A DNA stretch of 64,000 nucleotides from Dictyobacter arantiisoli (GTDB taxonomy: Bacteria > Chloroflexota > Ktedonobacteria > Ktedonobacterales > Ktedonobacteraceae), in the NCBI RefSeq assembly GCF_008326305.1, contig NZ_BIXY01000005.1, positions 62,001-126,000 of the forward strand, in the 5' to 3' direction. Within the stretch, counting starts at the first letter, position 1. Every line of letters starts with the position of its first letter. Shown piece after piece: positions 1 to 64,000 of this stretch. Made by a program: the position numbers and the translations under genes. The notes under the pieces are model-generated. The model was given only the letters and a program-made list of their open reading frames with translations, was not told the DNA's origin and made no database searches.

Positions 1-1053
1 GGCGAAGGTATCGACGAACTGCTTGATTATATCCTGCTGGTCGCCGAGGTACAGGATATCAAAGCGAATCCTGATCGTCTGGCAACCGGTGTTATCATCG
101 AGGCCAAGTTGGAGAAAAATAGTGGCGCGACCGCGACTGTTCTGGTTCAACAAGGTACCTTGCAGATGGGCGACAATATCGTTGTGGGAGCCATTTCTGG
201 TAAAGTACGTGCCATGTTCAATGATCGTGGCAAACGCATCCAGAAGGCCACACCAAGCACACCAGTCAGTATCCTGGGCTTACCAGAGGTACCAAATGCC
301 GGTGATCGCCTGGTCGTAACTGAGGATGAGCGCACAGCGAAACAGTTGGCTGAAACCGAGGACATGAAACGGAAGGACGAGGCCATGCCACTGGGTCAGG
401 TCACGTTGGATACCCTCTACATGCAAATGCAGAAGGGGACCGTCAAAGAACTGAACGTGGTAATCAAGAGCGATGTGCAGGGTTCACTGGAAGCTATTAA
501 AGGCTCCTTGTCGAAACTGGGTGAGGACAATCTGAAAGTGCGTCTGATTCATGAAGGTATCGGCCAGATCAGTGAAACCGATGTCTATCTCGCATCCGCC
601 TCGAAAGCAATTATTATCGGCTTTAACGTCAAAGCTGATGTGACTGCTGCTCGTGAAGCGATGCGCGAAGGCGTCGATATCCGCTATTACACAGTCATCT
701 ACAAGTTGATTGAGGATATTCAGGCCGCTCTGGTCGGTATGTTGGAACCAACCTATCGCGAAGTTATCAATGGACACGCCGAGATTATTCAGACCTTTAA
801 GGCTGGTAAAACGGTAATTGCCGGTTGCCGCATCACGGATGGCAAGATCACCCGTGGTTCAGAGATCCGTCTCACGCGTAACGACGAGAAGGTCTTTGAG
901 GGCAAAGTCGCATCGCTGCGCCGTGGTAAAGATGATGTCCGTGAGGTCCTGACGGGATATGAGTGTGGTATTCTCCTCGAAGACTATAACGCATACGAAG
1001 TTGGTGACATTATTGAGGCATTCGCGCAAGAACGCGTCGTAACACGATCATAA
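1..1053 (+). CDS. infB: Translation initiation factor IF-2, C-terminal part (5' end outside window)
   Basis: The frame is open from base 1 and ends at TAA 1051-1053, giving about 350 residues. It begins in the last helix of the GTPase domain (GEGIDELLDYILLVAEVQ), continues through the beta-barrel domain II (around ATGVIIEAKLEKNSGATATV, VLVQQGTLQMGD), then IF2 domain 3 (VVIKSDVQGSLEAIKGSL) and the C-terminal fMet-tRNA-binding barrel (GCRITDGKITRGSEIRL). IF-2 places initiator fMet-tRNA on the 30S subunit and promotes subunit joining. It heads the classical infB-rbfA-DHH-truB-ribF order seen downstream. The G1-G4 motifs lie outside the window. Identification is secure; only the start is missing. 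Confidence 0.97.
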   Translation, partial: GEGIDELLDYILLVAEVQDIKANPDRLATGVIIEAKLEKNSGATATVLVQQGTLQMGDNIVVGAISGKVRAMFNDRGKRIQKATPSTPVSILGLPEVPNAGDRLVVTEDERTAKQLAETEDMKRKDEAMPLGQVTLDTLYMQMQKGTVKELNVVIKSDVQGSLEAIKGSLSKLGEDNLKVRLIHEGIGQISETDVYLASASKAIIIGFNVKADVTAAREAMREGVDIRYYTVIYKLIEDIQAALVGMLEPTYREVINGHAEIIQTFKAGKTVIAGCRITDGKITRGSEIRLTRNDEKVFEGKVASLRRGKDDVREVLTGYECGILLEDYNAYEVGDIIEAFAQERVVTRS

Positions 1054-1131
1054 TATGCACTGTAGCCTGTGGTCATCCAGCTTTAAAGAGCATGGATGAC
1101 CGCCCTGGCACAGCATAGGGAGAAAAAGAGC

Positions 1132-1515
1132 ATGCCAAATGCCCATCGTCAAGAAAAATTAGGCGAATTGATGGCCTCTGATTTGAGCGAGTTGATTCGT
1201 ACACGGGTGAAAGATCCACGCGTTGGCTTCGCGAGTATTACACGCGTCGAAGTGAGTGGCGATCTGCGGCACGCAAAGGTCTTTGTCAGTGTCATGGGCA
1301 CGCCCGAAGAGCAGGCTGAGACGATGCAGGGATTGAAAAATGCCCGCGGCTTCTTACGCCATGAACTCGCAACCCGCCTGACGCTGCGTTATATGCCGGA
1401 AATCGGCTTCAAACTGGATAATTCGATTGAAGAAGGCGCACGCATTCTCAATTTGATTAATCAAGTTGCTGAGGAAGATCGCGAGAAGCAACAGTTGAGC
1501 AATCCAGAGGCTTAA
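1132..1515 (+). CDS. rbfA: Ribosome-binding factor A
   Basis: This is a 127-residue single KH-like domain protein that binds the 30S subunit and helps 16S rRNA 5' end maturation and cold adaptation. Family signatures are RQEKLGELMASDLSELIRT near the N-terminus, DPRVGFASITRVEVSGDLRH, AKVFVSVMG and LRHELATRLTLRYMPEIGF. I chose ATG 1132 because AGGGAG (1117-1122) sits 9 bases upstream and the protein then starts MPNAHRQEKL as is usual; an in-frame ATG at 1096 would add 12 residues without a better ribosome site. It lies 78 bases after infB and 36 before the DHH gene, consistent with one operon. The C-terminal tail is charged. Confidence 0.95.
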   Translation: MPNAHRQEKLGELMASDLSELIRTRVKDPRVGFASITRVEVSGDLRHAKVFVSVMGTPEEQAETMQGLKNARGFLRHELATRLTLRYMPEIGFKLDNSIEEGARILNLINQVAEEDREKQQLSNPEA

Positions 1516-1551
1516 GAAAAATCCAGAGAAACTCCAGACAAAAGAGGTTGA

Positions 1552-2628
1552 ATGAACGAATCCGCCTGTCCAGATACGATACAAACATCGATCCATACAG
1601 CATTAGCAAACCAGTTAAATCCAACACAAGTACAACAAGCCCTGGCCCTGATCGAGGGCGCACAGCGTATCGCACTGCTCGCGCACCAAAATCCCGATGG
1701 GGATTGCCTTGGAGCGGCTCTGGGCTTCGCTGAAATCCTGCGTCAGATTGGCAAAACCTGCGTACCGGCCTGCACCGATCCTGCACCCAGATCCTTTACA
1801 TTTCTACCAGGCGTGGAAACACTCCAAACCACTCTGGGCGATGAGCAGTTTGATCTGGTAATTGCGCTGGATGCCGGTGAGTTAAGCCGCTATGGCGCGC
1901 TCTATACACAGCATCAGGCGTTCCTCGATCAGGCCACCATTCTCAATATCGATCATCATGTCAGTAGTACAGGCTGCGGTCAGGTAAATATTATTGAACC
2001 AATCGCCGCTTCTACAACTGAATTGCTCATCTTATTTCAAGAACAGACAGGACTTCCCTTGACGAGGGATGCCGCGATCTGCCTGCTGACTGGCTTAATC
2101 ACCGATACAGGATCTTTCCAATATTCCAATACCACCACACGTACGATGCTGGCGGGGGCTGCCATGGTAGAGGCAGGGGCGAGCGCAGAAGCGATTGTCA
2201 AACCGATCTTTCGTACCCATGCTCTGGCCGAGATGCGCTTTACCGCAGCTGCGATCAACAATATTCAGACCTCGGCTGATGGACGCATCATCTGGTCCTA
2301 TGCTACGGATGAGACGCTGGCCGCAACCGGCGTGACTGCCGATATGGATACCAATGAATCAAGCATGCTGCGTGATATCGAAGGAGTTCAGGTTGCTGCG
2401 TTCTTTAAGAGCTATGGAGATCCAAATGTGACGCGCGTCAGCCTGCGCAGTAATGCCCCTTATGATGTTGCCGCGATCTGTCAGCGTTTAGGCGGCGGCG
2501 GCCATGTGCGGGCCGCGGGTGCGACAATCAATCAAGCGATGTCCGAAGCAATACCACTGGTGATTGCCGCAATTGAACAAGAGGTACAGGCAAGCGATCA
2601 ACGCCTGTCCGAGAACAGCGCATCCTGA
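1552..2628 (+). CDS. nrnA: DHH-family phosphoesterase (NrnA-type oligoribonuclease / pAp phosphatase)
   Basis: 358 residues with the two-domain DHH/DHHA1 architecture. Metal ligands are visible in NPDGD (residues 47-51), in DAG (near 104) and in the DHH motif D134-H135-H136 of NIDHHVSS. The C-terminal DHHA1 substrate-binding loop is GGGGHVRAAG from about residue 314. Family members degrade nano-RNAs of a few nucleotides and/or dephosphorylate 3'-phosphoadenosine 5'-phosphate in the cytoplasm. The position between rbfA and truB is the conserved location for this gene in Gram-positives and relatives. Which activity dominates cannot be told from sequence. AGAGG precedes ATG 1552. Confidence 0.9.
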   Translation: MNESACPDTIQTSIHTALANQLNPTQVQQALALIEGAQRIALLAHQNPDGDCLGAALGFAEILRQIGKTCVPACTDPAPRSFTFLPGVETLQTTLGDEQFDLVIALDAGELSRYGALYTQHQAFLDQATILNIDHHVSSTGCGQVNIIEPIAASTTELLILFQEQTGLPLTRDAAICLLTGLITDTGSFQYSNTTTRTMLAGAAMVEAGASAEAIVKPIFRTHALAEMRFTAAAINNIQTSADGRIIWSYATDETLAATGVTADMDTNESSMLRDIEGVQVAAFFKSYGDPNVTRVSLRSNAPYDVAAICQRLGGGGHVRAAGATINQAMSEAIPLVIAAIEQEVQASDQRLSENSAS

Positions 2629-2649
2629 CCGGGAGTGGAGAAAAAGAAC

Positions 2650-3540
2650 GTGGTGGATGGTATCCTTAATATCAACAAAGACCTGCATATGACGTCGCAT
2701 GATGTCGTGGCAAAAGTACGCAAACAGCTCAAGCAGAAGCGCGTCGGTCATACCGGAACGCTTGATCCAGAAGCCAGCGGCGTACTGCCCATTTGTGTGG
2801 GACAGGGCACCCGCGTCGCCGAATATCTCAGTGAAAATGGCAAAGCCTATCAGGCCATCATTACCTTTGGCGTCGTGACCGATACCTATGACGCCGAGGG
2901 GGTGGTACTGCGTACAGCCGATACCTCGCAACTCACACGCGAGCAGATTGAAGCCGCATTACCACATTTCCAGGGTGACCAGTTGCAACTCCCCCCCCGT
3001 TACTCCGCTATCAAAATTCAAGGGCAGCCAGCATATAAGCTGGCGCGCGCTGGGAGCGAAGTCATTCTGGAGCCACGCCCTGTCACCATCCATAACCTGG
3101 AAATCATCGACTGGAGCCATCCTCATCTCACTCTGACAGTCTCCTGTAGCAAGGGCACCTATATCCGTTCGCTCGCTTATGATTTAGGAGAATATCTGGG
3201 CTGTGGAGGCTATCTGACGGGGCTGATACGCACGCGGAGCGGTCCCTTTGTCCTGCAGGATAGTATTACCCTGGAGCAGCTCGCGCTTGCCTGTGAGCAA
3301 GGGAATCTGGCACAGTATCTCTTTCCCGCAGATTTCGCGCTTCAGAGCTATCCAGCCATACATCTGGATGAAGCACAGACTCAACGTGTCATGCATGGCA
3401 ATTCCTTCAGTGATCCAGCCAATCAACAGAGCGCGCCCGGGGAACTGGGCCGTGTGTATGGGGTCGATGGACGGTTTCTGGCGATTGCAACCTGGGATAC
3501 CGAACAGCAACAATGGAAACCACGAAAAGTTCTTGCCTGA
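2650..3540 (+). CDS. truB: tRNA pseudouridine(55) synthase
   Basis: A 296-residue enzyme that isomerises U55 of the tRNA T-loop. The N-terminus DGILNINKDLHMTSHDVV is the family start, catalytic Asp39 lies in GTLDPEASGVLP, and RYSAIKIQGQPAYKLAR and CSKGTYIRSLAYDLGE are the conserved tRNA-binding and active-site blocks; a PUA-like tail follows (VYGVDGRFLAIATWD). The start is a GTG: GTG 2650 (or the adjacent GTG 2653) has GGAG at 2637-2640, 9 bases away, whereas the in-frame GTG 2635 has no room for a ribosome site. It follows the DHH gene by only 21 bases. Confidence 0.95.
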   Translation: MVDGILNINKDLHMTSHDVVAKVRKQLKQKRVGHTGTLDPEASGVLPICVGQGTRVAEYLSENGKAYQAIITFGVVTDTYDAEGVVLRTADTSQLTREQIEAALPHFQGDQLQLPPRYSAIKIQGQPAYKLARAGSEVILEPRPVTIHNLEIIDWSHPHLTLTVSCSKGTYIRSLAYDLGEYLGCGGYLTGLIRTRSGPFVLQDSITLEQLALACEQGNLAQYLFPADFALQSYPAIHLDEAQTQRVMHGNSFSDPANQQSAPGELGRVYGVDGRFLAIATWDTEQQQWKPRKVLA

Positions 3541-3673
3541 TCCTACCAGACAAGAGGGTACTGGACAATCCCTGCCTTTATTGCGAGCTTGCAGCGGCTG
3601 TGGTACTATAAACGAAAGAAAAACAAGGATTAGGTACCTCCAGGAGTACAAATGGAGGAGGGCCTCGATAGAG

Positions 3674-4636
3674 ATGACAGAATACCAAACAACCTTAACA
3701 GAGAATACACCGATTGCGATCACGATTGGAAATTTTGATGGTATCCACCTTGGACACCAGCTACTCTTACAAGAAGTGCGCGCAATGGCTCAGACATTAG
3801 ATTGTACACCTGTCATGGTGACATTCGAGCCGCACACCTTGATGGTGGTGCGTCCAGATATTCATGTCCAGTATCTGACCACACTGGGAGAAAAACTGGC
3901 CCTCGCTAAAGAATATGGCGGGGTTGCTGATTCCATTGTGATTAACTTCACGCCCGAAGTGGCAGCACTCTCCGCACAGGATTTTATGGATGATCTCTGC
4001 CAACGTTTTACTATTCGGGGACTGATTGTCGGGTCGGATTTCAGTCTGGGCCATAACCGCATGGGAAATGTGTCCTTTTTAGAAGCCTATGGGCAAAAAA
4101 ATGGTATGCTGGTACGTGCATTACCATTAGAGCAGTCAGGTGAAACACGCATCAGCAGTACGCGTATCCGAGCATTAATCAATGCAGGCAATGTGGCTGA
4201 AGCGAATACTTTGCTTGGACATCCGGTTGTGCTTGGTGGTATCGTTGGGCATGGAGATGAGCGTGGACGCCAGATCGGGTTTCCAACCGCCAACCTGCGA
4301 CTCGATGCGCATAAGCTTGTTCCCACCAATGGCGTCTATGCGGTACGCGCCACGGTCCATAGAAGTACTATTCGTGACCGGATAGAAGATTCTACCGTCT
4401 ACAATGGTGTATCCAATATTGGTATTCGTCCTACGTTTAATGGTAAAGAACGTTTGGTAGAAGTGCATCTCTTGGATGTAACAATGGATCTCTATGATGC
4501 GTATCTCCATGTAGAGTTCATTGAGCATCTCCGGGGTGAACAGCGCTTCTCGGGAATTGAGGCTTTGAAACAGCAGATTGAAATTGACGCGCAACAAGCA
4601 CGTCAGATTTTAGCGAGCAGGAGGATGGACCATTGA
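3674..4636 (+). CDS. ribF: Bifunctional riboflavin kinase / FAD synthetase
   Basis: 320 residues; converts riboflavin to FMN and FMN to FAD. The N-terminal nucleotidyltransferase half carries ITIGNFDGIHLGHQ and the ISSTRIR signature; the C-terminal kinase half carries GRQIGFPTANL and NGVSNIGIRPTFNG, followed by EVHLLD and HVEFIEHLRGEQRF. The open frame extends far upstream into truB, but the real start is ATG 3674 behind GGAGGAG (3654-3660), which gives the usual family N-terminus. The stop overlaps the TTG start of the next gene by four bases (TTGA), so the two are probably translationally coupled. There is a 133-base gap after truB. Confidence 0.95.
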   Translation: MTEYQTTLTENTPIAITIGNFDGIHLGHQLLLQEVRAMAQTLDCTPVMVTFEPHTLMVVRPDIHVQYLTTLGEKLALAKEYGGVADSIVINFTPEVAALSAQDFMDDLCQRFTIRGLIVGSDFSLGHNRMGNVSFLEAYGQKNGMLVRALPLEQSGETRISSTRIRALINAGNVAEANTLLGHPVVLGGIVGHGDERGRQIGFPTANLRLDAHKLVPTNGVYAVRATVHRSTIRDRIEDSTVYNGVSNIGIRPTFNGKERLVEVHLLDVTMDLYDAYLHVEFIEHLRGEQRFSGIEALKQQIEIDAQQARQILASRRMDH

Positions 4637-5541
4637 ACGCTCGCCGTAACCCATTAGCAAAATTGGAAGCGTTTATGCAGCGCATCGTTGAATCGCCTTT
4701 CAACTGGCTCTTCCCTTCGAAGTTAGAGCCGATTGAGATTGCACGCAAATTAGAGCGGGCGATGGATGATAATACGATGCTGCAAGGCGAGGGACGCAAA
4801 CTGGCCCCGAATGTTTATGATATCTATCTGAGCATAAAGGACCACCAGCAGATATCCCCTAACATGACTTCTCTGTCACGGGACTGGCAAAATCAATTGG
4901 TAGAGTTTGCCCGCCGCCGACATTATACATTGAAAACAGTGCCGATTCTGCGTCTGCACACTGATACGTCTTTGCGCCCCGGCGCGTTACGTATTGAGGC
5001 CGAACAGGCCAGCACTGGTGGTGACGGTGGGATGATGTCGACCATGGCATTGAGTCCCGACCAATTGGCGCAAATTCGCGCCCAGTTGCCTTCGAATCAG
5101 CCCTTGCCAGGCATTGATGCCGGAAGTTCACCCGCTCATAGCAGCGGGCGTTCAGGTGCTACCCATGGCGCGCGTTCGGGTGTCAATCATGGGGGAGCGG
5201 CTGCGCCAGTCACACCGCCGCCAGCACCACAGGCACCGCCCATGCCGCAGGCCTGGCTTACCATTCGCCTGCCACAAGCGGGACAGCAGACCTATCGGAT
5301 CGAAAAACCGCTGGTCAATCTCGGGCGACAACTGAGCAATGACATTATTGTCGAAGATAAACGTGTCTCACGCTATCATGCCCAAATCAAATATCAAGCC
5401 GATGGACAATTTACCATTTTTGATCTTGGTAGCACCAATGGAATTACCATTAATAATACACCGCATATGCGCCAACATACTCTGCGCAATGGTGACCAGT
5501 TCACCATAGGCAGCTATGATTTTTACTTCGAAAGAAGGTAG
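4633..5541 (+). CDS. FhaA-like protein: DUF3662 N-terminal domain plus C-terminal FHA domain
   Basis: 302 residues. Residues 1-120 match the FhaA N-terminal domain (LEAFMQRIVESPFNWLF, EPIEIARKLERAMDDNT, VYDIYLSIKDHQ), the middle is a Gly/Ala/Pro-rich linker (roughly 150-205), and the last 95 residues are a forkhead-associated domain with the phosphothreonine-binding pattern LGRQLSNDIIV, VSRYHAQI and DLGSTNG. FHA domains bind phosphothreonine peptides; actinobacterial FhaA acts in cell-wall control next to RodA. The start is TTG 4633 with a perfect AGGAGG (4619-4624) 8 bases upstream, overlapping the ribF stop. It is probably cytoplasmic, as no membrane segment is visible. A partner kinase is not encoded adjacent. 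Confidence 0.9.
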   Translation: MNARRNPLAKLEAFMQRIVESPFNWLFPSKLEPIEIARKLERAMDDNTMLQGEGRKLAPNVYDIYLSIKDHQQISPNMTSLSRDWQNQLVEFARRRHYTLKTVPILRLHTDTSLRPGALRIEAEQASTGGDGGMMSTMALSPDQLAQIRAQLPSNQPLPGIDAGSSPAHSSGRSGATHGARSGVNHGGAAAPVTPPPAPQAPPMPQAWLTIRLPQAGQQTYRIEKPLVNLGRQLSNDIIVEDKRVSRYHAQIKYQADGQFTIFDLGSTNGITINNTPHMRQHTLRNGDQFTIGSYDFYFERR

Positions 5542-5553
5542 GATCTCCGCCCT

Positions 5554-6006
5554 ATGCAATTACCAGTATTCTTACTCATATTGCGTCTCCTATTCATTGT
5601 TCTGCTTTATCTCTTCTTGATGCAGGTTGTGATCGCAATCACACGTGATTTGCGCAAGACAGCCGCGCAGGCAGATGACTCCGAGGGGGGTCGTGTTGCT
5701 CAGGCTCTTGGTCATCTGATCGTCGTGGATAGTGGTCCCAGCACCATTGTACAGCCCGGTATGCGCTTCGATCTCAGTCAGCAGACAACTATAGGGCGCG
5801 GTCCCACAAATACAATCCAAATCTCGGACAATTTCATCTCATCAGAGCATACACGACTCTGGTTCCGCAATGGCGTCTGGTATGTACAGGACGCGGGAAG
5901 TGTCAATGGCAGCTTTGTCAATAATCAACCTGCCCGCGAACCCATACCTGCGCGTGCCGGTGATATCGTCCGTGTCGGCTATATTCAATTTAAACTTACG
6001 CAATAG
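5554..6006 (+). CDS. FhaB-like membrane-anchored FHA-domain protein
   Basis: 150 residues: an N-terminal membrane helix (LPVFLLILRLLFIVLLYLF, residues 3-21, continuing LMQVVIAI), a short polar linker, then an FHA domain from about residue 65 (IGRGPTNTIQI, ISSEHTRLWF, DAGSVNGSFVN). This matches actinobacterial FhaB, a small inner-membrane FHA protein encoded between FhaA and RodA. It lies 12 bases after fhaA in the same operon. The expected role is recruiting phosphothreonine-bearing proteins to the membrane site of wall synthesis; that is inference from the family. The coding 3' end forms part of a 20-bp inverted repeat. Confidence 0.9.
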   Translation: MQLPVFLLILRLLFIVLLYLFLMQVVIAITRDLRKTAAQADDSEGGRVAQALGHLIVVDSGPSTIVQPGMRFDLSQQTTIGRGPTNTIQISDNFISSEHTRLWFRNGVWYVQDAGSVNGSFVNNQPAREPIPARAGDIVRVGYIQFKLTQ

Positions 6007-6055
6007 TCACAAAACAACCACCGCTCATACGTCAATGGTTGTTTTGTGACTATTG
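6001..6055 (+). terminator. 20-bp perfect inverted repeat spanning the fhaB stop codon
   Basis: Bases 6001-6020 are perfectly complementary to 6036-6055 with a 15-base loop; the left arm includes the last codons and the TAG stop of the FHA gene. There is no T-run on the + strand after it, so it may act as a 3' end-stabilising or processing hairpin rather than a simple intrinsic terminator. Confidence 0.55.
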
Positions 6056-6116
6056 TTCAGTAAGGGAGGCATGCGCCGTTCGCGATTGCTCACCTTAGAT
6101 ACATGAGGTTTGATAT

Positions 6117-7556
6117 ATGGCACAGATAGCACAGCGAACAACAGGAGTAGTACGGCAATTTCGCTGGAAAGAATTGAGCCTGTTAATCGTTCCAGCGCTC
6201 ATCCTTCTCTTGCTGATGACGCAACTGCTCATCATCCGAGCCAGCAACGATCCTGCGATTACGCTGGATAACCTGAGCAAAATCAAAAATCTCCCGATTC
6301 TGGACGGGCTTATCCCCCTGCTTGGCTTTTTAGCAGCTGTTCTGGGTGTACATATTGTTCTGAATATCTTCTTTCGCAAAGCTGATCAGGTCCTATTGCC
6401 TCTGGTAGCGCTCCTGAGCGGCCTTGGCATTCTCATGATGACACGCTTAGGGCCCGATATCCTAAAAATTCATGGAGGGCCAATTCCCAATTTAGGTTCA
6501 CACCAACTACTCTGGGTTATACTCGGGCTAGCAATATGCCTGGCAACCATGTTTATCTTACGCAACGTTAACTGGCTGGCACGATACAAGTATACCTGGA
6601 TGCTCTTTTGCTTTGCAGTGCTGCTACCCAGCGTTATTAAAGGTATTACCACAATTAAAAGTGGTGCACCAACGCGTGATACATTAGGAATTGGTGCCCT
6701 TGCACTTCAGCCGTCCGAGTTCTTGAAAATTGGAGTTGTAATCTTCTTTGCTGGCTATCTCAATGATAATCGCGATGTGCTGGCAGAGGGTAGTTATCGT
6801 CTGGGCCCCCTACGTTTACCACCTCTCAGGCAATTAGGTCCGATGCTGTTTATGCTCGCGATTGGCTTACTAAGCTTCCTCATCGTGCGTGAGCTAGGTT
6901 TAGCTATGCTCGTCTATAGCCTTTTCCTGTGCATGACCTACGTCGGTACGGGCAAAAAATCCTATGCGATTGTCAGTCTACTCGCTTTTGTAATGCTCGC
7001 GTTTATAGGCTACAGTCTACTCACGTATGTGCAGGCCCGCTTTGCGGCATTAGCCTTTAATCCTACAAACTGGGCAAATTTTACACCAGCACAAGAAAAT
7101 TTCTATCAAAACAATGGTGGTGGTTTTCAAATTGTCCAGGGATTAGTCAATGTAGCCAGCGGTGGAATCCTTGGTTCTGGATTTGGCATGGGCTATCCCG
7201 TAACGCCACCAGTTATTGATGCAGATATGGCCTTTACTGCTTACGCTGAAGAATTCGGTCTGGTGGGCCTATTCGCGATTATTGGTATTTATCTACTGAT
7301 CGTCCATCGCGGCTTCCGTATTGCCACTGAGGCAAATGATATCTTTAGCAAGTTACTTGCCACTGGCCTGACCTCGGTCTTTGCCTTACAGACGATTATT
7401 ATCGCTGCCGCCAATCTCAAGCTCTTTCCATTGACGGGTATTCCACTGCCCTATCTGAGCAATGGTGGTAACGCGATCCTGGCAAACTTCATCATTGTCG
7501 GTATCTTGCTACGCATCTCGCATAACACAGCAGTCGAACGCGAAGGGGCCTTCTGA
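6117..7556 (+). CDS. SEDS-family cell-wall polymerase (FtsW/RodA/SpoVE)
   Basis: 479 residues with about ten to twelve hydrophobic segments from residue 20 to 470. SEDS hallmarks are LQPSEFLKIGVVIFFAGYL, the FLIVRELGLAMLVYSLFL block (the catalytic-loop equivalent of the E/D motif), GSGFGMGYP, AYAEEFGLVG and the C-terminal LTGIPLPYLSNGGN. These proteins polymerise lipid II glycan strands in the cytoplasmic membrane with a cognate class B PBP. The arrangement FhaA-FhaB-SEDS resembles the actinobacterial rodA cluster, suggesting RodA rather than FtsW, but no PBP gene follows here. The N-terminus is longer than E. coli RodA, as in actinobacterial forms. GAGG (6105-6108) precedes ATG 6117. Confidence 0.92.
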   Translation: MAQIAQRTTGVVRQFRWKELSLLIVPALILLLLMTQLLIIRASNDPAITLDNLSKIKNLPILDGLIPLLGFLAAVLGVHIVLNIFFRKADQVLLPLVALLSGLGILMMTRLGPDILKIHGGPIPNLGSHQLLWVILGLAICLATMFILRNVNWLARYKYTWMLFCFAVLLPSVIKGITTIKSGAPTRDTLGIGALALQPSEFLKIGVVIFFAGYLNDNRDVLAEGSYRLGPLRLPPLRQLGPMLFMLAIGLLSFLIVRELGLAMLVYSLFLCMTYVGTGKKSYAIVSLLAFVMLAFIGYSLLTYVQARFAALAFNPTNWANFTPAQENFYQNNGGGFQIVQGLVNVASGGILGSGFGMGYPVTPPVIDADMAFTAYAEEFGLVGLFAIIGIYLLIVHRGFRIATEANDIFSKLLATGLTSVFALQTIIIAAANLKLFPLTGIPLPYLSNGGNAILANFIIVGILLRISHNTAVEREGAF

Positions 7557-7584
7557 CGCTCTCCATCGCCAGCTAAGATCTAAG

Positions 7585-7620
7585 ACAAAGGAGCCTGCAC
7601 GTGCAGGCTCCTTTGTTATT
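7585..7620 (+). terminator. Intrinsic terminator after the SEDS gene
   Basis: A perfect 32-base palindrome (7585-7616, arms of 16 with no spacer) centred on GCACGTGC and followed by TATT. It closes the infB-to-SEDS transcription unit 28 bases after the stop. Confidence 0.85.
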
Positions 7621-7953
7621 TCTAACCCTATTTTCGCCCATAGGCTTCTTCGTATCCCGATATCAATGCCAGAGAACATTATCGTGCGTTGGGGCAAGAG
7701 GGTCGTACGATGGAGGGAGCATCGGCCTGCGCTGCGCTTCGTGCGATGCCTACATATTCCTACATCTTCCATCTTATGTGTCTCAATCCCAGGAAGAGGA
7801 AAGCGCGCCTCGGTTACGAGCACCCACGTTTTTCGTCATTTTCATCAATCCCGGTGCGTAGATCCATTGTGCAATGATCGCTGCTTGTCGGGAATCGAGG
7901 CACATGCTATACTGCCTTTGAACAGTTTATTTGCAAGAATGCGTGGGGAAATT
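7621..7953. other. Intergenic region, no gene supported
   Basis: Between the terminator and the next gene the frame of the downstream ORF stays open but its translation is arginine/cysteine-rich and unlike the real protein. Only a promoter near 7885-7913 is supported. Confidence 0.6.
7885..7913 (+). promoter_or_regulatory. Promoter for the coiled-coil gene pair
   Basis: TTGTCG (7885-7890), 17-base spacer, TATACT (7908-7913), with an extended -10 TG at 7905-7906. The start codon at 7954 follows about 35 bases after the predicted start point. Confidence 0.6.
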
Positions 7954-8604
7954 ATGGGCCAATACCGGCAATGGCTACTCTATCGAGAAACTGATCTCCA
8001 GCTTCAGACTCAGATCGCCGCGTGTGAGCGGGAGTTGTCTCAATTACAGGCGCAAATAGACCAGCTGGAAGAAGATACATCCTATCCAGAGAATATTATT
8101 TTGCAGACGTTGATTGGCTTTCAACATACACAACAAGCCAGTTCAGTCCATGCTGCCGCTGCTGCCGCCGCTGCGACTTATGCTCAAACAGCGGCCACTG
8201 CGCATAATCATACAGCAGCCACGCAATCATCCGAGGGGACGGTCTCGCCCGCTCTGCAAGCCTGGAGTAACCTACCGAATTTTGATAGCAGGACCATGCC
8301 CGAGCCTCCTGCTAATCCGATCATGCAGAACGCACAGCTACAACCACAACCACAACCCGATAATCTGCTTCCCACCGATATCAGCGCGTTCATGAAAGAT
8401 CACGCTCAGACCGATCCTCAACTCAAAGTGCCGTGGTGGCTCCGCAATATGCGCAATGATCCAGCCAATAAAGAGCAGCAGCCACAACAGACCAGTCCCA
8501 ATGACGCACAAAGCACACGCACCAATCGACTTGTCCAACGCTGGTTTGAGCGCTGGGGAGAAGCTCCACCCGCCACAACACATGAGCAGGAGAAGCAGGC
8601 ATAA
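7954..8604 (+). CDS. Hypothetical coiled-coil protein with Ala- and Gln/Pro-rich tail
   Basis: 216 residues, not recognised. Residues 1-50 look like an amphipathic/coiled-coil segment (YRQWLLYRETDLQLQTQI, ELSQLQAQIDQLEED). Then come an alanine-rich stretch with a run of eight Ala (near 70-77), Gln/Pro repeats (QPQPQPD) and a C-terminal basic helix containing VPWWLRNM and LVQRWFERWGE. ATG 7954 is chosen because GGGGA (7944-7948) lies just upstream; an in-frame ATG at 7939 adds five residues. Its stop overlaps the start of the next gene by one base, so the two form an operon. No signal peptide or membrane span is seen. Function unknown. Confidence 0.8.
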   Translation: MGQYRQWLLYRETDLQLQTQIAACERELSQLQAQIDQLEEDTSYPENIILQTLIGFQHTQQASSVHAAAAAAAATYAQTAATAHNHTAATQSSEGTVSPALQAWSNLPNFDSRTMPEPPANPIMQNAQLQPQPQPDNLLPTDISAFMKDHAQTDPQLKVPWWLRNMRNDPANKEQQPQQTSPNDAQSTRTNRLVQRWFERWGEAPPATTHEQEKQA

Positions 8605-10325
8605 TGCAAGATTTTACCAATCTATCCGCGCCCATCAGTCAGGCGGAGATCAACCGACTCTTTGAACGACTCACCTCGCCAGAGATTGAGCAATTTTACA
8701 ATGCCTATCAATTGTGGTCCAAACAGCAACAACTCGCACAACTCCAGATCAAACTCCAGCAATTGCGACAAAGCCAGCTAGAGAATGAGGCATTAATACA
8801 GCTCTACACACCCTCGGCAGTTGCTCTGGCCGCACTGGCACAATTCCGCGCCTGTGGCGTCGATGATGTCGAGATTCTGGACCGCATGCTGGCACGTGGC
8901 GAGACCTGGCTGGATCATACCGCGCAACTGCTGCAACGCTGCGAAGGACTCGATCTCATTGGCGGCGACTATACCCAATGGTGTATCCATGCCCTTGAGG
9001 GAGCCTATGAGTGGATGGACTCGATGGATGATGCCCACCTGAATGATTATTTTCATCCTACCCTTCAGGATCAGCTACCCAGCCGGGTCCCTGATCAGAA
9101 CACAACCAGCAGCGAGATCGAAGAGAAACTCGTACGCAAACTGATGAGCGATGATCATCAGCCTGGACTTGATCCCAATACCGGCAAAACCATCGCTATC
9201 CGCATCCCAGAAGAACTGCTCGATCAACTCTCGCAGGAAGATATTATCCTGACAGATGACGCGCCACCTGCTACGACAGCCGAAGTATCAATACCATCAG
9301 ACAGCGTGTTAGACGAGGAGATCATCGGCGAAACAATTGTCAAGGAACAGCCCGCACAGGATGCACAAACGGCTGAAACCAGAACAGAACAGGAGAGCGC
9401 TGAAGCCTCGCAACGGACCGAAGAGATATTAAAATTGCTCATGACTGAACCGCAAGATAGCGAGTCATCGACGTCAAATGAAATCCCCTCTACAGATGAG
9501 TCATCCACCAGGATCTCAAATGAGGAGCCTCCTGAAGATGCTTATCTGGCCTATCTTGCCAACCTGGGCGTCCTTCCTGCCCTCGCAGATGATCCGATTG
9601 ACGACAATGCTCAAACAGATAAAGATATTCCCTTCAATCCATTAGAAGAGACCACAATAAACCATTCAAACGATGGATACAGTACTTTCGGCGCCCTGGA
9701 ACCTTTTGATGTGACTGGCATACCATTTGCTACGGAAGAAAGCACGCTACAGGATGAGCCAGCCCCGGCCGAGATAGTTGAGGTATCTGAAGCAGCCGAA
9801 ATACTCAATGTAACTCCTGCCGAGCCAGAACAGCGAACAGAAGAACCCGCAACAGACGTTGCCACGGCGCCGGCGTCAGATAACGCAACCGATCTCGCGG
9901 ATCAACCATTAGCACAGGTTGAGCCAATGGTTGATTTGCAACAGAACGCGATCTTGCCAACGCCTCATGCTGAAACGCCACAGAGCATAGAAGCCGAGGA
10001 AGAAAAATCCATACCCATAGACACATTTATAACAGAGCCAGAGACTTCCATCACAGAGTCAGTAGAAACACTGGCTGAAGCGAAAGTGGAAATGGAAGCG
10101 GAAGCGGAGAGCACAAAACGCGGTCAATGGCCGTATGTTTATCAAGAAGTTGAAGAGCCAGCAGGAGAAGCGTTAGAAGCGCGTAGAGAGGACGCAACAG
10201 CTATAAGTCAGACGCATCCCGATGGTCAAGAGCAAGATCTAAAAAAAAAGAAGCCTCTCGCTGAGGCTTCAGACAAACATCCTGGCAAGCTACGGCGTTC
10301 CCTCGCGAAATTCATGCGGCGCTGA
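8604..10325 (+). CDS. Hypothetical acidic coiled-coil protein
   Basis: 573 residues, not recognised. The first 150 residues are a helical, Gln/Leu-rich domain (WSKQQQLAQLQIKLQQLRQ, then LARGETWLDHTAQLLQRCEG) resembling the N-terminus of the preceding protein; residues 180-520 are low-complexity and very rich in Glu, Asp, Ala, Thr and Ser, as expected of a disordered linker. The C-terminus turns basic (LKKKKPLAEASDKHPGKLRR, SLAKFMRR). Its 3' end overlaps the convergent LapA-domain gene by 36 bases and contains that gene's terminator. AGGAG lies upstream of ATG 8604. It could be a scaffold linked to wall or division functions given its position after the SEDS gene, but nothing proves this. Confidence 0.8.
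   Translation: MQDFTNLSAPISQAEINRLFERLTSPEIEQFYNAYQLWSKQQQLAQLQIKLQQLRQSQLENEALIQLYTPSAVALAALAQFRACGVDDVEILDRMLARGETWLDHTAQLLQRCEGLDLIGGDYTQWCIHALEGAYEWMDSMDDAHLNDYFHPTLQDQLPSRVPDQNTTSSEIEEKLVRKLMSDDHQPGLDPNTGKTIAIRIPEELLDQLSQEDIILTDDAPPATTAEVSIPSDSVLDEEIIGETIVKEQPAQDAQTAETRTEQESAEASQRTEEILKLLMTEPQDSESSTSNEIPSTDESSTRISNEEPPEDAYLAYLANLGVLPALADDPIDDNAQTDKDIPFNPLEETTINHSNDGYSTFGALEPFDVTGIPFATEESTLQDEPAPAEIVEVSEAAEILNVTPAEPEQRTEEPATDVATAPASDNATDLADQPLAQVEPMVDLQQNAILPTPHAETPQSIEAEEEKSIPIDTFITEPETSITESVETLAEAKVEMEAEAESTKRGQWPYVYQEVEEPAGEALEARREDATAISQTHPDGQEQDLKKKKPLAEASDKHPGKLRRSLAKFMRR
10241..10270 (-). terminator. Intrinsic terminator of the LapA gene, lying inside the convergent coding sequence
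   Basis: On the minus strand GAAGCCTC-AGCGA-GAGGCTTC (10270 down to 10250) is followed by a run of nine T (10249-10241). It sits 20 bases beyond the stop of the minus-strand gene and is translated on the + strand as the Lys-rich LKKKKPLAEAS segment of the acidic protein. Confidence 0.85.
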
Positions 10326-10706
10326 ATAATTTGGGGGCATGAATTGCTCAGGAGGTGCTGTACTGGGCATTGGCATCACGTTACTATAAGAAACAGGGGG
10401 CTGCGAGGTAGGAGGTGTGACATGCCCTGCTGGCGGTGTGGCTGCCAGGAGTTGTTGCCGCAGTGCTGTCACGCTCTTACGCAAACGCTTGATTTCACGA
10501 CGATCCGACCAGGCTGAAGCGACCGAGACAAGATATAATAAGAACGCTCCCAGAAAAAAGGCCATTAATAGCCACATGCCGATTGGGAGATCGGGTGAGC
10601 GCCACGAAAAAATAACAAGATGGACCTGAGTCGAAAAGTTCAAGATGGTAAGTGCTGCCAATCCCCCACATACCACCAGGAAAAGGAAGAGTATGAGATA
10701 GAACAT
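10290..10706 (-). CDS. LapA-domain (DUF1049) membrane protein
   Basis: 138 residues with two membrane helices (FYLILFLFLVVCGGLAALTI near 2-21 and GMWLLMAFFLGAFLLYLVSV near 43-62) flanking NFSTQVHLVIFSWRSPDLP, the usual LapA-domain layout. A basic coiled-coil stretch (DRREIKRLRKSVTALRQQL) and a Pro-rich cytoplasmic tail follow. In proteobacteria LapA acts with LapB in envelope assembly; in other phyla the role is unknown. It is monocistronic and convergent with the acidic coiled-coil gene. AAGGAGG lies 8-9 bases before ATG 10706. Confidence 0.85.
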   Translation of the reverse strand: MFYLILFLFLVVCGGLAALTILNFSTQVHLVIFSWRSPDLPIGMWLLMAFFLGAFLLYLVSVASAWSDRREIKRLRKSVTALRQQLLAATPPAGHVTPPTSQPPVSYSNVMPMPSTAPPEQFMPPNYSAPHEFREGTP

Positions 10707-11036
10707 TGCGACCTCCTTTTTCTCCGTACTTACGCTATAATAGTTCTCATATTTCTTACCCAGAGGGGCTCCAACTTTCCCTTTTGCCGCCTACAGTGGC
10801 GGGAGAGGAGGAAGGAAATTGTGGGGACACCCCACACCCCGGCAGGATGGGCTCGCCGCCCTCCTGCACCACCTGCCAATCGCAGGTAGATTAGTGTCAT
10901 TCTAAATTGTTGGACTTATGAGTAATACGCTAGAGATATCTTATTATATTCACAACTGGTAGCAACTTGCGTAATGGGCTATTCTCCAGAGGACAGAAAT
11001 AGCCGTATTATCTGCGCGACCTAGCCGTAGGGCAAA
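10707..11036. other. Divergent intergenic region with a GC-rich dispersed repeat
   Basis: This region separates the divergent lapA-like and mutS genes. Bases 10786-10868 hold a GC-rich element, with cores such as GGGGACACCCC and CCCCGGCAGG, that recurs near 27077-27142 (inverted) and 43966-44040. The rest is A+T-rich with no supported ORF. Confidence 0.6.
10786..10868 (+). repeat. Dispersed GC-rich intergenic element, copy 1
   Basis: The order of blocks is GCCGCC...GGCGGGAGAGGAGGAAGG, then GTGGGGACACCCC, CCCCGGCAGG, then GGGCTCGCCGCCCTCCTGC. The same block order, with substitutions, appears at 43966-44040 and, reverse-complemented, at 27077-27142. Confidence 0.7.
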
Positions 11037-11065
11037 TTGACGCTATACCAGAATAGACTTATACT
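11037..11065 (+). promoter_or_regulatory. mutS promoter
   Basis: TTGACG (11037-11042), 17-base spacer, TATACT (11060-11065), about 20 bases before the GGAGG of mutS. The short leader and near-consensus boxes make this convincing. Confidence 0.75.
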
Positions 11066-11091
11066 TGGGTGGAACACGATGGAGGAAAAAC

Positions 11092-13872
11092 GTGTTGTTT
11101 GAAGATTATGCGAAAGAGCAACCTGTTCATAGCCCGGTACGCACGCAGTACCTGAATATAAAACGCCAAAATCCCGATGCGATCCTGTTTTTCCGCATGG
11201 GCGACTTTTATGAGATGTTTGATGATGATGCAGAGATCGTAGCCCGCGAATTAGAGATCGCTCTGACACGCCGCGATTTTGGCAAGGGTGAGAAATCCCC
11301 GATGGCGGGTATCCCTCATCACGCCGCCGATGGGTATATCGCCCGTCTGGTCGGCAAGGGATACAGGGTAGCTATCTGCGAACAGACCTCAGATCCGGCC
11401 TTATCAAAAGGATTGGTGGATCGCGAGGTGATCCGTATTGTGACACCGGGCACGATCATCGATCCTTCGATGCTGGCGGCCAAGCGCAATAACTTTCTGG
11501 CTGCGGTCATCGTGGGACGCGACGCGGTTGGGATCGCCTATATTGATATCACCACGGGCGAGTTCGCAGTGACACAGTTTAGCTCGCAGGAACCGGAGAT
11601 CTCGGCGCAACAGGAGATTGCTCGCGTAGGTCCGGCGGAGGTACTGGTCGAGGCCAACTATAGCCGTCTCGGCAATCGCAAAAAACGCTGGCTGGCCGCA
11701 GTGATGAATGAAAAGCAGGTCACCAAGCTTGGCAGCAATGGCAATCCCAATGGAGATATTCCCGATCTGGAAGAGGATGATGAGGATGATATTGCCCCGC
11801 TGGCGAAACAGTTAGAAGGTGTGGCGGGACATGTTACCCCCTATGACGCCCGCTACTTTAATGAGGATGATGCCCGTCATCGCCTGCTACAACAATTCCA
11901 TGTCGCATCCCTGGAAGGCTTTGGCTGCGCCCATCTCCCACTGGCTATTCGTGCCGCAGGGGCCGTGCTGGCCTATGTACAGGATACACAGCGCGGCCTG
12001 TTGCAGCAGTTGAATGCCCTGGAAACCTACTTCACCAATAGTTTTATGACCCTTGATCCCTATACGCGCCGCAATCTGGAACTCTTTGAGACCGGACGTG
12101 GCGGCTCGGTGAAAGGCTCATTGCTCTGGGTGCTCGACCGCACGCGCACTCCCATGGGCGGACGCCTGCTACGGCGCTGGATCGGCCAGCCACTGCTGGA
12201 TATCGCGGTCCTTCAGAAGCGCCAGGAGGCGGTCAGCGAACTGTTTGGGGATACATTGTTGCAGGCCCGCCTCTCCGAAGGACTCAAAAAGGCTGGCGAT
12301 ATCGAGCGTCTGATCAATCGCGTTCGCCAGCGCATCGCATCCCCTCGTGATCTGGTGGCGCTGGCGAATGGCTTGCGGGCCGCTGCTGAGGTACGCAACT
12401 GCCTGAGCGATGAAGATCAACAGAACAAACCAGGCCTGTGCAGATTTATCGAGCGGCTCTCGGATAACAATGATATTATCGAGCTGATCGAGCACGCGAT
12501 TACCGATGAACCACCGCTGAGTATTACCGAGGGTGGCATCATTCGCACGGGCTTTAACGCGGAACTGGATAAGCTCCATGATGCCTCGCAAAATGGCCGC
12601 AAATGGATCGCTGAGATGGAACAGCGAGAGCGCCGCCGCACAGGTATCAATAATCTTAAGGTTGGCTTCAACAAGGCTACTGGCTATTTTATCGAGGTCA
12701 GCATCGCCAATATCAGTCGCGTGCCGCAGGATTATATGCGCCGCCAGACATTGACTAATTCAGAACGCTATATCACGCCCGATTTAAAAGAGTATGAGAC
12801 GCTGATCCTGAATTCCCAGGATCGTGTCAATAAAATGGAGAATGAGTTCTTTGTCCAGTTGCGTCAGGATATCGCACAACATGCCTCGGACCGCATTCAA
12901 GATACCGCTCAGGCACTGGCTGAGATCGATGTCTATCAGAGTCTGGCCGAAGTGGCCGCCAAACAAAACTATACCCGTCCCATGCTAAATGAAGAGGATA
13001 CTCTGCATGTCATTGCAGGACGCCATCCTGTGGTGGAACTGGCCCAGGCCGAGATACCATTTATTCCTAACGATGCCAATTTATCCAATCATGAAGCGCA
13101 GATCAGTATTATCACAGGTCCCAATATGGCCGGTAAATCGACCTATCTGCGACAGGTGGCCTTAATCGTTCTGATGGCTCAGATCGGCAGCTATGTGCCG
13201 GCTGAAAGCGCAAATATTGGCATTGTTGATCGTATCTTCACCCGTATCGGCGCGCAGGATGATCTTGCGACAGGCCAGAGTACCTTTATGGTTGAGATGG
13301 TGGAGACCGCCAATATTCTCCACCATGCCACGCCGCGCAGTCTGATTATTCTGGATGAGATTGGACGTGGCACCAGCACCTATGATGGCCTGGCTATCGC
13401 ACGTGCTGTAGTGGAATATCTGCATAACAATAAGCGCAGCGGCGCACGTACACTCTTCGCAACCCATTATCATGAACTGGTCGAAGTTGCGCAACTCTTG
13501 CCACGTATTCGCTGCCTCAACGTCGCCGTCACCGAAGAGAATGGACAGGTGATCTTTTTACGCAAGATCGTCCCCGGCGGTGCGGATAGAAGTTATGGCA
13601 TCCATGTCGCGCAGTTGGCCGGTATTCCGCGTCCAGTGATCCATCGGGCGCAAGAAATTTTGGAGGAATTAGAACGCAAAGGGGATGCCAAGACACGACG
13701 CAAAACGATGCGCGATCTCACCATGCCCGTCGCATGGCAAATGACTTTATTGGGTTCGGAACCACATCCACTCGTCGAAGAGCTGAAAGCATTGGCGATA
13801 GATGAGCTCACACCCATTGAAGCCATCAGCAAACTCTATGAATTACAACAAAAAGCGCGGAAAGATTCCTGA
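11092..13872 (+). CDS. mutS: DNA mismatch repair protein MutS
   Basis: About 926 residues. The mismatch-recognition domain shows the Phe-x-Glu wedge in FFRMGDFYEMF; lever and clamp domains follow (NLELFETGRGGSVKGSLLWV in pieces). The C-terminal ATPase has Walker A GPNMAGKST (residues 676-684), TGQSTFMVEM, Walker B LIILDEIGRGTSTYDGLA and FATHYHEL. MutS binds base mismatches as a dimer and recruits MutL. The start is GTG 11092 (or TTG 11095) with GGAGG at 11081-11085; the open frame runs further up to TTG 11065. A strongly acidic insertion (EEDDEDD) interrupts the connector domain near residue 230. MutL is not in the window. Confidence 0.97.
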   Translation: MLFEDYAKEQPVHSPVRTQYLNIKRQNPDAILFFRMGDFYEMFDDDAEIVARELEIALTRRDFGKGEKSPMAGIPHHAADGYIARLVGKGYRVAICEQTSDPALSKGLVDREVIRIVTPGTIIDPSMLAAKRNNFLAAVIVGRDAVGIAYIDITTGEFAVTQFSSQEPEISAQQEIARVGPAEVLVEANYSRLGNRKKRWLAAVMNEKQVTKLGSNGNPNGDIPDLEEDDEDDIAPLAKQLEGVAGHVTPYDARYFNEDDARHRLLQQFHVASLEGFGCAHLPLAIRAAGAVLAYVQDTQRGLLQQLNALETYFTNSFMTLDPYTRRNLELFETGRGGSVKGSLLWVLDRTRTPMGGRLLRRWIGQPLLDIAVLQKRQEAVSELFGDTLLQARLSEGLKKAGDIERLINRVRQRIASPRDLVALANGLRAAAEVRNCLSDEDQQNKPGLCRFIERLSDNNDIIELIEHAITDEPPLSITEGGIIRTGFNAELDKLHDASQNGRKWIAEMEQRERRRTGINNLKVGFNKATGYFIEVSIANISRVPQDYMRRQTLTNSERYITPDLKEYETLILNSQDRVNKMENEFFVQLRQDIAQHASDRIQDTAQALAEIDVYQSLAEVAAKQNYTRPMLNEEDTLHVIAGRHPVVELAQAEIPFIPNDANLSNHEAQISIITGPNMAGKSTYLRQVALIVLMAQIGSYVPAESANIGIVDRIFTRIGAQDDLATGQSTFMVEMVETANILHHATPRSLIILDEIGRGTSTYDGLAIARAVVEYLHNNKRSGARTLFATHYHELVEVAQLLPRIRCLNVAVTEENGQVIFLRKIVPGGADRSYGIHVAQLAGIPRPVIHRAQEILEELERKGDAKTRRKTMRDLTMPVAWQMTLLGSEPHPLVEELKALAIDELTPIEAISKLYELQQKARKDS

Positions 13873-13893
13873 GATCGTGACACATCCAATAGA

Positions 13894-13911
13894 TTGGTAA
13901 CTAATTACCAA
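13894..13911 (+). promoter_or_regulatory. Perfect palindrome upstream of tkt (operator candidate)
   Basis: TTGGTAA-CTAA-TTACCAA, a 7-4-7 perfect inverted repeat just upstream of the tkt promoter. Its size suits a dimeric repressor or activator; no regulator is assigned. Confidence 0.5.
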
Positions 13912-13923
13912 CGACAGACAGCC

Positions 13924-13940
13924 ACCAGATGTGGTATTAT
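13924..13940 (+). promoter_or_regulatory. tkt extended -10 promoter with overlapping inverted repeat
   Basis: TGGTATTAT (13932-13940) is an extended -10 (TG-N-TATTAT). ACCA (13924-13927) and TGGT (13932-13935) form an inverted repeat over it, and a larger pair CCACCA/TGGTGG (13922-13927, 13943-13948) brackets the box. The same ACCA...TGGTATTAT arrangement occurs before zwf at 17673-17691. Confidence 0.55.
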
Positions 13941-13992
13941 ATTGGTGGTTAGTGTATTGTGTACAATAATAAACAACCAAGTCGGAGGATTA

Positions 13993-16026
13993 ATGACAAC
14001 GCAACAGAAGACGGCTATAGATAACCAGTCTGACCACAATCAAGAGCAACTTTATATCAATACCATTCGCACACTGGCTATGGATGGCGTACAAAAAGCA
14101 AACTCAGGGCATCCTGGCACCCCAATGGCGCTGGCCCCTTTAGCATATTTACTTTACACACGTCACATGCAACACAATCCCAAAAATCCAAACTGGGTGA
14201 ATCGTGACCGCTTCGTGCTGTCTGCAGGGCATGCCTCGATGTTGCAGTACAGCTTGCTGTATCTGACCGGCTACGGTCTGGAACTTGATGATCTGAAAAG
14301 CTTTCGTCAGTGGGGCAGCCTGACCCCGGGACATCCCGAATATCATCATACCAAAGGCATTGAGACCACCACCGGTCCGCTCGGCCAGGGTATTGGTAAT
14401 AGTGTCGGTATGGCTATCGCGCAGCGCTACCAGGCCAGTCGCTTTAACAAGCCTGGGCATGATGTTATCGATCACTACATTTACGCGATTGCCGGTGACG
14501 GTGATATGCAAGAAGGCATTTCCTCAGAGGCCGCTTCCCTGGCGGGCACGCTCAAATTAGGTCGCCTTATTTTATTCTACGACGACAACAATATCTCGAT
14601 CGAGGGCGATACCAGTATCTCTTTCACGGAGAATGTTGGACAGCGTTACGAAGCCTATGGCTGGCATGTACAGCATGTGGCTGATATCAATGATCTGGCT
14701 GCTCTGGATGAGGCTATCGCCGCCGCTAAGGCCGTGGCCGATAAGCCATCCCTGATCTCTGTCAAATCAAAAATTGGCTATGGTAGCCCGCACAAACAGG
14801 GTTCACATGATGCCCACGGTGCCCCTCTGGGTGCTGAAGAGATTGTTTTGACCAAGCGCAATCTCGGCTGGCCTTCCGAAGAGCCATTCTTCGTACCTGA
14901 AGAGTCCTTGAACTTCTTCCGCCAGAGTATCGAGCGTGGCGCGGAATTTGAGCAGGCATGGCAGAAAGAATACGATGCTTATGCTGCCGAGTTCCCTGAA
15001 CTGGCCGCCCAGTGGCAGGCCGAATTGAGCGGCAAACTGGCCGAGGGCTGGGACAAAGATATTCCTACATTCAAAGCTGGTGAAGCAGTCGCTACCCGCG
15101 TCGCAGCCGGCAAAACCCTGAACGCCATTGCTCCAAACCTGCCTAATCTGATTGGTGGATCGGCCGACCTGGCCCCATCTAACAACACCAATATGAAGGG
15201 CCTGGGAGATTTCGGCGGGACAGAAAACGGCCGCAACATGCACTTTGGTATCCGTGAACACGGCATGGGCAGCATCCTCAATGGTATGGCGCTCTATGGC
15301 GGTCTGATCCCATTCGGTGCCACCTTCCTGATCTTCTCGGACTACATGCGCCCGGTCATCCGCCTGGCATCTTTGATGAAACAGCATGTCATCTATGTCT
15401 ACACTCATGACAGCATCGGTGTGGGTGAAGATGGTCCGACCCACCAGCCTATCGAACAATTGGCGGCTCTACGCTCAATTCCCGGCATGGTTGTCCTGCG
15501 TCCTGCGGATGCCAATGAGACTGCCGAGGCATGGCGCTACGCTATCACCCACCAGGATGGTCCAGTCGCCCTGGCGCTTACCCGCCAGAACCTGCCGACC
15601 ATTGATCGCGAGCAGTATCCAGCCGCGAGTAACCTCACGAAGGGTGCATACGTGCTAGTGGATAGTGAAGGTACACCCGACATTATTCTCCTTGCTAGCG
15701 GTTCAGAAGTTTCCCTGGCCTTCGACACAGCCAAACAACTGCATCAGGATGGCATTGCCGCTCGTGTAGTAAGTGTCCCCAGTTGGGAACTGTTCGAAGC
15801 TCAGAGCGCGGAATATAAAGAAGCAGTATTACCGAAAAATGTACGTGCCCGTATTGCCATTGAGGCTGCTCGTACCATGGGCTGGGAGCGTTACATTGGC
15901 CTGGATGGCGCTTATGTCACCCTGGATCACTTCGGCGCATCCGCTCCCGCCAATACCCTGTTCAAGGAATTTGGCTTTACGGTAGAGAATGTGGTTAACA
16001 AGGCAAAAACTCTTTTGAACAAGTAG
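13993..16026 (+). CDS. tkt: Transketolase
   Basis: 677 residues; a thiamine-diphosphate enzyme moving two-carbon ketol units between sugar phosphates in the non-oxidative pentose-phosphate pathway. Motifs: [15 protein letters not shown] (N-terminus), [14 protein letters not shown], the ThDP motif [13 protein letters not shown] from residue 168, [13 protein letters not shown], and [15 protein letters not shown] with catalytic His. ATG 13993 is preceded by GGAGG (13983-13987), and the open frame upstream to 13894 is promoter DNA. It is the first gene of a tkt-tal-zwf-opcA-pgl-rpe cluster. Confidence 0.97.
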
Positions 16027-16073
16027 ATCACATCGAGTACGTTGTTATAAAATGTGAGAGAACCTATACAGAA

Positions 16074-16104
16074 TCTGGCTACGTGACCTCGTTGCGTAGT
16101 CAGA
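16074..16104 (+). other. Hairpin in the tkt-tal spacer
   Basis: Ten-base arms 16074-16083 and 16095-16104 pair with one G-T wobble around an 11-base loop. There is no T-run, so it may be a processing or attenuation hairpin between tkt and tal. Confidence 0.35.
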
Positions 16105-16151
16105 GGAGTTAGGACTATCACGACAAAAGAAAATAAGGAAGGGAAAGTCAG

Positions 16152-17297
16152 ATGACGAATCCTTTAACACAACTGCAAGCACAAGGCCAGAGCGTCTGGT
16201 ATGACAATATCGACCGCGCACAGATCGTTTCCGGTGATTTCAAACGCCTCCTCGATGAGGATGGTGTTGTAGGTGTGACCGCCAACCCCACCATTTTCGA
16301 GAAATCCATCAGCGCAGGCCATGCGTATGATGACCAGATATCTCAATTGATCCGTGAAGGCAAAAACACCAACGAGATTTATGAAGCTGTCGTCATTAAA
16401 GACATTCATACTGTTGCTGATCTGATTCGCCCTATCTATGACCGCACCAATGGCCTGGATGGCTATGTCAGCCTGGAAGTTTCTCCTAAACTGGCAAATG
16501 ATACTGAAGCAACCATTGCCGAGGCCAAGCGCTTCTGGAACATGGTTGAGCGCCCCAACCTGATGATCAAGATCCCTGCCACACCAGCCGGTATTCCTGC
16601 CATCTACGAAGTTCTGCGTAGTGGCATCAATGTCAACGTTACCTTGATCTTCTCAATCGAATCGTACCGCAATGTCGCCGATGCCTACATCCGCGCCCTT
16701 GAGGATCTGAAGAGCCGCGGCCAGGATATCAGCAAAATCGCATCCGTCGCCAGCTTCTTCATCAGCCGCCTGGATACGCTGGTTGACCAGCAGCTTGAGA
16801 GCAAGATCAAAGCCAGCAGCGATGATTCCGAAAAAGAGCAGTTGAAGGCTCTGGAAGGCAAAGCCGCAATTGCCAATGCACGCGTCGTCTATCAGGACTT
16901 CAAGCGCATCTTTGGTGCCCCTCGCTTCGAGAAGCTCAAACAGGCCGGTGCCCATGTGCAGCGTCCTCTGTGGGCCAGCACCAGCACCAAGAATCCAGCC
17001 TACCGCGATACCATGTATGCTGAAGAGTTGGTCGGACCTGATACCGTTGATACTATGCCTTTAGAGACGATTGTAAACTTCCGCAAGCACGGTGTAGCGC
17101 GTCACAGCATTGAGGATGATATCCCCGGCGCACAGGCCACTCTGGATGCCTTAGAGAAACATGGTGTCCACTATGCTCAGGTAACTCAGCAGTTGCTCGA
17201 CGAGGGCGTAAGCAAATTCGCCGTTTCCTTTGACGATCTGTTCAAAGGTATCGACGGCAAAAAAAACGCCATCAAAGCATCTCAGGTTGCTGACTAA
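16152..17297 (+). CDS. tal: Transaldolase, long mycobacterial/cyanobacterial type
   Basis: 381 residues, longer than E. coli TalB and matching the about 370-residue type found in mycobacteria and cyanobacteria (QSVWYDNIDR, GVVGVTANPTIFEKSIS, GHAYDDQI). The Schiff-base lysine is K140 in MIKIPAT; other conserved blocks are VNVTLIFSIE, SVASFFISRLD and LWASTSTKNP. It transfers dihydroxyacetone units between sedoheptulose-7-P and glyceraldehyde-3-P. It lies 125 bases downstream of tkt. Related fused tal-pgi proteins exist, but this one ends at the transaldolase domain. Confidence 0.96.
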   Translation: MTNPLTQLQAQGQSVWYDNIDRAQIVSGDFKRLLDEDGVVGVTANPTIFEKSISAGHAYDDQISQLIREGKNTNEIYEAVVIKDIHTVADLIRPIYDRTNGLDGYVSLEVSPKLANDTEATIAEAKRFWNMVERPNLMIKIPATPAGIPAIYEVLRSGINVNVTLIFSIESYRNVADAYIRALEDLKSRGQDISKIASVASFFISRLDTLVDQQLESKIKASSDDSEKEQLKALEGKAAIANARVVYQDFKRIFGAPRFEKLKQAGAHVQRPLWASTSTKNPAYRDTMYAEELVGPDTVDTMPLETIVNFRKHGVARHSIEDDIPGAQATLDALEKHGVHYAQVTQQLLDEGVSKFAVSFDDLFKGIDGKKNAIKASQVAD

Positions 17298-17313
17298 ATT
17301 GCAAACGGAGAGT

Positions 17314-17346
17314 CCACTGCGGCCGATGCTATAACGGCCCCAGTGG
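17314..17346 (+). terminator. Hairpin after tal
   Basis: Arms 17314-17324 and 17336-17346 (CCACTGCGGCC / GGCCCCAGTGG) pair with one mismatch, 17 bases after the tal stop. There is no T-run, so termination efficiency is uncertain. Confidence 0.5.
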
Positions 17347-17399
17347 AGAGCTGATCCCAGGCTCAAGAAACCGCGGGAAAATTGAAAACGGAGCCACAG

Positions 17400-17443
17400 C
17401 ATCTCCATCCCAGTCATGTGAAACGTGCGCAGGGATGGAGATG
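17400..17443 (+). other. Perfect 12-bp inverted repeat in the tal-zwf spacer
   Basis: CATCTCCATCCC (17400-17411) pairs exactly with GGGATGGAGATG (17432-17443) around a 20-base loop. It could be a second terminator or a regulatory site. Confidence 0.45.
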
Positions 17444-17672
17444 TCCTGAGAGCCATCTTCACAACCTTTCAGGCAAGATATTGACAAAACAGTAGAGGTA
17501 ATCGCAAGATAGAAAGATTGACAACAGCGTCATATCTGTCTGGCTCCTCCTGTAGGGATGAATGTATCCGTATATTTGTCAACTGATCTTACAGATAGGA
17601 AAAAAAACCGTGTTCGGACAGGTCGCAACGGTGATCCAACCGTCCCGGTCATTCAAAAAATGACCCATAACG

Positions 17673-17691
17673 ACCACGAATATGGTATTAT
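17673..17691 (+). promoter_or_regulatory. zwf extended -10 promoter with ACCA/TGGT repeat
   Basis: TGGTATTAT (17683-17691), identical to the tkt box, with ACCA at 17673-17676 mirroring TGGT 17683-17686. It leaves a leader of about 140 bases before ATG 17836. Confidence 0.5.
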
Positions 17692-17835
17692 GCAAACCTA
17701 TGGTAAAGGCTTCGAGATAACGATGTCCCACATCTGTGATCACCTTCCGTCACAGCGTGATGAAGAGAATGATCACACCTTTATAAAAAAGTCATTAGTT
17801 GTAATAGCTAACACACATTATTAGGAGAGTATCAC

Positions 17836-19386
17836 ATGCCTCAGCGTAATGTCGTCGAGGCGTCTAATCCCTTTCGCGAGGGATTACGCATTAAAGAGAG
17901 CCTGGAACCTTGCGTCATGGTCATCTTCGGTGCTACAGGCGACCTGACACACCGAAAACTACTTCCTGCATTGTATAACCTGGCCCTGGAGCATCCATTG
18001 CCCGCAGGTTTCTCTGTAGTTGCGTTCGCTCGACGCCCCTATGATGACGAGATTTTCCGTAAACAGGCCCTGGATTCAATCAATCAATATTCCCGCCAGA
18101 AACCGATCAATCCCCAGGTCTGGGAGAGCTTTGTTTCGGGGCTCCACTACCTGCAATCCAGCTTCAATGAAGCTGAGGGCTACAACAAACTCAATACCTT
18201 ATTGAATAAACTCGATCAAGAGCGTGGGACAAGCGGCAATCGCATTTTCTATCTGTCGACCCCACCTAGCCAGTATCCTGAAATTATTCAAAATCTGGGT
18301 GCTGCTGGCCTGAACAAGAACCGTAAAGGTTGGACGCGCATCATCATCGAGAAGCCCTTTGGACATGATCTGGCTACAGCCCATGAGCTGAACCGCCAGG
18401 TGGGTAAGGTCTTCAAAGAAGATCAGATTTATCGCATCGACCACTATCTAGGCAAAGAGACAGTACAGAACATCAATGTCTTCCGCCTGGCAAACGGTAT
18501 CTTCGAGCCAGTCTGGAACCGTCGCTATGTCGACCATGTACAGATTACCGTGGCTGAGAACCTGGGTCTGGAAGGACGCGCAGGGTACTATGAAGAGTCC
18601 GGCGCCATCCGTGATATGATCCAGAACCATATGTTGCAGTTGCTGACATTGGTTGCGATGGAGCCTCCTATCGCTCTGGATGCCAATTCGGTGCGTGATG
18701 AGAAGGTAAAAGTTCTGCATGCCTTGCAGCCATTGGTCGGCCATGACGTACTTAAAAACACCATCCGCGCACAGTATGGTCCCGGTTGGGTTGGTGGACA
18801 TCAGGTTCCTGGCTACTTGCAGGAAGAGGGCGTCTCCCCCACATCCACCACTGAGACCTACATCGCCCTCAAAACATTCATTGACAACTGGCGTTGGGCC
18901 GGAGTACCATTTTACTTGCGTACAGGTAAACACTTACCGAAGCGCGTTAGTGAAGTAGCGATTCAGTTCAAACAGCCACCGTTGATGCTGTTCAAAGATA
19001 GCGACACACAGGGCCAGGTAGAACCAAATGTATTAACCCTGCGTATCCAGCCAGACGAAGGCATTTCGCTGAAATTTGGCGCCAAGGTACCAGGCACCGA
19101 TATGCAGATCCGCTCGGTGAATATGGACTTCTTCTACGGCTCGTCCTTTGTACGTGAGCAGCCAGAAGCATACGAGCGTCTCTTACTTGACGCCATGCAC
19201 GGTGACTCGACGCTCTTCACACGCCGTGATGAGGTTGAAGCCGCATGGGCCTTCATCCAGGGAATTCTTGATGAGTGGAAGACCGCTCCACGAGACACGG
19301 TTCATAGCTATGAGTCTGGCTCCTGGGGTCCTCAGGCCGCTGATGAATTCATCTGGCGCGATGGCCGCCGCTGGCGCCGTCCCTAA
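17836..19386 (+). CDS. zwf: Glucose-6-phosphate 1-dehydrogenase
   Basis: 516 residues. The N-terminal dinucleotide fold shows FGATGDLTHRKLLPALYNL, then IIIEKPFGHDL and the substrate/catalytic motif RIDHYLGKETVQN (R200-N212, with His203 and Lys207). The C-terminal domain contains RTGKHLPKRVSE and QPDEGISLKFGAK. It oxidises glucose-6-P to 6-phosphogluconolactone making NADPH. AGGAG precedes ATG 17836. Followed by opcA, its assembly/activator partner, as in actinobacteria and cyanobacteria. Confidence 0.97.
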   Translation: MPQRNVVEASNPFREGLRIKESLEPCVMVIFGATGDLTHRKLLPALYNLALEHPLPAGFSVVAFARRPYDDEIFRKQALDSINQYSRQKPINPQVWESFVSGLHYLQSSFNEAEGYNKLNTLLNKLDQERGTSGNRIFYLSTPPSQYPEIIQNLGAAGLNKNRKGWTRIIIEKPFGHDLATAHELNRQVGKVFKEDQIYRIDHYLGKETVQNINVFRLANGIFEPVWNRRYVDHVQITVAENLGLEGRAGYYEESGAIRDMIQNHMLQLLTLVAMEPPIALDANSVRDEKVKVLHALQPLVGHDVLKNTIRAQYGPGWVGGHQVPGYLQEEGVSPTSTTETYIALKTFIDNWRWAGVPFYLRTGKHLPKRVSEVAIQFKQPPLMLFKDSDTQGQVEPNVLTLRIQPDEGISLKFGAKVPGTDMQIRSVNMDFFYGSSFVREQPEAYERLLLDAMHGDSTLFTRRDEVEAAWAFIQGILDEWKTAPRDTVHSYESGSWGPQAADEFIWRDGRRWRRP

Positions 19387-19470
19387 TCATATGCGTTGAG
19401 AGCTGGCAAGAACTCGATTGCACGATGTCGTCTTTATGAACAACGATGTTCAATGATGAAGGGTGTAGGA

Positions 19471-20736
19471 ATGGCAATGGATAACTCCGCAACCGCAGGA
19501 ATGCACCTGCCGTGGGCAGGAAAAAAGGTACGCCAGGAACTAGTCGAGGATGAATTGATCTCTCTCTGGCACCTGGCTGCTGATAATATGCGTATCAGTC
19601 AGAACATGAATGTGCGTACCAGTGTACTGAACTTCGTGATCTGTGCACAGGATGAAAAAAGTGCTCAGGAGGCCAGCGTACTCTTACGTGACTTATCCAG
19701 CACACATATCGCTCGAGTTACCCTTTTAATTCTTGACCCGCGCAGTGATATCCCATCGGAGGTTTCGACGTGGATTACACTGCGCTCCTTCCCCATCATT
19801 TCCGATGTGATGCGCCACCACTTTGAACAGATTGCTGTCACGGTGAATGGCGCTGCCACGCACTACGCTGACAACATTGTTGAGGCGCTATTGAAACCTG
19901 ATCTCCCGGTCTACCTGTGGTGGCTCAATGACTTACCAGAACAATTGGATGTCTTTCAACGTCTGCTGCGTATCAGTAGTCGGGTGATTATCGATTCCAG
20001 CCGTTTTTCACAACCCGAAAAGCAAATGCGTGCAATCTCTACACTCTTGCAAGAGTCGTCACATTGCGCGCTTAGTGATCTCACCTGGGGGCGAGTTACC
20101 GCCTTACGTGAATTGATCGCCCAATTCTTTGATATCGCTGATTACCGACTCTATCTGATGGGCCTGCATACCATTACCATAGAATATGCGGTTCCCTCCA
20201 CGCAGGCAACTACGGGAGCTCATGCCCATCTCCGTAAACCAGGTGGGGCTTTGCTTCTGGCAGCCTGGCTGAAAACACGCCTGGGCTGGCTATTGTTAGA
20301 GGATGAACAGGATAAATATCGTGATAGGGAATCAGGGGTGTTCTCCTGGCATATGTCAAGCCGTGATATGACAAAAGTCGTCACGCAGCCAGCATCTGCC
20401 ACAGAAGAGGGAGCACAGATCAGTACTCCTCCTGGAGGAATTGATATCGAGATTCGTCCGCGTGTCCTCAGTGATTCCGAGCCTGGTACTATTTGTCTGG
20501 TCCAATTAATTGGAACAGATCATGGCAAACAGGCGACGTTTACCATTGAACGTGGGGATGATGACGATCATGTTATCACGTCTGTCGATGTGCCTGCCAG
20601 CACTCGACCTCCACGGACCGTCAATATAGCAGCCACTCATAAAGAAAGTAAGCTGCTACACAACGAAATGGAAATTACGGGACGTGATCACCTGTATGAG
20701 AAATCACTCCATGAGGTGTTTGCACTTCTCGCTTAA
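19471..20736 (+). CDS. opcA: OpcA, glucose-6-phosphate dehydrogenase assembly protein
   Basis: About 421 residues. It matches the OpcA family: MNVRTSVLNFVICAQDE, an EVSTWITLRSF/HFEQIAVTVNG segment and DLPVYLWWLNDLP, then a C-terminal tail. OpcA allosterically activates and assembles G6PDH tetramers in cyanobacteria; the role here is inferred from homology and from lying 84 bases after zwf. Start choice: ATG 19471 (AAGGG at 19459-19463) or ATG 19477 (AGGA at 19467-19470); the frame is open up to 19396, but those residues do not look native. Confidence 0.9.
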   Translation: MAMDNSATAGMHLPWAGKKVRQELVEDELISLWHLAADNMRISQNMNVRTSVLNFVICAQDEKSAQEASVLLRDLSSTHIARVTLLILDPRSDIPSEVSTWITLRSFPIISDVMRHHFEQIAVTVNGAATHYADNIVEALLKPDLPVYLWWLNDLPEQLDVFQRLLRISSRVIIDSSRFSQPEKQMRAISTLLQESSHCALSDLTWGRVTALRELIAQFFDIADYRLYLMGLHTITIEYAVPSTQATTGAHAHLRKPGGALLLAAWLKTRLGWLLLEDEQDKYRDRESGVFSWHMSSRDMTKVVTQPASATEEGAQISTPPGGIDIEIRPRVLSDSEPGTICLVQLIGTDHGKQATFTIERGDDDDHVITSVDVPASTRPPRTVNIAATHKESKLLHNEMEITGRDHLYEKSLHEVFALLA

Positions 20737-20765
20737 TCAAGGTTAGTTTTCTATTGGAGCATTGT

Positions 20766-21503
20766 ATGGACGTTGTCATTTTTTCGGATGTAGCCCAACT
20801 CAGTGAGGCCGCCGCAGAATACATTGTGCGTGTGGCCCAGGAGTCTATCGCCGCTCGCGGGCGCTTTATGCTCGCGCTCTCTGGCGGTTCCACGCCTCGC
20901 AAACTCTATGCGATGCTGGCGGAGGAGCCCTATCGCAACCAGATTGATTGGAGCAAGGTCGAGTTTTTCTGGAGCGACGAGCGTTGCGTACCATCTGATG
21001 ATGCCGAAAGCAATTATCATCTGGCCCAACAGGTTATGTTAAGCAAACTACAGGTAGCGGAGAGCCAGATCCATCGTGTACCCGCCGATGAGGCTGATCG
21101 TGATGCTGCCTCGCTGGCCTATGCACAGGAGATGCAGCGCGCCTTTGGTACTACCGGTGTGCCACGCTTCGATCTGATCCAGCTGGGTATGGGACCAGAA
21201 GGCCATACAGCCTCTCTCTTCCCTCATCAGGCCTCATTGGAAGAAAGCGACCGTCTGGTCATGCCCGTAACCGTGCCCAAGCCTCCCCCACCACGCCTGA
21301 CCTTTACCCCGGTGCTGCTCAATGCCGCCATCCACACCCTCTTCCTCGTCACAGGAGCAGAGAAGGAAGAAGCGGTCCAGGCAGTCATCGAGGGACCCTA
21401 TCAGCCGGAAGAGTATCCAGCCCAGATCGTGCGCCCGACCGCTGGTGAGGTAACCTGGATGTTTGATACCGCCGCGGCCGCCAGATTGAGCAAACAGAAG
21501 TAG
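20766..21503 (+). CDS. pgl: 6-phosphogluconolactonase
   Basis: 245 residues of the DevB/NagB-like fold. Motifs: FMLALSGGSTPRKLYAML (substrate phosphate loop), VEFFWSDERCVPSDDAESNY and FDLIQLGMGPEGHTASLFP with the catalytic His. It hydrolyses 6-phosphogluconolactone to 6-phosphogluconate, the step after Zwf. ATG 20766 has GGAG at 20756-20759; an upstream TTG 20754 is in frame but lacks a ribosome site. It is 29 bases after opcA and 13 before rpe. Confidence 0.95.
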   Translation: MDVVIFSDVAQLSEAAAEYIVRVAQESIAARGRFMLALSGGSTPRKLYAMLAEEPYRNQIDWSKVEFFWSDERCVPSDDAESNYHLAQQVMLSKLQVAESQIHRVPADEADRDAASLAYAQEMQRAFGTTGVPRFDLIQLGMGPEGHTASLFPHQASLEESDRLVMPVTVPKPPPPRLTFTPVLLNAAIHTLFLVTGAEKEEAVQAVIEGPYQPEEYPAQIVRPTAGEVTWMFDTAAAARLSKQK

Positions 21504-21516
21504 GAGACGTCAAAAT

Positions 21517-22182
21517 ATGGCTGAGATAGTGCCGTCAATTCTGTCTGCCGATTTTACCCGGCTGGGCGAACAGGTTCGAGCAGTAGAGGCAGCGGGTGCC
21601 AGACGGATTCAAATCGACGTGATGGATGGTCACTTCGTGCCAAATATCACCATGGGACCGATGGTTGTTGAGGCGGTTCGGGGCTGCACCAAAACCACTC
21701 TGGAAGCCCATCTGATGATCACGAATCCCGAAGAGTACATTGAGACGTTTGCTAAAGCAGGAGCGGACGTGATCATTGTCCATCAAGAGGTCTGTCCACA
21801 TCTGCACCGTGTGCTCAAACAGATTCACGATGCAGGAAAAAAGGCTGGCGTGGCAATCAATCCCTCCACGCCAGTGTTCATGTTACAGGACATGCTTCCA
21901 TTCTGCGATCTGATCCTGGTCATGACGATCAATCCTGGCTTTGGTGGACAGGCCTTCATACCGGAGACCCTCCCCAAAATCCAGACCCTGCATAACATGC
22001 TGCGCCAGCGCAATCTCACCTGCGATATCGAAGTTGATGGCGGCATCAATGCAGAAACCATTCCCCTGGCGGTACGCGCAGGAGCCAATCTGCTGGTAGC
22101 TGGCTCGGCCGTTTATAACGACAAAGAGAACGTCGAACAGACCATGGCAAACCTGAAACGCGTCATCCCCAACGAGGCGTAA
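21517..22182 (+). CDS. rpe: Ribulose-phosphate 3-epimerase
   Basis: 221 residues, TIM barrel. Signatures: VPSILSADFTRLGEQ, IDVMDGHFVPNITMGP with metal ligands, AHLMITNPEEYI, MTINPGFGGQAF, CDIEVDGGIN with catalytic Asp, and AGANLLVAGSAVY (phosphate site). It interconverts ribulose-5-P and xylulose-5-P. Last gene of the pentose-phosphate cluster; a terminator follows. AGGAGA lies upstream of ATG 21517. Confidence 0.97.
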   Translation: MAEIVPSILSADFTRLGEQVRAVEAAGARRIQIDVMDGHFVPNITMGPMVVEAVRGCTKTTLEAHLMITNPEEYIETFAKAGADVIIVHQEVCPHLHRVLKQIHDAGKKAGVAINPSTPVFMLQDMLPFCDLILVMTINPGFGGQAFIPETLPKIQTLHNMLRQRNLTCDIEVDGGINAETIPLAVRAGANLLVAGSAVYNDKENVEQTMANLKRVIPNEA

Positions 22183-22215
22183 GCGGAGTCAAAAACCAAA
22201 AACTATAAGAAAGAG

Positions 22216-22251
22216 GGCCGCGTGTTTTGTAACACCCGGTCATCTTTTTTT
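22216..22251 (+). terminator. Terminator after rpe
   Basis: CCG-C-GTGTT (22218-22226) pairs with AACAC-C-CGG (22231-22239) across loop TTGT, with one C-C mismatch, followed by a T-run (22244-22251). It closes the pentose-phosphate unit. Confidence 0.75.
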
Positions 22252-22343
22252 GAAAGGCAATACCGCCAAAATACCGATAATCATGCTGGAGAAATGTCGA
22301 TTTTCTCCCATATGGTCTTTGGTGCATGCGATCTTCTTGCACC

Positions 22344-22352
22344 TGCTATAAT
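22344..22352 (+). promoter_or_regulatory. Extended -10 promoter of the P1 peptidase gene
   Basis: TGCTATAAT (22344-22352): a consensus -10 with TG one base upstream. No good -35 is seen at the usual distance. The start codon follows at 22400. Confidence 0.5.
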
Positions 22353-22399
22353 CTTGGAGATTTATTGGTTGGAGTTTCAGATGAGAAGAGGGTATTGAT

Positions 22400-23356
22400 A
22401 TGCATGATGATATCACTGATGTTCCCGGTATTCGAGTAGGCCATAGCACGAATCTGGAGGCTGGTACGGGCTGTACGGTGGTATTGTGCGATGTTCCTAC
22501 CGTGGCAGGTGTAGACGTGCGAGGTGGTGGTCCTGCGACCCGTGAGACGGATCTTTTGAATCCAGTTTGTATGGTGGAAGAGGTGCATGCGATTCTGCTG
22601 ACGGGCGGGAGCGCGTTTGGATTGGATGCGGCCAGCGGCGTGGTGCGCTATCTGGATGAACGCGGCATTGGTTACGATAGCGGTGGCATTCCTATTCCCA
22701 TTGTACCCGGGGCTGCGATCTATGATCTCACCTTTGGATCGGCAAAGATTCGTCCCGGCGATGCGGATGGCTATGCGGCCTGCGAGAATGCCCATGCTGG
22801 TCCGGTTGAGCAGGGCAATGTCGGAGGTGGAACCGGTGCCACAGTCGGCAAACTATTTGGTCCTACGTTCGCAACCAAGGGCGGACTTGGCTCGGCCAGT
22901 GTCGTGCTACCCGGCGGCTTGATCGTAGGCGCTATCGTCGTTTTGAATGCGCTGGGCAATATCATCGATATTCAGACACAACAGCCCATAGCCGGGTCCC
23001 GCCATACGTCAGAAAGCAGCGAGATTCCCGGGAATCCATTTGGAAATACAACCATCGCCGCTATCGCTACGAATGCAGCCCTTACCAAGGCACAGATCAG
23101 TAAGATCGCTCAGATGGCACACGACGGCATGGCCCAGGTCATCCGACCTGCGCATACGATGTTTGACGGCGATACCGTATTTGCGCTGGCAACAGGCGAT
23201 AGGACATCAGGTTTACAGCAAGACACGGCAAGTGCTGCACAACAAGTCAGCTTGTTAGGAGCAGCCGCCGCTGACACACTTGCGCGCGCAATCATAAAGG
23301 CCATCCACGCGGCAAGCGATTTGCATGGGATACCTGCAGCTAGTTCTCGTCCATAG
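22400..23356 (+). CDS. P1 (S58) family N-terminal-nucleophile peptidase / amidohydrolase
   Basis: 318 residues of the DmpA/NylC family: ITDVPGIRVGHSTNLEAGTG, LLTGGSAFGLDAASGV, GNVGGGTGATVGKLFG, and the self-cleavage region FGNTTIAAIATNAALTKAQ. In NylC-type enzymes the chain is cut between Asn and Thr, freeing the Thr nucleophile; here that would be N216/T217. The tail DGDTVFALATGD is also typical. Family members are aminopeptidases, D-esterases or oligoamide hydrolases, so the natural substrate is open. Monocistronic, with GAAGAGGG upstream of ATG 22400. Confidence 0.9.
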   Translation: MHDDITDVPGIRVGHSTNLEAGTGCTVVLCDVPTVAGVDVRGGGPATRETDLLNPVCMVEEVHAILLTGGSAFGLDAASGVVRYLDERGIGYDSGGIPIPIVPGAAIYDLTFGSAKIRPGDADGYAACENAHAGPVEQGNVGGGTGATVGKLFGPTFATKGGLGSASVVLPGGLIVGAIVVLNALGNIIDIQTQQPIAGSRHTSESSEIPGNPFGNTTIAAIATNAALTKAQISKIAQMAHDGMAQVIRPAHTMFDGDTVFALATGDRTSGLQQDTASAAQQVSLLGAAAADTLARAIIKAIHAASDLHGIPAASSRP

Positions 23357-23426
23357 CCAGTATTCTATTCTAAGTTTATGTAAACATGTCGTTGGGAATG
23401 AGGTACGCGAACTCCAATTCTGTATG

Positions 23427-23852
23427 TCATGGTTGCAGCATTACAAATAACACGATGCCTCCGCCAGTGAGCATCAGCATCACGCATCCTAGCAGAACCA
23501 GTGGAAACAGGTGGCTACGTGCAGTAGCCGACCTGTTTGCAACGACGCCGGCATTGCGCCGTTCAGGTCGCATAGGAAGCTCTCGTTTTGCAGTCAGGGT
23601 CTTCAAACCGCCAGTCGCGGGATTCCAGGAATGGGTTGCAAAATCAAATGCCTGTTCATCATCTGCAGAATGGGAGTTTGCCATGCTCGACAACGAGGGG
23701 AAGGGGGAGAAGGAAGAAATAGGGGCAGGAGACGCCATAAATTGTTCGGGCATCGAGTGGAATGAAGAGAATATTCGTGATCGGCGAGGCAAGACATTCT
23801 GAGAATGTGCATCGGAATCTGGCAACGTCACAGCATTTCTCCACGCGGGCAC
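23427..23852 (-). CDS. Doubtful small protein with C-terminal membrane anchor
   Basis: Up to 141 residues from a GTG at 23852. It is Ser/Pro/Arg-rich without recognisable domains, but ends in one clear hydrophobic segment (LFPLVLLGCVMLMLTGGGIV) close to the C-terminus, as in tail-anchored proteins. No ribosome site was found at GTG 23852 or at the internal Met near 23751. Both neighbouring + strand frames are less protein-like. It could be a real lineage-specific gene or chance. Confidence 0.35.
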   Translation of the reverse strand: MPAWRNAVTLPDSDAHSQNVLPRRSRIFSSFHSMPEQFMASPAPISSFSPFPSLSSMANSHSADDEQAFDFATHSWNPATGGLKTLTAKRELPMRPERRNAGVVANRSATARSHLFPLVLLGCVMLMLTGGGIVLFVMLQP

Positions 23853-23964
23853 TTACAGACCAACCGCATCAACAATGGACAGCTTACAACGTACGCACTA
23901 CAGTATTCTTGTCCGACTACTCTTAATTGTAGTCATCTGGCCCAGTTTCGCAAGAGAAGTATGA

Positions 23965-24627
23965 CTATTGGGGGAAACAGTGCGCTGAGGTTTCCAACTG
24001 CGTGGGAGTATCCGGCTGCGTACACAACTCAAGAAATGCTGCCAGTATCCTTCCAGTCGCTCCCCAGATACGATACGTTTCATAATCAAAAAAGTGGACA
24101 ATTCGTGTTTGACCATCACGCGACCAGTGCTCAGTATAAGCAATTGCCGGATCAGCCAACGCGGGTAGTGAGATTTGAAAGAGCTCGGCGACCTCGCTCT
24201 CCTGTAATTTCAAACTACCCAGCCCCTGTGGGAGAAAGCCAACCACTGGCGTAATCAGATAGTTGGTCACCACAGTAAACACCGGTGATAACAGGCCAAG
24301 AGGCTCAACCAGTGTTGGGTCCAGACCAATCTCCTCCTGGGCTTCGCGCAAGGCAGTCATCACAACAGAAGTATCCGTCGCTTCAACCTTGCCACCTGGA
24401 AAAGCGATCTCACCGCTGTGGGCTCGCAACGAACTGGCACGGCGAATAAAAGCCAATTGCAACACCCCATTATCCACAAACAATGGAAGCAGCACTGCAG
24501 CTTTACGCGCATTATCCTGCCTACCCTCCACCTGATCCACCAGCGTCTCAGCTGCCTCAACAGGGGCCAGACGTTCACGCAAGCGCTGCAAGAGAGCTAC
24601 AGTATTCGTCAAATTCAACACATCCAT
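23965..24627 (-). CDS. Nudix hydrolase, CoA-pyrophosphatase-like
   Basis: 220 residues from ATG 24627. The Nudix box is GGKVEATDTSVVMTALREAQ continuing EEIGLDP, preceded by RRASSLRAHSGEIAFP, which is the pattern of the NudL/CoA diphosphatase subfamily. These enzymes cleave CoA and related nucleoside diphosphate derivatives. The frame is open 35 codons further up to 24732, but that part is not conserved-looking and runs into promoter DNA of the opposite strand. Monocistronic on the minus strand. Confidence 0.88.
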   Translation of the reverse strand: MDVLNLTNTVALLQRLRERLAPVEAAETLVDQVEGRQDNARKAAVLLPLFVDNGVLQLAFIRRASSLRAHSGEIAFPGGKVEATDTSVVMTALREAQEEIGLDPTLVEPLGLLSPVFTVVTNYLITPVVGFLPQGLGSLKLQESEVAELFQISLPALADPAIAYTEHWSRDGQTRIVHFFDYETYRIWGATGRILAAFLELCTQPDTPTQLETSAHCFPQ

Positions 24628-24726
24628 ACTACGTATTGTACCATACAAGAAAGGGGATTGTGCCACTGTGATACAATCTGGGACAGAAAAATATCGGAGA
24701 GATTTGCCAGGAGACTCTTTATTGTC

Positions 24727-24755
24727 TTGCAATTGACGGCGTCATTTGTTATAAT
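24727..24755 (+). promoter_or_regulatory. Promoter upstream of the S1-domain gene
   Basis: TTGCAA (24727-24732), 17-base spacer, TATAAT (24750-24755). The next supported + strand gene begins at 25147, which implies a leader of about 385 bases. Confidence 0.65.
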
Positions 24756-24759
24756 AGAG

Positions 24760-25146
24760 AGTATCGAGTGGAGATATGCTTACATTTAGGCGCTCATTTT
24801 CTTTAGTATCATGGCGCGCTGCCTGCGAGTATCGTTTCGTATCACCGGTTCTGTAAAGCAAACAATAGGTCCGAGCAATACTTTGGAGAAGCCTGAGTAT
24901 TTGCCAAACGAAACGATCACCGCCAAAGCAACTCCTCCGATTAAGCCCAAGTCCGATGGTACACTCCCCATGGTTTCACGTGCCGTGCAATCCATCACGT
25001 TGTTCTTACTGTTTAAAGAGCAATACGATGGAAACGTCAGTTCGGCATAACTGACAAGATAGACAGCACAGAATCAAGCGGGGAAGACACAAGTGTAGCG
25101 TCGTAGACGAGGCAAAAACCGTGGATCGAAAGGGGTTACCAAACCC
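24760..25146. other. Long leader region before the S1-domain gene
   Basis: Two short frames exist (a 79-codon + frame from 24811 and a 70-codon - frame from 24998 with one hydrophobic stretch), neither with a ribosome site. A small hairpin GGGTT-ACCA-AACCC (25133-25146) ends at the start codon. Confidence 0.5.
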
Positions 25147-26685
25147 ATGCATGCAGAAAAGCACGGCGACCTTTCGACAATGCCAGCGGCAAATCAAAAC
25201 AGCGGGCGGGTACAGACGATGATCGAAGGAAATGACTTACAAGGTCAAAACAACAACCCCGAAGAGTTGGAAGACTATAACCAAAATGAGATGGCGGCAT
25301 TGCTGGCAGAATCAGCGAATCCCATCAGCATCAAACGAGGTGATGTAGTCGAGGGCGTGATCGTGCGTATCGACCAGGACGAAATTCTGGTGGATATTGG
25401 CCTCAAATCAGAAGGCGTCCTCCCAACAAAAGAACTCCCAGCCAGTGGCTATGGTTCTTTTAGCGAACTGCACCTCAATGATAAAGTTCTGGTTTATGTC
25501 ATCCAGCCAGAGACAGTTGAAGGGCATACCGTCCTTTCACTGAAACGGGCCAACACCGAGCGCCAGTGGCGTATCGCGGAAGAACAGTACAAAAACAACG
25601 AACTTCTCAAAGCAAAAGTCATCGATTTCAACAAAGGTGGCTTAATTGTGGACGTAGCAGGCATTCGTGGTTTTGTGCCAATCTCCCAAATCTTGAACCT
25701 GAAGCGCGAAGAAGTCGCCGCTGGTGGTGAAAACCAGGAAACAGCAGCCAAACTTCAGAGCATGAAGGACAAAGAGCTACAGTTAAAAATCATCGAGATC
25801 AATCGGGCGCGCAATCGCTTGATCCTCTCAGAGCGCCTGGCTGTCCAGGAATGGCGTCAGCGCCGTCGCGAGGAACTGCTCGATGAATTGAAACCGGGTG
25901 AAGTTCGCAAGGGCGTCGTCAGTAATCTGGCGAACTTTGGTGCCTTTGTTGACCTGGGTGGAGCAGACGGACTGGTTCACATCAGTCAACTGGCCTGGAG
26001 CCGTGTCAATCATCCTAGCGAAGTACTGCATGTCGGCCAGGAAGTCGAGGTACAGGTTCTGAGTGTCGATAAAGAGAAAAAGAAAATCGCACTCTCAATC
26101 AAACGTGCCGAGGTTGACCCCTGGACAACCGTTGAGCAGCGCTACACAACGGGACAGGTTGTCACTGGTACAGTGACCAAGATTGCCCCCTTCGGTGCCT
26201 TTGCGCGCATCGAGGATGGCATCGAGGGCCTGATTCACCTGTCCGAGCTGACACCGGGTACGGATCCAAAGTCCGTATTGCATGAGGGTGCTCAGTTGCA
26301 GCTCCGCATTCTGCGCATTGACGCCGAGCGCCGCCGTCTGGGTCTCAGCTTACGTCAGGCCGATGAGGTCGATGCGAAAGAAGAGATCAGTGAGATTCCT
26401 GCTCAGGAAGAGCAAGTCAGCGAGAGTAACGAAGAGGAACAGATTAGTGCTGCTCCAGTTGTCGAGACTCCTGCCGCACCTGTTACTCCTTCGTTGGAGT
26501 CCCTCCCAGAGACGACTCCAGCATCAAAACGGGATCGCAATGAGCAGCGCCGGGATCGCAGCGAACGCTCTGAAAGCCAGGGCGGACGAGGCGATGAGGG
26601 TGAACTGACAGCTATGGCAGAGGCATTCCGTGCCGCAGCCCGCCAGCGTTCATCCAAAGATGAGGGCGATACTTCGGAAGAATAA
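25147..26685 (+). CDS. rpsA: S1 RNA-binding domain protein (30S ribosomal protein S1 homologue)
   Basis: 512 residues with four S1 domains: about 58-130 (GDVVEGVIVRIDQDEILVDI), 145-225 (LLKAKVIDFNKGGLIVDVAG), 250-320 (KGVVSNLANFGAFVDLGGAD) and 335-405 (GTVTKIAPFGAFARIEDGIE). An acidic, Pro/Ser-rich C-terminal tail (about 410-512) ends in a short helical patch. Gram-positive-type S1 proteins bind mRNA and assist 30S initiation. ATG 25147 is the longest option with GGGG sequestered in a small hairpin; internal ATG 25219 (MIEGNDL) with GCGGG upstream is a serious alternative. Confidence 0.9.
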   Translation: MHAEKHGDLSTMPAANQNSGRVQTMIEGNDLQGQNNNPEELEDYNQNEMAALLAESANPISIKRGDVVEGVIVRIDQDEILVDIGLKSEGVLPTKELPASGYGSFSELHLNDKVLVYVIQPETVEGHTVLSLKRANTERQWRIAEEQYKNNELLKAKVIDFNKGGLIVDVAGIRGFVPISQILNLKREEVAAGGENQETAAKLQSMKDKELQLKIIEINRARNRLILSERLAVQEWRQRRREELLDELKPGEVRKGVVSNLANFGAFVDLGGADGLVHISQLAWSRVNHPSEVLHVGQEVEVQVLSVDKEKKKIALSIKRAEVDPWTTVEQRYTTGQVVTGTVTKIAPFGAFARIEDGIEGLIHLSELTPGTDPKSVLHEGAQLQLRILRIDAERRRLGLSLRQADEVDAKEEISEIPAQEEQVSESNEEEQISAAPVVETPAAPVTPSLESLPETTPASKRDRNEQRRDRSERSESQGGRGDEGELTAMAEAFRAAARQRSSKDEGDTSEE

Positions 26686-26730
26686 GCTCTCCGTCGTTAG
26701 CATTCGCTAGCAACAGACAAGTCGCAATGT

Positions 26731-26795
26731 GACAAGGAACCTCCCCGTGCCTTCTTCTCGCATGAGAAAAAAGGCATACAGGGAGGTTCCTTGTC
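26731..26795 (+). terminator. Large hairpin after the S1-domain gene
   Basis: Fifteen-base arms GACAAGGAACCTCCC (26731-26745) and its exact complement (26781-26795); the loop itself pairs partly (GCCTT with AAGGC, TTCTC with GAGAA). It is the likely transcription end of the S1 gene. Confidence 0.7.
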
Positions 26796-26891
26796 ATCCA
26801 AATACTCACTCAGCCATTCCAGCCGCTTGCGGCGGCGTGGGAGAAAGAACCCGGGGCACAGCCCCGGATTCCAGGCCAAGGGTTGCCCCCT

Positions 26892-27071
26892 GAACAATCC
26901 CGCTTCTTAAACAGGGAGTGCCGGAGCAACCTTCCCACTTCCCATGCAGAGGCGCAAGAAATCTCACAACAATCCCACTTCTTAAGCAGAGGGTGCCGGA
27001 GCAACAATCCCACTTCTTAAGCAGAGGGTGCCGGAGCAACAATCCCACTTCTTAAGCAGAGGGTGCCGGGG
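26892..27071. repeat. 35-bp tandem repeat, three near-perfect plus degenerate copies
   Basis: Units at 26967-27001, 27002-27036 and 27037-27071 are identical apart from the last few bases of the third. Each contains CAATCCCACTTCTTAAGCAG followed by AGGGTGCCGGAG. A diverged unit lies at 26892-26926 and a badly decayed one at 26927-26961. Confidence 0.9.
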
Positions 27072-27076
27072 GACGG

Positions 27077-27142
27077 CAGTTCCCCTGCCGGGGAATGGGG
27101 TGTCCCCATTTTCCCCTTACCTCTCTATCCGCCGAAGGCGGC
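27077..27142 (-). repeat. Dispersed GC-rich intergenic element, copy 2 (inverted)
   Basis: Read on the minus strand it gives GCCGCCTTCGGCGG, AGAGAGGTAAGGGG, ATGGGGACACCCC and CCCCGGCAGGGG in the same order as the copies at 10786-10868 and 43966-44040. Confidence 0.7.
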
Positions 27143-27599
27143 ATAGAGAGAGCAGGAAAGCACTGGTTGCCTCTACTATTCTTGACGTTACAAAAAGAGT
27201 TGTAGTATGATGAAATGTGCAGTTTATAAAGCGATTCTGTCATTCTCTTCAACGTCAATTGACGAAAAGTAAATAGTGAACATCCAGATGCTATTCGCAC
27301 ATTTTTGTTGTAGAATATAGGATAATCAAATCGCGTGTTTACCCGTGCAGGTAACGATGGTGAGCCAACGATCCTGGCCAGCGTACTCCGCAAAACCACT
27401 CGTTTATCATTGCATCAAAAAGAGACGGAGGCTTCTACATCGATAAAGGTTCCATACTTTTAGAGCACATCGTACCTGAACAACTGATCTCGCGACCTCT
27501 CCGCTGCGCCTCTCTATGGCTATGCAGTGTGGAGGTCGATTGTTTCTCAGTAAGAAGGTTAAGCATTTATTGACAGACGGGAGGCTACAGTTGTTATCC

Positions 27600-27628
27600 T
27601 TGACGCTGTATGATGGGTGTTGTATGAT
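27600..27628 (+). promoter_or_regulatory. clpC promoter
   Basis: TTGACG (27600-27605), 17-base spacer, TATGAT (27623-27628), 75 bases before the GTG start. A second possible pair begins with TTGACA at 27570. No CIRCE or clear CtsR operator was seen. Confidence 0.65.
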
Positions 27629-27703
27629 TAATTACGTAATTTACCTGAGCGACACAGAGGGCTCGGTTCCACCCTCTGCCAATGAAAGGGGGGTGACAAA
27701 CAG

Positions 27704-30238
<2,535 letters not shown>

Positions 30239-30245
30239 GAAACAC

Positions 30246-30280
30246 GAAGGGGCGTGACTTGATCACGTCCCTTCTTTTTT
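30246..30280 (+). terminator. Terminator after clpC
   Basis: GAAGGGGCGTGA (30246-30257) pairs with TCACGTCCCTTC (30263-30274) with one G-T wobble, followed by six T. Confidence 0.85.
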
Positions 30281-30326
30281 GTAAAGAACCACAAGTGCCT
30301 TCATAGAACAGATTGTACTTCGCTTT

Positions 30327-31763
30327 ATGGCTAAAACACGCACAAAATATATCTGCCAACAATGTGGTGGGGAACATAGTAAGTGGATGGGGAAATGTCC
30401 CGATTGCGATGCCTGGAATACGCTGGAAGAGGTTGTCGATATTCCGCAGAGCCCGGCACAGCAGCGCCGTCAGACGTTATTGGGAAACGCGAACAATGGC
30501 TATAATACTCATACCCCTATCATTCTTCCTCATATAAAACCTCTGGTACAAGAACGCATCCCCGTAGGCTATCCAGAAATGGATCGAGTGCTGGGCGGCG
30601 GACTGGTTCCAGGATCCTTGATCTTAGTTGGTGGTGAACCGGGCATTGGTAAATCTACCTTGCTCTTACAGGTGTCAGGGACCATCGCAGAGAATACGGG
30701 ACCAGTACTCTATATCTCCGGCGAGGAATCAATGGAGCAGATTAAGATGCGCGCGGAACGATTAGATATCACCGGCGAGCGCCTCTATCTCCTGGCTGAG
30801 GTAGAGCTGGATGTGATTATTGAGGTGGTGAATCGTCTGAGACCGGCAATGGTGATCGTTGATTCTATTCAAACAGTGTCGGCGGCACATGTAACTTCAG
30901 CCCCCGGCAGTATCAGCCAGGTGCGTGAGTGTACGGTCCAGTTGATGCAACTGGCGAAAAGCACGCAGATACCCATTTTGATTATTGGTCACGTCACCAA
31001 AGAGGGCACCGTCGCAGGTCCTAAAGTATTGGAACATATCGTGGATGCGGTCCTCTATCTGGAAGGGGAACGCTATCATTCCTATCGCCTGCTACGTGGG
31101 GTGAAGAATCGCTTTGGGGCAACCCATGAAATCGGCATCTTTGAAATGCATGGTGAAGGTCTGGTTGAAGTAACCAATCCATCAGCTATCTTTCTCTCGG
31201 ATCGTGCGGTCAATGCCTCGGGATCGGCAGTAACGGTCAGCATGGAAGGTACCCGTCCTTTGCTGGTAGAGGTCCAGGCATTGGTAACCCCCAGTAACTT
31301 TGGCAATCCACGCAGCACGACCAATGGCATTGATCATAATCGTCTGGTTATGCTGATGGCGGTACTCACCAAGCGCGTAGGATTGGCAGTAGGCGGCCAT
31401 GATGTCTACGCGAATGTAGTGGGTGGCTTTACGATCGAAGAACCTTCAATTGATCTAGGAGTGGCGGCAGCTATCGCTTCCAGCTACCGTGAGCGCCTGA
31501 TTCCGGCGGATATGGTGCTGATTGGGGAGGTAGGACTCTCAGGTGAGTTGCGGGCTGTCAGCAGGCTGTCATTACGTGTACGCGAGGCTGCCAAGCTGGG
31601 CTTTAAACGCTGTATTATTCCCAGATCAGGGAAGCCAACGCGTTTTCCCAAAGAACTAGAAACAGCGAACCTGCCTGAGGACTTTCAAGTTATCACGGCC
31701 AGTACCCTGGGCGTAGCCCTGGAAATTGCGTTGCATCAAAAGGAAAACAACAAAGAAAACTAG
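30327..31763 (+). CDS. radA: DNA repair protein RadA (Sms)
   Basis: 478 residues. The N-terminal zinc finger has C10-x2-C13 and C24-x2-C27; the RecA-like core has Walker A GGEPGIGKST from G102; the RadA signature KNRFG lies in RGVKNRFGATHEIGIFEM; and a Lon-protease-like C-terminal domain holds GGFTIEEPSIDLGVAAAIAS. RadA is a hexameric helicase that extends recombination intermediates. It comes 88 bases after clpC, but a terminator lies between them. Start ATG 30327 gives the normal MAKTRTKYIC N-terminus, though no clear ribosome site is visible. Confidence 0.96.
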   Translation: MAKTRTKYICQQCGGEHSKWMGKCPDCDAWNTLEEVVDIPQSPAQQRRQTLLGNANNGYNTHTPIILPHIKPLVQERIPVGYPEMDRVLGGGLVPGSLILVGGEPGIGKSTLLLQVSGTIAENTGPVLYISGEESMEQIKMRAERLDITGERLYLLAEVELDVIIEVVNRLRPAMVIVDSIQTVSAAHVTSAPGSISQVRECTVQLMQLAKSTQIPILIIGHVTKEGTVAGPKVLEHIVDAVLYLEGERYHSYRLLRGVKNRFGATHEIGIFEMHGEGLVEVTNPSAIFLSDRAVNASGSAVTVSMEGTRPLLVEVQALVTPSNFGNPRSTTNGIDHNRLVMLMAVLTKRVGLAVGGHDVYANVVGGFTIEEPSIDLGVAAAIASSYRERLIPADMVLIGEVGLSGELRAVSRLSLRVREAAKLGFKRCIIPRSGKPTRFPKELETANLPEDFQVITASTLGVALEIALHQKENNKEN

Positions 31764-32210
31764 GAGGCTACATTTCGCCTTTTATCCATATTGCAAGCAA
31801 GACATGCAAAGCAGTAGATAAGGCTATTGATTCTTACACAGAAACGGTGTATACTGCATATTCGACACAGATCACCTTCTGTACAGAAAAAAGTTCAGTT
31901 GCAAAGAGCAGGCCAGTGCCTGCTAACTGAGTGAGCGAACAGATCAAACGGCAAGTGTGTAGAACAGACAAAAGTCATCCTCTACTACCGTGAGGAAACA
32001 TTCTTGTAGGCTGATTCGTATACATGTTGAAATTGGTAGCTCAAAAGGTGCGTGTTTTTTTGGACAGCAGGCCCAAGGCGATTCATTCGGACTTATCTTT
32101 TATCATTTTTTATCCTTGCACTTGACCTTGCCTGGCGTACAAAGAAGTTACATGACCCTCTTGAGCCTAGATAGCACAGTATAGTGTGCTTAGCTTTGGA
32201 GGATGCAGGG
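31764..32210. other. Long leader upstream of the PIN/TRAM gene
   Basis: A strong promoter at 31827-31855 is followed by about 350 bases without a supported gene before ATG 32211. No tRNA, riboswitch or T-box sequence was recognised. Confidence 0.5.
31827..31855 (+). promoter_or_regulatory. Promoter upstream of the PIN/TRAM gene
   Basis: TTGATT (31827-31832), 17-base spacer, TATACT (31850-31855). Confidence 0.65.
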
Positions 32211-33386
32211 ATGTCAGTGAACACCGTTGCCCGCATCGTAGGAGCCATAGTCGCCGTTGGCGCAGCGATCGCTATTTCGCTGTACCGGGCCACTACTCTG
32301 GTACCATTACCGCTCCCGGTGCCCTGGGTCATCGCAATTATCGCGACAGTAGCTGCCATTGCAGCTTTTATCATCACACCATATATCACCGTGATACCGT
32401 TTCAGTGGATCAGACATAAAATCCACGCAGCTTCGGCCAGTGATCTCGTGGCGGCTGTCATCGGTCTGGCTATCGGACTTATTCTCGCCGTTCTACTGGC
32501 GATTCCGTTACAATATCTCCCCTTTGGCCTGGGTCAAATTACCCCGTTCCTGGGTGCAGTTATTTTCGGAACCATTGGATTGACTTCAGCCGTTGTGCGT
32601 AAGAGCGATATCGCCCACCTATTCCAATCAACAATTACCCGCCGCCGTGAGCGAGATCGGGATGAGGAACGCAGTGAACGCAGTAAGAAACGTGAGAGTG
32701 AGAAAGAAACTCCCGTGGTTCCCGTTTTCAAGCCCCTCCATATTCTTCTGGATACCAGCACGATCATCGATGGTCGGATTGCGGATATTAGTCAGACCGG
32801 TTTTATCGGGGGGACGCTCATTGTGCCACGTTTTGTACTCAATGAGTTGCAACGCATCGCGGATTCAGCGGATACCATGCGCCGCAATCGTGGACGACGA
32901 GGCTTAGAGATTCTCAATCGTTTACAAAAAGATGCCACGGTGCCGATTGAGATCGTCGATACCGATGTAGAGGGCATCGCCGATGTGGATGGCAAGCTAG
33001 TGCAAATGGCTCGCGATGAGCATTGTCCCATTATTACCAATGACTTCAACCTGAACCGGGTCGCCGAATTGCAGGGCGTCAAGGTTCTTAATATCAATGA
33101 GCTTGCCAATGCAATCAAACCGGTCCTCTTGCCAGGAGAAGATATTCACATTAAAATCATGCAGGATGGGAAAGAGTTGGGACAGGGTGTTGGCTACCTG
33201 GATGATGGCACGATGATTGTGGTTGAAAACGGACGTCAGTATATGAATACGACGATTGAAGTTTCGGTCACACGGGTACTACAAACCGTTGCCGGACGCA
33301 TGATCTTCGCTCATCCCAAACAGGGTAGCGGCGGTAATATTATTGCCCCGGCCTCTCAGCCACCCTTAAAGCAAAGGCAAGCCTAG
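32211..33386 (+). CDS. Membrane PIN/TRAM-domain protein (YacL-type)
   Basis: 391 residues: four hydrophobic segments in residues 1-130, a charged Arg/Glu linker (ITRRRERDRDEERSERSKKR), a PIN nuclease domain (ILLDTSTIIDGRIADI with the first catalytic Asp, DADVEGIADVDGKLV-like acidic cluster, IITNDFNLNRVAEL), and a C-terminal TRAM domain (GYLDDGTMIVVENGRQYM). B. subtilis YacL sits in the same radA-yacL-ispD-ispF order, matching the neighbours here. The biochemical role is poorly known. Start ATG 32211 has GGAGG at 32198-32202. Confidence 0.92.
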   Translation: MSVNTVARIVGAIVAVGAAIAISLYRATTLVPLPLPVPWVIAIIATVAAIAAFIITPYITVIPFQWIRHKIHAASASDLVAAVIGLAIGLILAVLLAIPLQYLPFGLGQITPFLGAVIFGTIGLTSAVVRKSDIAHLFQSTITRRRERDRDEERSERSKKRESEKETPVVPVFKPLHILLDTSTIIDGRIADISQTGFIGGTLIVPRFVLNELQRIADSADTMRRNRGRRGLEILNRLQKDATVPIEIVDTDVEGIADVDGKLVQMARDEHCPIITNDFNLNRVAELQGVKVLNINELANAIKPVLLPGEDIHIKIMQDGKELGQGVGYLDDGTMIVVENGRQYMNTTIEVSVTRVLQTVAGRMIFAHPKQGSGGNIIAPASQPPLKQRQA

Positions 33387-33406
33387 ATACAACCGGAGAA
33401 CACTAT

Positions 33407-33437
33407 AGAGCACCCTTTGCGGTGCTCTTTATTTTTT
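33407..33437 (+). terminator. Terminator after the PIN/TRAM gene
   Basis: AGAGCACC (33407-33414) pairs with GGTGCTCT (33421-33428), followed by TTATTTTTT. Confidence 0.85.
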
Positions 33438-33480
33438 ATGGAGGGTAAGAAATAGCATCTGGAGGATCAGGAGTATCACA

Positions 33481-34218
33481 GTGATAGCTCATCCATTATC
33501 TCCAGTGCTATTTCGGTCGATATTTATGCAAGAGAAATCAGCCGTTATCATTGTGGCTGCGGGGGCCAGTCGCAGGATGGGTCGCGATAAGCTCTGGATT
33601 CCCCTGCTGGGCCGCATTACACTTGCGCGAACTATCGATGCTTTTCAGGCATCGCCGTTGATCGATAGCATTATTCTGATCGCCAGTGCGGAACAACTTA
33701 CCGCGACCCGGACTTTATGCAAGCAGGAAGCCTGGGATAAAATACAGGCTGTGGTTCCCGGCGGCCTCCGCCGTCAGGATTCCGTATGCCAGGGACTCGA
33801 TACGCTGGCACAGCTACAACCCACCTGCCGCTGGGTAATGGTCCACGATGGTGCCCGTCCCTTTGTCACGGAGACCATTATTGAAGCAGGTCTGAAGGCA
33901 GCCCAGGTGCATCTTGCAGCCATCGCAGCCATGCCAGTGAAGGATACTATCAAACAGGTACGCAACGATATTATCCTGGATACACCTGAACGCTCTCTGT
34001 TATGGATGGTTCAGACGCCGCAGGTCTTTGCGTTTGATCTGATTCATCAAGCCCATCACTCGCCGCTGGCGGAAGACGATGCCACCGACGATGCGCTCCT
34101 GCTGGAAAGATTAGGACATCCAGTTGCGGTCTTTCCTGGCTCATACACAAATATAAAAATTACAACCCAGGAAGATTTACTCTTCGCTGAAGCTTATTTA
34201 AAAGGACAAGAGTCATGA
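33481..34218 (+). CDS. ispD: 2-C-methyl-D-erythritol 4-phosphate cytidylyltransferase
   Basis: 245 residues; third step of the MEP isoprenoid pathway. Motifs: VIIVAAGASRRMGRDKLWIP (CTP loop), VPGGLRRQDSVCQGL, VMVHDGARPFV, MPVKDTIKQV and TPQVFAFDLI, then TDDALLLERLGHPV and IKITTQEDLLFAE. GTG 33481 has AGGAG (33470-33474 region) at good distance; starting at ATG 33526 (MQEKSAV) would give a more canonical length but no ribosome site. It overlaps ispF by four bases (ATGA). Confidence 0.95.
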   Translation: MIAHPLSPVLFRSIFMQEKSAVIIVAAGASRRMGRDKLWIPLLGRITLARTIDAFQASPLIDSIILIASAEQLTATRTLCKQEAWDKIQAVVPGGLRRQDSVCQGLDTLAQLQPTCRWVMVHDGARPFVTETIIEAGLKAAQVHLAAIAAMPVKDTIKQVRNDIILDTPERSLLWMVQTPQVFAFDLIHQAHHSPLAEDDATDDALLLERLGHPVAVFPGSYTNIKITTQEDLLFAEAYLKGQES

Positions 34219-34691
34219 CAATACGCGTTGGTTCTGGTTACGATGTACACACCTTTACAGAGGGACGCTCACTGATTCTGGGTGGCGTCACCATTCCTCA
34301 CACCCATGGCCTGGCCGGTCATTCAGATGCCGATGCGGTAATCCATGCAATTGTTGATGCCTTGCTTGGCGCGGCGGCCCTGGGAGATATTGGACAACAC
34401 TTCCCATCCCATGATGAACGCTGGAAAGATCAACCCAGCACCATCTTTTTGACCTATACGCTGGAACTATTGCGTCAGCAACAATGGAACATCAGCAATA
34501 TCGACGCGACTATAATCGCGGAACGTCCCAAAATGTTGCCACATATCCAGGCTATGCGCGCGCATCTGGCCGAACAGCTACAAATACATAGCGATCAGGT
34601 GAGCGTCAAAGCAACCACAACTGATGGTCTGGGCTTTACAGGCCGCCGTGAAGGCATCGCTTGCTCCGCAGTAGCTCTGATCGAAAAATAG
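34215..34691 (+). CDS. ispF: 2-C-methyl-D-erythritol 2,4-cyclodiphosphate synthase
   Basis: 158 residues; the trimeric zinc enzyme of the MEP pathway. RVGSGYDVHTF with metal ligands Asp/His, LILGGVTIPHTHGLAGHSDA, HAIVDALLGAAALGDIGQHF, NIDATIIAERPKM and VSVKATTTDGLGFTGRREGI are all present. It is coupled to ispD by a 4-base overlap, an arrangement that also occurs as an IspDF fusion in other bacteria. ispE lies separately at 47770. Confidence 0.97.
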   Translation: MTIRVGSGYDVHTFTEGRSLILGGVTIPHTHGLAGHSDADAVIHAIVDALLGAAALGDIGQHFPSHDERWKDQPSTIFLTYTLELLRQQQWNISNIDATIIAERPKMLPHIQAMRAHLAEQLQIHSDQVSVKATTTDGLGFTGRREGIACSAVALIEK

Positions 34692-34780
34692 CCGGAAGCA
34701 TGCAATCTCGTAGCTCAGCATGGAAGTGGTACAATGGTTAGGTTATGTAGAGTGAGTATCAAAAAGGAGATGCAGAGAAG

Positions 34781-35440
34781 ATGCCGGAATTTCATGGACA
34801 TGTACTGGTGCTTGGTGCCAACGGCGAAACTGGTAAACAGGTTCTGACTGCACTTCAGCAGAAAGCTATCCCCACGCGAGCCCTGGTGCGCACGGCGGCC
34901 AAGGCTCAGACGCTACCAGAAACAGAGGCGGATATTGTTATTGGTGAGGTGGATAGCGAGACGTTATCACATGCCCTGGCCGGTGTGAGCGCCGTAATTA
35001 GCACTATTGGCACACGCACGTTTACAGATCTCCAGGCCATCAAGGACACAGAATATACCGCCATCGTCACTGCGATCGACGCAGCCAAAGAGGCTGGCGT
35101 CAAACATTTTGTGCTCTGTTCATCGATGGGGACGAGCAATCCAGAGAGTATTCCCCCACTCACCATCATTCTGAAGATCAAAGCGCGAGCCGAAAAGTAT
35201 CTACAAGAAAGCGGACTTGGCTATACGATTGTCCATCCAGGAGGATTGCGCAACGAGCCAGGAGGCCAGGCAATTCTGGTCGCACCACATCCATTGCAGG
35301 GCAATGGCATGATCACACGCGCCGACGTCGCGGAGGTGCTGGTACAGGCCTTGCTCCAGCCAGCAGCCAGAGGTAAGAGCGTCGATATCGTCGAACGTCC
35401 AGAGCAAGGATCAGCCAACCGCCAGGATTTATTCAGCTAA
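34781..35440 (+). CDS. NAD(P)-binding protein, SDR/NmrA-like
   Basis: 219 residues of the atypical short-chain dehydrogenase type with Rossmann motif VLGANGETGKQVLTAL (residues 8-23), ALVRTAAKAQ, GVSAVISTIGTR, VKHFVLCSSMGTSNPES and the C-terminal TIVHPGGLRNEPGG. There is no catalytic YxxxK, as usual in this subfamily, which bind NAD(P)H and act as redox sensors, flavin/biliverdin-reductase-like enzymes or isomerases. Function not assignable. GGAG lies upstream of ATG 34781. Confidence 0.88.
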   Translation: MPEFHGHVLVLGANGETGKQVLTALQQKAIPTRALVRTAAKAQTLPETEADIVIGEVDSETLSHALAGVSAVISTIGTRTFTDLQAIKDTEYTAIVTAIDAAKEAGVKHFVLCSSMGTSNPESIPPLTIILKIKARAEKYLQESGLGYTIVHPGGLRNEPGGQAILVAPHPLQGNGMITRADVAEVLVQALLQPAARGKSVDIVERPEQGSANRQDLFS

Positions 35441-35447
35441 CGGACAA

Positions 35448-35476
35448 AAAAGAGTGCCTCTGATCAGGCACTCTTT
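35448..35476. terminator. Bidirectional terminator between convergent genes
   Basis: AAAGAGTGCCT (35448-35458) pairs with AGGCACTCTTT (35466-35476), preceded by A-run and followed by T-run, so it can serve both the + strand dehydrogenase-like gene and the minus-strand pterin dehydratase. Confidence 0.85.
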
Positions 35477-35498
35477 CATCACATAGCTTTAAGCTCAT

Positions 35499-35846
35499 CT
35501 ACACAAATTCTTGATAGATTTCATCAGTCTTTGCGGCCATAATAAAATCATTGCGATGCAGACCATTGATTTTATGGGTCCACCACGCCACTCCCACCGA
35601 TCCCCATTCGGTTAAAATGGCGGGATGATGTCCTGCTTCTTCAGCGGCCGCCCCAACTTTATTCGTAAAATCCAACGCCGTCACAAAATCCTTAAATTTA
35701 TAGACACGCTCTAAACGCTTGAGCCCATCACGCTCCATCATCACCCAATTGGGAATCTGTTTTTGATAGGTACTGGTTTCCTCAACTGTCACTTGAGGCG
35801 CACCGACACGGCATGCCTCACACTTCATCTGCTTTAGTTCTTCCAT
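35499..35846 (-). CDS. Pterin-4a-carbinolamine dehydratase-like protein
   Basis: 115 residues. The DCoH/PCD fold is marked by YKFKDFVTALDFTNKVGAAA, EEAGHHPAILTEWG (the HHP active-site pair) and the third site in THKINGLHRNDF. In bacteria it recycles pterin cofactors of aromatic hydroxylases or assists molybdopterin/other pterin use. The N-terminus has an unusual short CxxC-bearing extension (MKCEACRVGAP). AGGTG precedes ATG 35846; Met at 35828 is an alternative start. No aromatic hydroxylase is nearby. Confidence 0.9.
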   Translation of the reverse strand: MEELKQMKCEACRVGAPQVTVEETSTYQKQIPNWVMMERDGLKRLERVYKFKDFVTALDFTNKVGAAAEEAGHHPAILTEWGSVGVAWWTHKINGLHRNDFIMAAKTDEIYQEFV

Positions 35847-35973
35847 GCTACACCTGCCTTTATACGTTTATACGTTCATCGGTGAAACTTCAGCAAGAAA
35901 CAGAACAAAACAATCGCAACCCATCTGGTAGAAATTCTGCGATGATTAGTATTGTTAGAAATTTACTAATTGA

Positions 35974-36246
35974 TCAATGTTCGCGTGGAGGCGTAGCAGA
36001 TGCGGCGGGAGAGGCGGACTTCTCATTAGAAGACAAAAGCATCTGTGCAGCCTCACGCGGGCTCGTGGGCACCTTGTTCAAGGTATCACGCATCTTCGCA
36101 ACATCATCGTGCGCCATGAACTTATCTTTCATGTTCTTCGCTTCTCCTGCTGTTTTTCCGGCTCTGTGCGAAAGTGACTGCAGAGTTTTGGGGCCAAATA
36201 GAGCCAGTATAATACCAGCAATAACGATAATTTCTAAGATGCGCAT
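35974..36246 (-). CDS. TatA/E-like twin-arginine translocase subunit
   Basis: 90 residues: an N-terminal membrane helix (ILEIIVIAGIILALFGPKTL) with the FGP hinge, an amphipathic helix (SLSHRAGKTAGEAKNMKD) and a polar tail. TatA proteins oligomerise to open a passage for folded proteins carrying twin-arginine signals. AAAGGAG lies 7 bases before ATG 36246. No tatC is adjacent. Confidence 0.85.
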   Translation of the reverse strand: MRILEIIVIAGIILALFGPKTLQSLSHRAGKTAGEAKNMKDKFMAHDDVAKMRDTLNKVPTSPREAAQMLLSSNEKSASPAASATPPREH

Positions 36247-36703
36247 AAAATCACTCCTTTGAGCAAGGCAACGATGCCGTAAATGTTTGATGACACCAAT
36301 CTTATTCTACCACAAGCCAACAGATCATTGTGTCTAAATCTCCAGTAGGTACTTCTCTTTATACGAAAAGGAACGGTTAAAGAGTTTTATTCCAATAGAG
36401 AATAAACAAAGGACTGCATAGTGGCAGTATCGCCAACTGAAGTATGTTCCCCAGACATGCTATAGGAAACGGCTGTGGCTAGAGCAACTCTTCTCTGTTT
36501 ATCACACGGCAGCATTCCCTACCCCCGAGCTACGTGTGCTGATCACGGCGCCCCAGAATCGTGATCAGTCTCCCCTCTTAAACTAATCGGAAGGGTAAAA
36601 CACGTACCAATTTAGGCTATAGCCGAAGCTCTTTTACAAGTGACATGGTATGATAAAAAAAAACGACCAGTAGTGATTATAGATTAGAAGAGAGCTTACA
36701 GGA
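36247..36703. other. Divergent intergenic region
   Basis: No gene is supported. It holds an 8-bp inverted repeat CTGATCAC/GTGATCAG (36539-36546, 36561-36568) and an extended -10 (36646-36654) for the next gene. Confidence 0.5.
36646..36654 (+). promoter_or_regulatory. Extended -10 promoter TGGTATGAT
   Basis: TG-G-TATGAT about 50 bases before ATG 36704; no clear -35. Confidence 0.45.
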
Positions 36704-37393
36704 ATGCAACAAACGGCGAGACCACAACAAAATAATAGTGGCAACTCACAGGTGCAATCTATTATTATTACCGCGATCACCCTCTTCGCACTCTCAGGTG
36801 CGATTCTTGGCTTCGCAGTGGGAGCCTTTACGCATCAGCACCCTTCCACAAACCAGACAGCGAACAATGGAAAGTCGCCACATTCCCAACCAGCAGTAAC
36901 CACGCAAAAAACTGCCACCCCCTCCCCTACCACCACAACGACTGCCGTGCTGACTGCGGAATTAGGCTGTCCAGCCGTAGACCTGGCAACTGGCCTCACA
37001 CCGAACACCTATTCAGTTAGAGTGACTGCAAAATATAAAAATAAAAACGATCCCAATTGTAATGATATTAACAAAGAAAAAACGATGACAGCTGCTGGTA
37101 ACACCTGCCGTATCTTTCTTGCTAAAGCCAAAGACAACTCACCTGAGAACATACAAGCTGACCAAACTCGCTTTAAAGACCCCACGACTTTCGATCAGAC
37201 CTTTCCAACTGAAATATCAGGGCTGGTCATAGCCAACAATCAGTCATTGACACAACCATGCACGAACGGCGTTGCAACCTGGGATAATCTGTCACTCTCA
37301 CCTAGTCTGGCCAAAGGCCACTACTATATCGTTGGCGTGACAGCTAATCCAGCCCACTATAACTTTAGCTGGTCTGGCCTCCTGACCAATTAA
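36704..37393 (+). CDS. Membrane-anchored extracytoplasmic protein of unknown function
   Basis: 229 residues, not recognised. A single hydrophobic helix near residues 19-45 (IIITAITLFALSGAILGFAV) is followed by a Thr/Pro/Ser-rich linker (KTATPSPTTTTTAV) and an extracellular domain with four Cys (CPAVDL, NCND, TCRIF, PCTNG) that could form two disulfides. Many Asn-x-Thr/Ser sites are present. The C-terminal part reads like a beta-sandwich (GHYYIVGVTANPAHYNFSW). Likely surface-exposed. Monocistronic. Confidence 0.75.
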   Translation: MQQTARPQQNNSGNSQVQSIIITAITLFALSGAILGFAVGAFTHQHPSTNQTANNGKSPHSQPAVTTQKTATPSPTTTTTAVLTAELGCPAVDLATGLTPNTYSVRVTAKYKNKNDPNCNDINKEKTMTAAGNTCRIFLAKAKDNSPENIQADQTRFKDPTTFDQTFPTEISGLVIANNQSLTQPCTNGVATWDNLSLSPSLAKGHYYIVGVTANPAHYNFSWSGLLTN

Positions 37394-37442
37394 AGAATTG
37401 TTACACGCAAACTAAGCTCTCAGACATTAGAAGCAGGCAAGA

Positions 37443-38285
37443 TTATGCGGCGGGCGGGCCCATCTCTTTGATGACGCCCAGTACCAGGTTGACGAAGTGG
37501 GTGCTGACGGCGTTAGCGGTGGCGAGTACCTCGGCATGGCTGACTTCTTCAGTTTCGTTGCCGGTGGCGGTATTGGAGATCAAGCTGAAGCCGAGCACGC
37601 GCATACCAACCTGGCGGGCGACGATGACTTCAGAGACGGTGGACATCCCAACGGCATCGGTCCCGATCATACGCAGAAAGACGAGCTCGGCGGGGGTTTC
37701 GTAGTTTGGCCCAACGAGCATCGTGTAGACCCCATCATGCAGGGTAATGTCAGGATACTGATCGGCGATCTTATGGGCCAGAGCACGTAGTTCGGCGTCG
37801 TAGGATTTAGCGACAGCGGGAAAGCGCGTACCCAGACGCTCATCGTGCGGTCCAACCAGTGGATTGTTGCCAGCCAATCCCGGCAGATAGATATGATCCC
37901 GCAGCAGCATAAAATCACCACGTCGGTAGGCAGGATTCACTCCGCCAGACGCGTTACTCACAATCAATGTCTCAGCGCCCAACAGACGCATCACACGTAC
38001 CGGGAGCGTGGCTACTTGAGCACTATGGCCCTCATATAAATGGTAGCGTCCCTGCATCACGACAACAGGCACGCCAGCCAGCGTACCGATTAACAGGCGT
38101 CCAGCATGTCCCACCACAGTGGACTGCGCAAAATGTGGAATTTCCGCATAAGGAATCGCTACGGCGTCCCGCACTTCCGCCGCCAGATCACCCAGACCTG
38201 AACCAAGAATAATCGCAACCGACGGCTTCACAGTCGTCCGTGCCTGGATCGCCTGCGCCGCCTCAAGAACCTGATCATACAACAT
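37443..38285 (-). CDS. Purine nucleoside phosphorylase (trimeric, class I)
   Basis: 280 residues of the PNP/MTAP family: AIILGSGLGDLA (phosphate loop), GRYHLYEGHS, VSNASGGVNPAYRRGDFMLL, GPNYETPAELVFLRMIGTDA and GMSTVSEVIVARQ. The Asn in SNTATGNE indicates preference for 6-oxopurine nucleosides. It splits (deoxy)guanosine/inosine with phosphate for salvage. ATG 38285 is chosen over GTG 38288; GGAGA lies upstream. The adjacent recombinase is in the same orientation 87 bases upstream. Confidence 0.95.
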   Translation of the reverse strand: MLYDQVLEAAQAIQARTTVKPSVAIILGSGLGDLAAEVRDAVAIPYAEIPHFAQSTVVGHAGRLLIGTLAGVPVVVMQGRYHLYEGHSAQVATLPVRVMRLLGAETLIVSNASGGVNPAYRRGDFMLLRDHIYLPGLAGNNPLVGPHDERLGTRFPAVAKSYDAELRALAHKIADQYPDITLHDGVYTMLVGPNYETPAELVFLRMIGTDAVGMSTVSEVIVARQVGMRVLGFSLISNTATGNETEEVSHAEVLATANAVSTHFVNLVLGVIKEMGPPAA

Positions 38286-38372
38286 CACAATATTGTCTCC
38301 TCGCTTTTATTTGTCTATACAATAGCATAGCAGACAGGACAACGCATCCACTCAAGGAAAAACGTTCTGGCT

Positions 38373-39245
38373 TCACGCCTGGATCAATTGGCAGTAGATT
38401 TGTGTGGTCGAAAGATGCACATGACCCAATAATTCCTGGATCGATTCAACTTCCATACCATTATTCAGCATAAGCAAGGTAAATGAATGACGCAGGCGGT
38501 GCGGGGTGAGATCATGGATGCCCGCACGGCGCGCATAGCCTTTGATGATCAGCCAGAATCCCTGGCGCGAGAGTCGCTCGCCACGATGGTTCAAGAAGAG
38601 CGCTGGCTCACCAAAAGAGCGTAAAAACCATTCCCGTCCATGTAGGAGATAGTTTTCCATCGCATCCACAGCAGCAGGGGTAAGGGGTAAGCACCGGTCT
38701 TGCTCACTACGACCGCGCACACCGGAACAATGGATAAACCCATGCTCGCGCTGGTATTGGTTAAGGTCGAGCGCGACCAGCTCTGAGGTGCGGATACCAG
38801 TCGCGTAGAGTAAGTGCAGCATGGCAAAATCCCGCAAGCCGAACGGCGTATCTTGCTCTGCCAGACGGAATAAGACATTGATTTGTGTAGTATTCAAAAC
38901 ATGAGGCACGCCTCTCACAATAGGTGGAAGCAAGATGTCCACCGTTGGATCTTCTTTGATACGTTCTTCATAGCCCAGATACCGAAAGAAGGTTCTAAAG
39001 GCTGCGAGTTTACGCGCAATTGTTGCTGGTCGATAGACCTGTCCTTCACGCATGCTAGAGATATAAGTGAGCAGATGATCAGGCGTCACCTCGGACCACG
39101 TAGTAATCCCCTGCTTCAACATGTATGTACATAATTGACCCAGGTCATTGCGATACGCCATACGTGTATTGTGGCTACCGCCAGCGCGCTCTACGCCCTC
39201 AGAAGCAAGAGAAGCAACAAAATCATCAACAACTTCTTGCAGCAT
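38373..39245 (-). CDS. Tyrosine recombinase, XerC/XerD-like
   Basis: 290 residues with the N-terminal core-binding SAM-like domain (NTRMAYRNDLGQLCTYML) and catalytic domain. Active-site residues: R152 in GIRTSEL, H249 and R252 in TPHRLRHSF, H275 in LLGHVHLS and nucleophile Y284 in TTQIYCQL. The beta-hairpin lysine of the usual GKGNKER block appears replaced by Arg (GRSEQDR, R179). ATG 39245 has GGGAAGGGA upstream. It may be the dimer-resolution recombinase or a domesticated integrase; no att site or phage genes accompany it. Confidence 0.9.
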   Translation of the reverse strand: MLQEVVDDFVASLASEGVERAGGSHNTRMAYRNDLGQLCTYMLKQGITTWSEVTPDHLLTYISSMREGQVYRPATIARKLAAFRTFFRYLGYEERIKEDPTVDILLPPIVRGVPHVLNTTQINVLFRLAEQDTPFGLRDFAMLHLLYATGIRTSELVALDLNQYQREHGFIHCSGVRGRSEQDRCLPLTPAAVDAMENYLLHGREWFLRSFGEPALFLNHRGERLSRQGFWLIIKGYARRAGIHDLTPHRLRHSFTLLMLNNGMEVESIQELLGHVHLSTTQIYCQLIQA

Positions 39246-39488
39246 AAAATCCCTTCCCACATCCTTTTATTCTTAAAACCGGCTCGAAAAACTTATAAAG
39301 AGATAGAACACACTCATACCTAAATTATCCACAATAAATCAGCAAAAAACCAGAACCCTCCGATACCCTTGTGCATCAGGAGCTTGTTATCGATCATAGA
39401 TAACGCTAGTATAATCGATGCCTGCAATAGAGGCAAGATATCTAGTACATATCTCTTTATGGTATTTGATGCTCATAAGATTGCTTCT

Positions 39489-39531
39489 GGTATGCGTCTA
39501 TGCCCAGGATAGACAGGCAATGACGCATACC
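39489..39531 (+). promoter_or_regulatory. 10-bp perfect inverted repeat with nested stem
   Basis: GGTATGCGTC (39489-39498) pairs exactly with GACGCATACC (39522-39531); inside, TGCC/GGCA extend the stem. It ends just before an extended -10 TGATATAAT (39539-39547), a good place for an operator or a leader hairpin. Confidence 0.5.
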
Positions 39532-39614
39532 ATGAAAGTGATATAATGGATTAACGTACGTGCGCTACGCACTTTCCCATAACGGTTATTCCATTTTGTA
39601 TGGCTACGATGGCA

Positions 39615-39643
39615 TTGTAGATTATCTAATTACCTTCTATAAT
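39615..39643 (+). promoter_or_regulatory. Proximal promoter of the barrel-like gene
   Basis: TTGTAG (39615-39620), 17-base spacer, TATAAT (39638-39643), about 80 bases before ATG 39731. Confidence 0.65.
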
Positions 39644-39730
39644 GAAATATCGTATCCACGAAAACTTGTCCATACGCATACGCGAGTCAATACCCTCAAA
39701 CTCGTTTGATGATAAGGAGTAATATTAGGA

Positions 39731-40531
39731 ATGGCAAAACTGCAAGATATGTTTACGCAGGCACGCCGAGCACAAAGCAATGGCGGCATGGGCTTCCTGG
39801 GTAAAAGTAGAAATGAAACAAAGGCCCGTTCGGCAGCCCTGGTGATTGAGCTTGATACGATTACTGCGGGATCGGCTGAGGCCGCCTTGAAGGCCGGGGC
39901 CGATGGCATCCTCTTCAATTGGGATGGGGGTGATACTGCTCATTTCGAGACGCTGAAACAAGAGGCGGCAGCGGCAAAAGCACATAACGATAATTCTGTC
40001 CTCGGTCTCAAAATCACTGGTGGCTTCGATAATCTATCCAGCGAGACATTGAAGAATTTGAAAGAACAGGGTGTTCAATATATTATTGTGCCTTTTAATG
40101 CACCTGCTCGCCTGCTCGCAGTCGAGACAAAGGACTTAGAGAAAGTCATTGTGGTGCCCATGCGCAAGGATGAGAGCTATCCTCTCTATATCCGCAATCT
40201 GACTGCCTTTGAGAATATCGCAGCGGTCCTGCTGGATTTCAATCTAAGCGATCAACTGGGCACGATGACGATTGAAGAGGTCCTGGATTATCGCGCTGTA
40301 CGTGAAGCGGTGCGCTTCCCAGCCTTTATCTATGTCAGCCAGAAACTCAGCGAAGCCGATGCCTTTACGATTAATACGTTAGGTGTGCAGGCGGTTATTC
40401 TGAGCGCTAAAGATACCGAAGAGGCCACACGCGAGCACATTAAGTCCTTACGTGAACTCCTGGAAAAGGTCCATCAGGATGAGAATCCCAAGGATGCTCC
40501 TACTGTTACCAGTATAAACCGCGGCAAATAA
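39731..40531 (+). CDS. Conserved-looking protein, possible (beta/alpha) barrel
   Basis: 266 residues, not assigned. Alternating beta/alpha pattern with barrel-like strands and turns: SAALVIELDTITAGSAEAAL, AGADGILFNW, VLGLKITGGF, VQYIIVPFN, VIVVPMRK, IAAVLLDFNLS, FPAFIYVSQ and LGVQAVILSAKD. AGADGILF resembles the strand-end phosphate-binding segments of TIM-barrel enzymes, but no catalytic motif is clear. Cytoplasmic, no signal peptide. AAGGAG and AGGA lie upstream of ATG 39731. The stop codon touches a 39-bp terminator stem. Confidence 0.75.
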   Translation: MAKLQDMFTQARRAQSNGGMGFLGKSRNETKARSAALVIELDTITAGSAEAALKAGADGILFNWDGGDTAHFETLKQEAAAAKAHNDNSVLGLKITGGFDNLSSETLKNLKEQGVQYIIVPFNAPARLLAVETKDLEKVIVVPMRKDESYPLYIRNLTAFENIAAVLLDFNLSDQLGTMTIEEVLDYRAVREAVRFPAFIYVSQKLSEADAFTINTLGVQAVILSAKDTEEATREHIKSLRELLEKVHQDENPKDAPTVTSINRGK

Positions 40532-40614
40532 AATAGCCCATCAAGAAGACGAGTAGAAGAGGGGTATCATCTGCGTGATGCCCCTCTTCTACTCGTCTTC
40601 TTGATGGGCTATTT
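40531..40614. terminator. Exceptionally long 39-bp perfect terminator hairpin
   Basis: Bases 40531-40569 pair with 40576-40614 around the 6-base loop TCTGCG; the only non-Watson-Crick pair is a T-G at 40565/40580. It starts at the last base of the preceding stop codon and ends with TATTT, so it may terminate in both directions. Confidence 0.85.
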
Positions 40615-40637
40615 CTTCCTGAAACGGTTCCTTCTGA

Positions 40638-40678
40638 ATGGGAATCAAACACTATCTTTCAAAGTGTTTGATTCCCAT
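40638..40678. repeat. 16-bp inverted repeat duplicating the 3' end of the downstream convergent gene
   Basis: Arms 40638-40653 and 40663-40678 are exact complements. The left arm plus six following bases (40638-40659) is repeated identically at 40834-40855, where it forms the last codons and stop region of the minus-strand gene. Confidence 0.85.
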
Positions 40679-40730
40679 GGTCTTCGCCATCCTGGCGCAT
40701 GAGTTTTCGCACCAATGGTGCTCAAACAGA

Positions 40731-40789
40731 TTTTTATTATGTGATGTAGAAAAGGTTCGAAGAACCTTTTCTACATCACATAATAAAAA
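40731..40789. repeat. 28-bp perfect inverted repeat
   Basis: Arms 40731-40758 and 40762-40789 with a 3-base loop; outer ends are T5 and A5, so it resembles an intrinsic terminator readable from either strand. Confidence 0.85.
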
Positions 40790-40790
40790 G

Positions 40791-40810
40791 GGCGCAGGCG
40801 CGCCTGCGCC
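40791..40810. repeat. 20-bp perfect GC palindrome
   Basis: GGCGCAGGCGCGCCTGCGCC is its own reverse complement and follows the preceding hairpin after one base. Confidence 0.9.
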
Positions 40811-40833
40811 TGCCAGCAGGTATCCTGATGGTG

Positions 40834-40855
40834 ATGGGAATCAAACACTATCTTT
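40834..40855. repeat. 22-bp direct repeat of 40638-40659
   Basis: Identical to 40638-40659 over all 22 bases; here it overlaps the stop codon and C-terminal codons of the minus-strand barrel gene. Confidence 0.9.
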
Positions 40856-41833
40856 GGCAATCTGGGGAACGGGAATGCGCGGCGTTGTTTGCCAGTATAA
40901 CTGACGGCGCGGAATACGGCGTAACAGGCCCCGCGTCTGCTGCCATACCTGTTCAGGTCGCTCGTTATTGCGCCAATAGTAGTAGCAGGCAATATCGTCA
41001 GGCTCGGCACTCAGGAGGCTGGAGAAGGCAGACTCCAGCAACGGTTCTTCCTCCTGACTCAAATTAAAATTCTGTAGCCAGAGCTGGCTACGCTTTCCAT
41101 GTCCCTTGACGGCCTCAATGACCTGTTGTCCCCATGTGCTTACCGCCGTGACATCCTCACCCAGCAATTGCCAGAATAGATGACAACCGATGGTATCGAG
41201 AGAAGCAATGCTAGCAAGTTCTTCGATCAGGCCGACATCTGGCGGTAAGAGAGCAATGCTGGTTTTGGCCTGATGGTTGACGCGTTTGACGCAGGAGAAG
41301 AGTTCATTCAGGAAATCGATCATTGAGCGAAGTCGAAAGTGTTGCAAGTCGGTGATGTCGGGGCAGAGCGCACGGCACACGGAACAGAAACAGGTAATAT
41401 CAGGAATACGTGGCTCGTCAATTAAGATGCCATCCACGGGATAGTTGGTTAAATAGTATTCGATTTCTTTGAAGAGCCAGGAACGAAATGACTCATGATT
41501 AAAACAGGTCATATCATGTGCGCGTCCATGCCGATCTTTGACCAGGGATTGTGGATGACGAAAGGTATACCAGCTCGGCATATAGACCGGACCAGCAAAG
41601 AGGTTCCCAAAACGACCTGGACTGATATAAACTTTTAAGCCAGCGTCCCGGGCAAGCTGCAACCCACGTTCGAGATCGCGCGGCCAACGCTGCTCCTCCT
41701 GCTCATGAATAGCATAGACGATACTCGTCGCTCCCGCGGCGCGGATCTGCGCGAAATCTTGCTTGACAACATCTTGACGAAATAATGGATGAAAATATGC
41801 AACGGTTATATCCATAATTTTCACAGCAAGCAT
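40841..41833 (-). CDS. Putative TIM-barrel glycosidase-like protein
   Basis: 330 residues from ATG 41833, not firmly identified. It starts with a strand (MDITVAYFHPLFRQDVVKQD) and continues GATSIVYAIHEQEEQR, LARDAGLKVYISPGRFGNLF, a strand-end acidic motif YPVDGILIDEPRI and a Cys cluster CFCSVCRALCP, then IALLPPDVGLIEEL and later strands. D and E in GILIDEP sit where GH-like barrels carry catalytic or metal acids. AGGGTG lies before ATG 41833; the open frame runs upstream to 41968 without conserved character. It could be a glycoside hydrolase or an unrelated sugar-binding barrel. Confidence 0.7.
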   Translation of the reverse strand: MLAVKIMDITVAYFHPLFRQDVVKQDFAQIRAAGATSIVYAIHEQEEQRWPRDLERGLQLARDAGLKVYISPGRFGNLFAGPVYMPSWYTFRHPQSLVKDRHGRAHDMTCFNHESFRSWLFKEIEYYLTNYPVDGILIDEPRIPDITCFCSVCRALCPDITDLQHFRLRSMIDFLNELFSCVKRVNHQAKTSIALLPPDVGLIEELASIASLDTIGCHLFWQLLGEDVTAVSTWGQQVIEAVKGHGKRSQLWLQNFNLSQEEEPLLESAFSSLLSAEPDDIACYYYWRNNERPEQVWQQTRGLLRRIPRRQLYWQTTPRIPVPQIAKDSV

Positions 41834-42226
41834 ACCTACACCCTCAGGCGTGAGAGGATTTTTGCCGTCTCCTTTCTGTGCATACGTATAGCTACAGCTA
41901 CCTGCACAATGAGGCATACGTTGAGATCCAGGTGGATAACTCTTTCGTCTGTATACATATGTGGGCACCGCTCAATAACCATGCGCCGCGCTTTCCAATG
42001 AAGAAGCAAAGTTCTATTTACGCATGCATGCACTACAGTATATCATTTTGTTTTAAAATGGCCTAAAAGCAGGTATTTTTAGGCTACGGAACAATGAGCC
42101 ATCCTATTTCGCTATGTACGTCTACGAAATATCCCATGAATAGAGACGTCTGAGACAGGCACTTTCATAAAAAAAGATTACCTCCAGCCTTAAAGCTGTT
42201 AGGGACTCTCGAAAACTAAATTATCC

Positions 42227-42262
42227 CAGAGGTGGCATGGCCAGCTAGCCAGGCCACCTCTG
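42227..42262 (+). terminator. Inverted repeat, terminator-like
   Basis: CAGAGGTGGC (42227-42236) pairs with GCCACCTCTG (42253-42262), and the inner TGGC/GCCA continue the stem after one mismatch. No T-run. Confidence 0.45.
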
Positions 42263-42270
42263 ACTTCGTT

Positions 42271-42279
42271 TGCTATAAT
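42271..42279 (+). promoter_or_regulatory. Extended -10 promoter TGCTATAAT
   Basis: A consensus extended -10 firing rightwards into a stretch with no open frame, about 80 bases before a 26-bp hairpin. Confidence 0.45.
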
Positions 42280-42364
42280 AGACGAGGTAGTCAGATTGTA
42301 GATATACTCAGAACGTGATGCCGGACGGATGATCATTCCTCAATCAATGACGGCGCAAAGGGTA

Positions 42365-42430
42365 CCATGCTCCTGTTCTGGTATCAAGGGTCGCTTCGCT
42401 TCCTCCCTTGACACCAGAACAGGAGCATGG
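42365..42430. repeat. 26-bp inverted repeat with 14-base loop
   Basis: Arms 42365-42390 and 42405-42430 match with a single A-C mismatch. TTTG follows on the + strand. Confidence 0.85.
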
Positions 42431-42735
42431 TTTGAAAAACACGCGCCATTGATGAAGCCAAAAAACAGCCCTTTTTGCTGCTGGGTGAAGGAACTGCCAA
42501 CATAGCTCCATCAGCTCCATTATCAATGCCGGTAGATTCGCGGGTCTGGTGCAATTTTGGTGGAGAATGAGCCTATCTAATGATTGCTTTCCTTTTTCTG
42601 AGCACGTAAAGAAGAGCAAAACTGTTGCTACTGATGTGCTTTCGCCAAAATTGGGCCAGATCCAACAAGGCGTGTAGATGCATATGGTTATTCAGTGTTT
42701 AGAGGTATGTGTATCTACACGCAACACTTAGCTCT

Positions 42736-43152
42736 TTAGCTCAAGCTGATGTAGGTAATTCTGCTTATGTATGTACAGCCAGCAAAGCCATTAGGAGCAT
42801 TCTGAGAAGTCACAGAAGTATAAGGATTTAGTTTGGACTCATGGGCTGATCCATCACAACCGATCCAACTAAAAGATAATGTCCATGCACCGCTATAGAG
42901 CCCTGTTACATTATAGATAGCAACATATTCTGATCCCGTACCCCAAAAACAGTCAAGATTTTGGCCATAATCAGTGTACATTGAAGCCTGAGTCCCAGTA
43001 AAAGTACAACCTACGCGGCTAATCAAAGGTGTAACCGTGTGAGATTGGACAACAGCTGCGCGGGCGGTTCCAGCGGTGCTCAGATAGGTAGCTCCAAAGA
43101 GAGCGCACAACAGGGCTGGGATAAGTAGAAATCGTAATGGATGCTGTTTCAT
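42736..43152 (-). CDS. Small secreted protein of unknown function
   Basis: 138 residues from ATG 43152: signal peptide with basic start (MKQHPLRF), hydrophobic core (LLIPALLCALFGATYL) and a likely cleavage after ARA. The mature part of about 105 residues has four Cys (GCTFTG, LDCFWG, GCDGSA, GCTYI) and beta-rich segments (EYVAIYNVTGLYSGAWTLSF), suggesting a compact disulfide-bonded domain, possibly beta/gamma-crystallin or inhibitor-like, but unproven. AAAGGA lies 6 bases before ATG 43152; ATG 43155 and 43176 are alternatives. Confidence 0.8.
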   Translation of the reverse strand: MKQHPLRFLLIPALLCALFGATYLSTAGTARAAVVQSHTVTPLISRVGCTFTGTQASMYTDYGQNLDCFWGTGSEYVAIYNVTGLYSGAWTLSFSWIGCDGSAHESKLNPYTSVTSQNAPNGFAGCTYISRITYISLS

Positions 43153-43486
43153 CATCGTTCCTTTCAACTTTGTCATGAATAAACACGACAGATAGAATGC
43201 ATCTCCCGCGTGAATTACACCTTATATCTAAATATGAATAGCTGTACATTTGGGGGCTTTGAGGATGGCCTGTGGACAATTTCGTGAGTGAGCAGGCAAG
43301 CAGTAAGAAACAGCTTCTTAAGCGCCCCTACCCCCTTATTCTCCTTTCCCTCGATATGTGGTGTGATATTTTTCGATATACACTGTTCTAAGTATAGCAT
43401 GAAAAAATGTTTCTTGGAATACCTGCCAGAAATACCATCAGGGTTTCTCAAAAGTCAGAGCAAGCGAGCAAGGAGGAAAAGAGAGA
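43153..43486. other. Intergenic region
   Basis: No gene, repeat or strong promoter was recognised between the secreted protein and the decayed ORF. Confidence 0.4.
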
Positions 43487-43830
43487 ATGAAAGCAGTGGA
43501 AACTCAACTTCAGCGCTTGCCCACTCTGGAAAAATGGTTCGTGGACATCACGTATCGAGCACCATCTTTCCGGGATGATTAATTATTCTTGAATCCCTTA
43601 CAGCAACTCTTGCGCAAAGGAATGAAGGCCACCGCTTTGCTGTGACCACCGCTCCAGAGTGCCTACAAGCAGGTCCATCAAGCGGTACAGATCCCTTAGC
43701 CAATCAAGAGCCGTTCACCGCCCCCAGCAGTTCGCGAACGCTACCTGGCGCATGTTCGGCAGATGCAGCAGCAGAAAGCCAAGATGGGACCACTAAAAGA
43801 GGCCATTGGCCACTTTTGTCACATCACCGA
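43487..43830 (+). pseudogene. Decayed ORF of unknown origin
   Basis: A perfect AGGAGG (43471-43476) precedes ATG 43487, which opens a 31-codon frame (starting MKAVETQLQRLPTLEKWFVD) ending at TAA 43580-43582. Protein-like sequence resumes downstream in another frame, with in-frame TGA and TAG (LQQLLRKGMKATALL, PPLQSAYKQVHQAVQIP, VRERYLAHVRQMQQQKAKMG, PLKEAIGHF). The pattern is of a once functional gene with stops and frameshifts, perhaps a transposase; I cannot name the family. Confidence 0.4.
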
Positions 43831-43965
43831 AGTATGTATCTGAAGATGCAGCAAAAGATTGTAAACAATCTGTTATAATAAAGTAACTAGCTGATATTTA
43901 TATGGAAGATAGAAGAATCTTTAAATACAACAGAATCAGCTGAATAAAAAAAGGGCACTCTCTCC

Positions 43966-44040
43966 TTCCGGGGGATTGAGAGGAGGGAGAGTTTGCGAGG
44001 ACACCTCGCGCTCCGTCATGGGCTGCCGCCCCTGCACCCC
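43966..44040 (+). repeat. Dispersed GC-rich intergenic element, copy 3
   Basis: Same block order as 10786-10868 with substitutions: GAGAGGAGGGAGAG, GCGAGGACACCTCGC, then GTCATGGGCTGCCGCCCCTG and CACC. It ends about 60 bases before the ABC transporter gene. Confidence 0.65.
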
Positions 44041-44103
44041 GCTTTCACCCGCAAGGACGGAGATCCTAAAAAAGCTGGTGTTCGTCCATGTAGGGAGATT
44101 TTA

Positions 44104-45486
44104 ATGCAAGAGAATAGGAAGCAGATCTTTACATATACGAGGCATCGTCAGGATTGTTATAGATTTGTTGGTACATTTTCAGCCGTACTCTTGTTCGAGG
44201 CTGGCGTCTGGATCGTGCTGATACTCTTTCTCGTCTCCAATCAGCTCCTGAAATTGATGCTCCTTGCCGTTATCATTCTACTTAATCTATTCACGGTCTT
44301 TGGCTTTATACTTATGCCTCTGTGGACAAAGCATACGGTGACCTCAGCCAAGATAATCCTACGGTATGGGTATAGCGTATTGGAAATTCCCCATCAGAAC
44401 ATACTCAAAGCGCAGCCTGTCACGGAACGTTTATTGCGACCGTATCTGGTGCGGATGGAATATGAAGTGATGAAGCAGCGTCTGGTAGCGACCTTTTCTG
44501 CTCAAAAGCTGGTACTTCTCCAATTGGACGGCCCTCATTCCTTTCGAGTCAATAGAAAACAGCTGCAAGCCCGACAGATCTTGATCAACCTGGATCAGCC
44601 GGAACAGTTTCTTGCCGCCCTCGATCTCAATCCTGGCCTCGACCTCGACACACAGCATTCGTCCGCCGCAGCCGCAATCCCATCTGTACAGTCGATTGCG
44701 GTAGAACGCGAGCGTCAGCAATCACATCAGGAACAGGTACCCCTGGGATCACTGGCGATCCAGACGGAAGGTCTGTCGCGCCACTATGGTGATTTCGCTG
44801 CGGTTTTAGATGTGAATTTATCGATTCATCATGGCGAGGTATATGGCTTTCTTGGCGCGAATGGGGCTGGCAAGTCGACAACTATCAAGATGCTGGTAGG
44901 CCTGGTTACTCCCACGAGCGGAACGGTGCTCTTGAACGGGCATAATCTTCGCAGTGAGGAGAAGGCAGCCAAAGCAGGACTGGGATATGTGTCCGATCAG
45001 GCCATGCTCTATGAGCGCCTGACGGGCCGTGAGTTCCTCTCATTCCTGGCCCATCTCCACAATGTTGCGGAACCACAAGCTCAGAATCGTATCAATCACT
45101 ATCTCAAACTCTTGGATTTAGATGCACAGGCGGACAGGCTGTGTGGTTCATATTCCTTTGGGATGAAGCGAAAGCTGGCGCTGGCCGGGGCATTGTTACA
45201 TGCCCCCTCTATCGTTATTCTGGATGAGCCGCTTAATGGATTGGACCCACGGAGCGCGCGCAAATTGAAGGATCTCTTCCTGGAATTAGCTGCCAACGGG
45301 GTCGCGGTACTGCTCTCGATTCACGATCTCGCGACCGCCGAGGAGGTATGCCAACGGGTAGGGATCATTCATCATGGGCAAATGGTGGCTGAAGGAGACG
45401 TCGCCGATCTGCGCCACCGTGTCGATGCCCATAATCTGGAAGAGGTGTTTCTACAATTGACCCAGGAAGCCGAGGCGGGGGCATAG
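44104..45486 (+). CDS. ABC transporter ATPase with N-terminal membrane/PH-like domain
   Basis: 460 residues. The first 65 contain two hydrophobic helices (AVLLFEAGVWIVLILFLV and LLAVIILLNLFTVFGFIL); residues 75-190 look like a bacterial PH-type sheet (HTVTSAKIILRYGYSVLEIP, FSAQKLVLLQLDG); the ABC domain begins near 215 with Walker A GANGAGKST (251-259), a degenerate signature YSFGMKRKLALAGAL, Walker B SIVILDEP, and H-loop SIHDL. ATG 44104 has AGGGAG upstream; the frame above it is repeat DNA. Paired with the downstream permease (1-base gap), this is an ABC-2 type exporter; substrate unknown. The fusion is unusual. Confidence 0.88.
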   Translation: MQENRKQIFTYTRHRQDCYRFVGTFSAVLLFEAGVWIVLILFLVSNQLLKLMLLAVIILLNLFTVFGFILMPLWTKHTVTSAKIILRYGYSVLEIPHQNILKAQPVTERLLRPYLVRMEYEVMKQRLVATFSAQKLVLLQLDGPHSFRVNRKQLQARQILINLDQPEQFLAALDLNPGLDLDTQHSSAAAAIPSVQSIAVERERQQSHQEQVPLGSLAIQTEGLSRHYGDFAAVLDVNLSIHHGEVYGFLGANGAGKSTTIKMLVGLVTPTSGTVLLNGHNLRSEEKAAKAGLGYVSDQAMLYERLTGREFLSFLAHLHNVAEPQAQNRINHYLKLLDLDAQADRLCGSYSFGMKRKLALAGALLHAPSIVILDEPLNGLDPRSARKLKDLFLELAANGVAVLLSIHDLATAEEVCQRVGIIHHGQMVAEGDVADLRHRVDAHNLEEVFLQLTQEAEAGA

Positions 45487-45487
45487 T

Positions 45488-46999
45488 ATGAAGAGCACAT
45501 GGATCTTGTTTCAGGCAGAAATAACGTCTATACGACATACCTTCAATGGGATAACGGCACTGGTTGGACTGCTGGTCATGCTGTTGGTTGGGACGGCGAT
45601 CAACATTGAGCTGACGCTCTGGTTTGCCCCTCATCTTGTCCTCTGGCTACACGCGCATTCAAGCGTGGGCGCACAGCATCTCTGGTCCTGTATCGGCATC
45701 TTCTGGCTGCTGCAATTCATCTTTACCATCATCAGCACAATCAATCGGTGGATAAGTGCAAAACAGTCTGCACTGCTCCTCCCACTCCCTCTCGGTCCTG
45801 CAACGCGCTTCCGTTCGCTGTATTTGATAACGTTCTTTATTGGGACGGGATCACGGATGGAGCTCTTTTTTCTGTTCCCGCTCCTGCTGCTAGCCTGGCA
45901 TGCATCGGGATGGTTCCTACTCGCGCTGACAGGTGCGGGAATAGTAACCTGGACTGGCATGATGGGAACGCTACTCTTCCTGGGCTACCTCTTCCCATCC
46001 CCACGTCTGTTCGCTGGTATCGCAGGGATAATCCTGCTAGCACTTGGTCTATGCTGGTTCTGGCTCGGACAGGCGCACATTTCATTCAGCTTACTGCTGA
46101 CACTTGCGCCACCATCGCCCATACTGGTCAGTTGTGTGTGTATCCTTCTCCTGGTTGGACTGCTTGGGCCGGGTGCGACCTGGTGCGGTCGCTTCTATGT
46201 CGCGGCATATCAACGGATTAGCAATCAGGCAAAGGGATATCAGGTGCGAACGCCCCGCTGGCTGAATGTGATCCTCTGGCGCGTGCTGGATAAGCAGCCA
46301 TTAGTCAGGGCGATGCTCTATAAAGGGATCCTCAATCAATTGCGCATCAAGCTCAATCTCGTACGCGCGCTCCCCTTGCTGATCAGCATCCCGCTCTTCT
46401 GGTTGTTCATCACTCAGAGGATCTTACCAGCTGCACTGCCGCCAACCTTCCTTCTGGTGACCTACAGCACGGGAGCTGGACTCTACACCTTCTTGGATGC
46501 CATCCCCAGCCCAATCGGTAGCGAGGGAATGCGCCTCCAATTCTACCTGACAACTCTTTTTAGCACGGCTGAGATACTCCGTGCGAAATTCACTGTCTAC
46601 CTGACATATATCTTGTCTGAGTGCCTGTTGCTTTGCCTCATCTGTGCCCTGGTCGTAGAGATGGACTGGCATACGATCCTCAGGGCACTCATTCTAACCG
46701 CTCTCCTCTCCATCGGGATGACCGCCCTCCTCGTTTGGGGAAGCACCTGGGATGAAGATCTTCATCTCCATGTAGAAGGAGAAATCCCCCTCCTCTTCCA
46801 TGAGCAAATGCCTTTTACGCCACGCCGTCTGGCCCTACTCGCGCTTTGTCTCCTGCTCTATGGCCTGGGAACCAGTCTTATCAAGGTATTTCCGTTTCCG
46901 TCTGCACTCCTCCTCCTGGCCGGCATTGATGCTTTTATGTTAAGCGTCACCTGGAAATTTAGCACCTCTTATCTGTTCCACCTGCTTAAGAGGGGCTAA
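45488..46999 (+). CDS. ABC-2 type exporter permease
   Basis: 503 residues with about ten hydrophobic segments (FNGITALVGLLVMLLVGTAI, LLVGLLGPGA, LALLALCLLLYGLGTS among them) in an almost continuous membrane pattern; the central loop (LNVILWRVLDKQPLVRAMLY) is cytoplasmic and basic. No typical ABC-2 signature beyond topology, but it immediately follows the ATPase (1 base after its stop), so the two form the transporter. Ends with a short basic tail. Confidence 0.85.
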   Translation: MKSTWILFQAEITSIRHTFNGITALVGLLVMLLVGTAINIELTLWFAPHLVLWLHAHSSVGAQHLWSCIGIFWLLQFIFTIISTINRWISAKQSALLLPLPLGPATRFRSLYLITFFIGTGSRMELFFLFPLLLLAWHASGWFLLALTGAGIVTWTGMMGTLLFLGYLFPSPRLFAGIAGIILLALGLCWFWLGQAHISFSLLLTLAPPSPILVSCVCILLLVGLLGPGATWCGRFYVAAYQRISNQAKGYQVRTPRWLNVILWRVLDKQPLVRAMLYKGILNQLRIKLNLVRALPLLISIPLFWLFITQRILPAALPPTFLLVTYSTGAGLYTFLDAIPSPIGSEGMRLQFYLTTLFSTAEILRAKFTVYLTYILSECLLLCLICALVVEMDWHTILRALILTALLSIGMTALLVWGSTWDEDLHLHVEGEIPLLFHEQMPFTPRRLALLALCLLLYGLGTSLIKVFPFPSALLLLAGIDAFMLSVTWKFSTSYLFHLLKRG

Positions 47000-47180
47000 C
47001 AATCTTATGAAAGGAACTGAGAAAACCTGTCACTATTCACATTTAACCTGCTAAACATCTACGCACCATTGCCCATTCTTTATTCCCTGCGCTTTCTGCT
47101 TCTTTTTCTAACTGTCCGATCAGTTCTTTGAGCACGACAAGCCCTTGCAAAACTCCTGCTTGTCCACTGCGAAACTGCTC

Positions 47181-47732
47181 ATGTCGGTGAATGCTTATAG
47201 ACCCCAAAGAATTGCTCTCAGATATACCGATCCAACAGCACCTCCCAAAGATTGGCGCGAAGGAAGATGCCTACAAGCCTGGCAACTGCGTGAGCAAGGA
47301 TGGAAACAGAAAGACATTGCGGCAGCACTTGGTGTGACCGCGGGGGCAGTGAGCCAGTAGTTCAAGAAAGCCAAGGAGCAGGGAGTTGAGGTCTTACGGC
47401 ATCAACCACCTCCTGGGGCTCAGCCAAAACTGAATCCGCAACAACGGGCGCTGTTGCCGGCATTGCTGGCGAAAGGAGCCGAAGCATTCGGCTTTCGAGG
47501 ACAGATCTGGACCGCGGAGCGTGCCGCCCAGATGATCCAGAAACAGTTTGGAGTCAACTATCATCCGGCCCATTGTAGTCATCTCCTTCGCGCTATCAAG
47601 TACAGTCAGCAAAAGCCCATCCAGAAGGCCACCCAGCGCGATGAGGCCGCGATCCAGAGGTGGAAAGATGAGCACATACCAGCGTTAAAAAAAGCGCGCC
47701 CGGCTGGAATTTGTCCCACTGGGAGGACTTGA
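47181..47732 (+). pseudogene. IS630-family transposase, truncated and interrupted
   Basis: N-terminal half of an IS630-type transposase: DWREGRCLQAWQLREQGWKQ, the helix-turn-helix KDIAAALGVTAGAVSQ, then after an in-frame TAG (47358-47360, where the family has Trp) FKKAKEQGVEVLRHQPPP, GAEAFGFRGQIWTAERAAQM, FGVNYHPAHCSHLLRAIKYS and QRDEAAIQRWKDEHIPALKK. Homology stops at about 47700, so the DDE catalytic half is deleted. No terminal repeats were identified. It abuts ispE. Confidence 0.85.
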
Positions 47733-47734
47733 GC

Positions 47735-47763
47735 TTGACAAGTTGTTGTTTTCTAGGCACAAT
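47735..47763 (+). promoter_or_regulatory. Promoter candidate at the ispE start
   Basis: TTGACA (47735-47740), 17-base spacer, CACAAT (47758-47763). The predicted transcription start falls at about 47770, on the A of the ispE ATG. Confidence 0.4.
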
Positions 47764-47769
47764 GCACGC

Positions 47770-48702
47770 ATGAGTCAATCACAGCATGCTACACAACACA
47801 ACTTTACTTCTGGCAATGTGTGTTTTGTCCAGTCGTATGCAAAAATCAATCTGACCCTGGATGTACTGGGGAAGCGACCAGATGGCTATCATGAACTCGC
47901 GACACTCATGCAAACCATTGATCTCTACGATACAATCTGTCTCTCGCGGATAGATGAGGATCGTGTGGATATGGTTTGTAATGTGCCAGAGCTAAGCAAT
48001 GAGAACAATCTGGTGATCCATGCTGCACAGGCGATCCGTCAGAAACTGGGCTTGCGGCAAGGGCTCGCAATTGAGCTTCATAAGCGCATACCAGTTGCGG
48101 CCGGATTGGGTGGCGGCAGCAGTAATGCCGCCGCCGTCCTACAGGCGCTACAACAATGGTGGCAATTACCACTCTCCCAGGATGATCTCTGGCAGATGGC
48201 TGCTGATCTGGGTTCGGACGTTCCTTTTTTTCTCACCGGCGGTCTGGCCCTCTGCGAGGGGCGCGGCGAGAAAATTGTGCCACAGGTAGCAAATTTGCCG
48301 GAGGCCTGGCGCTGGCTGTTGCTGGTTAAGCCAGCCATTGGAGTTTCTACCGCCACAGTCTTTCGGCAGTTAACCGCCAGCGATTATAGCACTGGGTCCT
48401 GGAGTCGCGCAGTTCAGGCTGCACTGCAAAATCAGCAACCCTTGTTTTCGTCGGATCTACACAATTGTCTGGAACGCGGAGTGTTGGAACAATATGCCGA
48501 GGTGGCACAGGCGCGAGCAGCGGTGCTTCATGCGGGCGCATCAAACGTACGGCTTTCTGGCAGCGGACCCTCGCTCTTTTCATTTTTCCCGACCCTGACT
48601 GAGGCCGCCCTTGTCCAGCATCAACTCCAAACACAAGGCTATGAGGTCTATCTAACTCGCGCCCTTACTACCGATGGCTCGCCGATTCATTTCTTTCACT
48701 AA
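47770..48702 (+). CDS. ispE: 4-diphosphocytidyl-2-C-methyl-D-erythritol kinase
   Basis: 310 residues of the GHMP kinase family; phosphorylates CDP-ME in the MEP pathway between IspD and IspF. Motifs: SYAKINLTLDVLGKRPDGYH, the ATP loop PVAAGLGGGSSNAAAVLQAL, LGSDVPFFLTGG and the C-terminal VRLSGSGPSLFSFF. ATG 47770 is the family-like start, although the frame is open back to TTG 47743; there is no strong ribosome site, and transcription may begin at the ATG itself. The first 20 residues before SYAKIN are an extra Gln/His-rich leader. Confidence 0.95.
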   Translation: MSQSQHATQHNFTSGNVCFVQSYAKINLTLDVLGKRPDGYHELATLMQTIDLYDTICLSRIDEDRVDMVCNVPELSNENNLVIHAAQAIRQKLGLRQGLAIELHKRIPVAAGLGGGSSNAAAVLQALQQWWQLPLSQDDLWQMAADLGSDVPFFLTGGLALCEGRGEKIVPQVANLPEAWRWLLLVKPAIGVSTATVFRQLTASDYSTGSWSRAVQAALQNQQPLFSSDLHNCLERGVLEQYAEVAQARAAVLHAGASNVRLSGSGPSLFSFFPTLTEAALVQHQLQTQGYEVYLTRALTTDGSPIHFFH

Positions 48703-48726
48703 CAATCAAGGAGGATATATTCCATT

Positions 48727-48888
48727 ATGGCAGAGCAATACTATTGTGTGAAATGTCGCACCAAACAAGAGTTAAAAGATGCCCAGCAGGTTACCATGAA
48801 AAACGGCAAACCCGCACTGAAGGGTCAGTGCAGCGTATGTGGTACTACCGTCAATGCTATCATGAGCACCAAAAAACCTCAGGCATAA
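48727..48888 (+). CDS. DUF5679-like small zinc-ribbon protein
   Basis: 53 residues (ATG 48727 to TAA 48888), starting MAEQYYCVKCRTKQELKDAQ. Two CxxC pairs (C7-x2-C10 and C35-x2-C38, the latter in GQCSVCGTTV) form a zinc ribbon, with a Gly/Lys hairpin between (MKNGKPALKG). Such short zinc-ribbon proteins often accompany nucleic-acid-binding roles, but the function is unknown. A strong AAGGAGG (48709-48715) lies upstream. It is 24 bases downstream of ispE and followed by a terminator, so it ends the ispE unit. Confidence 0.85.
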   Translation: MAEQYYCVKCRTKQELKDAQQVTMKNGKPALKGQCSVCGTTVNAIMSTKKPQA

Positions 48889-48909
48889 CCCAAACGCCAG
48901 CAGCTCTAC

Positions 48910-48950
48910 AAGGACAAATGCAAACTTTATAGTTTGCATTTGTCCTTTTT
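48910..48950 (+). terminator. Terminator after the small zinc-ribbon gene
   Basis: Seventeen-base arms 48910-48926 and 48931-48947 pair perfectly around TTAT, followed by a T-run to 48950. Confidence 0.9.
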
Positions 48951-48981
48951 GCATTCCTTCCGTCTTTACATGTGGGATGTT

Positions 48982-49010
48982 TTGACAGCTGAAAGAATAT
49001 ATTCTATAGA
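48982..49010 (+). promoter_or_regulatory. Promoter of the kinase-WD40 gene
   Basis: TTGACA (48982-48987), 17-base spacer, TATAGA (49005-49010). A 12-base palindrome AGAATATATTCT (48994-49005) abuts the -10, with a second AGATATATTCT half-copy 13 bases on. Confidence 0.65.
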
Positions 49011-49051
49011 TATATTCTAAATACTGTACTTTTTGTGAGAAGGAACCGCTC

Positions 49052-51037
49052 GTGCTTCCATCAGAACTGTTTTGCGCTAACTGTGGGGCCGTGAATAATC
49101 CACAGGATCGCGATTGCTTCGCCTGTCAGCAACCGCTACACCAGACAACCGCTGCCAATGAACCACAGCATACTGCTCTCTTACGTCAACGTTACCGCAT
49201 CCTTGAACGCCTGGGGCAGGGAGGCATGGGATCGGTCTATAAAGCAGAAGATACAGAGCTAGGCAACCGTCTGGTCGCCATCAAAGAGCTGCTTCAGAAG
49301 GGTCTCAATCAACAGGAGTCACAGGAGGCTGAGAAATCGTTTAAACGTGAAGCATTACTGCTAGCAGGTTTGATGCATGCAAATATGCCACGCATCTATG
49401 ATAATTTTTCAGAGGCCGGGCGCTGGTATCTGGTGATGGATTTTATTGAGGGTCAGACGCTGGAAGAATATCTCACCAGTAAGGGTGGTAAGTTGCCATG
49501 GTCAGAGGTCTATGAGATCGCCATACAACTGTGTACGGTACTCCATTATCTCCATACGCGCCCAACGCCAATTATTTTCCGAGACCTCAAGCCGCTCAAT
49601 ATCATGTTGACGCCCAATCGACAGATCTATCTAATCGATTTTGGTATTGCCCGACAATTCAAGCCGGGGCAGTCACACGATACCATCGCTTTTGGTTCAC
49701 CTGGTTATGCCGCGCCAGAACAATATGGCAAGGCTCAGACAGGTCCCAGCGCAGATATCTATAGTCTGGGAGCAATGCTCCACCAAATGCTCACCGGTAT
49801 TGATCCATCGACGGCTCCCTTTGCATTTGGTCCAGTAGTTGGTGCCGCACCGGATTTGCAAAATCTCCTCAATCAAATGCTCAACTTGAATGCCAGCCAG
49901 CGCATCTCAGATGCCGGGGTAGTCAAACAACGCCTCCAGGAAATCAATACAACACAGCCAATAGCCCAAAACAGCTATACTACACCTGTAAACGCACCTA
50001 TCTACATCCCCATAACTCAAGCAAATGCATTACCAGTACCTCAGACCATACAGAATATAGCCACACCAGCTCCTGCATTAAATCCGACGATTAATCCCAA
50101 TATAATATCGACGCCACCTCGCTCCACGACACAAGGCGAGCTGGTCTATTTATATCCAGGGCATACATCTATCGTGACAGCAATAGCATGGTCTCCCTAT
50201 GGCAAGCAGATCGCATCAGCCGCGCATGAGAAGGCAGTTCACGTCTGGGAGGTTGCTACAGGACAGCTTGAACAGCTCTATACAGGAAATGTGGAGAATT
50301 GGAAAGCCAGAAGCATTGAAGCCCTGGCATGGTCGCCTACGGGCAAACTGATCGCTTCGGCCAGCAACGAAGGCATCATCCAGGTCTGGCAGGTAAACCC
50401 ACTTTTGACAAAAATCAGCTATGACCACCATAAAGGAAAGGTGAGCGCACTAGCGTGGTCACCAGATGGTAGATTGCTTGCTTCCGCGAGTCAACAGACA
50501 CTTCAGATCTGGCAAGCAATTGATGGGCAGATAATACTTGAGCAGACGGTTGACTTCGGGATGGTCACCTCTCTGGCCTGGTCGCCAGATGGTTCGTTGC
50601 TGGCGGTCGGCTATCAGGAGGCCGTAGCGCAAATCTTCTCTTTTGATCTTCAGGATACAAAAATGGGACATAAGCTGATGTATCGAGGTCATCATGGCGC
50701 ACTGAGCAAAGTGCTCTGGTCACCCGATGGTTCACAGATCGCCTCAGGGAGCAGCGATAAAACGATCCAGATCTGGGATGCAGAGACTGGTGAGCGTGTG
50801 TCCACATATGCGGGCCATAGTGGACCCATCTATGCGCTGGACTGGTCGCCAACAGGAGATCTAATCATTTCAGCCAGCGCCGATGGTACGATGCAAATCT
50901 GGGATGCACAGGACGGTCAATGGCTCTATACCCATCCCAGCCGCAATCCGAATGTGTTTGCGGTTGCCTGGTCGCCGGATGGCAAATATATCGCATCGGG
51001 GGCACATAGCAAGGTACGCGTCTGGTGGGCTTCCTGA
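49052..51037 (+). CDS. Zinc-ribbon Ser/Thr protein kinase with C-terminal WD40 propeller
   Basis: 661 residues in three parts. Residues 8-25 form a zinc ribbon (C8-x2-C11, C22-x2-C25). The kinase domain spans about 48-305: Gly loop LGQGGMGSVYKAED, Lys in VAIKEL, catalytic loop FRDLKPLNIML (D178; the usual His is Phe), DFG at 196-198. After a Pro/Ala/Thr linker, seven WD40 repeats (about 365-661; e.g. AIAWSPYGKQIASAAHEKAV, DKTIQIWDAETG) make a propeller. No membrane helix. GTG 49052 has AAGGA upstream. Likely a cytosolic signalling scaffold; the ligand is unknown. Confidence 0.92.
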   Translation: MLPSELFCANCGAVNNPQDRDCFACQQPLHQTTAANEPQHTALLRQRYRILERLGQGGMGSVYKAEDTELGNRLVAIKELLQKGLNQQESQEAEKSFKREALLLAGLMHANMPRIYDNFSEAGRWYLVMDFIEGQTLEEYLTSKGGKLPWSEVYEIAIQLCTVLHYLHTRPTPIIFRDLKPLNIMLTPNRQIYLIDFGIARQFKPGQSHDTIAFGSPGYAAPEQYGKAQTGPSADIYSLGAMLHQMLTGIDPSTAPFAFGPVVGAAPDLQNLLNQMLNLNASQRISDAGVVKQRLQEINTTQPIAQNSYTTPVNAPIYIPITQANALPVPQTIQNIATPAPALNPTINPNIISTPPRSTTQGELVYLYPGHTSIVTAIAWSPYGKQIASAAHEKAVHVWEVATGQLEQLYTGNVENWKARSIEALAWSPTGKLIASASNEGIIQVWQVNPLLTKISYDHHKGKVSALAWSPDGRLLASASQQTLQIWQAIDGQIILEQTVDFGMVTSLAWSPDGSLLAVGYQEAVAQIFSFDLQDTKMGHKLMYRGHHGALSKVLWSPDGSQIASGSSDKTIQIWDAETGERVSTYAGHSGPIYALDWSPTGDLIISASADGTMQIWDAQDGQWLYTHPSRNPNVFAVAWSPDGKYIASGAHSKVRVWWAS

Positions 51038-51215
51038 ACTGACGAGAGGCACTACTCCTATGTGGCTCGACGCTGTGGGTGGGCTTTGCTATAATTAAGA
51101 TGCTCTTAATACGTTTATTCGTAGTAAGCTTCTCCATCTGTAGCAAGCATACCCACTACCAGAGAAAGAGAGGATTAGGGCTCTGCGTCAACAATTAATC
51201 ACCACACTCTGTACC

Positions 51216-52373
51216 TTGCTGCGCCTGCCGTTCGCGCTACAGAATGCTCTACGACAGCCGCAGATCAAGCGCGTCAAGGATAATCCGCGCTCGATTATGC
51301 TGATTAAGCCTTGCTGTATTGGCGATCTGATTATGACAACTCCATTGCTGGAAGTGCTCAGACAGAATTACCCGACAGCACGTATTACCTTTGTCACAGG
51401 CACATGGTCAAAAGCCATTGCGGAACATCATCCCGCGGTCGATGAAATTATTAATTGTGGCAGCATTGGTATTCCTGGTCGCTACACAATCAAAGAATAT
51501 GTAAAACTGGCGCGTCAGCTACGCCAGTCTCATTTTGATCTGGCCTTTGTGCTGGATCGCTCGCCGATGCTGACATTACTACCCTGGCTGGCAGGAATTA
51601 CACGGCGCGTTGGTCCTGATAGCCTGGGACGTGGCTTTTCGCTAACGGATCGCGTGCCCGTGTCAACTGATCCCACCCATTTACAACATCAGGCTGAGAT
51701 TTATTTAGATCTGGTCCGGGCGTTAGATTTAAAGGTTGATCATCCGCGCATGCGCTTTGTGACGACCCCTGCTGAACAGCAGTCGATATATCCAGCCTCT
51801 ACCACTACTCGACAGGTTGTGGTCTTTCCAGGAGGCGGCAGTAATCCAGGTATGGATTTAACGGCGAAGCGTTGGCCGTTAGAGCGCTATCGTGCTCTAA
51901 CGGCGCGGCTGGTTAATGAGTTGGGATTACAAGTACTGTTGATTGGTGGCGAGAGCGATAAAGCCTTGAATCAACAGTTGCTAGACGGTTTAGAGGTGCC
52001 AGCGGGATTGGTCGTGAACCTGGCTGGCAAAACCAGCTTTGGAGAGTCAGCAGCCCAGATTGAAGCTTGCGCGCTATTTATCGGCAATGATAGTAGTCCC
52101 ATGCATCTGGCGGCGGCGGTCGGCACACCGGTCCTTGCCATCTTCGGTCCCACCAGTCCAACCGAGTATGGTCCCTATCCCCTGGATGATCCGCAGCATA
52201 TCGCGCTCTGGCGCCATCCAACCGAACAGCCCTGCTTCTTCCTGGGCAAGATGCAGGCGTGCGAGCATTGTACCTGTATGCAATCAGTCACGGTCGATGA
52301 GGTCTGGCAGGCGGCCCTGCGCCTACTGAAATATCCTCAGCCACAGGCTGCCAGCCCGGAGGTACGCCCATGA
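51216..52373 (+). CDS. Family-9 glycosyltransferase (heptosyltransferase-like), copy 1
   Basis: 385 residues from TTG 51216; ADP-heptose:LPS heptosyltransferase fold. N-terminal acceptor domain IMLIKPCCIGDLIMTTPLLE, Rossmann donor domain with GGSNPGMDLTAKRWPLERY and GNDSSPMHLAAAVGTP. GT9 enzymes add heptose or related sugars to surface glycans. The start is uncertain: the frame stays open upstream, and a plausible N-terminus (LRQQLITTLCTLLRLP) would begin at CTG 51183, nine bases after GAGAGG. The stop overlaps the next gene by four bases. Confidence 0.9.
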   Translation: MLRLPFALQNALRQPQIKRVKDNPRSIMLIKPCCIGDLIMTTPLLEVLRQNYPTARITFVTGTWSKAIAEHHPAVDEIINCGSIGIPGRYTIKEYVKLARQLRQSHFDLAFVLDRSPMLTLLPWLAGITRRVGPDSLGRGFSLTDRVPVSTDPTHLQHQAEIYLDLVRALDLKVDHPRMRFVTTPAEQQSIYPASTTTRQVVVFPGGGSNPGMDLTAKRWPLERYRALTARLVNELGLQVLLIGGESDKALNQQLLDGLEVPAGLVVNLAGKTSFGESAAQIEACALFIGNDSSPMHLAAAVGTPVLAIFGPTSPTEYGPYPLDDPQHIALWRHPTEQPCFFLGKMQACEHCTCMQSVTVDEVWQAALRLLKYPQPQAASPEVRP

Positions 52374-53593
52374 AGCAGGAGTTCCGTTCAGCGATCCTCT
52401 CTTTCGTACACCTGTATGGTGCGGCTCAGGCCAAACGTGCCAGTCAGAAGCAGGGGCAACTTTCACACGCGCCACGTATTCTATTGGTGCGACCGGATCA
52501 TCTAGGCGATCTGATACTGGTCACACCTATCTTGCAGGCGCTAAAAGAGGCTATGCCAGAGGCCCGGATTACTATGATGGTCGGTCCCTGGTCCAGTGAG
52601 ATTGTGACCCGTCATCCAGCGGTGGATCAAGTGATTACCTGTGCCTTTCCTGGCTTTCAGCGCGCGCCACAGAAAGCACTCGATCCGTACAAATTGCTCT
52701 TCAAGACGGCACGCCAGTTAAAACAGGAACAGTATGATTATGATCTGGCGCTTAACTTACGACCCGATTTCTGGTGGGGCGCTGCTTTGCTCTACTTAGC
52801 AGCCATCCCCCAACGCATCGGTTTCGCAACAGAATTTACCACACGCTTCCTGACTCAGGCATTGCCAACTCATCCAACTGAACATGCCACTCTCTCTAAT
52901 CTGCGCCTGGCAAATGCGGGCATCCAGGCTTTCGGTCATCCAGCGCTGCCAGAACCCTATACGCCAGCGCGCTATCCACTCTATTTCAAACCCCTCGCGG
53001 ACGAAGTAGCCTGGATCACTGAGCGCTTACAGGAGGCTGGTATAGCGGATAACGCTCCGCTGGCAGTAATCCATGCGGGAACCGGGGGAGCAGTGAAGCT
53101 ATGGCGTACCACTGGCTGGTCGCATATCGCGACTGTGTTGGGAACCGACACGCTTTTACCTGCGGCGGCGCATGTAGTATTAACCGGAAGTAAATCCGAA
53201 CGGGCAATGCTGGATGAGATTGCGAAACAGATTGAGCAGCCAACGCTGATACTATCCGAGATGACAGTGGGACAACTGGCAGCCTTGCTGGCACGTGCTG
53301 ATCTGGTTTTGGGCGTTGATAATGGACCACTACATATCGCAGCCGCCCAGGATACACCATCACTGCGTCTGTTTGGTCCGACCGATCCAAAGATATTTGG
53401 CCCCTGGGGTGCGCCTGAGCGGCACAAGGTAGTGGCCTCGACCCATCGTTGCGCCAGTTGTCCTATGATCCCCTGTGGGCGCTTAGATTTCACGCCTGAA
53501 GAGTTGCCAGAGCATCCATGTGTGCGATTGATCGAAGATCAACAGGTGGAACAAGCGATACAAACGCTGGTGCATGTGCGCCCGCACCATTAA
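52370..53593 (+). CDS. Family-9 glycosyltransferase, copy 2
   Basis: 407 residues; same family as its neighbours: RILLVRPDHLGDLILVTPIL, ITMMVGPWSSEIVTRHPAVD, LALNLRPDFWWGAALLYL and the donor-binding GVDNGPLHIAAAQDTP. It begins ATG inside the ATGA overlap with copy 1, so the two are translationally coupled. C-terminal Cys-rich block CASCPMIPCG may bind metal. Cytoplasmic, membrane-associated glycan assembly is the inferred role. Confidence 0.92.
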   Translation: MKQEFRSAILSFVHLYGAAQAKRASQKQGQLSHAPRILLVRPDHLGDLILVTPILQALKEAMPEARITMMVGPWSSEIVTRHPAVDQVITCAFPGFQRAPQKALDPYKLLFKTARQLKQEQYDYDLALNLRPDFWWGAALLYLAAIPQRIGFATEFTTRFLTQALPTHPTEHATLSNLRLANAGIQAFGHPALPEPYTPARYPLYFKPLADEVAWITERLQEAGIADNAPLAVIHAGTGGAVKLWRTTGWSHIATVLGTDTLLPAAAHVVLTGSKSERAMLDEIAKQIEQPTLILSEMTVGQLAALLARADLVLGVDNGPLHIAAAQDTPSLRLFGPTDPKIFGPWGAPERHKVVASTHRCASCPMIPCGRLDFTPEELPEHPCVRLIEDQQVEQAIQTLVHVRPHH

Positions 53594-53635
53594 TCTGGGT
53601 GTACACGAGAGTAGGCGGACATAATTACCGATGCG

Positions 53636-53664
53636 TTGCATGTTCAAGTTTGCTCTCCTATAAT
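53636..53664 (+). promoter_or_regulatory. Promoter upstream of glycosyltransferase copy 3
   Basis: TTGCAT (53636-53641), 17-base spacer, TATAAT (53659-53664), with start codon at 53713. Confidence 0.65.
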
Positions 53665-53712
53665 AACAGAAAGTTGCCTTCGATTTTTTGATGGCATATT
53701 CAGGATTATGTT

Positions 53713-55065
53713 ATGGGACAAGCATTTCAGGTAGATTCTAAGCGGGATGAATATGGCTATCCATTGCGGCCAGACTCCCGACGCAGGATGCGTAACATTA
53801 CAGTCGGATTGAGCAAGCGCGTCTTGTTGCTGGCAATTTATGTGCTGATGAGCTTGATAGGGACGCTATTAAGAGGACAAAAAGGGGCCGCTTCCCGCGT
53901 TCCTCTGACGCCTGAGCACTTTCATCCACGGCGGATTCTGGTACTACGGCTGGATTTGATTGGTGATCTGGTGCTTTCCTTGCCTGTGGTACGCCTACTC
54001 AAGCGCACCTATCCAGATGCAGAGATCGATTTGCTGGCCTTGCCGTCAAGCGCGAAGGTCATTAGCACCGATCCAGATGTGCATGCGCTTATCCCCTATG
54101 ATCCCAATATCTGGCGCCGTCCTAAAAGCTTATTTCAGGTGCGCAACTGGCTGGCTGCACGCTCACTTTATCGACAACTCCATGCGCAGCAGTATGATCT
54201 GGCAGTGAGTGTCTTTGGTCCATGGGCAGCGATCCTGGCGGTATTGAGCGGGGCACAGCGACGCCTGGGCTATGAACAGGAGAGTTATCCAGGTTTGATG
54301 ACGGATACTATTCCTGGTCAGCATTGGCATCCCGGCGATCATATCCATGAAGTGGATTATTGCCTGCAGCTGGTCGAGGCGGCTGGCGCGACGGTTGTTC
54401 CAGAGGATCGCATTCCAGCACTCTTTGTACATCCCGATGTACAGCATGAGGTAAAGCTCTTACTGGATCAAGCAGGTATCTCACCCCATAAACCTCTGGT
54501 CGCCTGCCATGTAAGTTCAAATAATGGACAATCGAAACGCTGGCCGATCCCCTATTGGGCTGCCTTGATTGATCAATTGTTACGTGAGAATGTAGCATCG
54601 GTAGTCTTTACCGGGGCACCTGCCGACATACCTTTAATTGAGGCGATTATAGCCCGGATGAAGATGCAGGCGGTAAATATGGCTGGCAAGACAAGTCTGG
54701 CGCAGTTGGCGGCGCTCTTGCAGCGGGCGGATGTGCTGGTTACCGGCGATAGTGGTCCCATGCATATCGCCTGCGCGGTTGATACAGCAGTGATCGCTAT
54801 CCATGGTCCTACTGATCCGGCGTTAAGCGGTCCGGTCAGTCCAAAGGCGACAATTTTACGGGATACTATCTGGTGTAGTCCCTGCTATCAAGCTAAAGGA
54901 GCGCCCGCCGATTGTCGCTTCTTTACCACACAATGTATGAAGAATATTCGACCTGAACGTGTTTTTATGGAGGTACAACAAAAGCTTCAACAAGCGCAGA
55001 GAATTGATCTGGATGCGCAGCAAGCTTCAGTACCGGGAGGTGAGGTGGATGGGTCACATAGTTGA
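53713..55065 (+). CDS. Family-9 glycosyltransferase, copy 3, with N-terminal membrane helix
   Basis: 450 residues. Residues 30-52 form a hydrophobic helix (RVLLLAIYVLMSLIGTLL), absent from copies 1, 2 and 4, after a basic N-terminus; then RRILVLRLDLIGDLVLSLPV, TYPDAEIDLLALPSS, and donor motifs CHVSSNNGQSKRWPIPYWAA and TGDSGPMHIACAVDT. The C-terminal Cys cluster WCSPCYQAKGAPADCRF is similar to copy 2. Overlaps the next gene's start by 17 bases. Confidence 0.92.
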   Translation: MGQAFQVDSKRDEYGYPLRPDSRRRMRNITVGLSKRVLLLAIYVLMSLIGTLLRGQKGAASRVPLTPEHFHPRRILVLRLDLIGDLVLSLPVVRLLKRTYPDAEIDLLALPSSAKVISTDPDVHALIPYDPNIWRRPKSLFQVRNWLAARSLYRQLHAQQYDLAVSVFGPWAAILAVLSGAQRRLGYEQESYPGLMTDTIPGQHWHPGDHIHEVDYCLQLVEAAGATVVPEDRIPALFVHPDVQHEVKLLLDQAGISPHKPLVACHVSSNNGQSKRWPIPYWAALIDQLLRENVASVVFTGAPADIPLIEAIIARMKMQAVNMAGKTSLAQLAALLQRADVLVTGDSGPMHIACAVDTAVIAIHGPTDPALSGPVSPKATILRDTIWCSPCYQAKGAPADCRFFTTQCMKNIRPERVFMEVQQKLQQAQRIDLDAQQASVPGGEVDGSHS

Positions 55066-55888
55066 AAGTCTGCAGGATAGAGAAGTCCTGGCAGCGATTG
55101 AAGGTAATTTTGCCGAAGGCATCGCTTCGTTTGGTCGAGGATTTCCAGGGGCTTCTTTTCATCAGGATGAGGAGTTAACCTGGTTTCTGTCCGGCTCGGT
55201 TGGCCCGAATAGTATTCTGCTGACACACTTCAAGCATGATACGCAGGCCTATATTGATTATCGCATCCAGGATACGCTCAAATATTTTGAGGAAAAGCAG
55301 GTAACGGAAGTAATCTGGCGTATTGGCCCCACAACCTATCCACCTGATTTAGCTGGTTATCTGGAGGAGCATGGCCTGACGTATTCTACAACAACAGTAT
55401 GTATGGCGCTTGATGTTACCAATGAACGCATCCCTTCATCTCCCCCACACGGCCTGAATATTCGCGAAGTGCTGTCCGATAAGGAACTGCGGATGAAGTG
55501 TGCACTGGAAAAGGTCGGCTTTGGCTCAAATAATACAGCCGCGCAGTATTATTATCAGACCTATGCCAGAAATGGCTTTGGTCCTGACGCCAACTGGCAT
55601 CACTATATTGGCTGGCTCAATAACCAGGCCGTCGCGTGCGCTACGATGTTATTTCATCAGGGCGTGGCGAGTATCCATGGTGTGACAACGATTCTGCCCG
55701 CCCGTCATCGCGGCATCGGGACCGCGCTGGTAAACTATGTGTTATGTGAAGCAGAGCATGCAGGCTATCGCATTGTGGCTCTATCACCTACCAATTTAAG
55801 TGAAGCGATTTACCGTCGCTTTGGCTTCAATGATTTCTGTCAATTACACTCCTATAAACTATCTTTGGCTCCCAAAACACATGAATGA
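55049..55888 (+). CDS. GNAT-family N-acetyltransferase
   Basis: 279 residues. The C-terminal half is a GNAT domain with acetyl-CoA loop PARHRGIGTALVNYVLCEA, then YRIVALSPTNLSEAIYRRFG. The N-terminal half is a degenerate GNAT-like region (EEKQVTEVIWRIGPTTYPPD). It acetylates an amine, here perhaps a sugar or a lipid-linked substrate given four flanking glycosyltransferases. ATG 55049 has GGAGG at 55036-55040; it overlaps copy 3 by 17 bases and copy 4 by four. Confidence 0.88.
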   Translation: MGHIVESLQDREVLAAIEGNFAEGIASFGRGFPGASFHQDEELTWFLSGSVGPNSILLTHFKHDTQAYIDYRIQDTLKYFEEKQVTEVIWRIGPTTYPPDLAGYLEEHGLTYSTTTVCMALDVTNERIPSSPPHGLNIREVLSDKELRMKCALEKVGFGSNNTAAQYYYQTYARNGFGPDANWHHYIGWLNNQAVACATMLFHQGVASIHGVTTILPARHRGIGTALVNYVLCEAEHAGYRIVALSPTNLSEAIYRRFGFNDFCQLHSYKLSLAPKTHE

Positions 55889-57075
55889 GAAATGTAATAA
55901 TCATGCATAAGACACATATAGCATTGGCACCCAATGGCCGCATCCTGGTCGTGAAGCTGGCAGGAATTGGCGATTTGCTGCTGGCAACCCCGGCATTACG
56001 TGCGCTACGCACAAGCTATCCCCAGGCTCAGATCGACCTGCTGGTGACACCTGATTCCGCTGGTTTGCTGGATGGTTGGGATGTGATCAATCAAACCATT
56101 ATCCTTGATAAATATCTTTTTGATCGCCCACAACAAATACTTAAAAATCCACAGACTCTGTTGCGCCTACGGAATCTCTGGAACACGCTAAGGGCCGGAC
56201 ACTATGATGCCGTCCTGCTGCTTCATCATCTCACGCTCCCCTTTGGCCGCCTGAAACATCAAGTATTGATGCGCGCCACAGGCGCCAGATGGCGTATCGG
56301 TTTGGATAATGGACATGGCTGGTTCCTGAATGTACACGTTAAGGATGATGGCTTTGGGGCACGCCATGAAGCTGAATATGCCATGGCGGTAGCCGAAGCC
56401 ACCGGAGCGGTAGCGCAGGACAAAAAGCTTGAGCTTCCCTTGAGTGAGAAGGAACGCCTGCAGGCGCGAGAACTGGTCTATGGTACATCTGATCCTGATC
56501 CCAATGAATGCGCACGTCCAATTATCGCCATGCATCCAGGTAGCGGCGGCTATAGTATCACACGACGCTGGGCCCCCGAACGCTTCGCCCAACTGGCCGA
56601 TACCCTTTATCACGATTTTGGTGGTCAGCTATTGCTGCTAGGTGGTCCTGAAGAGGCGGAACTGCATCAAAAGATTCTGGATATGTTGCGCTCGAAGATC
56701 CCGGCTCGCAGTCTGGCCGGTAAAGGCAGTATAAAAACAACTGCCGCGGTACTGGAACTGGTCGACCTGTTTGTCGGCAATGATGCGGGCGTAATGCATC
56801 TGGCAGCCGCAGTCGGTGCTCCCACGGTCGCTATTTTTAGCCTCTCAAACGCGGAAGCCTGGGGACCCTATACCGGCGAGCCTCACAGTAAGCGTGCGGC
56901 CATCGTACGCCTGGACTTGCCCTGTATGCCCTGTTTCTATACAGGCCATCTCCTGGGCACGCCTGAAGGCTGCTCTACCCACGATTGCATTGTCCAGCTT
57001 CAAGTTGATCCCGTAGCCAGCGCAGCCCGTAAAATGTTACGCGACGTACGCCATTTTGAACGTGTGGCTCAGTGA
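55885..57075 (+). CDS. Family-9 glycosyltransferase, copy 4
   Basis: 396 residues; RILVVKLAGIGDLLLATPAL, YPQAQIDLLVTPDSAG, HPGSGGYSITRRWAPERFAQ, and VGNDAGVMHLAAAVGAP are present. Start ATG 55885 overlaps the acetyltransferase stop (ATGA); Met at 55903 is an alternative. With copies 1-3 it forms a glycan-assembly block. Confidence 0.92.
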   Translation: MRNVIIMHKTHIALAPNGRILVVKLAGIGDLLLATPALRALRTSYPQAQIDLLVTPDSAGLLDGWDVINQTIILDKYLFDRPQQILKNPQTLLRLRNLWNTLRAGHYDAVLLLHHLTLPFGRLKHQVLMRATGARWRIGLDNGHGWFLNVHVKDDGFGARHEAEYAMAVAEATGAVAQDKKLELPLSEKERLQARELVYGTSDPDPNECARPIIAMHPGSGGYSITRRWAPERFAQLADTLYHDFGGQLLLLGGPEEAELHQKILDMLRSKIPARSLAGKGSIKTTAAVLELVDLFVGNDAGVMHLAAAVGAPTVAIFSLSNAEAWGPYTGEPHSKRAAIVRLDLPCMPCFYTGHLLGTPEGCSTHDCIVQLQVDPVASAARKMLRDVRHFERVAQ

Positions 57076-57085
57076 ATACGATGTA

Positions 57086-57108
57086 GACCCGACCAGAATG
57101 GTCGGGTC
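57086..57108. terminator. Hairpin between convergent genes
   Basis: GACCCGACCA (57086-57095) pairs with TGGTCGGGTC (57099-57108) around GAA. It could serve copy 4 (+) and the radical SAM gene (-). Confidence 0.65.
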
Positions 57109-57123
57109 CAGGGATGAGGATGA

Positions 57124-58395
57124 TTAGAGTGCAGGCGCAGCCTGAGCTGTGCGTGAGATAGGACGGCTGAAATTGCCGATCTCGACGTTGGGTAGCTCTT
57201 GATGCAGGATCTCGATCAGCTTTTTCATGCCAAGCGCTTTGCCCATGCTTGCAAAGTCAGGCATGCGTGGGATGAAGACTTCGGGATCGATATTGAGATT
57301 CCGTAGCTGGATAAGCTTTAAGTCGGTATCGCGCACCAGTTTGAGCAGAGCTTCGATCTCTCGCTCGCGATCAATCAGCCCAGGGAAGCAAAGCAGATTG
57401 ATGGAGCTATACACGCCGGCTTCAGCGGCTTTCTTGAGGGATTCAGTGACATCTTCATGCGTATATCCCAATGGCCGATAGTAGGCGTTATAGGTTTCAG
57501 GATGCCCGGAGATGGTGCTGACGCGGATCGTATCAAGCCCGGCATCGTAGAGGCGCTGGAGCCAGCGGGGATTGCTTCCGTTGGTGTTGATATTGATTAC
57601 TCCCCGGTCGGTCTTTTCACGCAGAGCTTTGATGGCTTTACTGATACGCGGCCATTGCAACAAAGGATCACCTTCACAGCCCTGTCCAAAGCTAACGATA
57701 GCATCTTCGGCTTTTTCAAGGTGGGTGATGGCAACTTCAACGATCTCTTCGACGCTCGGGACAAAGGTCAGGCGATCCTGCGGCGAGATAAGATCTTCTT
57801 CTTCCTGCTTCGAGATACATCCCACACAGCGGGCGTTACAACTGGGCGATACGGCAATAGCCATTTCCCATCTTTCAAAGAAGAGATTGCTGGCCGTCGG
57901 GCAGGAATAATCGAGGGCGCAGTGGGCATGCTGTCCAATAATGCGGTTCTCGGGAAACAATGCCTGCTTTTCATGCACCAGTTTCGCCAGTTTTTGCGCA
58001 TTGAAGGCCCGTGGATGCCATTTGCGTACCTCGTCTGTTTTAACAGCCGCGACATAAAGTTTGCCATTCATGCCTGCAACAGCACTATAGCCAAAGAAAG
58101 GGAGGGGTTCTGTATCGGGCACTTTTTCATAAGCTGGCAAGAGGGTGCGCGTATAACCGATAGGCAGGAGGGCCGCAACAGCCCAGCCTCGCGATTGAGG
58201 GAGCACAGAGCGGGTCCCATTGCGCTTCTGCCCCACCGCCAGCCGATCTGGCATCATTGAAAGGGTAACACCATCTGGCAAGGGAATCAATTCATTGGCC
58301 TTCAAAGGGCGATCCCCAAAGGAAAGGGCCTGTAAGCGTGTATCTTCAAGAATCTCACCATCTGGAGTTACATAAAGTAGATATGGAATCGCCAT
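57124..58395 (-). CDS. Radical SAM protein
   Basis: 423 residues. The iron-sulfur motif is C186-x3-C190-x2-C193 in SPSCNARCVGC; SAM-binding GQGCEGDPLLQWPRISKAI and TNGSNPRWLQRLYDAGLDTI follow. An N-terminal non-catalytic domain (residues 1-170, YVTPDGEILEDTRLQALSFG) is of unknown role. There is no obvious C-terminal SPASM Cys cluster. Substrate not identifiable. Start ATG 58395 lacks a clear ribosome site; a 101-residue gene lies 86 bases upstream in the same orientation and may form an operon. Confidence 0.88.
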   Translation of the reverse strand: MAIPYLLYVTPDGEILEDTRLQALSFGDRPLKANELIPLPDGVTLSMMPDRLAVGQKRNGTRSVLPQSRGWAVAALLPIGYTRTLLPAYEKVPDTEPLPFFGYSAVAGMNGKLYVAAVKTDEVRKWHPRAFNAQKLAKLVHEKQALFPENRIIGQHAHCALDYSCPTASNLFFERWEMAIAVSPSCNARCVGCISKQEEEDLISPQDRLTFVPSVEEIVEVAITHLEKAEDAIVSFGQGCEGDPLLQWPRISKAIKALREKTDRGVININTNGSNPRWLQRLYDAGLDTIRVSTISGHPETYNAYYRPLGYTHEDVTESLKKAAEAGVYSSINLLCFPGLIDREREIEALLKLVRDTDLKLIQLRNLNIDPEVFIPRMPDFASMGKALGMKKLIEILHQELPNVEIGNFSRPISRTAQAAPAL

Positions 58396-58481
58396 GTTTA
58401 TCCTTACTGAGTTCTCTGTCTGACTATGTTCTATTCTTTACAACCCGGAGCATCCTATGTTAACCAGAGAAAACGAAAAGC

Positions 58482-58787
58482 TTAATGCATAGGCGGCGGC
58501 GTGGCCGGTATACTCGGGAGGGTGGGTCGTTCTTCAACCAGGTCTTCGTCAAAAATACGTGGGAAGGCTCCAGTAATTGTCGTGGCCTGATGCTGGGCCG
58601 TGATACGTTGTTCTAATTCATGCGTATCTTCATAGACAAAGCTTATCACGATATTCTGACCGCGAACACTCTGGCTCATATGTCGAATGCGTGGGCGTTC
58701 CTCCTCCATCCAGGCATTGATAATAGCCTCAAGCGCTGCCATACTTCCGCTGCAAATAGCGCTGTCAAAGCCCTTATACCTGTACAC
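58482..58787 (-). CDS. Small protein, Cse60-like, unknown function
   Basis: 101 residues from GTG 58787 behind AAAGGATAGGA. Compact alpha/beta segment (MAALEAIINAWMEEERPRIR, RGQNIVISFVYEDTH) with some resemblance to the short sporulation-associated Cse60 family; the Pro-rich tail (RPTLPSIPATPPP) is unconserved. The frame extends up to TTG 58835 without a ribosome site. Upstream of the radical SAM gene. Confidence 0.55.
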   Translation of the reverse strand: MYRYKGFDSAICSGSMAALEAIINAWMEEERPRIRHMSQSVRGQNIVISFVYEDTHELEQRITAQHQATTITGAFPRIFDEDLVEERPTLPSIPATPPPMH

Positions 58788-58920
58788 AATCCTATCCTTT
58801 CGACTGTATCGAAAACCCGCACAACAACCACGCAAGCAGCGATGTCTGCCATTATGACCGAAGAGTATTGTATCATTCTATAGCAAGCCTGGCTATAGCA
58901 CCCCACAGATGAAACGCCGA

Positions 58921-58969
58921 TCCACCCGTAGGAGCCACCCTTCACGGGAGGGTGGCTCCTACGGGTGGA
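58921..58969. terminator. Large hairpin downstream of the EPSP synthase-like gene
   Basis: TCCACCCGTAGGAGCCACCC (58921-58940) pairs with 58950-58969; further inner pairs extend it. It is 10 bases beyond the stop of the minus-strand gene at 58979. Confidence 0.7.
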
Positions 58970-58978
58970 TATTCAGGC

Positions 58979-60325
58979 TTAAACGATAGTGCGAATAGTG
59001 GCTCCGAAGCTCTGCAATTCGGTAAAGAAGTGGGGATAACTTTTCGAGATATGCTCGGCTCCCGTTAACGTCAAGCCTCGATGACTGCGAAGGGCCACAA
59101 TTGCCAGCGCCATCAGGAGGCGGTGATCACTATGTCCATCCACAGTAACACCCCCTTCGACGCCCTGGGGTTGTCCATGAATGATGATTGCATCAGACTG
59201 CGGTTCGACGTTACAGCCAGCTCTGCGTAGCTCGCTACAGAGATCATTGATGCGATCGGACTCTTTATAATGCAGGCTCTCAATGTTGGAGATGATGCTT
59301 TCACCTTCAGCAAAACAGGCAGCAGCTACCAGCACGGGAATGCAGTCGATGACTGGATCACCATCAAGTTCAAAACCTTGTAAGCGACGTCCACCACGCA
59401 GAGTAACATTTTCGCCAGCTATCTGCATATCCGCTCCCATGTCCTTGAAGGTTTGCAGCAGCACATCTCCAACCTCATCACCGGGCCGCAAGCGGTCGAG
59501 ATGCAGGATACTGGAAGGATCATTGGAGACGGCATAGGCAGCCAGGAGTGCGGCAGCGGATGGATAATCTCCCGGAATACGATAGGTACGGGGCTGATAG
59601 CGTTGTCCTGGCGCGATATGGAAGTGGAGTAAAGCGGCATCATGCGAAACAACAATACCAGCTTCCTGCAATACTTCCAACGTTGCACGCACCAACGGCT
59701 GCGATTTTAGTCCATCGACAACATCGATCTCTAATCCTTCGGGCAACAGAGGAGCAAGAAAGAGGAGTGCGCTAAGATATTGTGAACTGCGCGCCCCGGA
59801 AATGGTAACGTGTCCACCATGCAGTTCATTGCGCCGCAGCGTGATCGGTAGACAGCCTTCAGGACCAGTTCCCTCACAGATCACGCCCAGAGAGGTCAGA
59901 GCTTCGAGGAGTTCACGGTTGGGGCGTTTGCCCAGGGACTCTGGATGATCGGTCACAAAGGTAACCTCAGGTAAGAGGGCTCCCAGGCCAAGCAAGAGAC
60001 GAGCAACGGCGCCAGCATTGCCAACATTTATCGTCAATGGCCCGCTACTCGTAGGACGCTCTACACCTCGAATCACCAGGACTTGCTCCTGCTCATCCTC
60101 CCAGTGCAATTCAGCTCCCAGCATGCGGCACCCACAAAAAAGCGCGTCACTATCATCGCTAAAGGCAGGCAGAATAATCCGACTCTCACCCACTGCCAGG
60201 GTTGCCGCCAGTACATAGCGTAACGTGTAGTATTTTGAGGATGGTACCTCAGGCTGAGCTGGTAAAAGATGTGATGGTCCCACAAATATTTTCTTGGGCC
60301 TGGTCTCAGATACATTTTCAGTCAT
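58979..60325 (-). CDS. aroA: EPSP synthase-like enolpyruvyltransferase (AroA), divergent
   Basis: 448 residues, two inverse alpha/beta domains. Conserved active-site equivalents: K31 and R36 in VPSSKYYTLRYVLAA (the Ser after Lys is Tyr), GNAGAVAR (102-109), SSQYLSALLF, DCIPVLVAAACFAEG (Asp), YKESDRI, DHRLLMALA and HISKSYPHF (Lys). The enzyme joins shikimate-3-P and PEP in aromatic synthesis. The changed loop residues (Thr to Ala after NAG; Pro to Leu at L110) and Tyr for Ser make this a divergent form. Start ATG 60325 has only weak ribosome-site evidence. Confidence 0.85.
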   Translation of the reverse strand: MTENVSETRPKKIFVGPSHLLPAQPEVPSSKYYTLRYVLAATLAVGESRIILPAFSDDSDALFCGCRMLGAELHWEDEQEQVLVIRGVERPTSSGPLTINVGNAGAVARLLLGLGALLPEVTFVTDHPESLGKRPNRELLEALTSLGVICEGTGPEGCLPITLRRNELHGGHVTISGARSSQYLSALLFLAPLLPEGLEIDVVDGLKSQPLVRATLEVLQEAGIVVSHDAALLHFHIAPGQRYQPRTYRIPGDYPSAAALLAAYAVSNDPSSILHLDRLRPGDEVGDVLLQTFKDMGADMQIAGENVTLRGGRRLQGFELDGDPVIDCIPVLVAAACFAEGESIISNIESLHYKESDRINDLCSELRRAGCNVEPQSDAIIIHGQPQGVEGGVTVDGHSDHRLLMALAIVALRSHRGLTLTGAEHISKSYPHFFTELQSFGATIRTIV

Positions 60326-60747
60326 AACTGTACAGCTTCACTTTCTACAAAATTGATAAGTGATTATAGCAACACGTCATATTATTATTCATAGCCTCTG
60401 CTATAAAAGAGACTCGCGCTGACGGGCATAGCCATTATAAGCTACAACTTGCTCCATCGTCGAGCTCGAATGATATGCATGCATCTGATAGAACAAAGAT
60501 CGAAGGTGATACAAATTCACTCTTTGTTCTATCACGCAAACACATTATCATACAGACACATATACATATACACATACAATATATTTACATTTTCGTGTGG
60601 TTTCATTACATTTATAAATCATAGTATACACCTATTTATAATACTCCATTTCGACTAATTTCCTGTCACTTCTATTTGATATTTAATATTTATTTTGTTA
60701 TAATCGTCATATTTAAATAAACGCATAGACAGGAGGCTAATTTTATC
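60326..60747. other. Intergenic region, A+T-rich
   Basis: Holds a hairpin TGATAGAACAAAGA (60485-60498) / TCTTTGTTCTATCA (60520-60533) with nested GTGA/TCAC, and the promoter of the oxidase gene. No gene supported. Confidence 0.6.
60676..60704 (+). promoter_or_regulatory. Promoter of the oxidase gene
   Basis: TTGATA (60676-60681), 17-base A+T-rich spacer, TATAAT (60699-60704). Confidence 0.75.
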
Positions 60748-61920
60748 GTGAACCAACAACGTATTATCATCGTAGGTGGCGGTATTCTGGGGCTTGCAAC
60801 GGCATATAATCTGCTCATGCAGGGCTTTATCAGGGTAACAGTACTAGAACAAGCCACCATCGATCATGATCGCGGATCATCTCATGGTTCGTCACGTCTA
60901 TTACGCTTTGAATATGGGAATGATACGCTCTATACAGGAATGGTAAATCTGAGCCTGGAGCGCTGGAAAAAGCTGGAGCAGCAGACGCAGCGTCATCTCT
61001 ATACCCCGACAGGTGTACTGGTCCTTGGACATGAAAATGATAATTTCGCCAGGCCTGGATATGACACGGTACGCAAATTAGGCTATGCTCCTGAGCGTTT
61101 GACGCACGCCGCAAGTGCGCAACGTTTTCCGCAGTTCAACACAGCAGACTATGATTTCATCTCTTACAATATGGATGCCGGTATGATGCATGCATCGACC
61201 TGTCTAAAAGTATTACGCGATTGTATTATTGATATGGGTGGCACGATTCAAGAGCGACAACGCGTAACTTCGATTGAACACGAAGATCTGTTAAAACCAA
61301 TTCGTTTGCTACTGGCGAATGGAGATACTATAGAAGCGGATCGTGTCATTGTGGCCGCAGGCCCCTGGGTCCATCGCCTGCTGGGTAAAATGGAATTACC
61401 GGTACGCCTGACACATCAATATTTGCTCTATTTTGCCAATCTGCCTGCATCCCTCTATGGAGTCAACGCCTGTCCTGCATTCATTGCCGGTGACCTCTAC
61501 GGCTTTCCGATGCATCAAATCACCGAAAACGGACCATCATGGTTTAAAGCTGCTTCTCATGAATTTGGAGCTCCGGCTGATCCCGATGAACCGCCCCATA
61601 TTGATCAACAGGCGATTAAACAGGTTGTAGAACGTCTTTATCATCTCATCCCTGCCCTTCAACAAGCCGATTTAACCCAAATTGAAGCATTTATGTATGA
61701 TGTCAGTATCGACGAAGATTTTATTTTGGATTATATGCCGAATGATAAACGTATTATACTTGGAACAGGCTTATCAGGCCATGCATTCAAATTTGGCATA
61801 TTGTTAGGTGAATTGGTCAGTAGTCTGGTAAGCGAAGAGGAACCGGTCGTGCCAATGACTCGCTTCAAGTTGTCGCGCTTTGCGGCGCATCAAAATGAAC
61901 ATTCTCATTCAATTGCGTAG
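60748..61920 (+). CDS. FAD-dependent amine/amino-acid oxidase (sarcosine oxidase/SolA-like)
   Basis: 390 residues. The FAD Rossmann loop is VGGGILGLATAYNL (9-22), GSSHGSSRLLRFEYG (44-58) is the MSOX/SolA-type signature, and VAAGPWVHRLLG and GTGLSGHAFKFGILLGEL are typical. Family members oxidise N-methyl amino acids. The cysteine that covalently holds FAD in monomeric sarcosine oxidase is Phe315 here (EAFMYDVS), so flavin attachment should be non-covalent. GTG 60748 with AGGAGG upstream; monocistronic. Confidence 0.88.
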   Translation: MNQQRIIIVGGGILGLATAYNLLMQGFIRVTVLEQATIDHDRGSSHGSSRLLRFEYGNDTLYTGMVNLSLERWKKLEQQTQRHLYTPTGVLVLGHENDNFARPGYDTVRKLGYAPERLTHAASAQRFPQFNTADYDFISYNMDAGMMHASTCLKVLRDCIIDMGGTIQERQRVTSIEHEDLLKPIRLLLANGDTIEADRVIVAAGPWVHRLLGKMELPVRLTHQYLLYFANLPASLYGVNACPAFIAGDLYGFPMHQITENGPSWFKAASHEFGAPADPDEPPHIDQQAIKQVVERLYHLIPALQQADLTQIEAFMYDVSIDEDFILDYMPNDKRIILGTGLSGHAFKFGILLGELVSSLVSEEEPVVPMTRFKLSRFAAHQNEHSHSIA

Positions 61921-61982
61921 TTCAATACAATTGCATCAGGGTTTCAAACATGAATTTTCGTAGTAATAGCGCTCAAAAGAGT

Positions 61983-62033
61983 TTGTATGCGATGCAAAAA
62001 AACGTGCTGGCACATTCTTTGCATCACATACAA
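61983..62033. terminator. Hairpin between convergent genes
   Basis: TTGTATGCGATGCAAA (61983-61998) pairs with 62018-62033 with one C-A mismatch and a 19-base loop. Both strands show A/T runs at the stem base. Confidence 0.55.
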
Positions 62034-62040
62034 GCGAGAA

Positions 62041-62880
62041 CTAACGGACACGCTTAATATCCCAGACAATTTGAGCAAGCCGTTCATCATAATGCGGTTG
62101 CTGAGGATCAAAGCTATTGATAATGACACGGTTGTAACGCTGACCTTCAGCGTGGATATATTCGTGCTCGTTAAGCGCCATTGCAACGTGTGTAATGCTT
62201 TTGCTACCAAAGAAAATGAGATCGCCTACCCGCATATCACTTTGGACAACAGTTTGGGACAGGCTATCGTGCTGCTGATCAGCATCCCTGGGAATGATAT
62301 TCCCTCCCATGCGATAGCAAAGTTGAACAAATCCACTACAGTCGATACCTTCCCAACTGTTTCCACCCCACAAATAGGGAACATCGAGAAAACTGCGAGC
62401 ATGCGCAGCGACAACAGATAGATCCTGCAGAGGATACAATTCATCGTTATTGCGAATCTCTATATGTTGACGCTCGATCCAACCATCTTCATCACCCGGC
62501 AAGGCAATGCGCACGCGCTGGGGATGAGAAAGGTCGATATAGGGTAGGACAGTGGAAAGATAGATATCGAAGAGTGTTTCTTCTCCTTCAGCATGGGTAT
62601 AAACAGAGGCATGCGTGACCTGGACCACCACTGAATAGGGCAGAGCCACACCACAGGTCCCCTCGCCTCCTTCACATACGCCACGCACAATGGGAAGTTC
62701 AAGCAGCCTCGTCTCGATCCAGCCACTATAGTCGGGAAGCGTGATATGTGTCCAATCGCCAGCATCTTCATCTGCAATAGCGGGCATATTCATAAGCGCC
62801 TGCGTGACAAGTTCTGATTCAGAATCAGGCTCACTGTGTATGTCCACCACACCTGACGCGATAATAAAGTTTTGTGTCAT
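62041..62880 (-). CDS. NlpC/P60 cysteine peptidase with SH3-like domains (YkfC-type)
   Basis: 279 residues from ATG 62880. Two N-terminal SH3b-like regions (about 5-60 and 85-145; SGWIETRLLELPIVRG, EDGWIERQHIEI) precede the NlpC/P60 catalytic domain: C181 in EGIDCSGFVQ, H231 in ITHVAMAL and H243 in YIHAEGQ. The layout matches Bacillus YkfC, which cleaves gamma-D-Glu-linked dipeptides from muropeptides in the cytosol. No signal peptide is visible. ATG 62880 has GGAAG six bases upstream; the frame is open to 62943. Confidence 0.9.
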   Translation of the reverse strand: MTQNFIIASGVVDIHSEPDSESELVTQALMNMPAIADEDAGDWTHITLPDYSGWIETRLLELPIVRGVCEGGEGTCGVALPYSVVVQVTHASVYTHAEGEETLFDIYLSTVLPYIDLSHPQRVRIALPGDEDGWIERQHIEIRNNDELYPLQDLSVVAAHARSFLDVPYLWGGNSWEGIDCSGFVQLCYRMGGNIIPRDADQQHDSLSQTVVQSDMRVGDLIFFGSKSITHVAMALNEHEYIHAEGQRYNRVIINSFDPQQPHYDERLAQIVWDIKRVR

Positions 62881-63038
62881 GATATCTTCCAAAGGGATTT
62901 TCACTGCCTCCCTACATAAGTATAGATGAGTATAGACGCGCAAGAGTTTGCGATATCATCTATTATATCTCATCATTCCTTGCCCACAATCTTTTCCCTT
63001 CTGATATACTAACAGCATACTTAATCAGGAGATGAAGA

Positions 63039-63263
63039 ATGTCAACACCTTCGCAGGCACAATTGTGGCTGGAGAAAAATCAGGAGAATCCGGCGATCCA
63101 GTTTTTGTCCGCCTGGATAACGGAAACGTTACAGCGCCCATTGGAGAGCATCGAGAACATCGAGATCGTCCCCGATGATCCCGATACCCCGGCTGAAATT
63201 GAGTTTATTGTGAGCTTCGCTGATGGCAGTAGCGCCACACAGACCGTTCAGGTGGCTGATTAA
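63039..63263 (+). CDS. Small acidic protein, unknown
   Basis: 74 residues. It looks folded: an N-terminal helix (QLWLEKNQENPAIQFLSAWI), a middle DDPDTPAE turn and two strands (IEFIVSFADGSSATQTVQVA). AGGAGA lies before ATG 63039. It is monocistronic with a terminator following. Function unknown. Confidence 0.7.
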   Translation: MSTPSQAQLWLEKNQENPAIQFLSAWITETLQRPLESIENIEIVPDDPDTPAEIEFIVSFADGSSATQTVQVAD

Positions 63264-63290
63264 TACGCAGTACGCTATAACAAACAAGCC

Positions 63291-63325
63291 AGCAGCGTTC
63301 TCTCATAAATTGAAAGAACGCTGCT
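63291..63325. terminator. Terminator between convergent genes
   Basis: Fifteen-base arms 63291-63305 and 63311-63325 pair with one C-A mismatch around a 5-base loop. Confidence 0.75.
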
Positions 63326-63355
63326 CCTGTGCTTTCGGAACAGAAAACATCACGT

Positions 63356-64000
63356 CTACTTCTGGGCGGGTGTATTGAGCCCGGCCAGCCTGGACATGAA
63401 TTGAGTCATGACAGAGAAATCTTCGGTATGCCCCTGGGCAAGGGCAGCGGCATACATTTGTTCGGCTGCGCTTGTCGCGGGCATGGGAACCGAGCGTTGG
63501 CTGGCCAGTTCCGCAATCAAACCGAGATCCTTGCGGGTCAAAGGGAGCGCAAATTGGACCGGATAGTCATCGTTTTTGCTATTTTCCAGTTTGCCACGAT
63601 GCGCCGGAGCGATAACAGTGGTCTGACCCAGGGCATCAAGCAAAGTATCTTTTTCCAGGCCAGCTTTACGGCCCAGGCTAACAGCTTCCGCAATAGCTTG
63701 CATCTCCAGCGCCAGGATCGAGTTCACCACGAGTTTCATTGTCGATCCCATCCCATTGTTACCCATATGAAGCGCCGCTTTGCCCATGGCCTGGAAGACT
63801 GGCAAACACTGCTGATAAAGATCCTGATCGCCTCCTACCCAGATCAATAGAGTTCCCTCTTTGGCCTGTGGAGTACTGCCAGAGACAGGCGCATCGAGCA
63901 TTCGCCCCCCCTTCTCCTGGGCGGCAGTTGCAAGATGGCGCTCCGTATCCGGTGACACTGTACTCATCTCAAGCCAGATCGACTGCGGCTTCAATCCCGC
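63356..64000 (-). CDS. 3-hydroxyisobutyrate dehydrogenase-like protein, C-terminal part (5' end outside window)
   Basis: At least 214 residues; the frame runs off the window. WLEMSTVSPDTERHLA is the substrate-binding signature region of beta-hydroxyacid dehydrogenases, followed by GGRMLDAPVSGSTPQAKEGT, HMGNNGMGSTMKLVVNSILA with catalytic Lys, and DNDD-like SKNDDYPVQFALPLTRKDLG. The N-terminal Rossmann NAD(P) domain lies outside. Related enzymes include glyoxylate/tartronate-semialdehyde reductases; the precise substrate is unclear. Confidence 0.9.
   Translation of the reverse strand, partial: AGLKPQSIWLEMSTVSPDTERHLATAAQEKGGRMLDAPVSGSTPQAKEGTLLIWVGGDQDLYQQCLPVFQAMGKAALHMGNNGMGSTMKLVVNSILALEMQAIAEAVSLGRKAGLEKDTLLDALGQTTVIAPAHRGKLENSKNDDYPVQFALPLTRKDLGLIAELASQRSVPMPATSAAEQMYAAALAQGHTEDFSVMTQFMSRLAGLNTPAQK

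Follow-up and report, generated by a model that had tools for sequence, protein, structure and literature searches.

The window analyzed in this study, i.e., the whole stretch of 64,000 nucleotides of DNA from the soil bacterium Dictyobacter arantiisoli, contains a cluster of repeats at positions 40531–40855, which lies between two convergent genes designated here as gene A and gene B. The initial annotation described this cluster as four perfect inverted repeats plus a 22-bp direct repeat, the second copy of which holds the last codons and the stop codon of the minus-strand gene B. We verified all of the repeat coordinates, and the features are listed in Table 1. The direct repeat (40638–40659/40834–40855) is exact and ends gene B as described. 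Perfection was confirmed for the 16-bp and 28-bp stems and the 20-bp palindrome; the 39-bp stem, which has one T-G mismatch, is the only deviation.

Table 1. Features of the repeat cluster and its neighboring genes (positions in the window)
Feature	Position	Strand	Remarks
Gene A, convergent neighbor	39731..40531	+	Only a sub-threshold PF01729 match
39-bp stem (40531-40569/40576-40614)	40531..40614		97% complementary, one T-G mismatch, 34 perfect pairs counted from the base; unique; directly behind the gene A stop codon; outside the mobile element
Solo terminal inverted repeat (TIR), ATGGGAATCAAACACTATC	40638..40656		Sequence shared with the right TIR and with the outer end of the IS5-type element found at 10 contig ends
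Left 3-bp target duplication, TTT	40657..40659		Boundary analysis
MITE, TIR to TIR, 193 bp	40660..40852	+	Own-genome recurrence and boundary analysis
Left TIR, CAAAGTGTTTGATTCCCAT	40660..40678	+	Pairs with the solo TIR to give the perfect 16-bp stem (40638-40653/40663-40678)
Conserved core with short hairpin, TTTTCGCACCAATGGTGCTCAAA	40704..40726	+	239 own-genome matches, 0 for the reversed control pattern
28-bp perfect hairpin (40731-40758/40762-40789), loop GAA at 40759-40761	40731..40789		Covarying arms; loop found flipped in some copies
GC palindrome (40791-40810, 20 bp, perfect), then CTTTTTATTA on the minus strand	40785..40813	-	Intrinsic-terminator-like for transcription from gene B
Right TIR	40834..40852	-	Gives the last codons and stop of gene B (KDSV and stop)
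Right 3-bp target duplication, TTT	40853..40855		Boundary analysis
Gene B, convergent neighbor	40841..41968	-	3' end replaced by TIR

Perfect stems of at least 12 bp occur eight times in the 64-kb window, compared with none in each of three first-order Markov (dinucleotide) randomizations. When the own genome was searched with positions 40500–40900, the cluster separated into the unique 39-bp stem and a recurrent region at ~40635–40856, the 20-bp palindrome showing up as a minus-strand self-match. The cluster is composed of two unrelated things: the terminator-like 39-bp stem and the region 40638–40855 with the MITE, a non-autonomous mini-transposon, and the solo TIR.

The recurrent region was found many times in the source genome (7.2 Mb in 256 contigs), the longer matches being 79–97% identical over a unit of ~215 bp and some copies being arranged head to tail. 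The core motif TTTTCGCACCNNNGGTGCTCAAA, searched with two mismatches at most, is counted in Table 1 for the own genome; the same count in four congeners was 7, 2, 80, and 20, and in other genera it was a handful at most. The motif is present in D. kobayashii and D. aurantiacus, and an exact search of viral contigs for it returned no match. Recurrence elsewhere, which had been proposed as a check for a mobile element, was thus found in quantity. Side-by-side comparison of 40 loci defined a unit with 19-bp TIRs, CAAAGTGTTTGATTCCCAT ... ATGGGAATCAAACACTTTG and variants thereof, which has a modal length of 203 bp. Apart from the end of gene B, the only open reading frame of at least 80 residues over the window copy is an 88-residue frame running out of it. 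The copy statistics given here are based on 122 distinct core-bearing copies of ~239, about half of the MITE family, and a collection made by core motif misses very degenerate copies. The flanking 3 bp are identical in 36 of the 51 copies for which both ends were found (mean 6.4 and maximum 14 in 1000 shuffles), and these triplets are mostly TTA, TAA, TCA, and TGA (TNA type); the TTT duplication of the window copy is not of the commonest type. The two ends of one copy agree at 85% of the inner 15 nt of the TIR.

These boundaries account for the smaller repeats of the cluster. The 22-bp direct repeat arises because each of its copies consists of TTT joined to a 19-bp terminal repeat; the 16-bp stem is formed because two terminal repeats, the solo TIR and the left TIR, abut. 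One earlier suggestion was an inserted element with the 22-bp repeat at its flanks; the insertion was confirmed, and the 22 bp proved to be a TIR and a 3-bp duplication instead of a target duplication. We infer that the solo TIR is all that remains of a second, now vanished element.

A search of Rfam gave no match above the gathering score, with only sub-threshold, mostly miRNA-like chance matches to the perfect stems. At four loci (L048, L065, L067, and L081), MITE-type terminal repeats surround other interiors; therefore, more non-autonomous derivatives exist than the MITE described here. A second dispersed repeat of ~90–110 bp with the ends GCTCGACTTTGTACA / TGTACAAAGTCGAGC adjoins many MITE copies (L004, L012, L014, L016, L018, L020, L039, L053, L067, and L070) and is probably another mini-element.

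Genes A and B are convergent neighbors in all four congeners, where they are 90–170 bp apart with one small terminator-like hairpin between them. In this species-level comparison, the MITE unit was absent between the two genes in every congener, in line with the expectation that relatives should lack an inserted segment. The C-terminus of gene B, read by eye, is ...IAGTESS and ...LAPKEGS in two congeners and ...QIA-KDSV in the window, where KDSV and the stop codon are encoded by the terminal repeat and TTT. We thus demonstrated the insertion of the MITE, its target duplication, and the empty site.

MITE copies occupy 19 of 178 convergent gaps and 34 of 758 other gaps (Fisher p = 0.003), as counted with rough gene calls that place 12 clusters inside short, probably spurious open reading frames. 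In codirectional gaps, 18 copies have the same orientation as the genes and 12 the opposite, which is no clear bias. Loss of the insertions that hit promoters and genes would be expected to produce both the intergenic placement and the enrichment in convergent gaps.

The terminal repeats of the MITE are shared with an IS5-type element. The TIR AGATAGTGTTTGATTCCCATCA opens six left and four right IS ends, all of which are located at contig ends and have one identical sequence per side (G000 C5, C13, C38, C48, C91, and C148 for the six; C7, C24, C40, and C165 for the four). The element is present at least six times, and its ends break ten contigs. The left end codes for the last 35 codons of a transposase (...RLSRDHEGLPESSEAFIRIASCHRLLTKLA), a fragment that is too short for classification and gave no match in Pfam and NCBIfam. 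Its homologues in congeners are encoded by complete two-frame elements of ~1.1 kb (L114 and L098) and match PF13340, PF01609, and the NCBIfam IS5 family model NF033580; these intact relatives carry related TIRs. The D. arantiisoli assembly lacks the body of the IS5-type element, an absence that a collapsed repeat would be expected to produce, and the TIRs and transposase of the element are therefore known there as separate pieces. A TNA target duplication is typical of IS1031-like elements. From these sequence comparisons, the mobilizing enzyme is most likely an IS5-family transposase, an assignment with good support. An IS630/Tc1-mariner partner, which duplicates TA, was rejected on the basis of the 3-bp TNN flanks, and the contig with the best PF13358 candidate (C187) has none of the MITE's TIRs. 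At ~6 of the 10 contig ends with the IS5-type element, a MITE end adjoins it. Abutting ends are common, and IS and MITE elements therefore seem to favor each other's edges as insertion sites.

The 39-bp stem has no relatives elsewhere in the own genome or in a local 1.25-Mb sample, and the corresponding site in congeners carries a smaller terminator-like hairpin. We consider 40531–40614 to be probably the intrinsic terminator of gene A and unrelated to the MITE. Other long hairpins in the window (42364–42431, 6001–6055, 48910–48947, and 7585–7616) are likewise unique in the 1.25-Mb sample and are probably large terminators; long stems behind genes seem to be favored in the D. arantiisoli genome. 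At 58920–58970, the window also contains a perfect 22-bp stem, an arm of which recurs at four loci (L127, L144, L147, and L178) and represents a further repeat family.

The 28-bp hairpin of the MITE exhibited an unusual pattern of variation. Arms were compared in the 102 of 122 copies that have a recognizable hairpin: their sequences are widely different, and 83 of the 102 stems are free of mismatches. An alignment of 91 copies, built outward from the loop, gave an arm divergence of 22.9% between copies versus 0.8% within a copy. Two-sided changes numbered 23,763 versus 1,283 one-sided changes when all pairs of copies, which are not independent of each other, were counted. Only 9 of 2,366 base pairs are G-T, and 19 arm positions are unpaired versus ~259 expected under independent arm mutation, with the distance to the nearest other copy taken as age. 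A few of the 20 copies left out show mosaic or broken stems; adding them would raise the mismatch count somewhat, and the deficit would remain. The terminal repeats, which are likewise inverted, differ by 15% within a copy, and stems of old copies are still nearly perfect while their TIRs decay. Stems in D. aurantiacus, D. kobayashii, and a third congener (G001) are likewise perfect as a rule while varying in sequence; these genomes are assembled in 2–7 contigs each, and short-read assembly is therefore not the cause.

The 3-nt loop is present in both orientations (GAA in 21 copies and TTC in 21; TAT in 12 and ATA in 5). Orientation of GAA/TTC changed 15 times on a tree of the elements, compared with a mean of 14.3 after shuffling, and is thus random with respect to the tree, which is based on ~125 positions, includes some mosaic copies, and is rough because copies recombine. 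Loops are flipped even among copies that are identical over the 125 aligned positions outside the hairpin. Two copies (L020 and L048) are mosaics that indicate recombination between subfamilies. In three others (L007, L156, and L167), a deletion between GCAG microhomologies has removed the long hairpin, which is expected if the hairpin folds in replicating DNA. As single-stranded DNA, the MITE folds with −72.2 kcal/mol versus a shuffle mean of −25.2 (z = −13.6). Arm identity across divergent copies and free loop orientation are direct observations.

We propose the following account. The MITE landed within the final codons of gene B and duplicated TTT (segment 40657–40855), next to an earlier element that would have been lost except for its 19-bp terminal repeat. 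The gene-less MITE would have been moved in trans by an IS5-family transposase supplied by an element with the same terminal repeats. The 28-bp stem would be kept perfect in one copy after another by DNA-level template switching at replication, in which either one arm serves as template for the other or the strands are switched by the fork across the hairpin; arm differences would be repaired and the loop inverted. Cruciform resolution could contribute additional loop flipping. In yeast, template switching between inverted-repeat arms homogenizes the arms and inverts the spacers (PMC8604942), and the process has been suggested as a source of RNA hairpins in rRNA and microRNA and as a means of their maintenance (PMC8794818). 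The account as a whole, including the unrelated terminator of gene A, appears to us highly probable. Its MITE part is close to settled, and template switching as the process behind the perfect stem and the loop flips is a reading that we moderately favor. Template-switch duplication had also been offered as the origin of the cluster; we reject it in that role and retain template switching as the best explanation of the perfection of the 28-bp stem.

The stem could instead be kept perfect by selection on its RNA as a terminator, an RNase III site, or an mRNA-stabilizing hairpin, in a MITE otherwise as proposed. Compensatory change is a classical sign of selection for structure, and the enrichment in convergent gaps points in the same direction, as does the GC palindrome, which is followed by T5 and scored as terminator-like on the minus strand in a terminator scan. 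However, the enrichment would also result from insertion and survival away from promoters and genes, and the codirectional copies show no clear orientation bias. Furthermore, each of ~240 dispersed copies would need selection able to repair single mismatches, more G-T intermediates would be expected than the few found, old copies retain nearly perfect stems despite TIR decay, and loop flips, which are neutral to an RNA stem, are not predicted. Covariation, random loop flips, and decaying TIRs together point to mutation rather than selection. Template switching fits the behavior of the stem better, and we regard RNA selection as unlikely.

A DNA-level alternative that we likewise hold to be improbable attributes the loop flips and arm identity to cruciform extrusion and resolution or to inter-copy recombination, and not to polymerase switching. 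Cruciform resolution inverts a loop exactly, and the mosaic copies attest exchange between subfamilies, but resolution would leave mismatches unrepaired, inter-copy exchange alone would leave the arms of one copy unmatched, and 28-bp stems are short for homologous exchange. Stacked bidirectional terminators without any mobile element, as the initial annotation had considered, agree with the position between convergent genes and the terminator-like scans; they are refuted as the sole explanation by the MITE units with the same ends and target duplications at many unrelated sites and by the single small hairpin at the locus in congeners, which makes this explanation very improbable. The terminator reading survives for the 39-bp stem, and it applies partly to the GC palindrome, on the minus strand. 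Least credible of all is a REP/REPIN or IS200/IS605-type element moved by a Y1 transposase, which would also be short, palindromic, intergenic, and of high copy number, but Y1 elements do not make the true TIRs and 3-bp target duplications found here, and the MITE's ends occur on an IS5-type DDE element.

Returning to template switching, we tentatively extend it as follows: it may randomize the loop faster than single substitutions arise, so that the covariation would be purely mutational without RNA selection, and it could be tied to the replication or transposition of the element. This extension is possible, though we give it less weight than template switching itself.

The MITE as such belongs to a known class of elements. 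It resembles IS5-family insertion sequences (two-ORF IS427-like or IS1031-like, with a 3-bp target) and bacterial IS-derived MITEs in sharing TIRs with IS5-type ends, in its 3-bp, mostly TNA duplication, and in being gene-less, intergenic, abundant, and nested head to tail. It differs from them in its conserved long, perfect inner hairpin, and its placement is at the level of the IS5 family only. Elements of the REP/BIME type and other palindromic intergenic repeats share the intergenic location, palindromes, and high copy number, whereas the Dictyobacter MITE is longer, is bounded by TIRs and target duplications, and has a partner of the DDE type. The family was found only in Dictyobacter, and a search of the open-licence literature found no description of it in Dictyobacter or Ktedonobacter.

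The new part is the behavior of the hairpin. As in the template-switch homogenization reported previously (PMC8604942, PMC8794818), arms are homogenized by two-sided changes and loops are inverted; the Dictyobacter case differs in that a single element shows this at hundreds of scattered sites and that loop orientation has reached saturation. Compensatory change combined with loop inversion has been regarded as the strongest possible support for template switching, yet was extremely rare, with six cases (PMC8794818), whereas the Dictyobacter MITE shows both in quantity.

Many Dictyobacter genes have ends shaped by the MITE, which in the window provides gene B with a stop codon. A functional RNA structure is ordinarily proved by showing that the two arms of its stem covary. 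If the covariation seen here is indeed mutational, the MITE hairpins would be a warning for covariation-based RNA discovery, and the family would provide a natural, replicated system in which template switching in bacteria can be measured. With a stem that remains paired while its sequence drifts and its loop flips, the MITE is a naturally occurring test of the maintenance of perfect hairpins in DNA.
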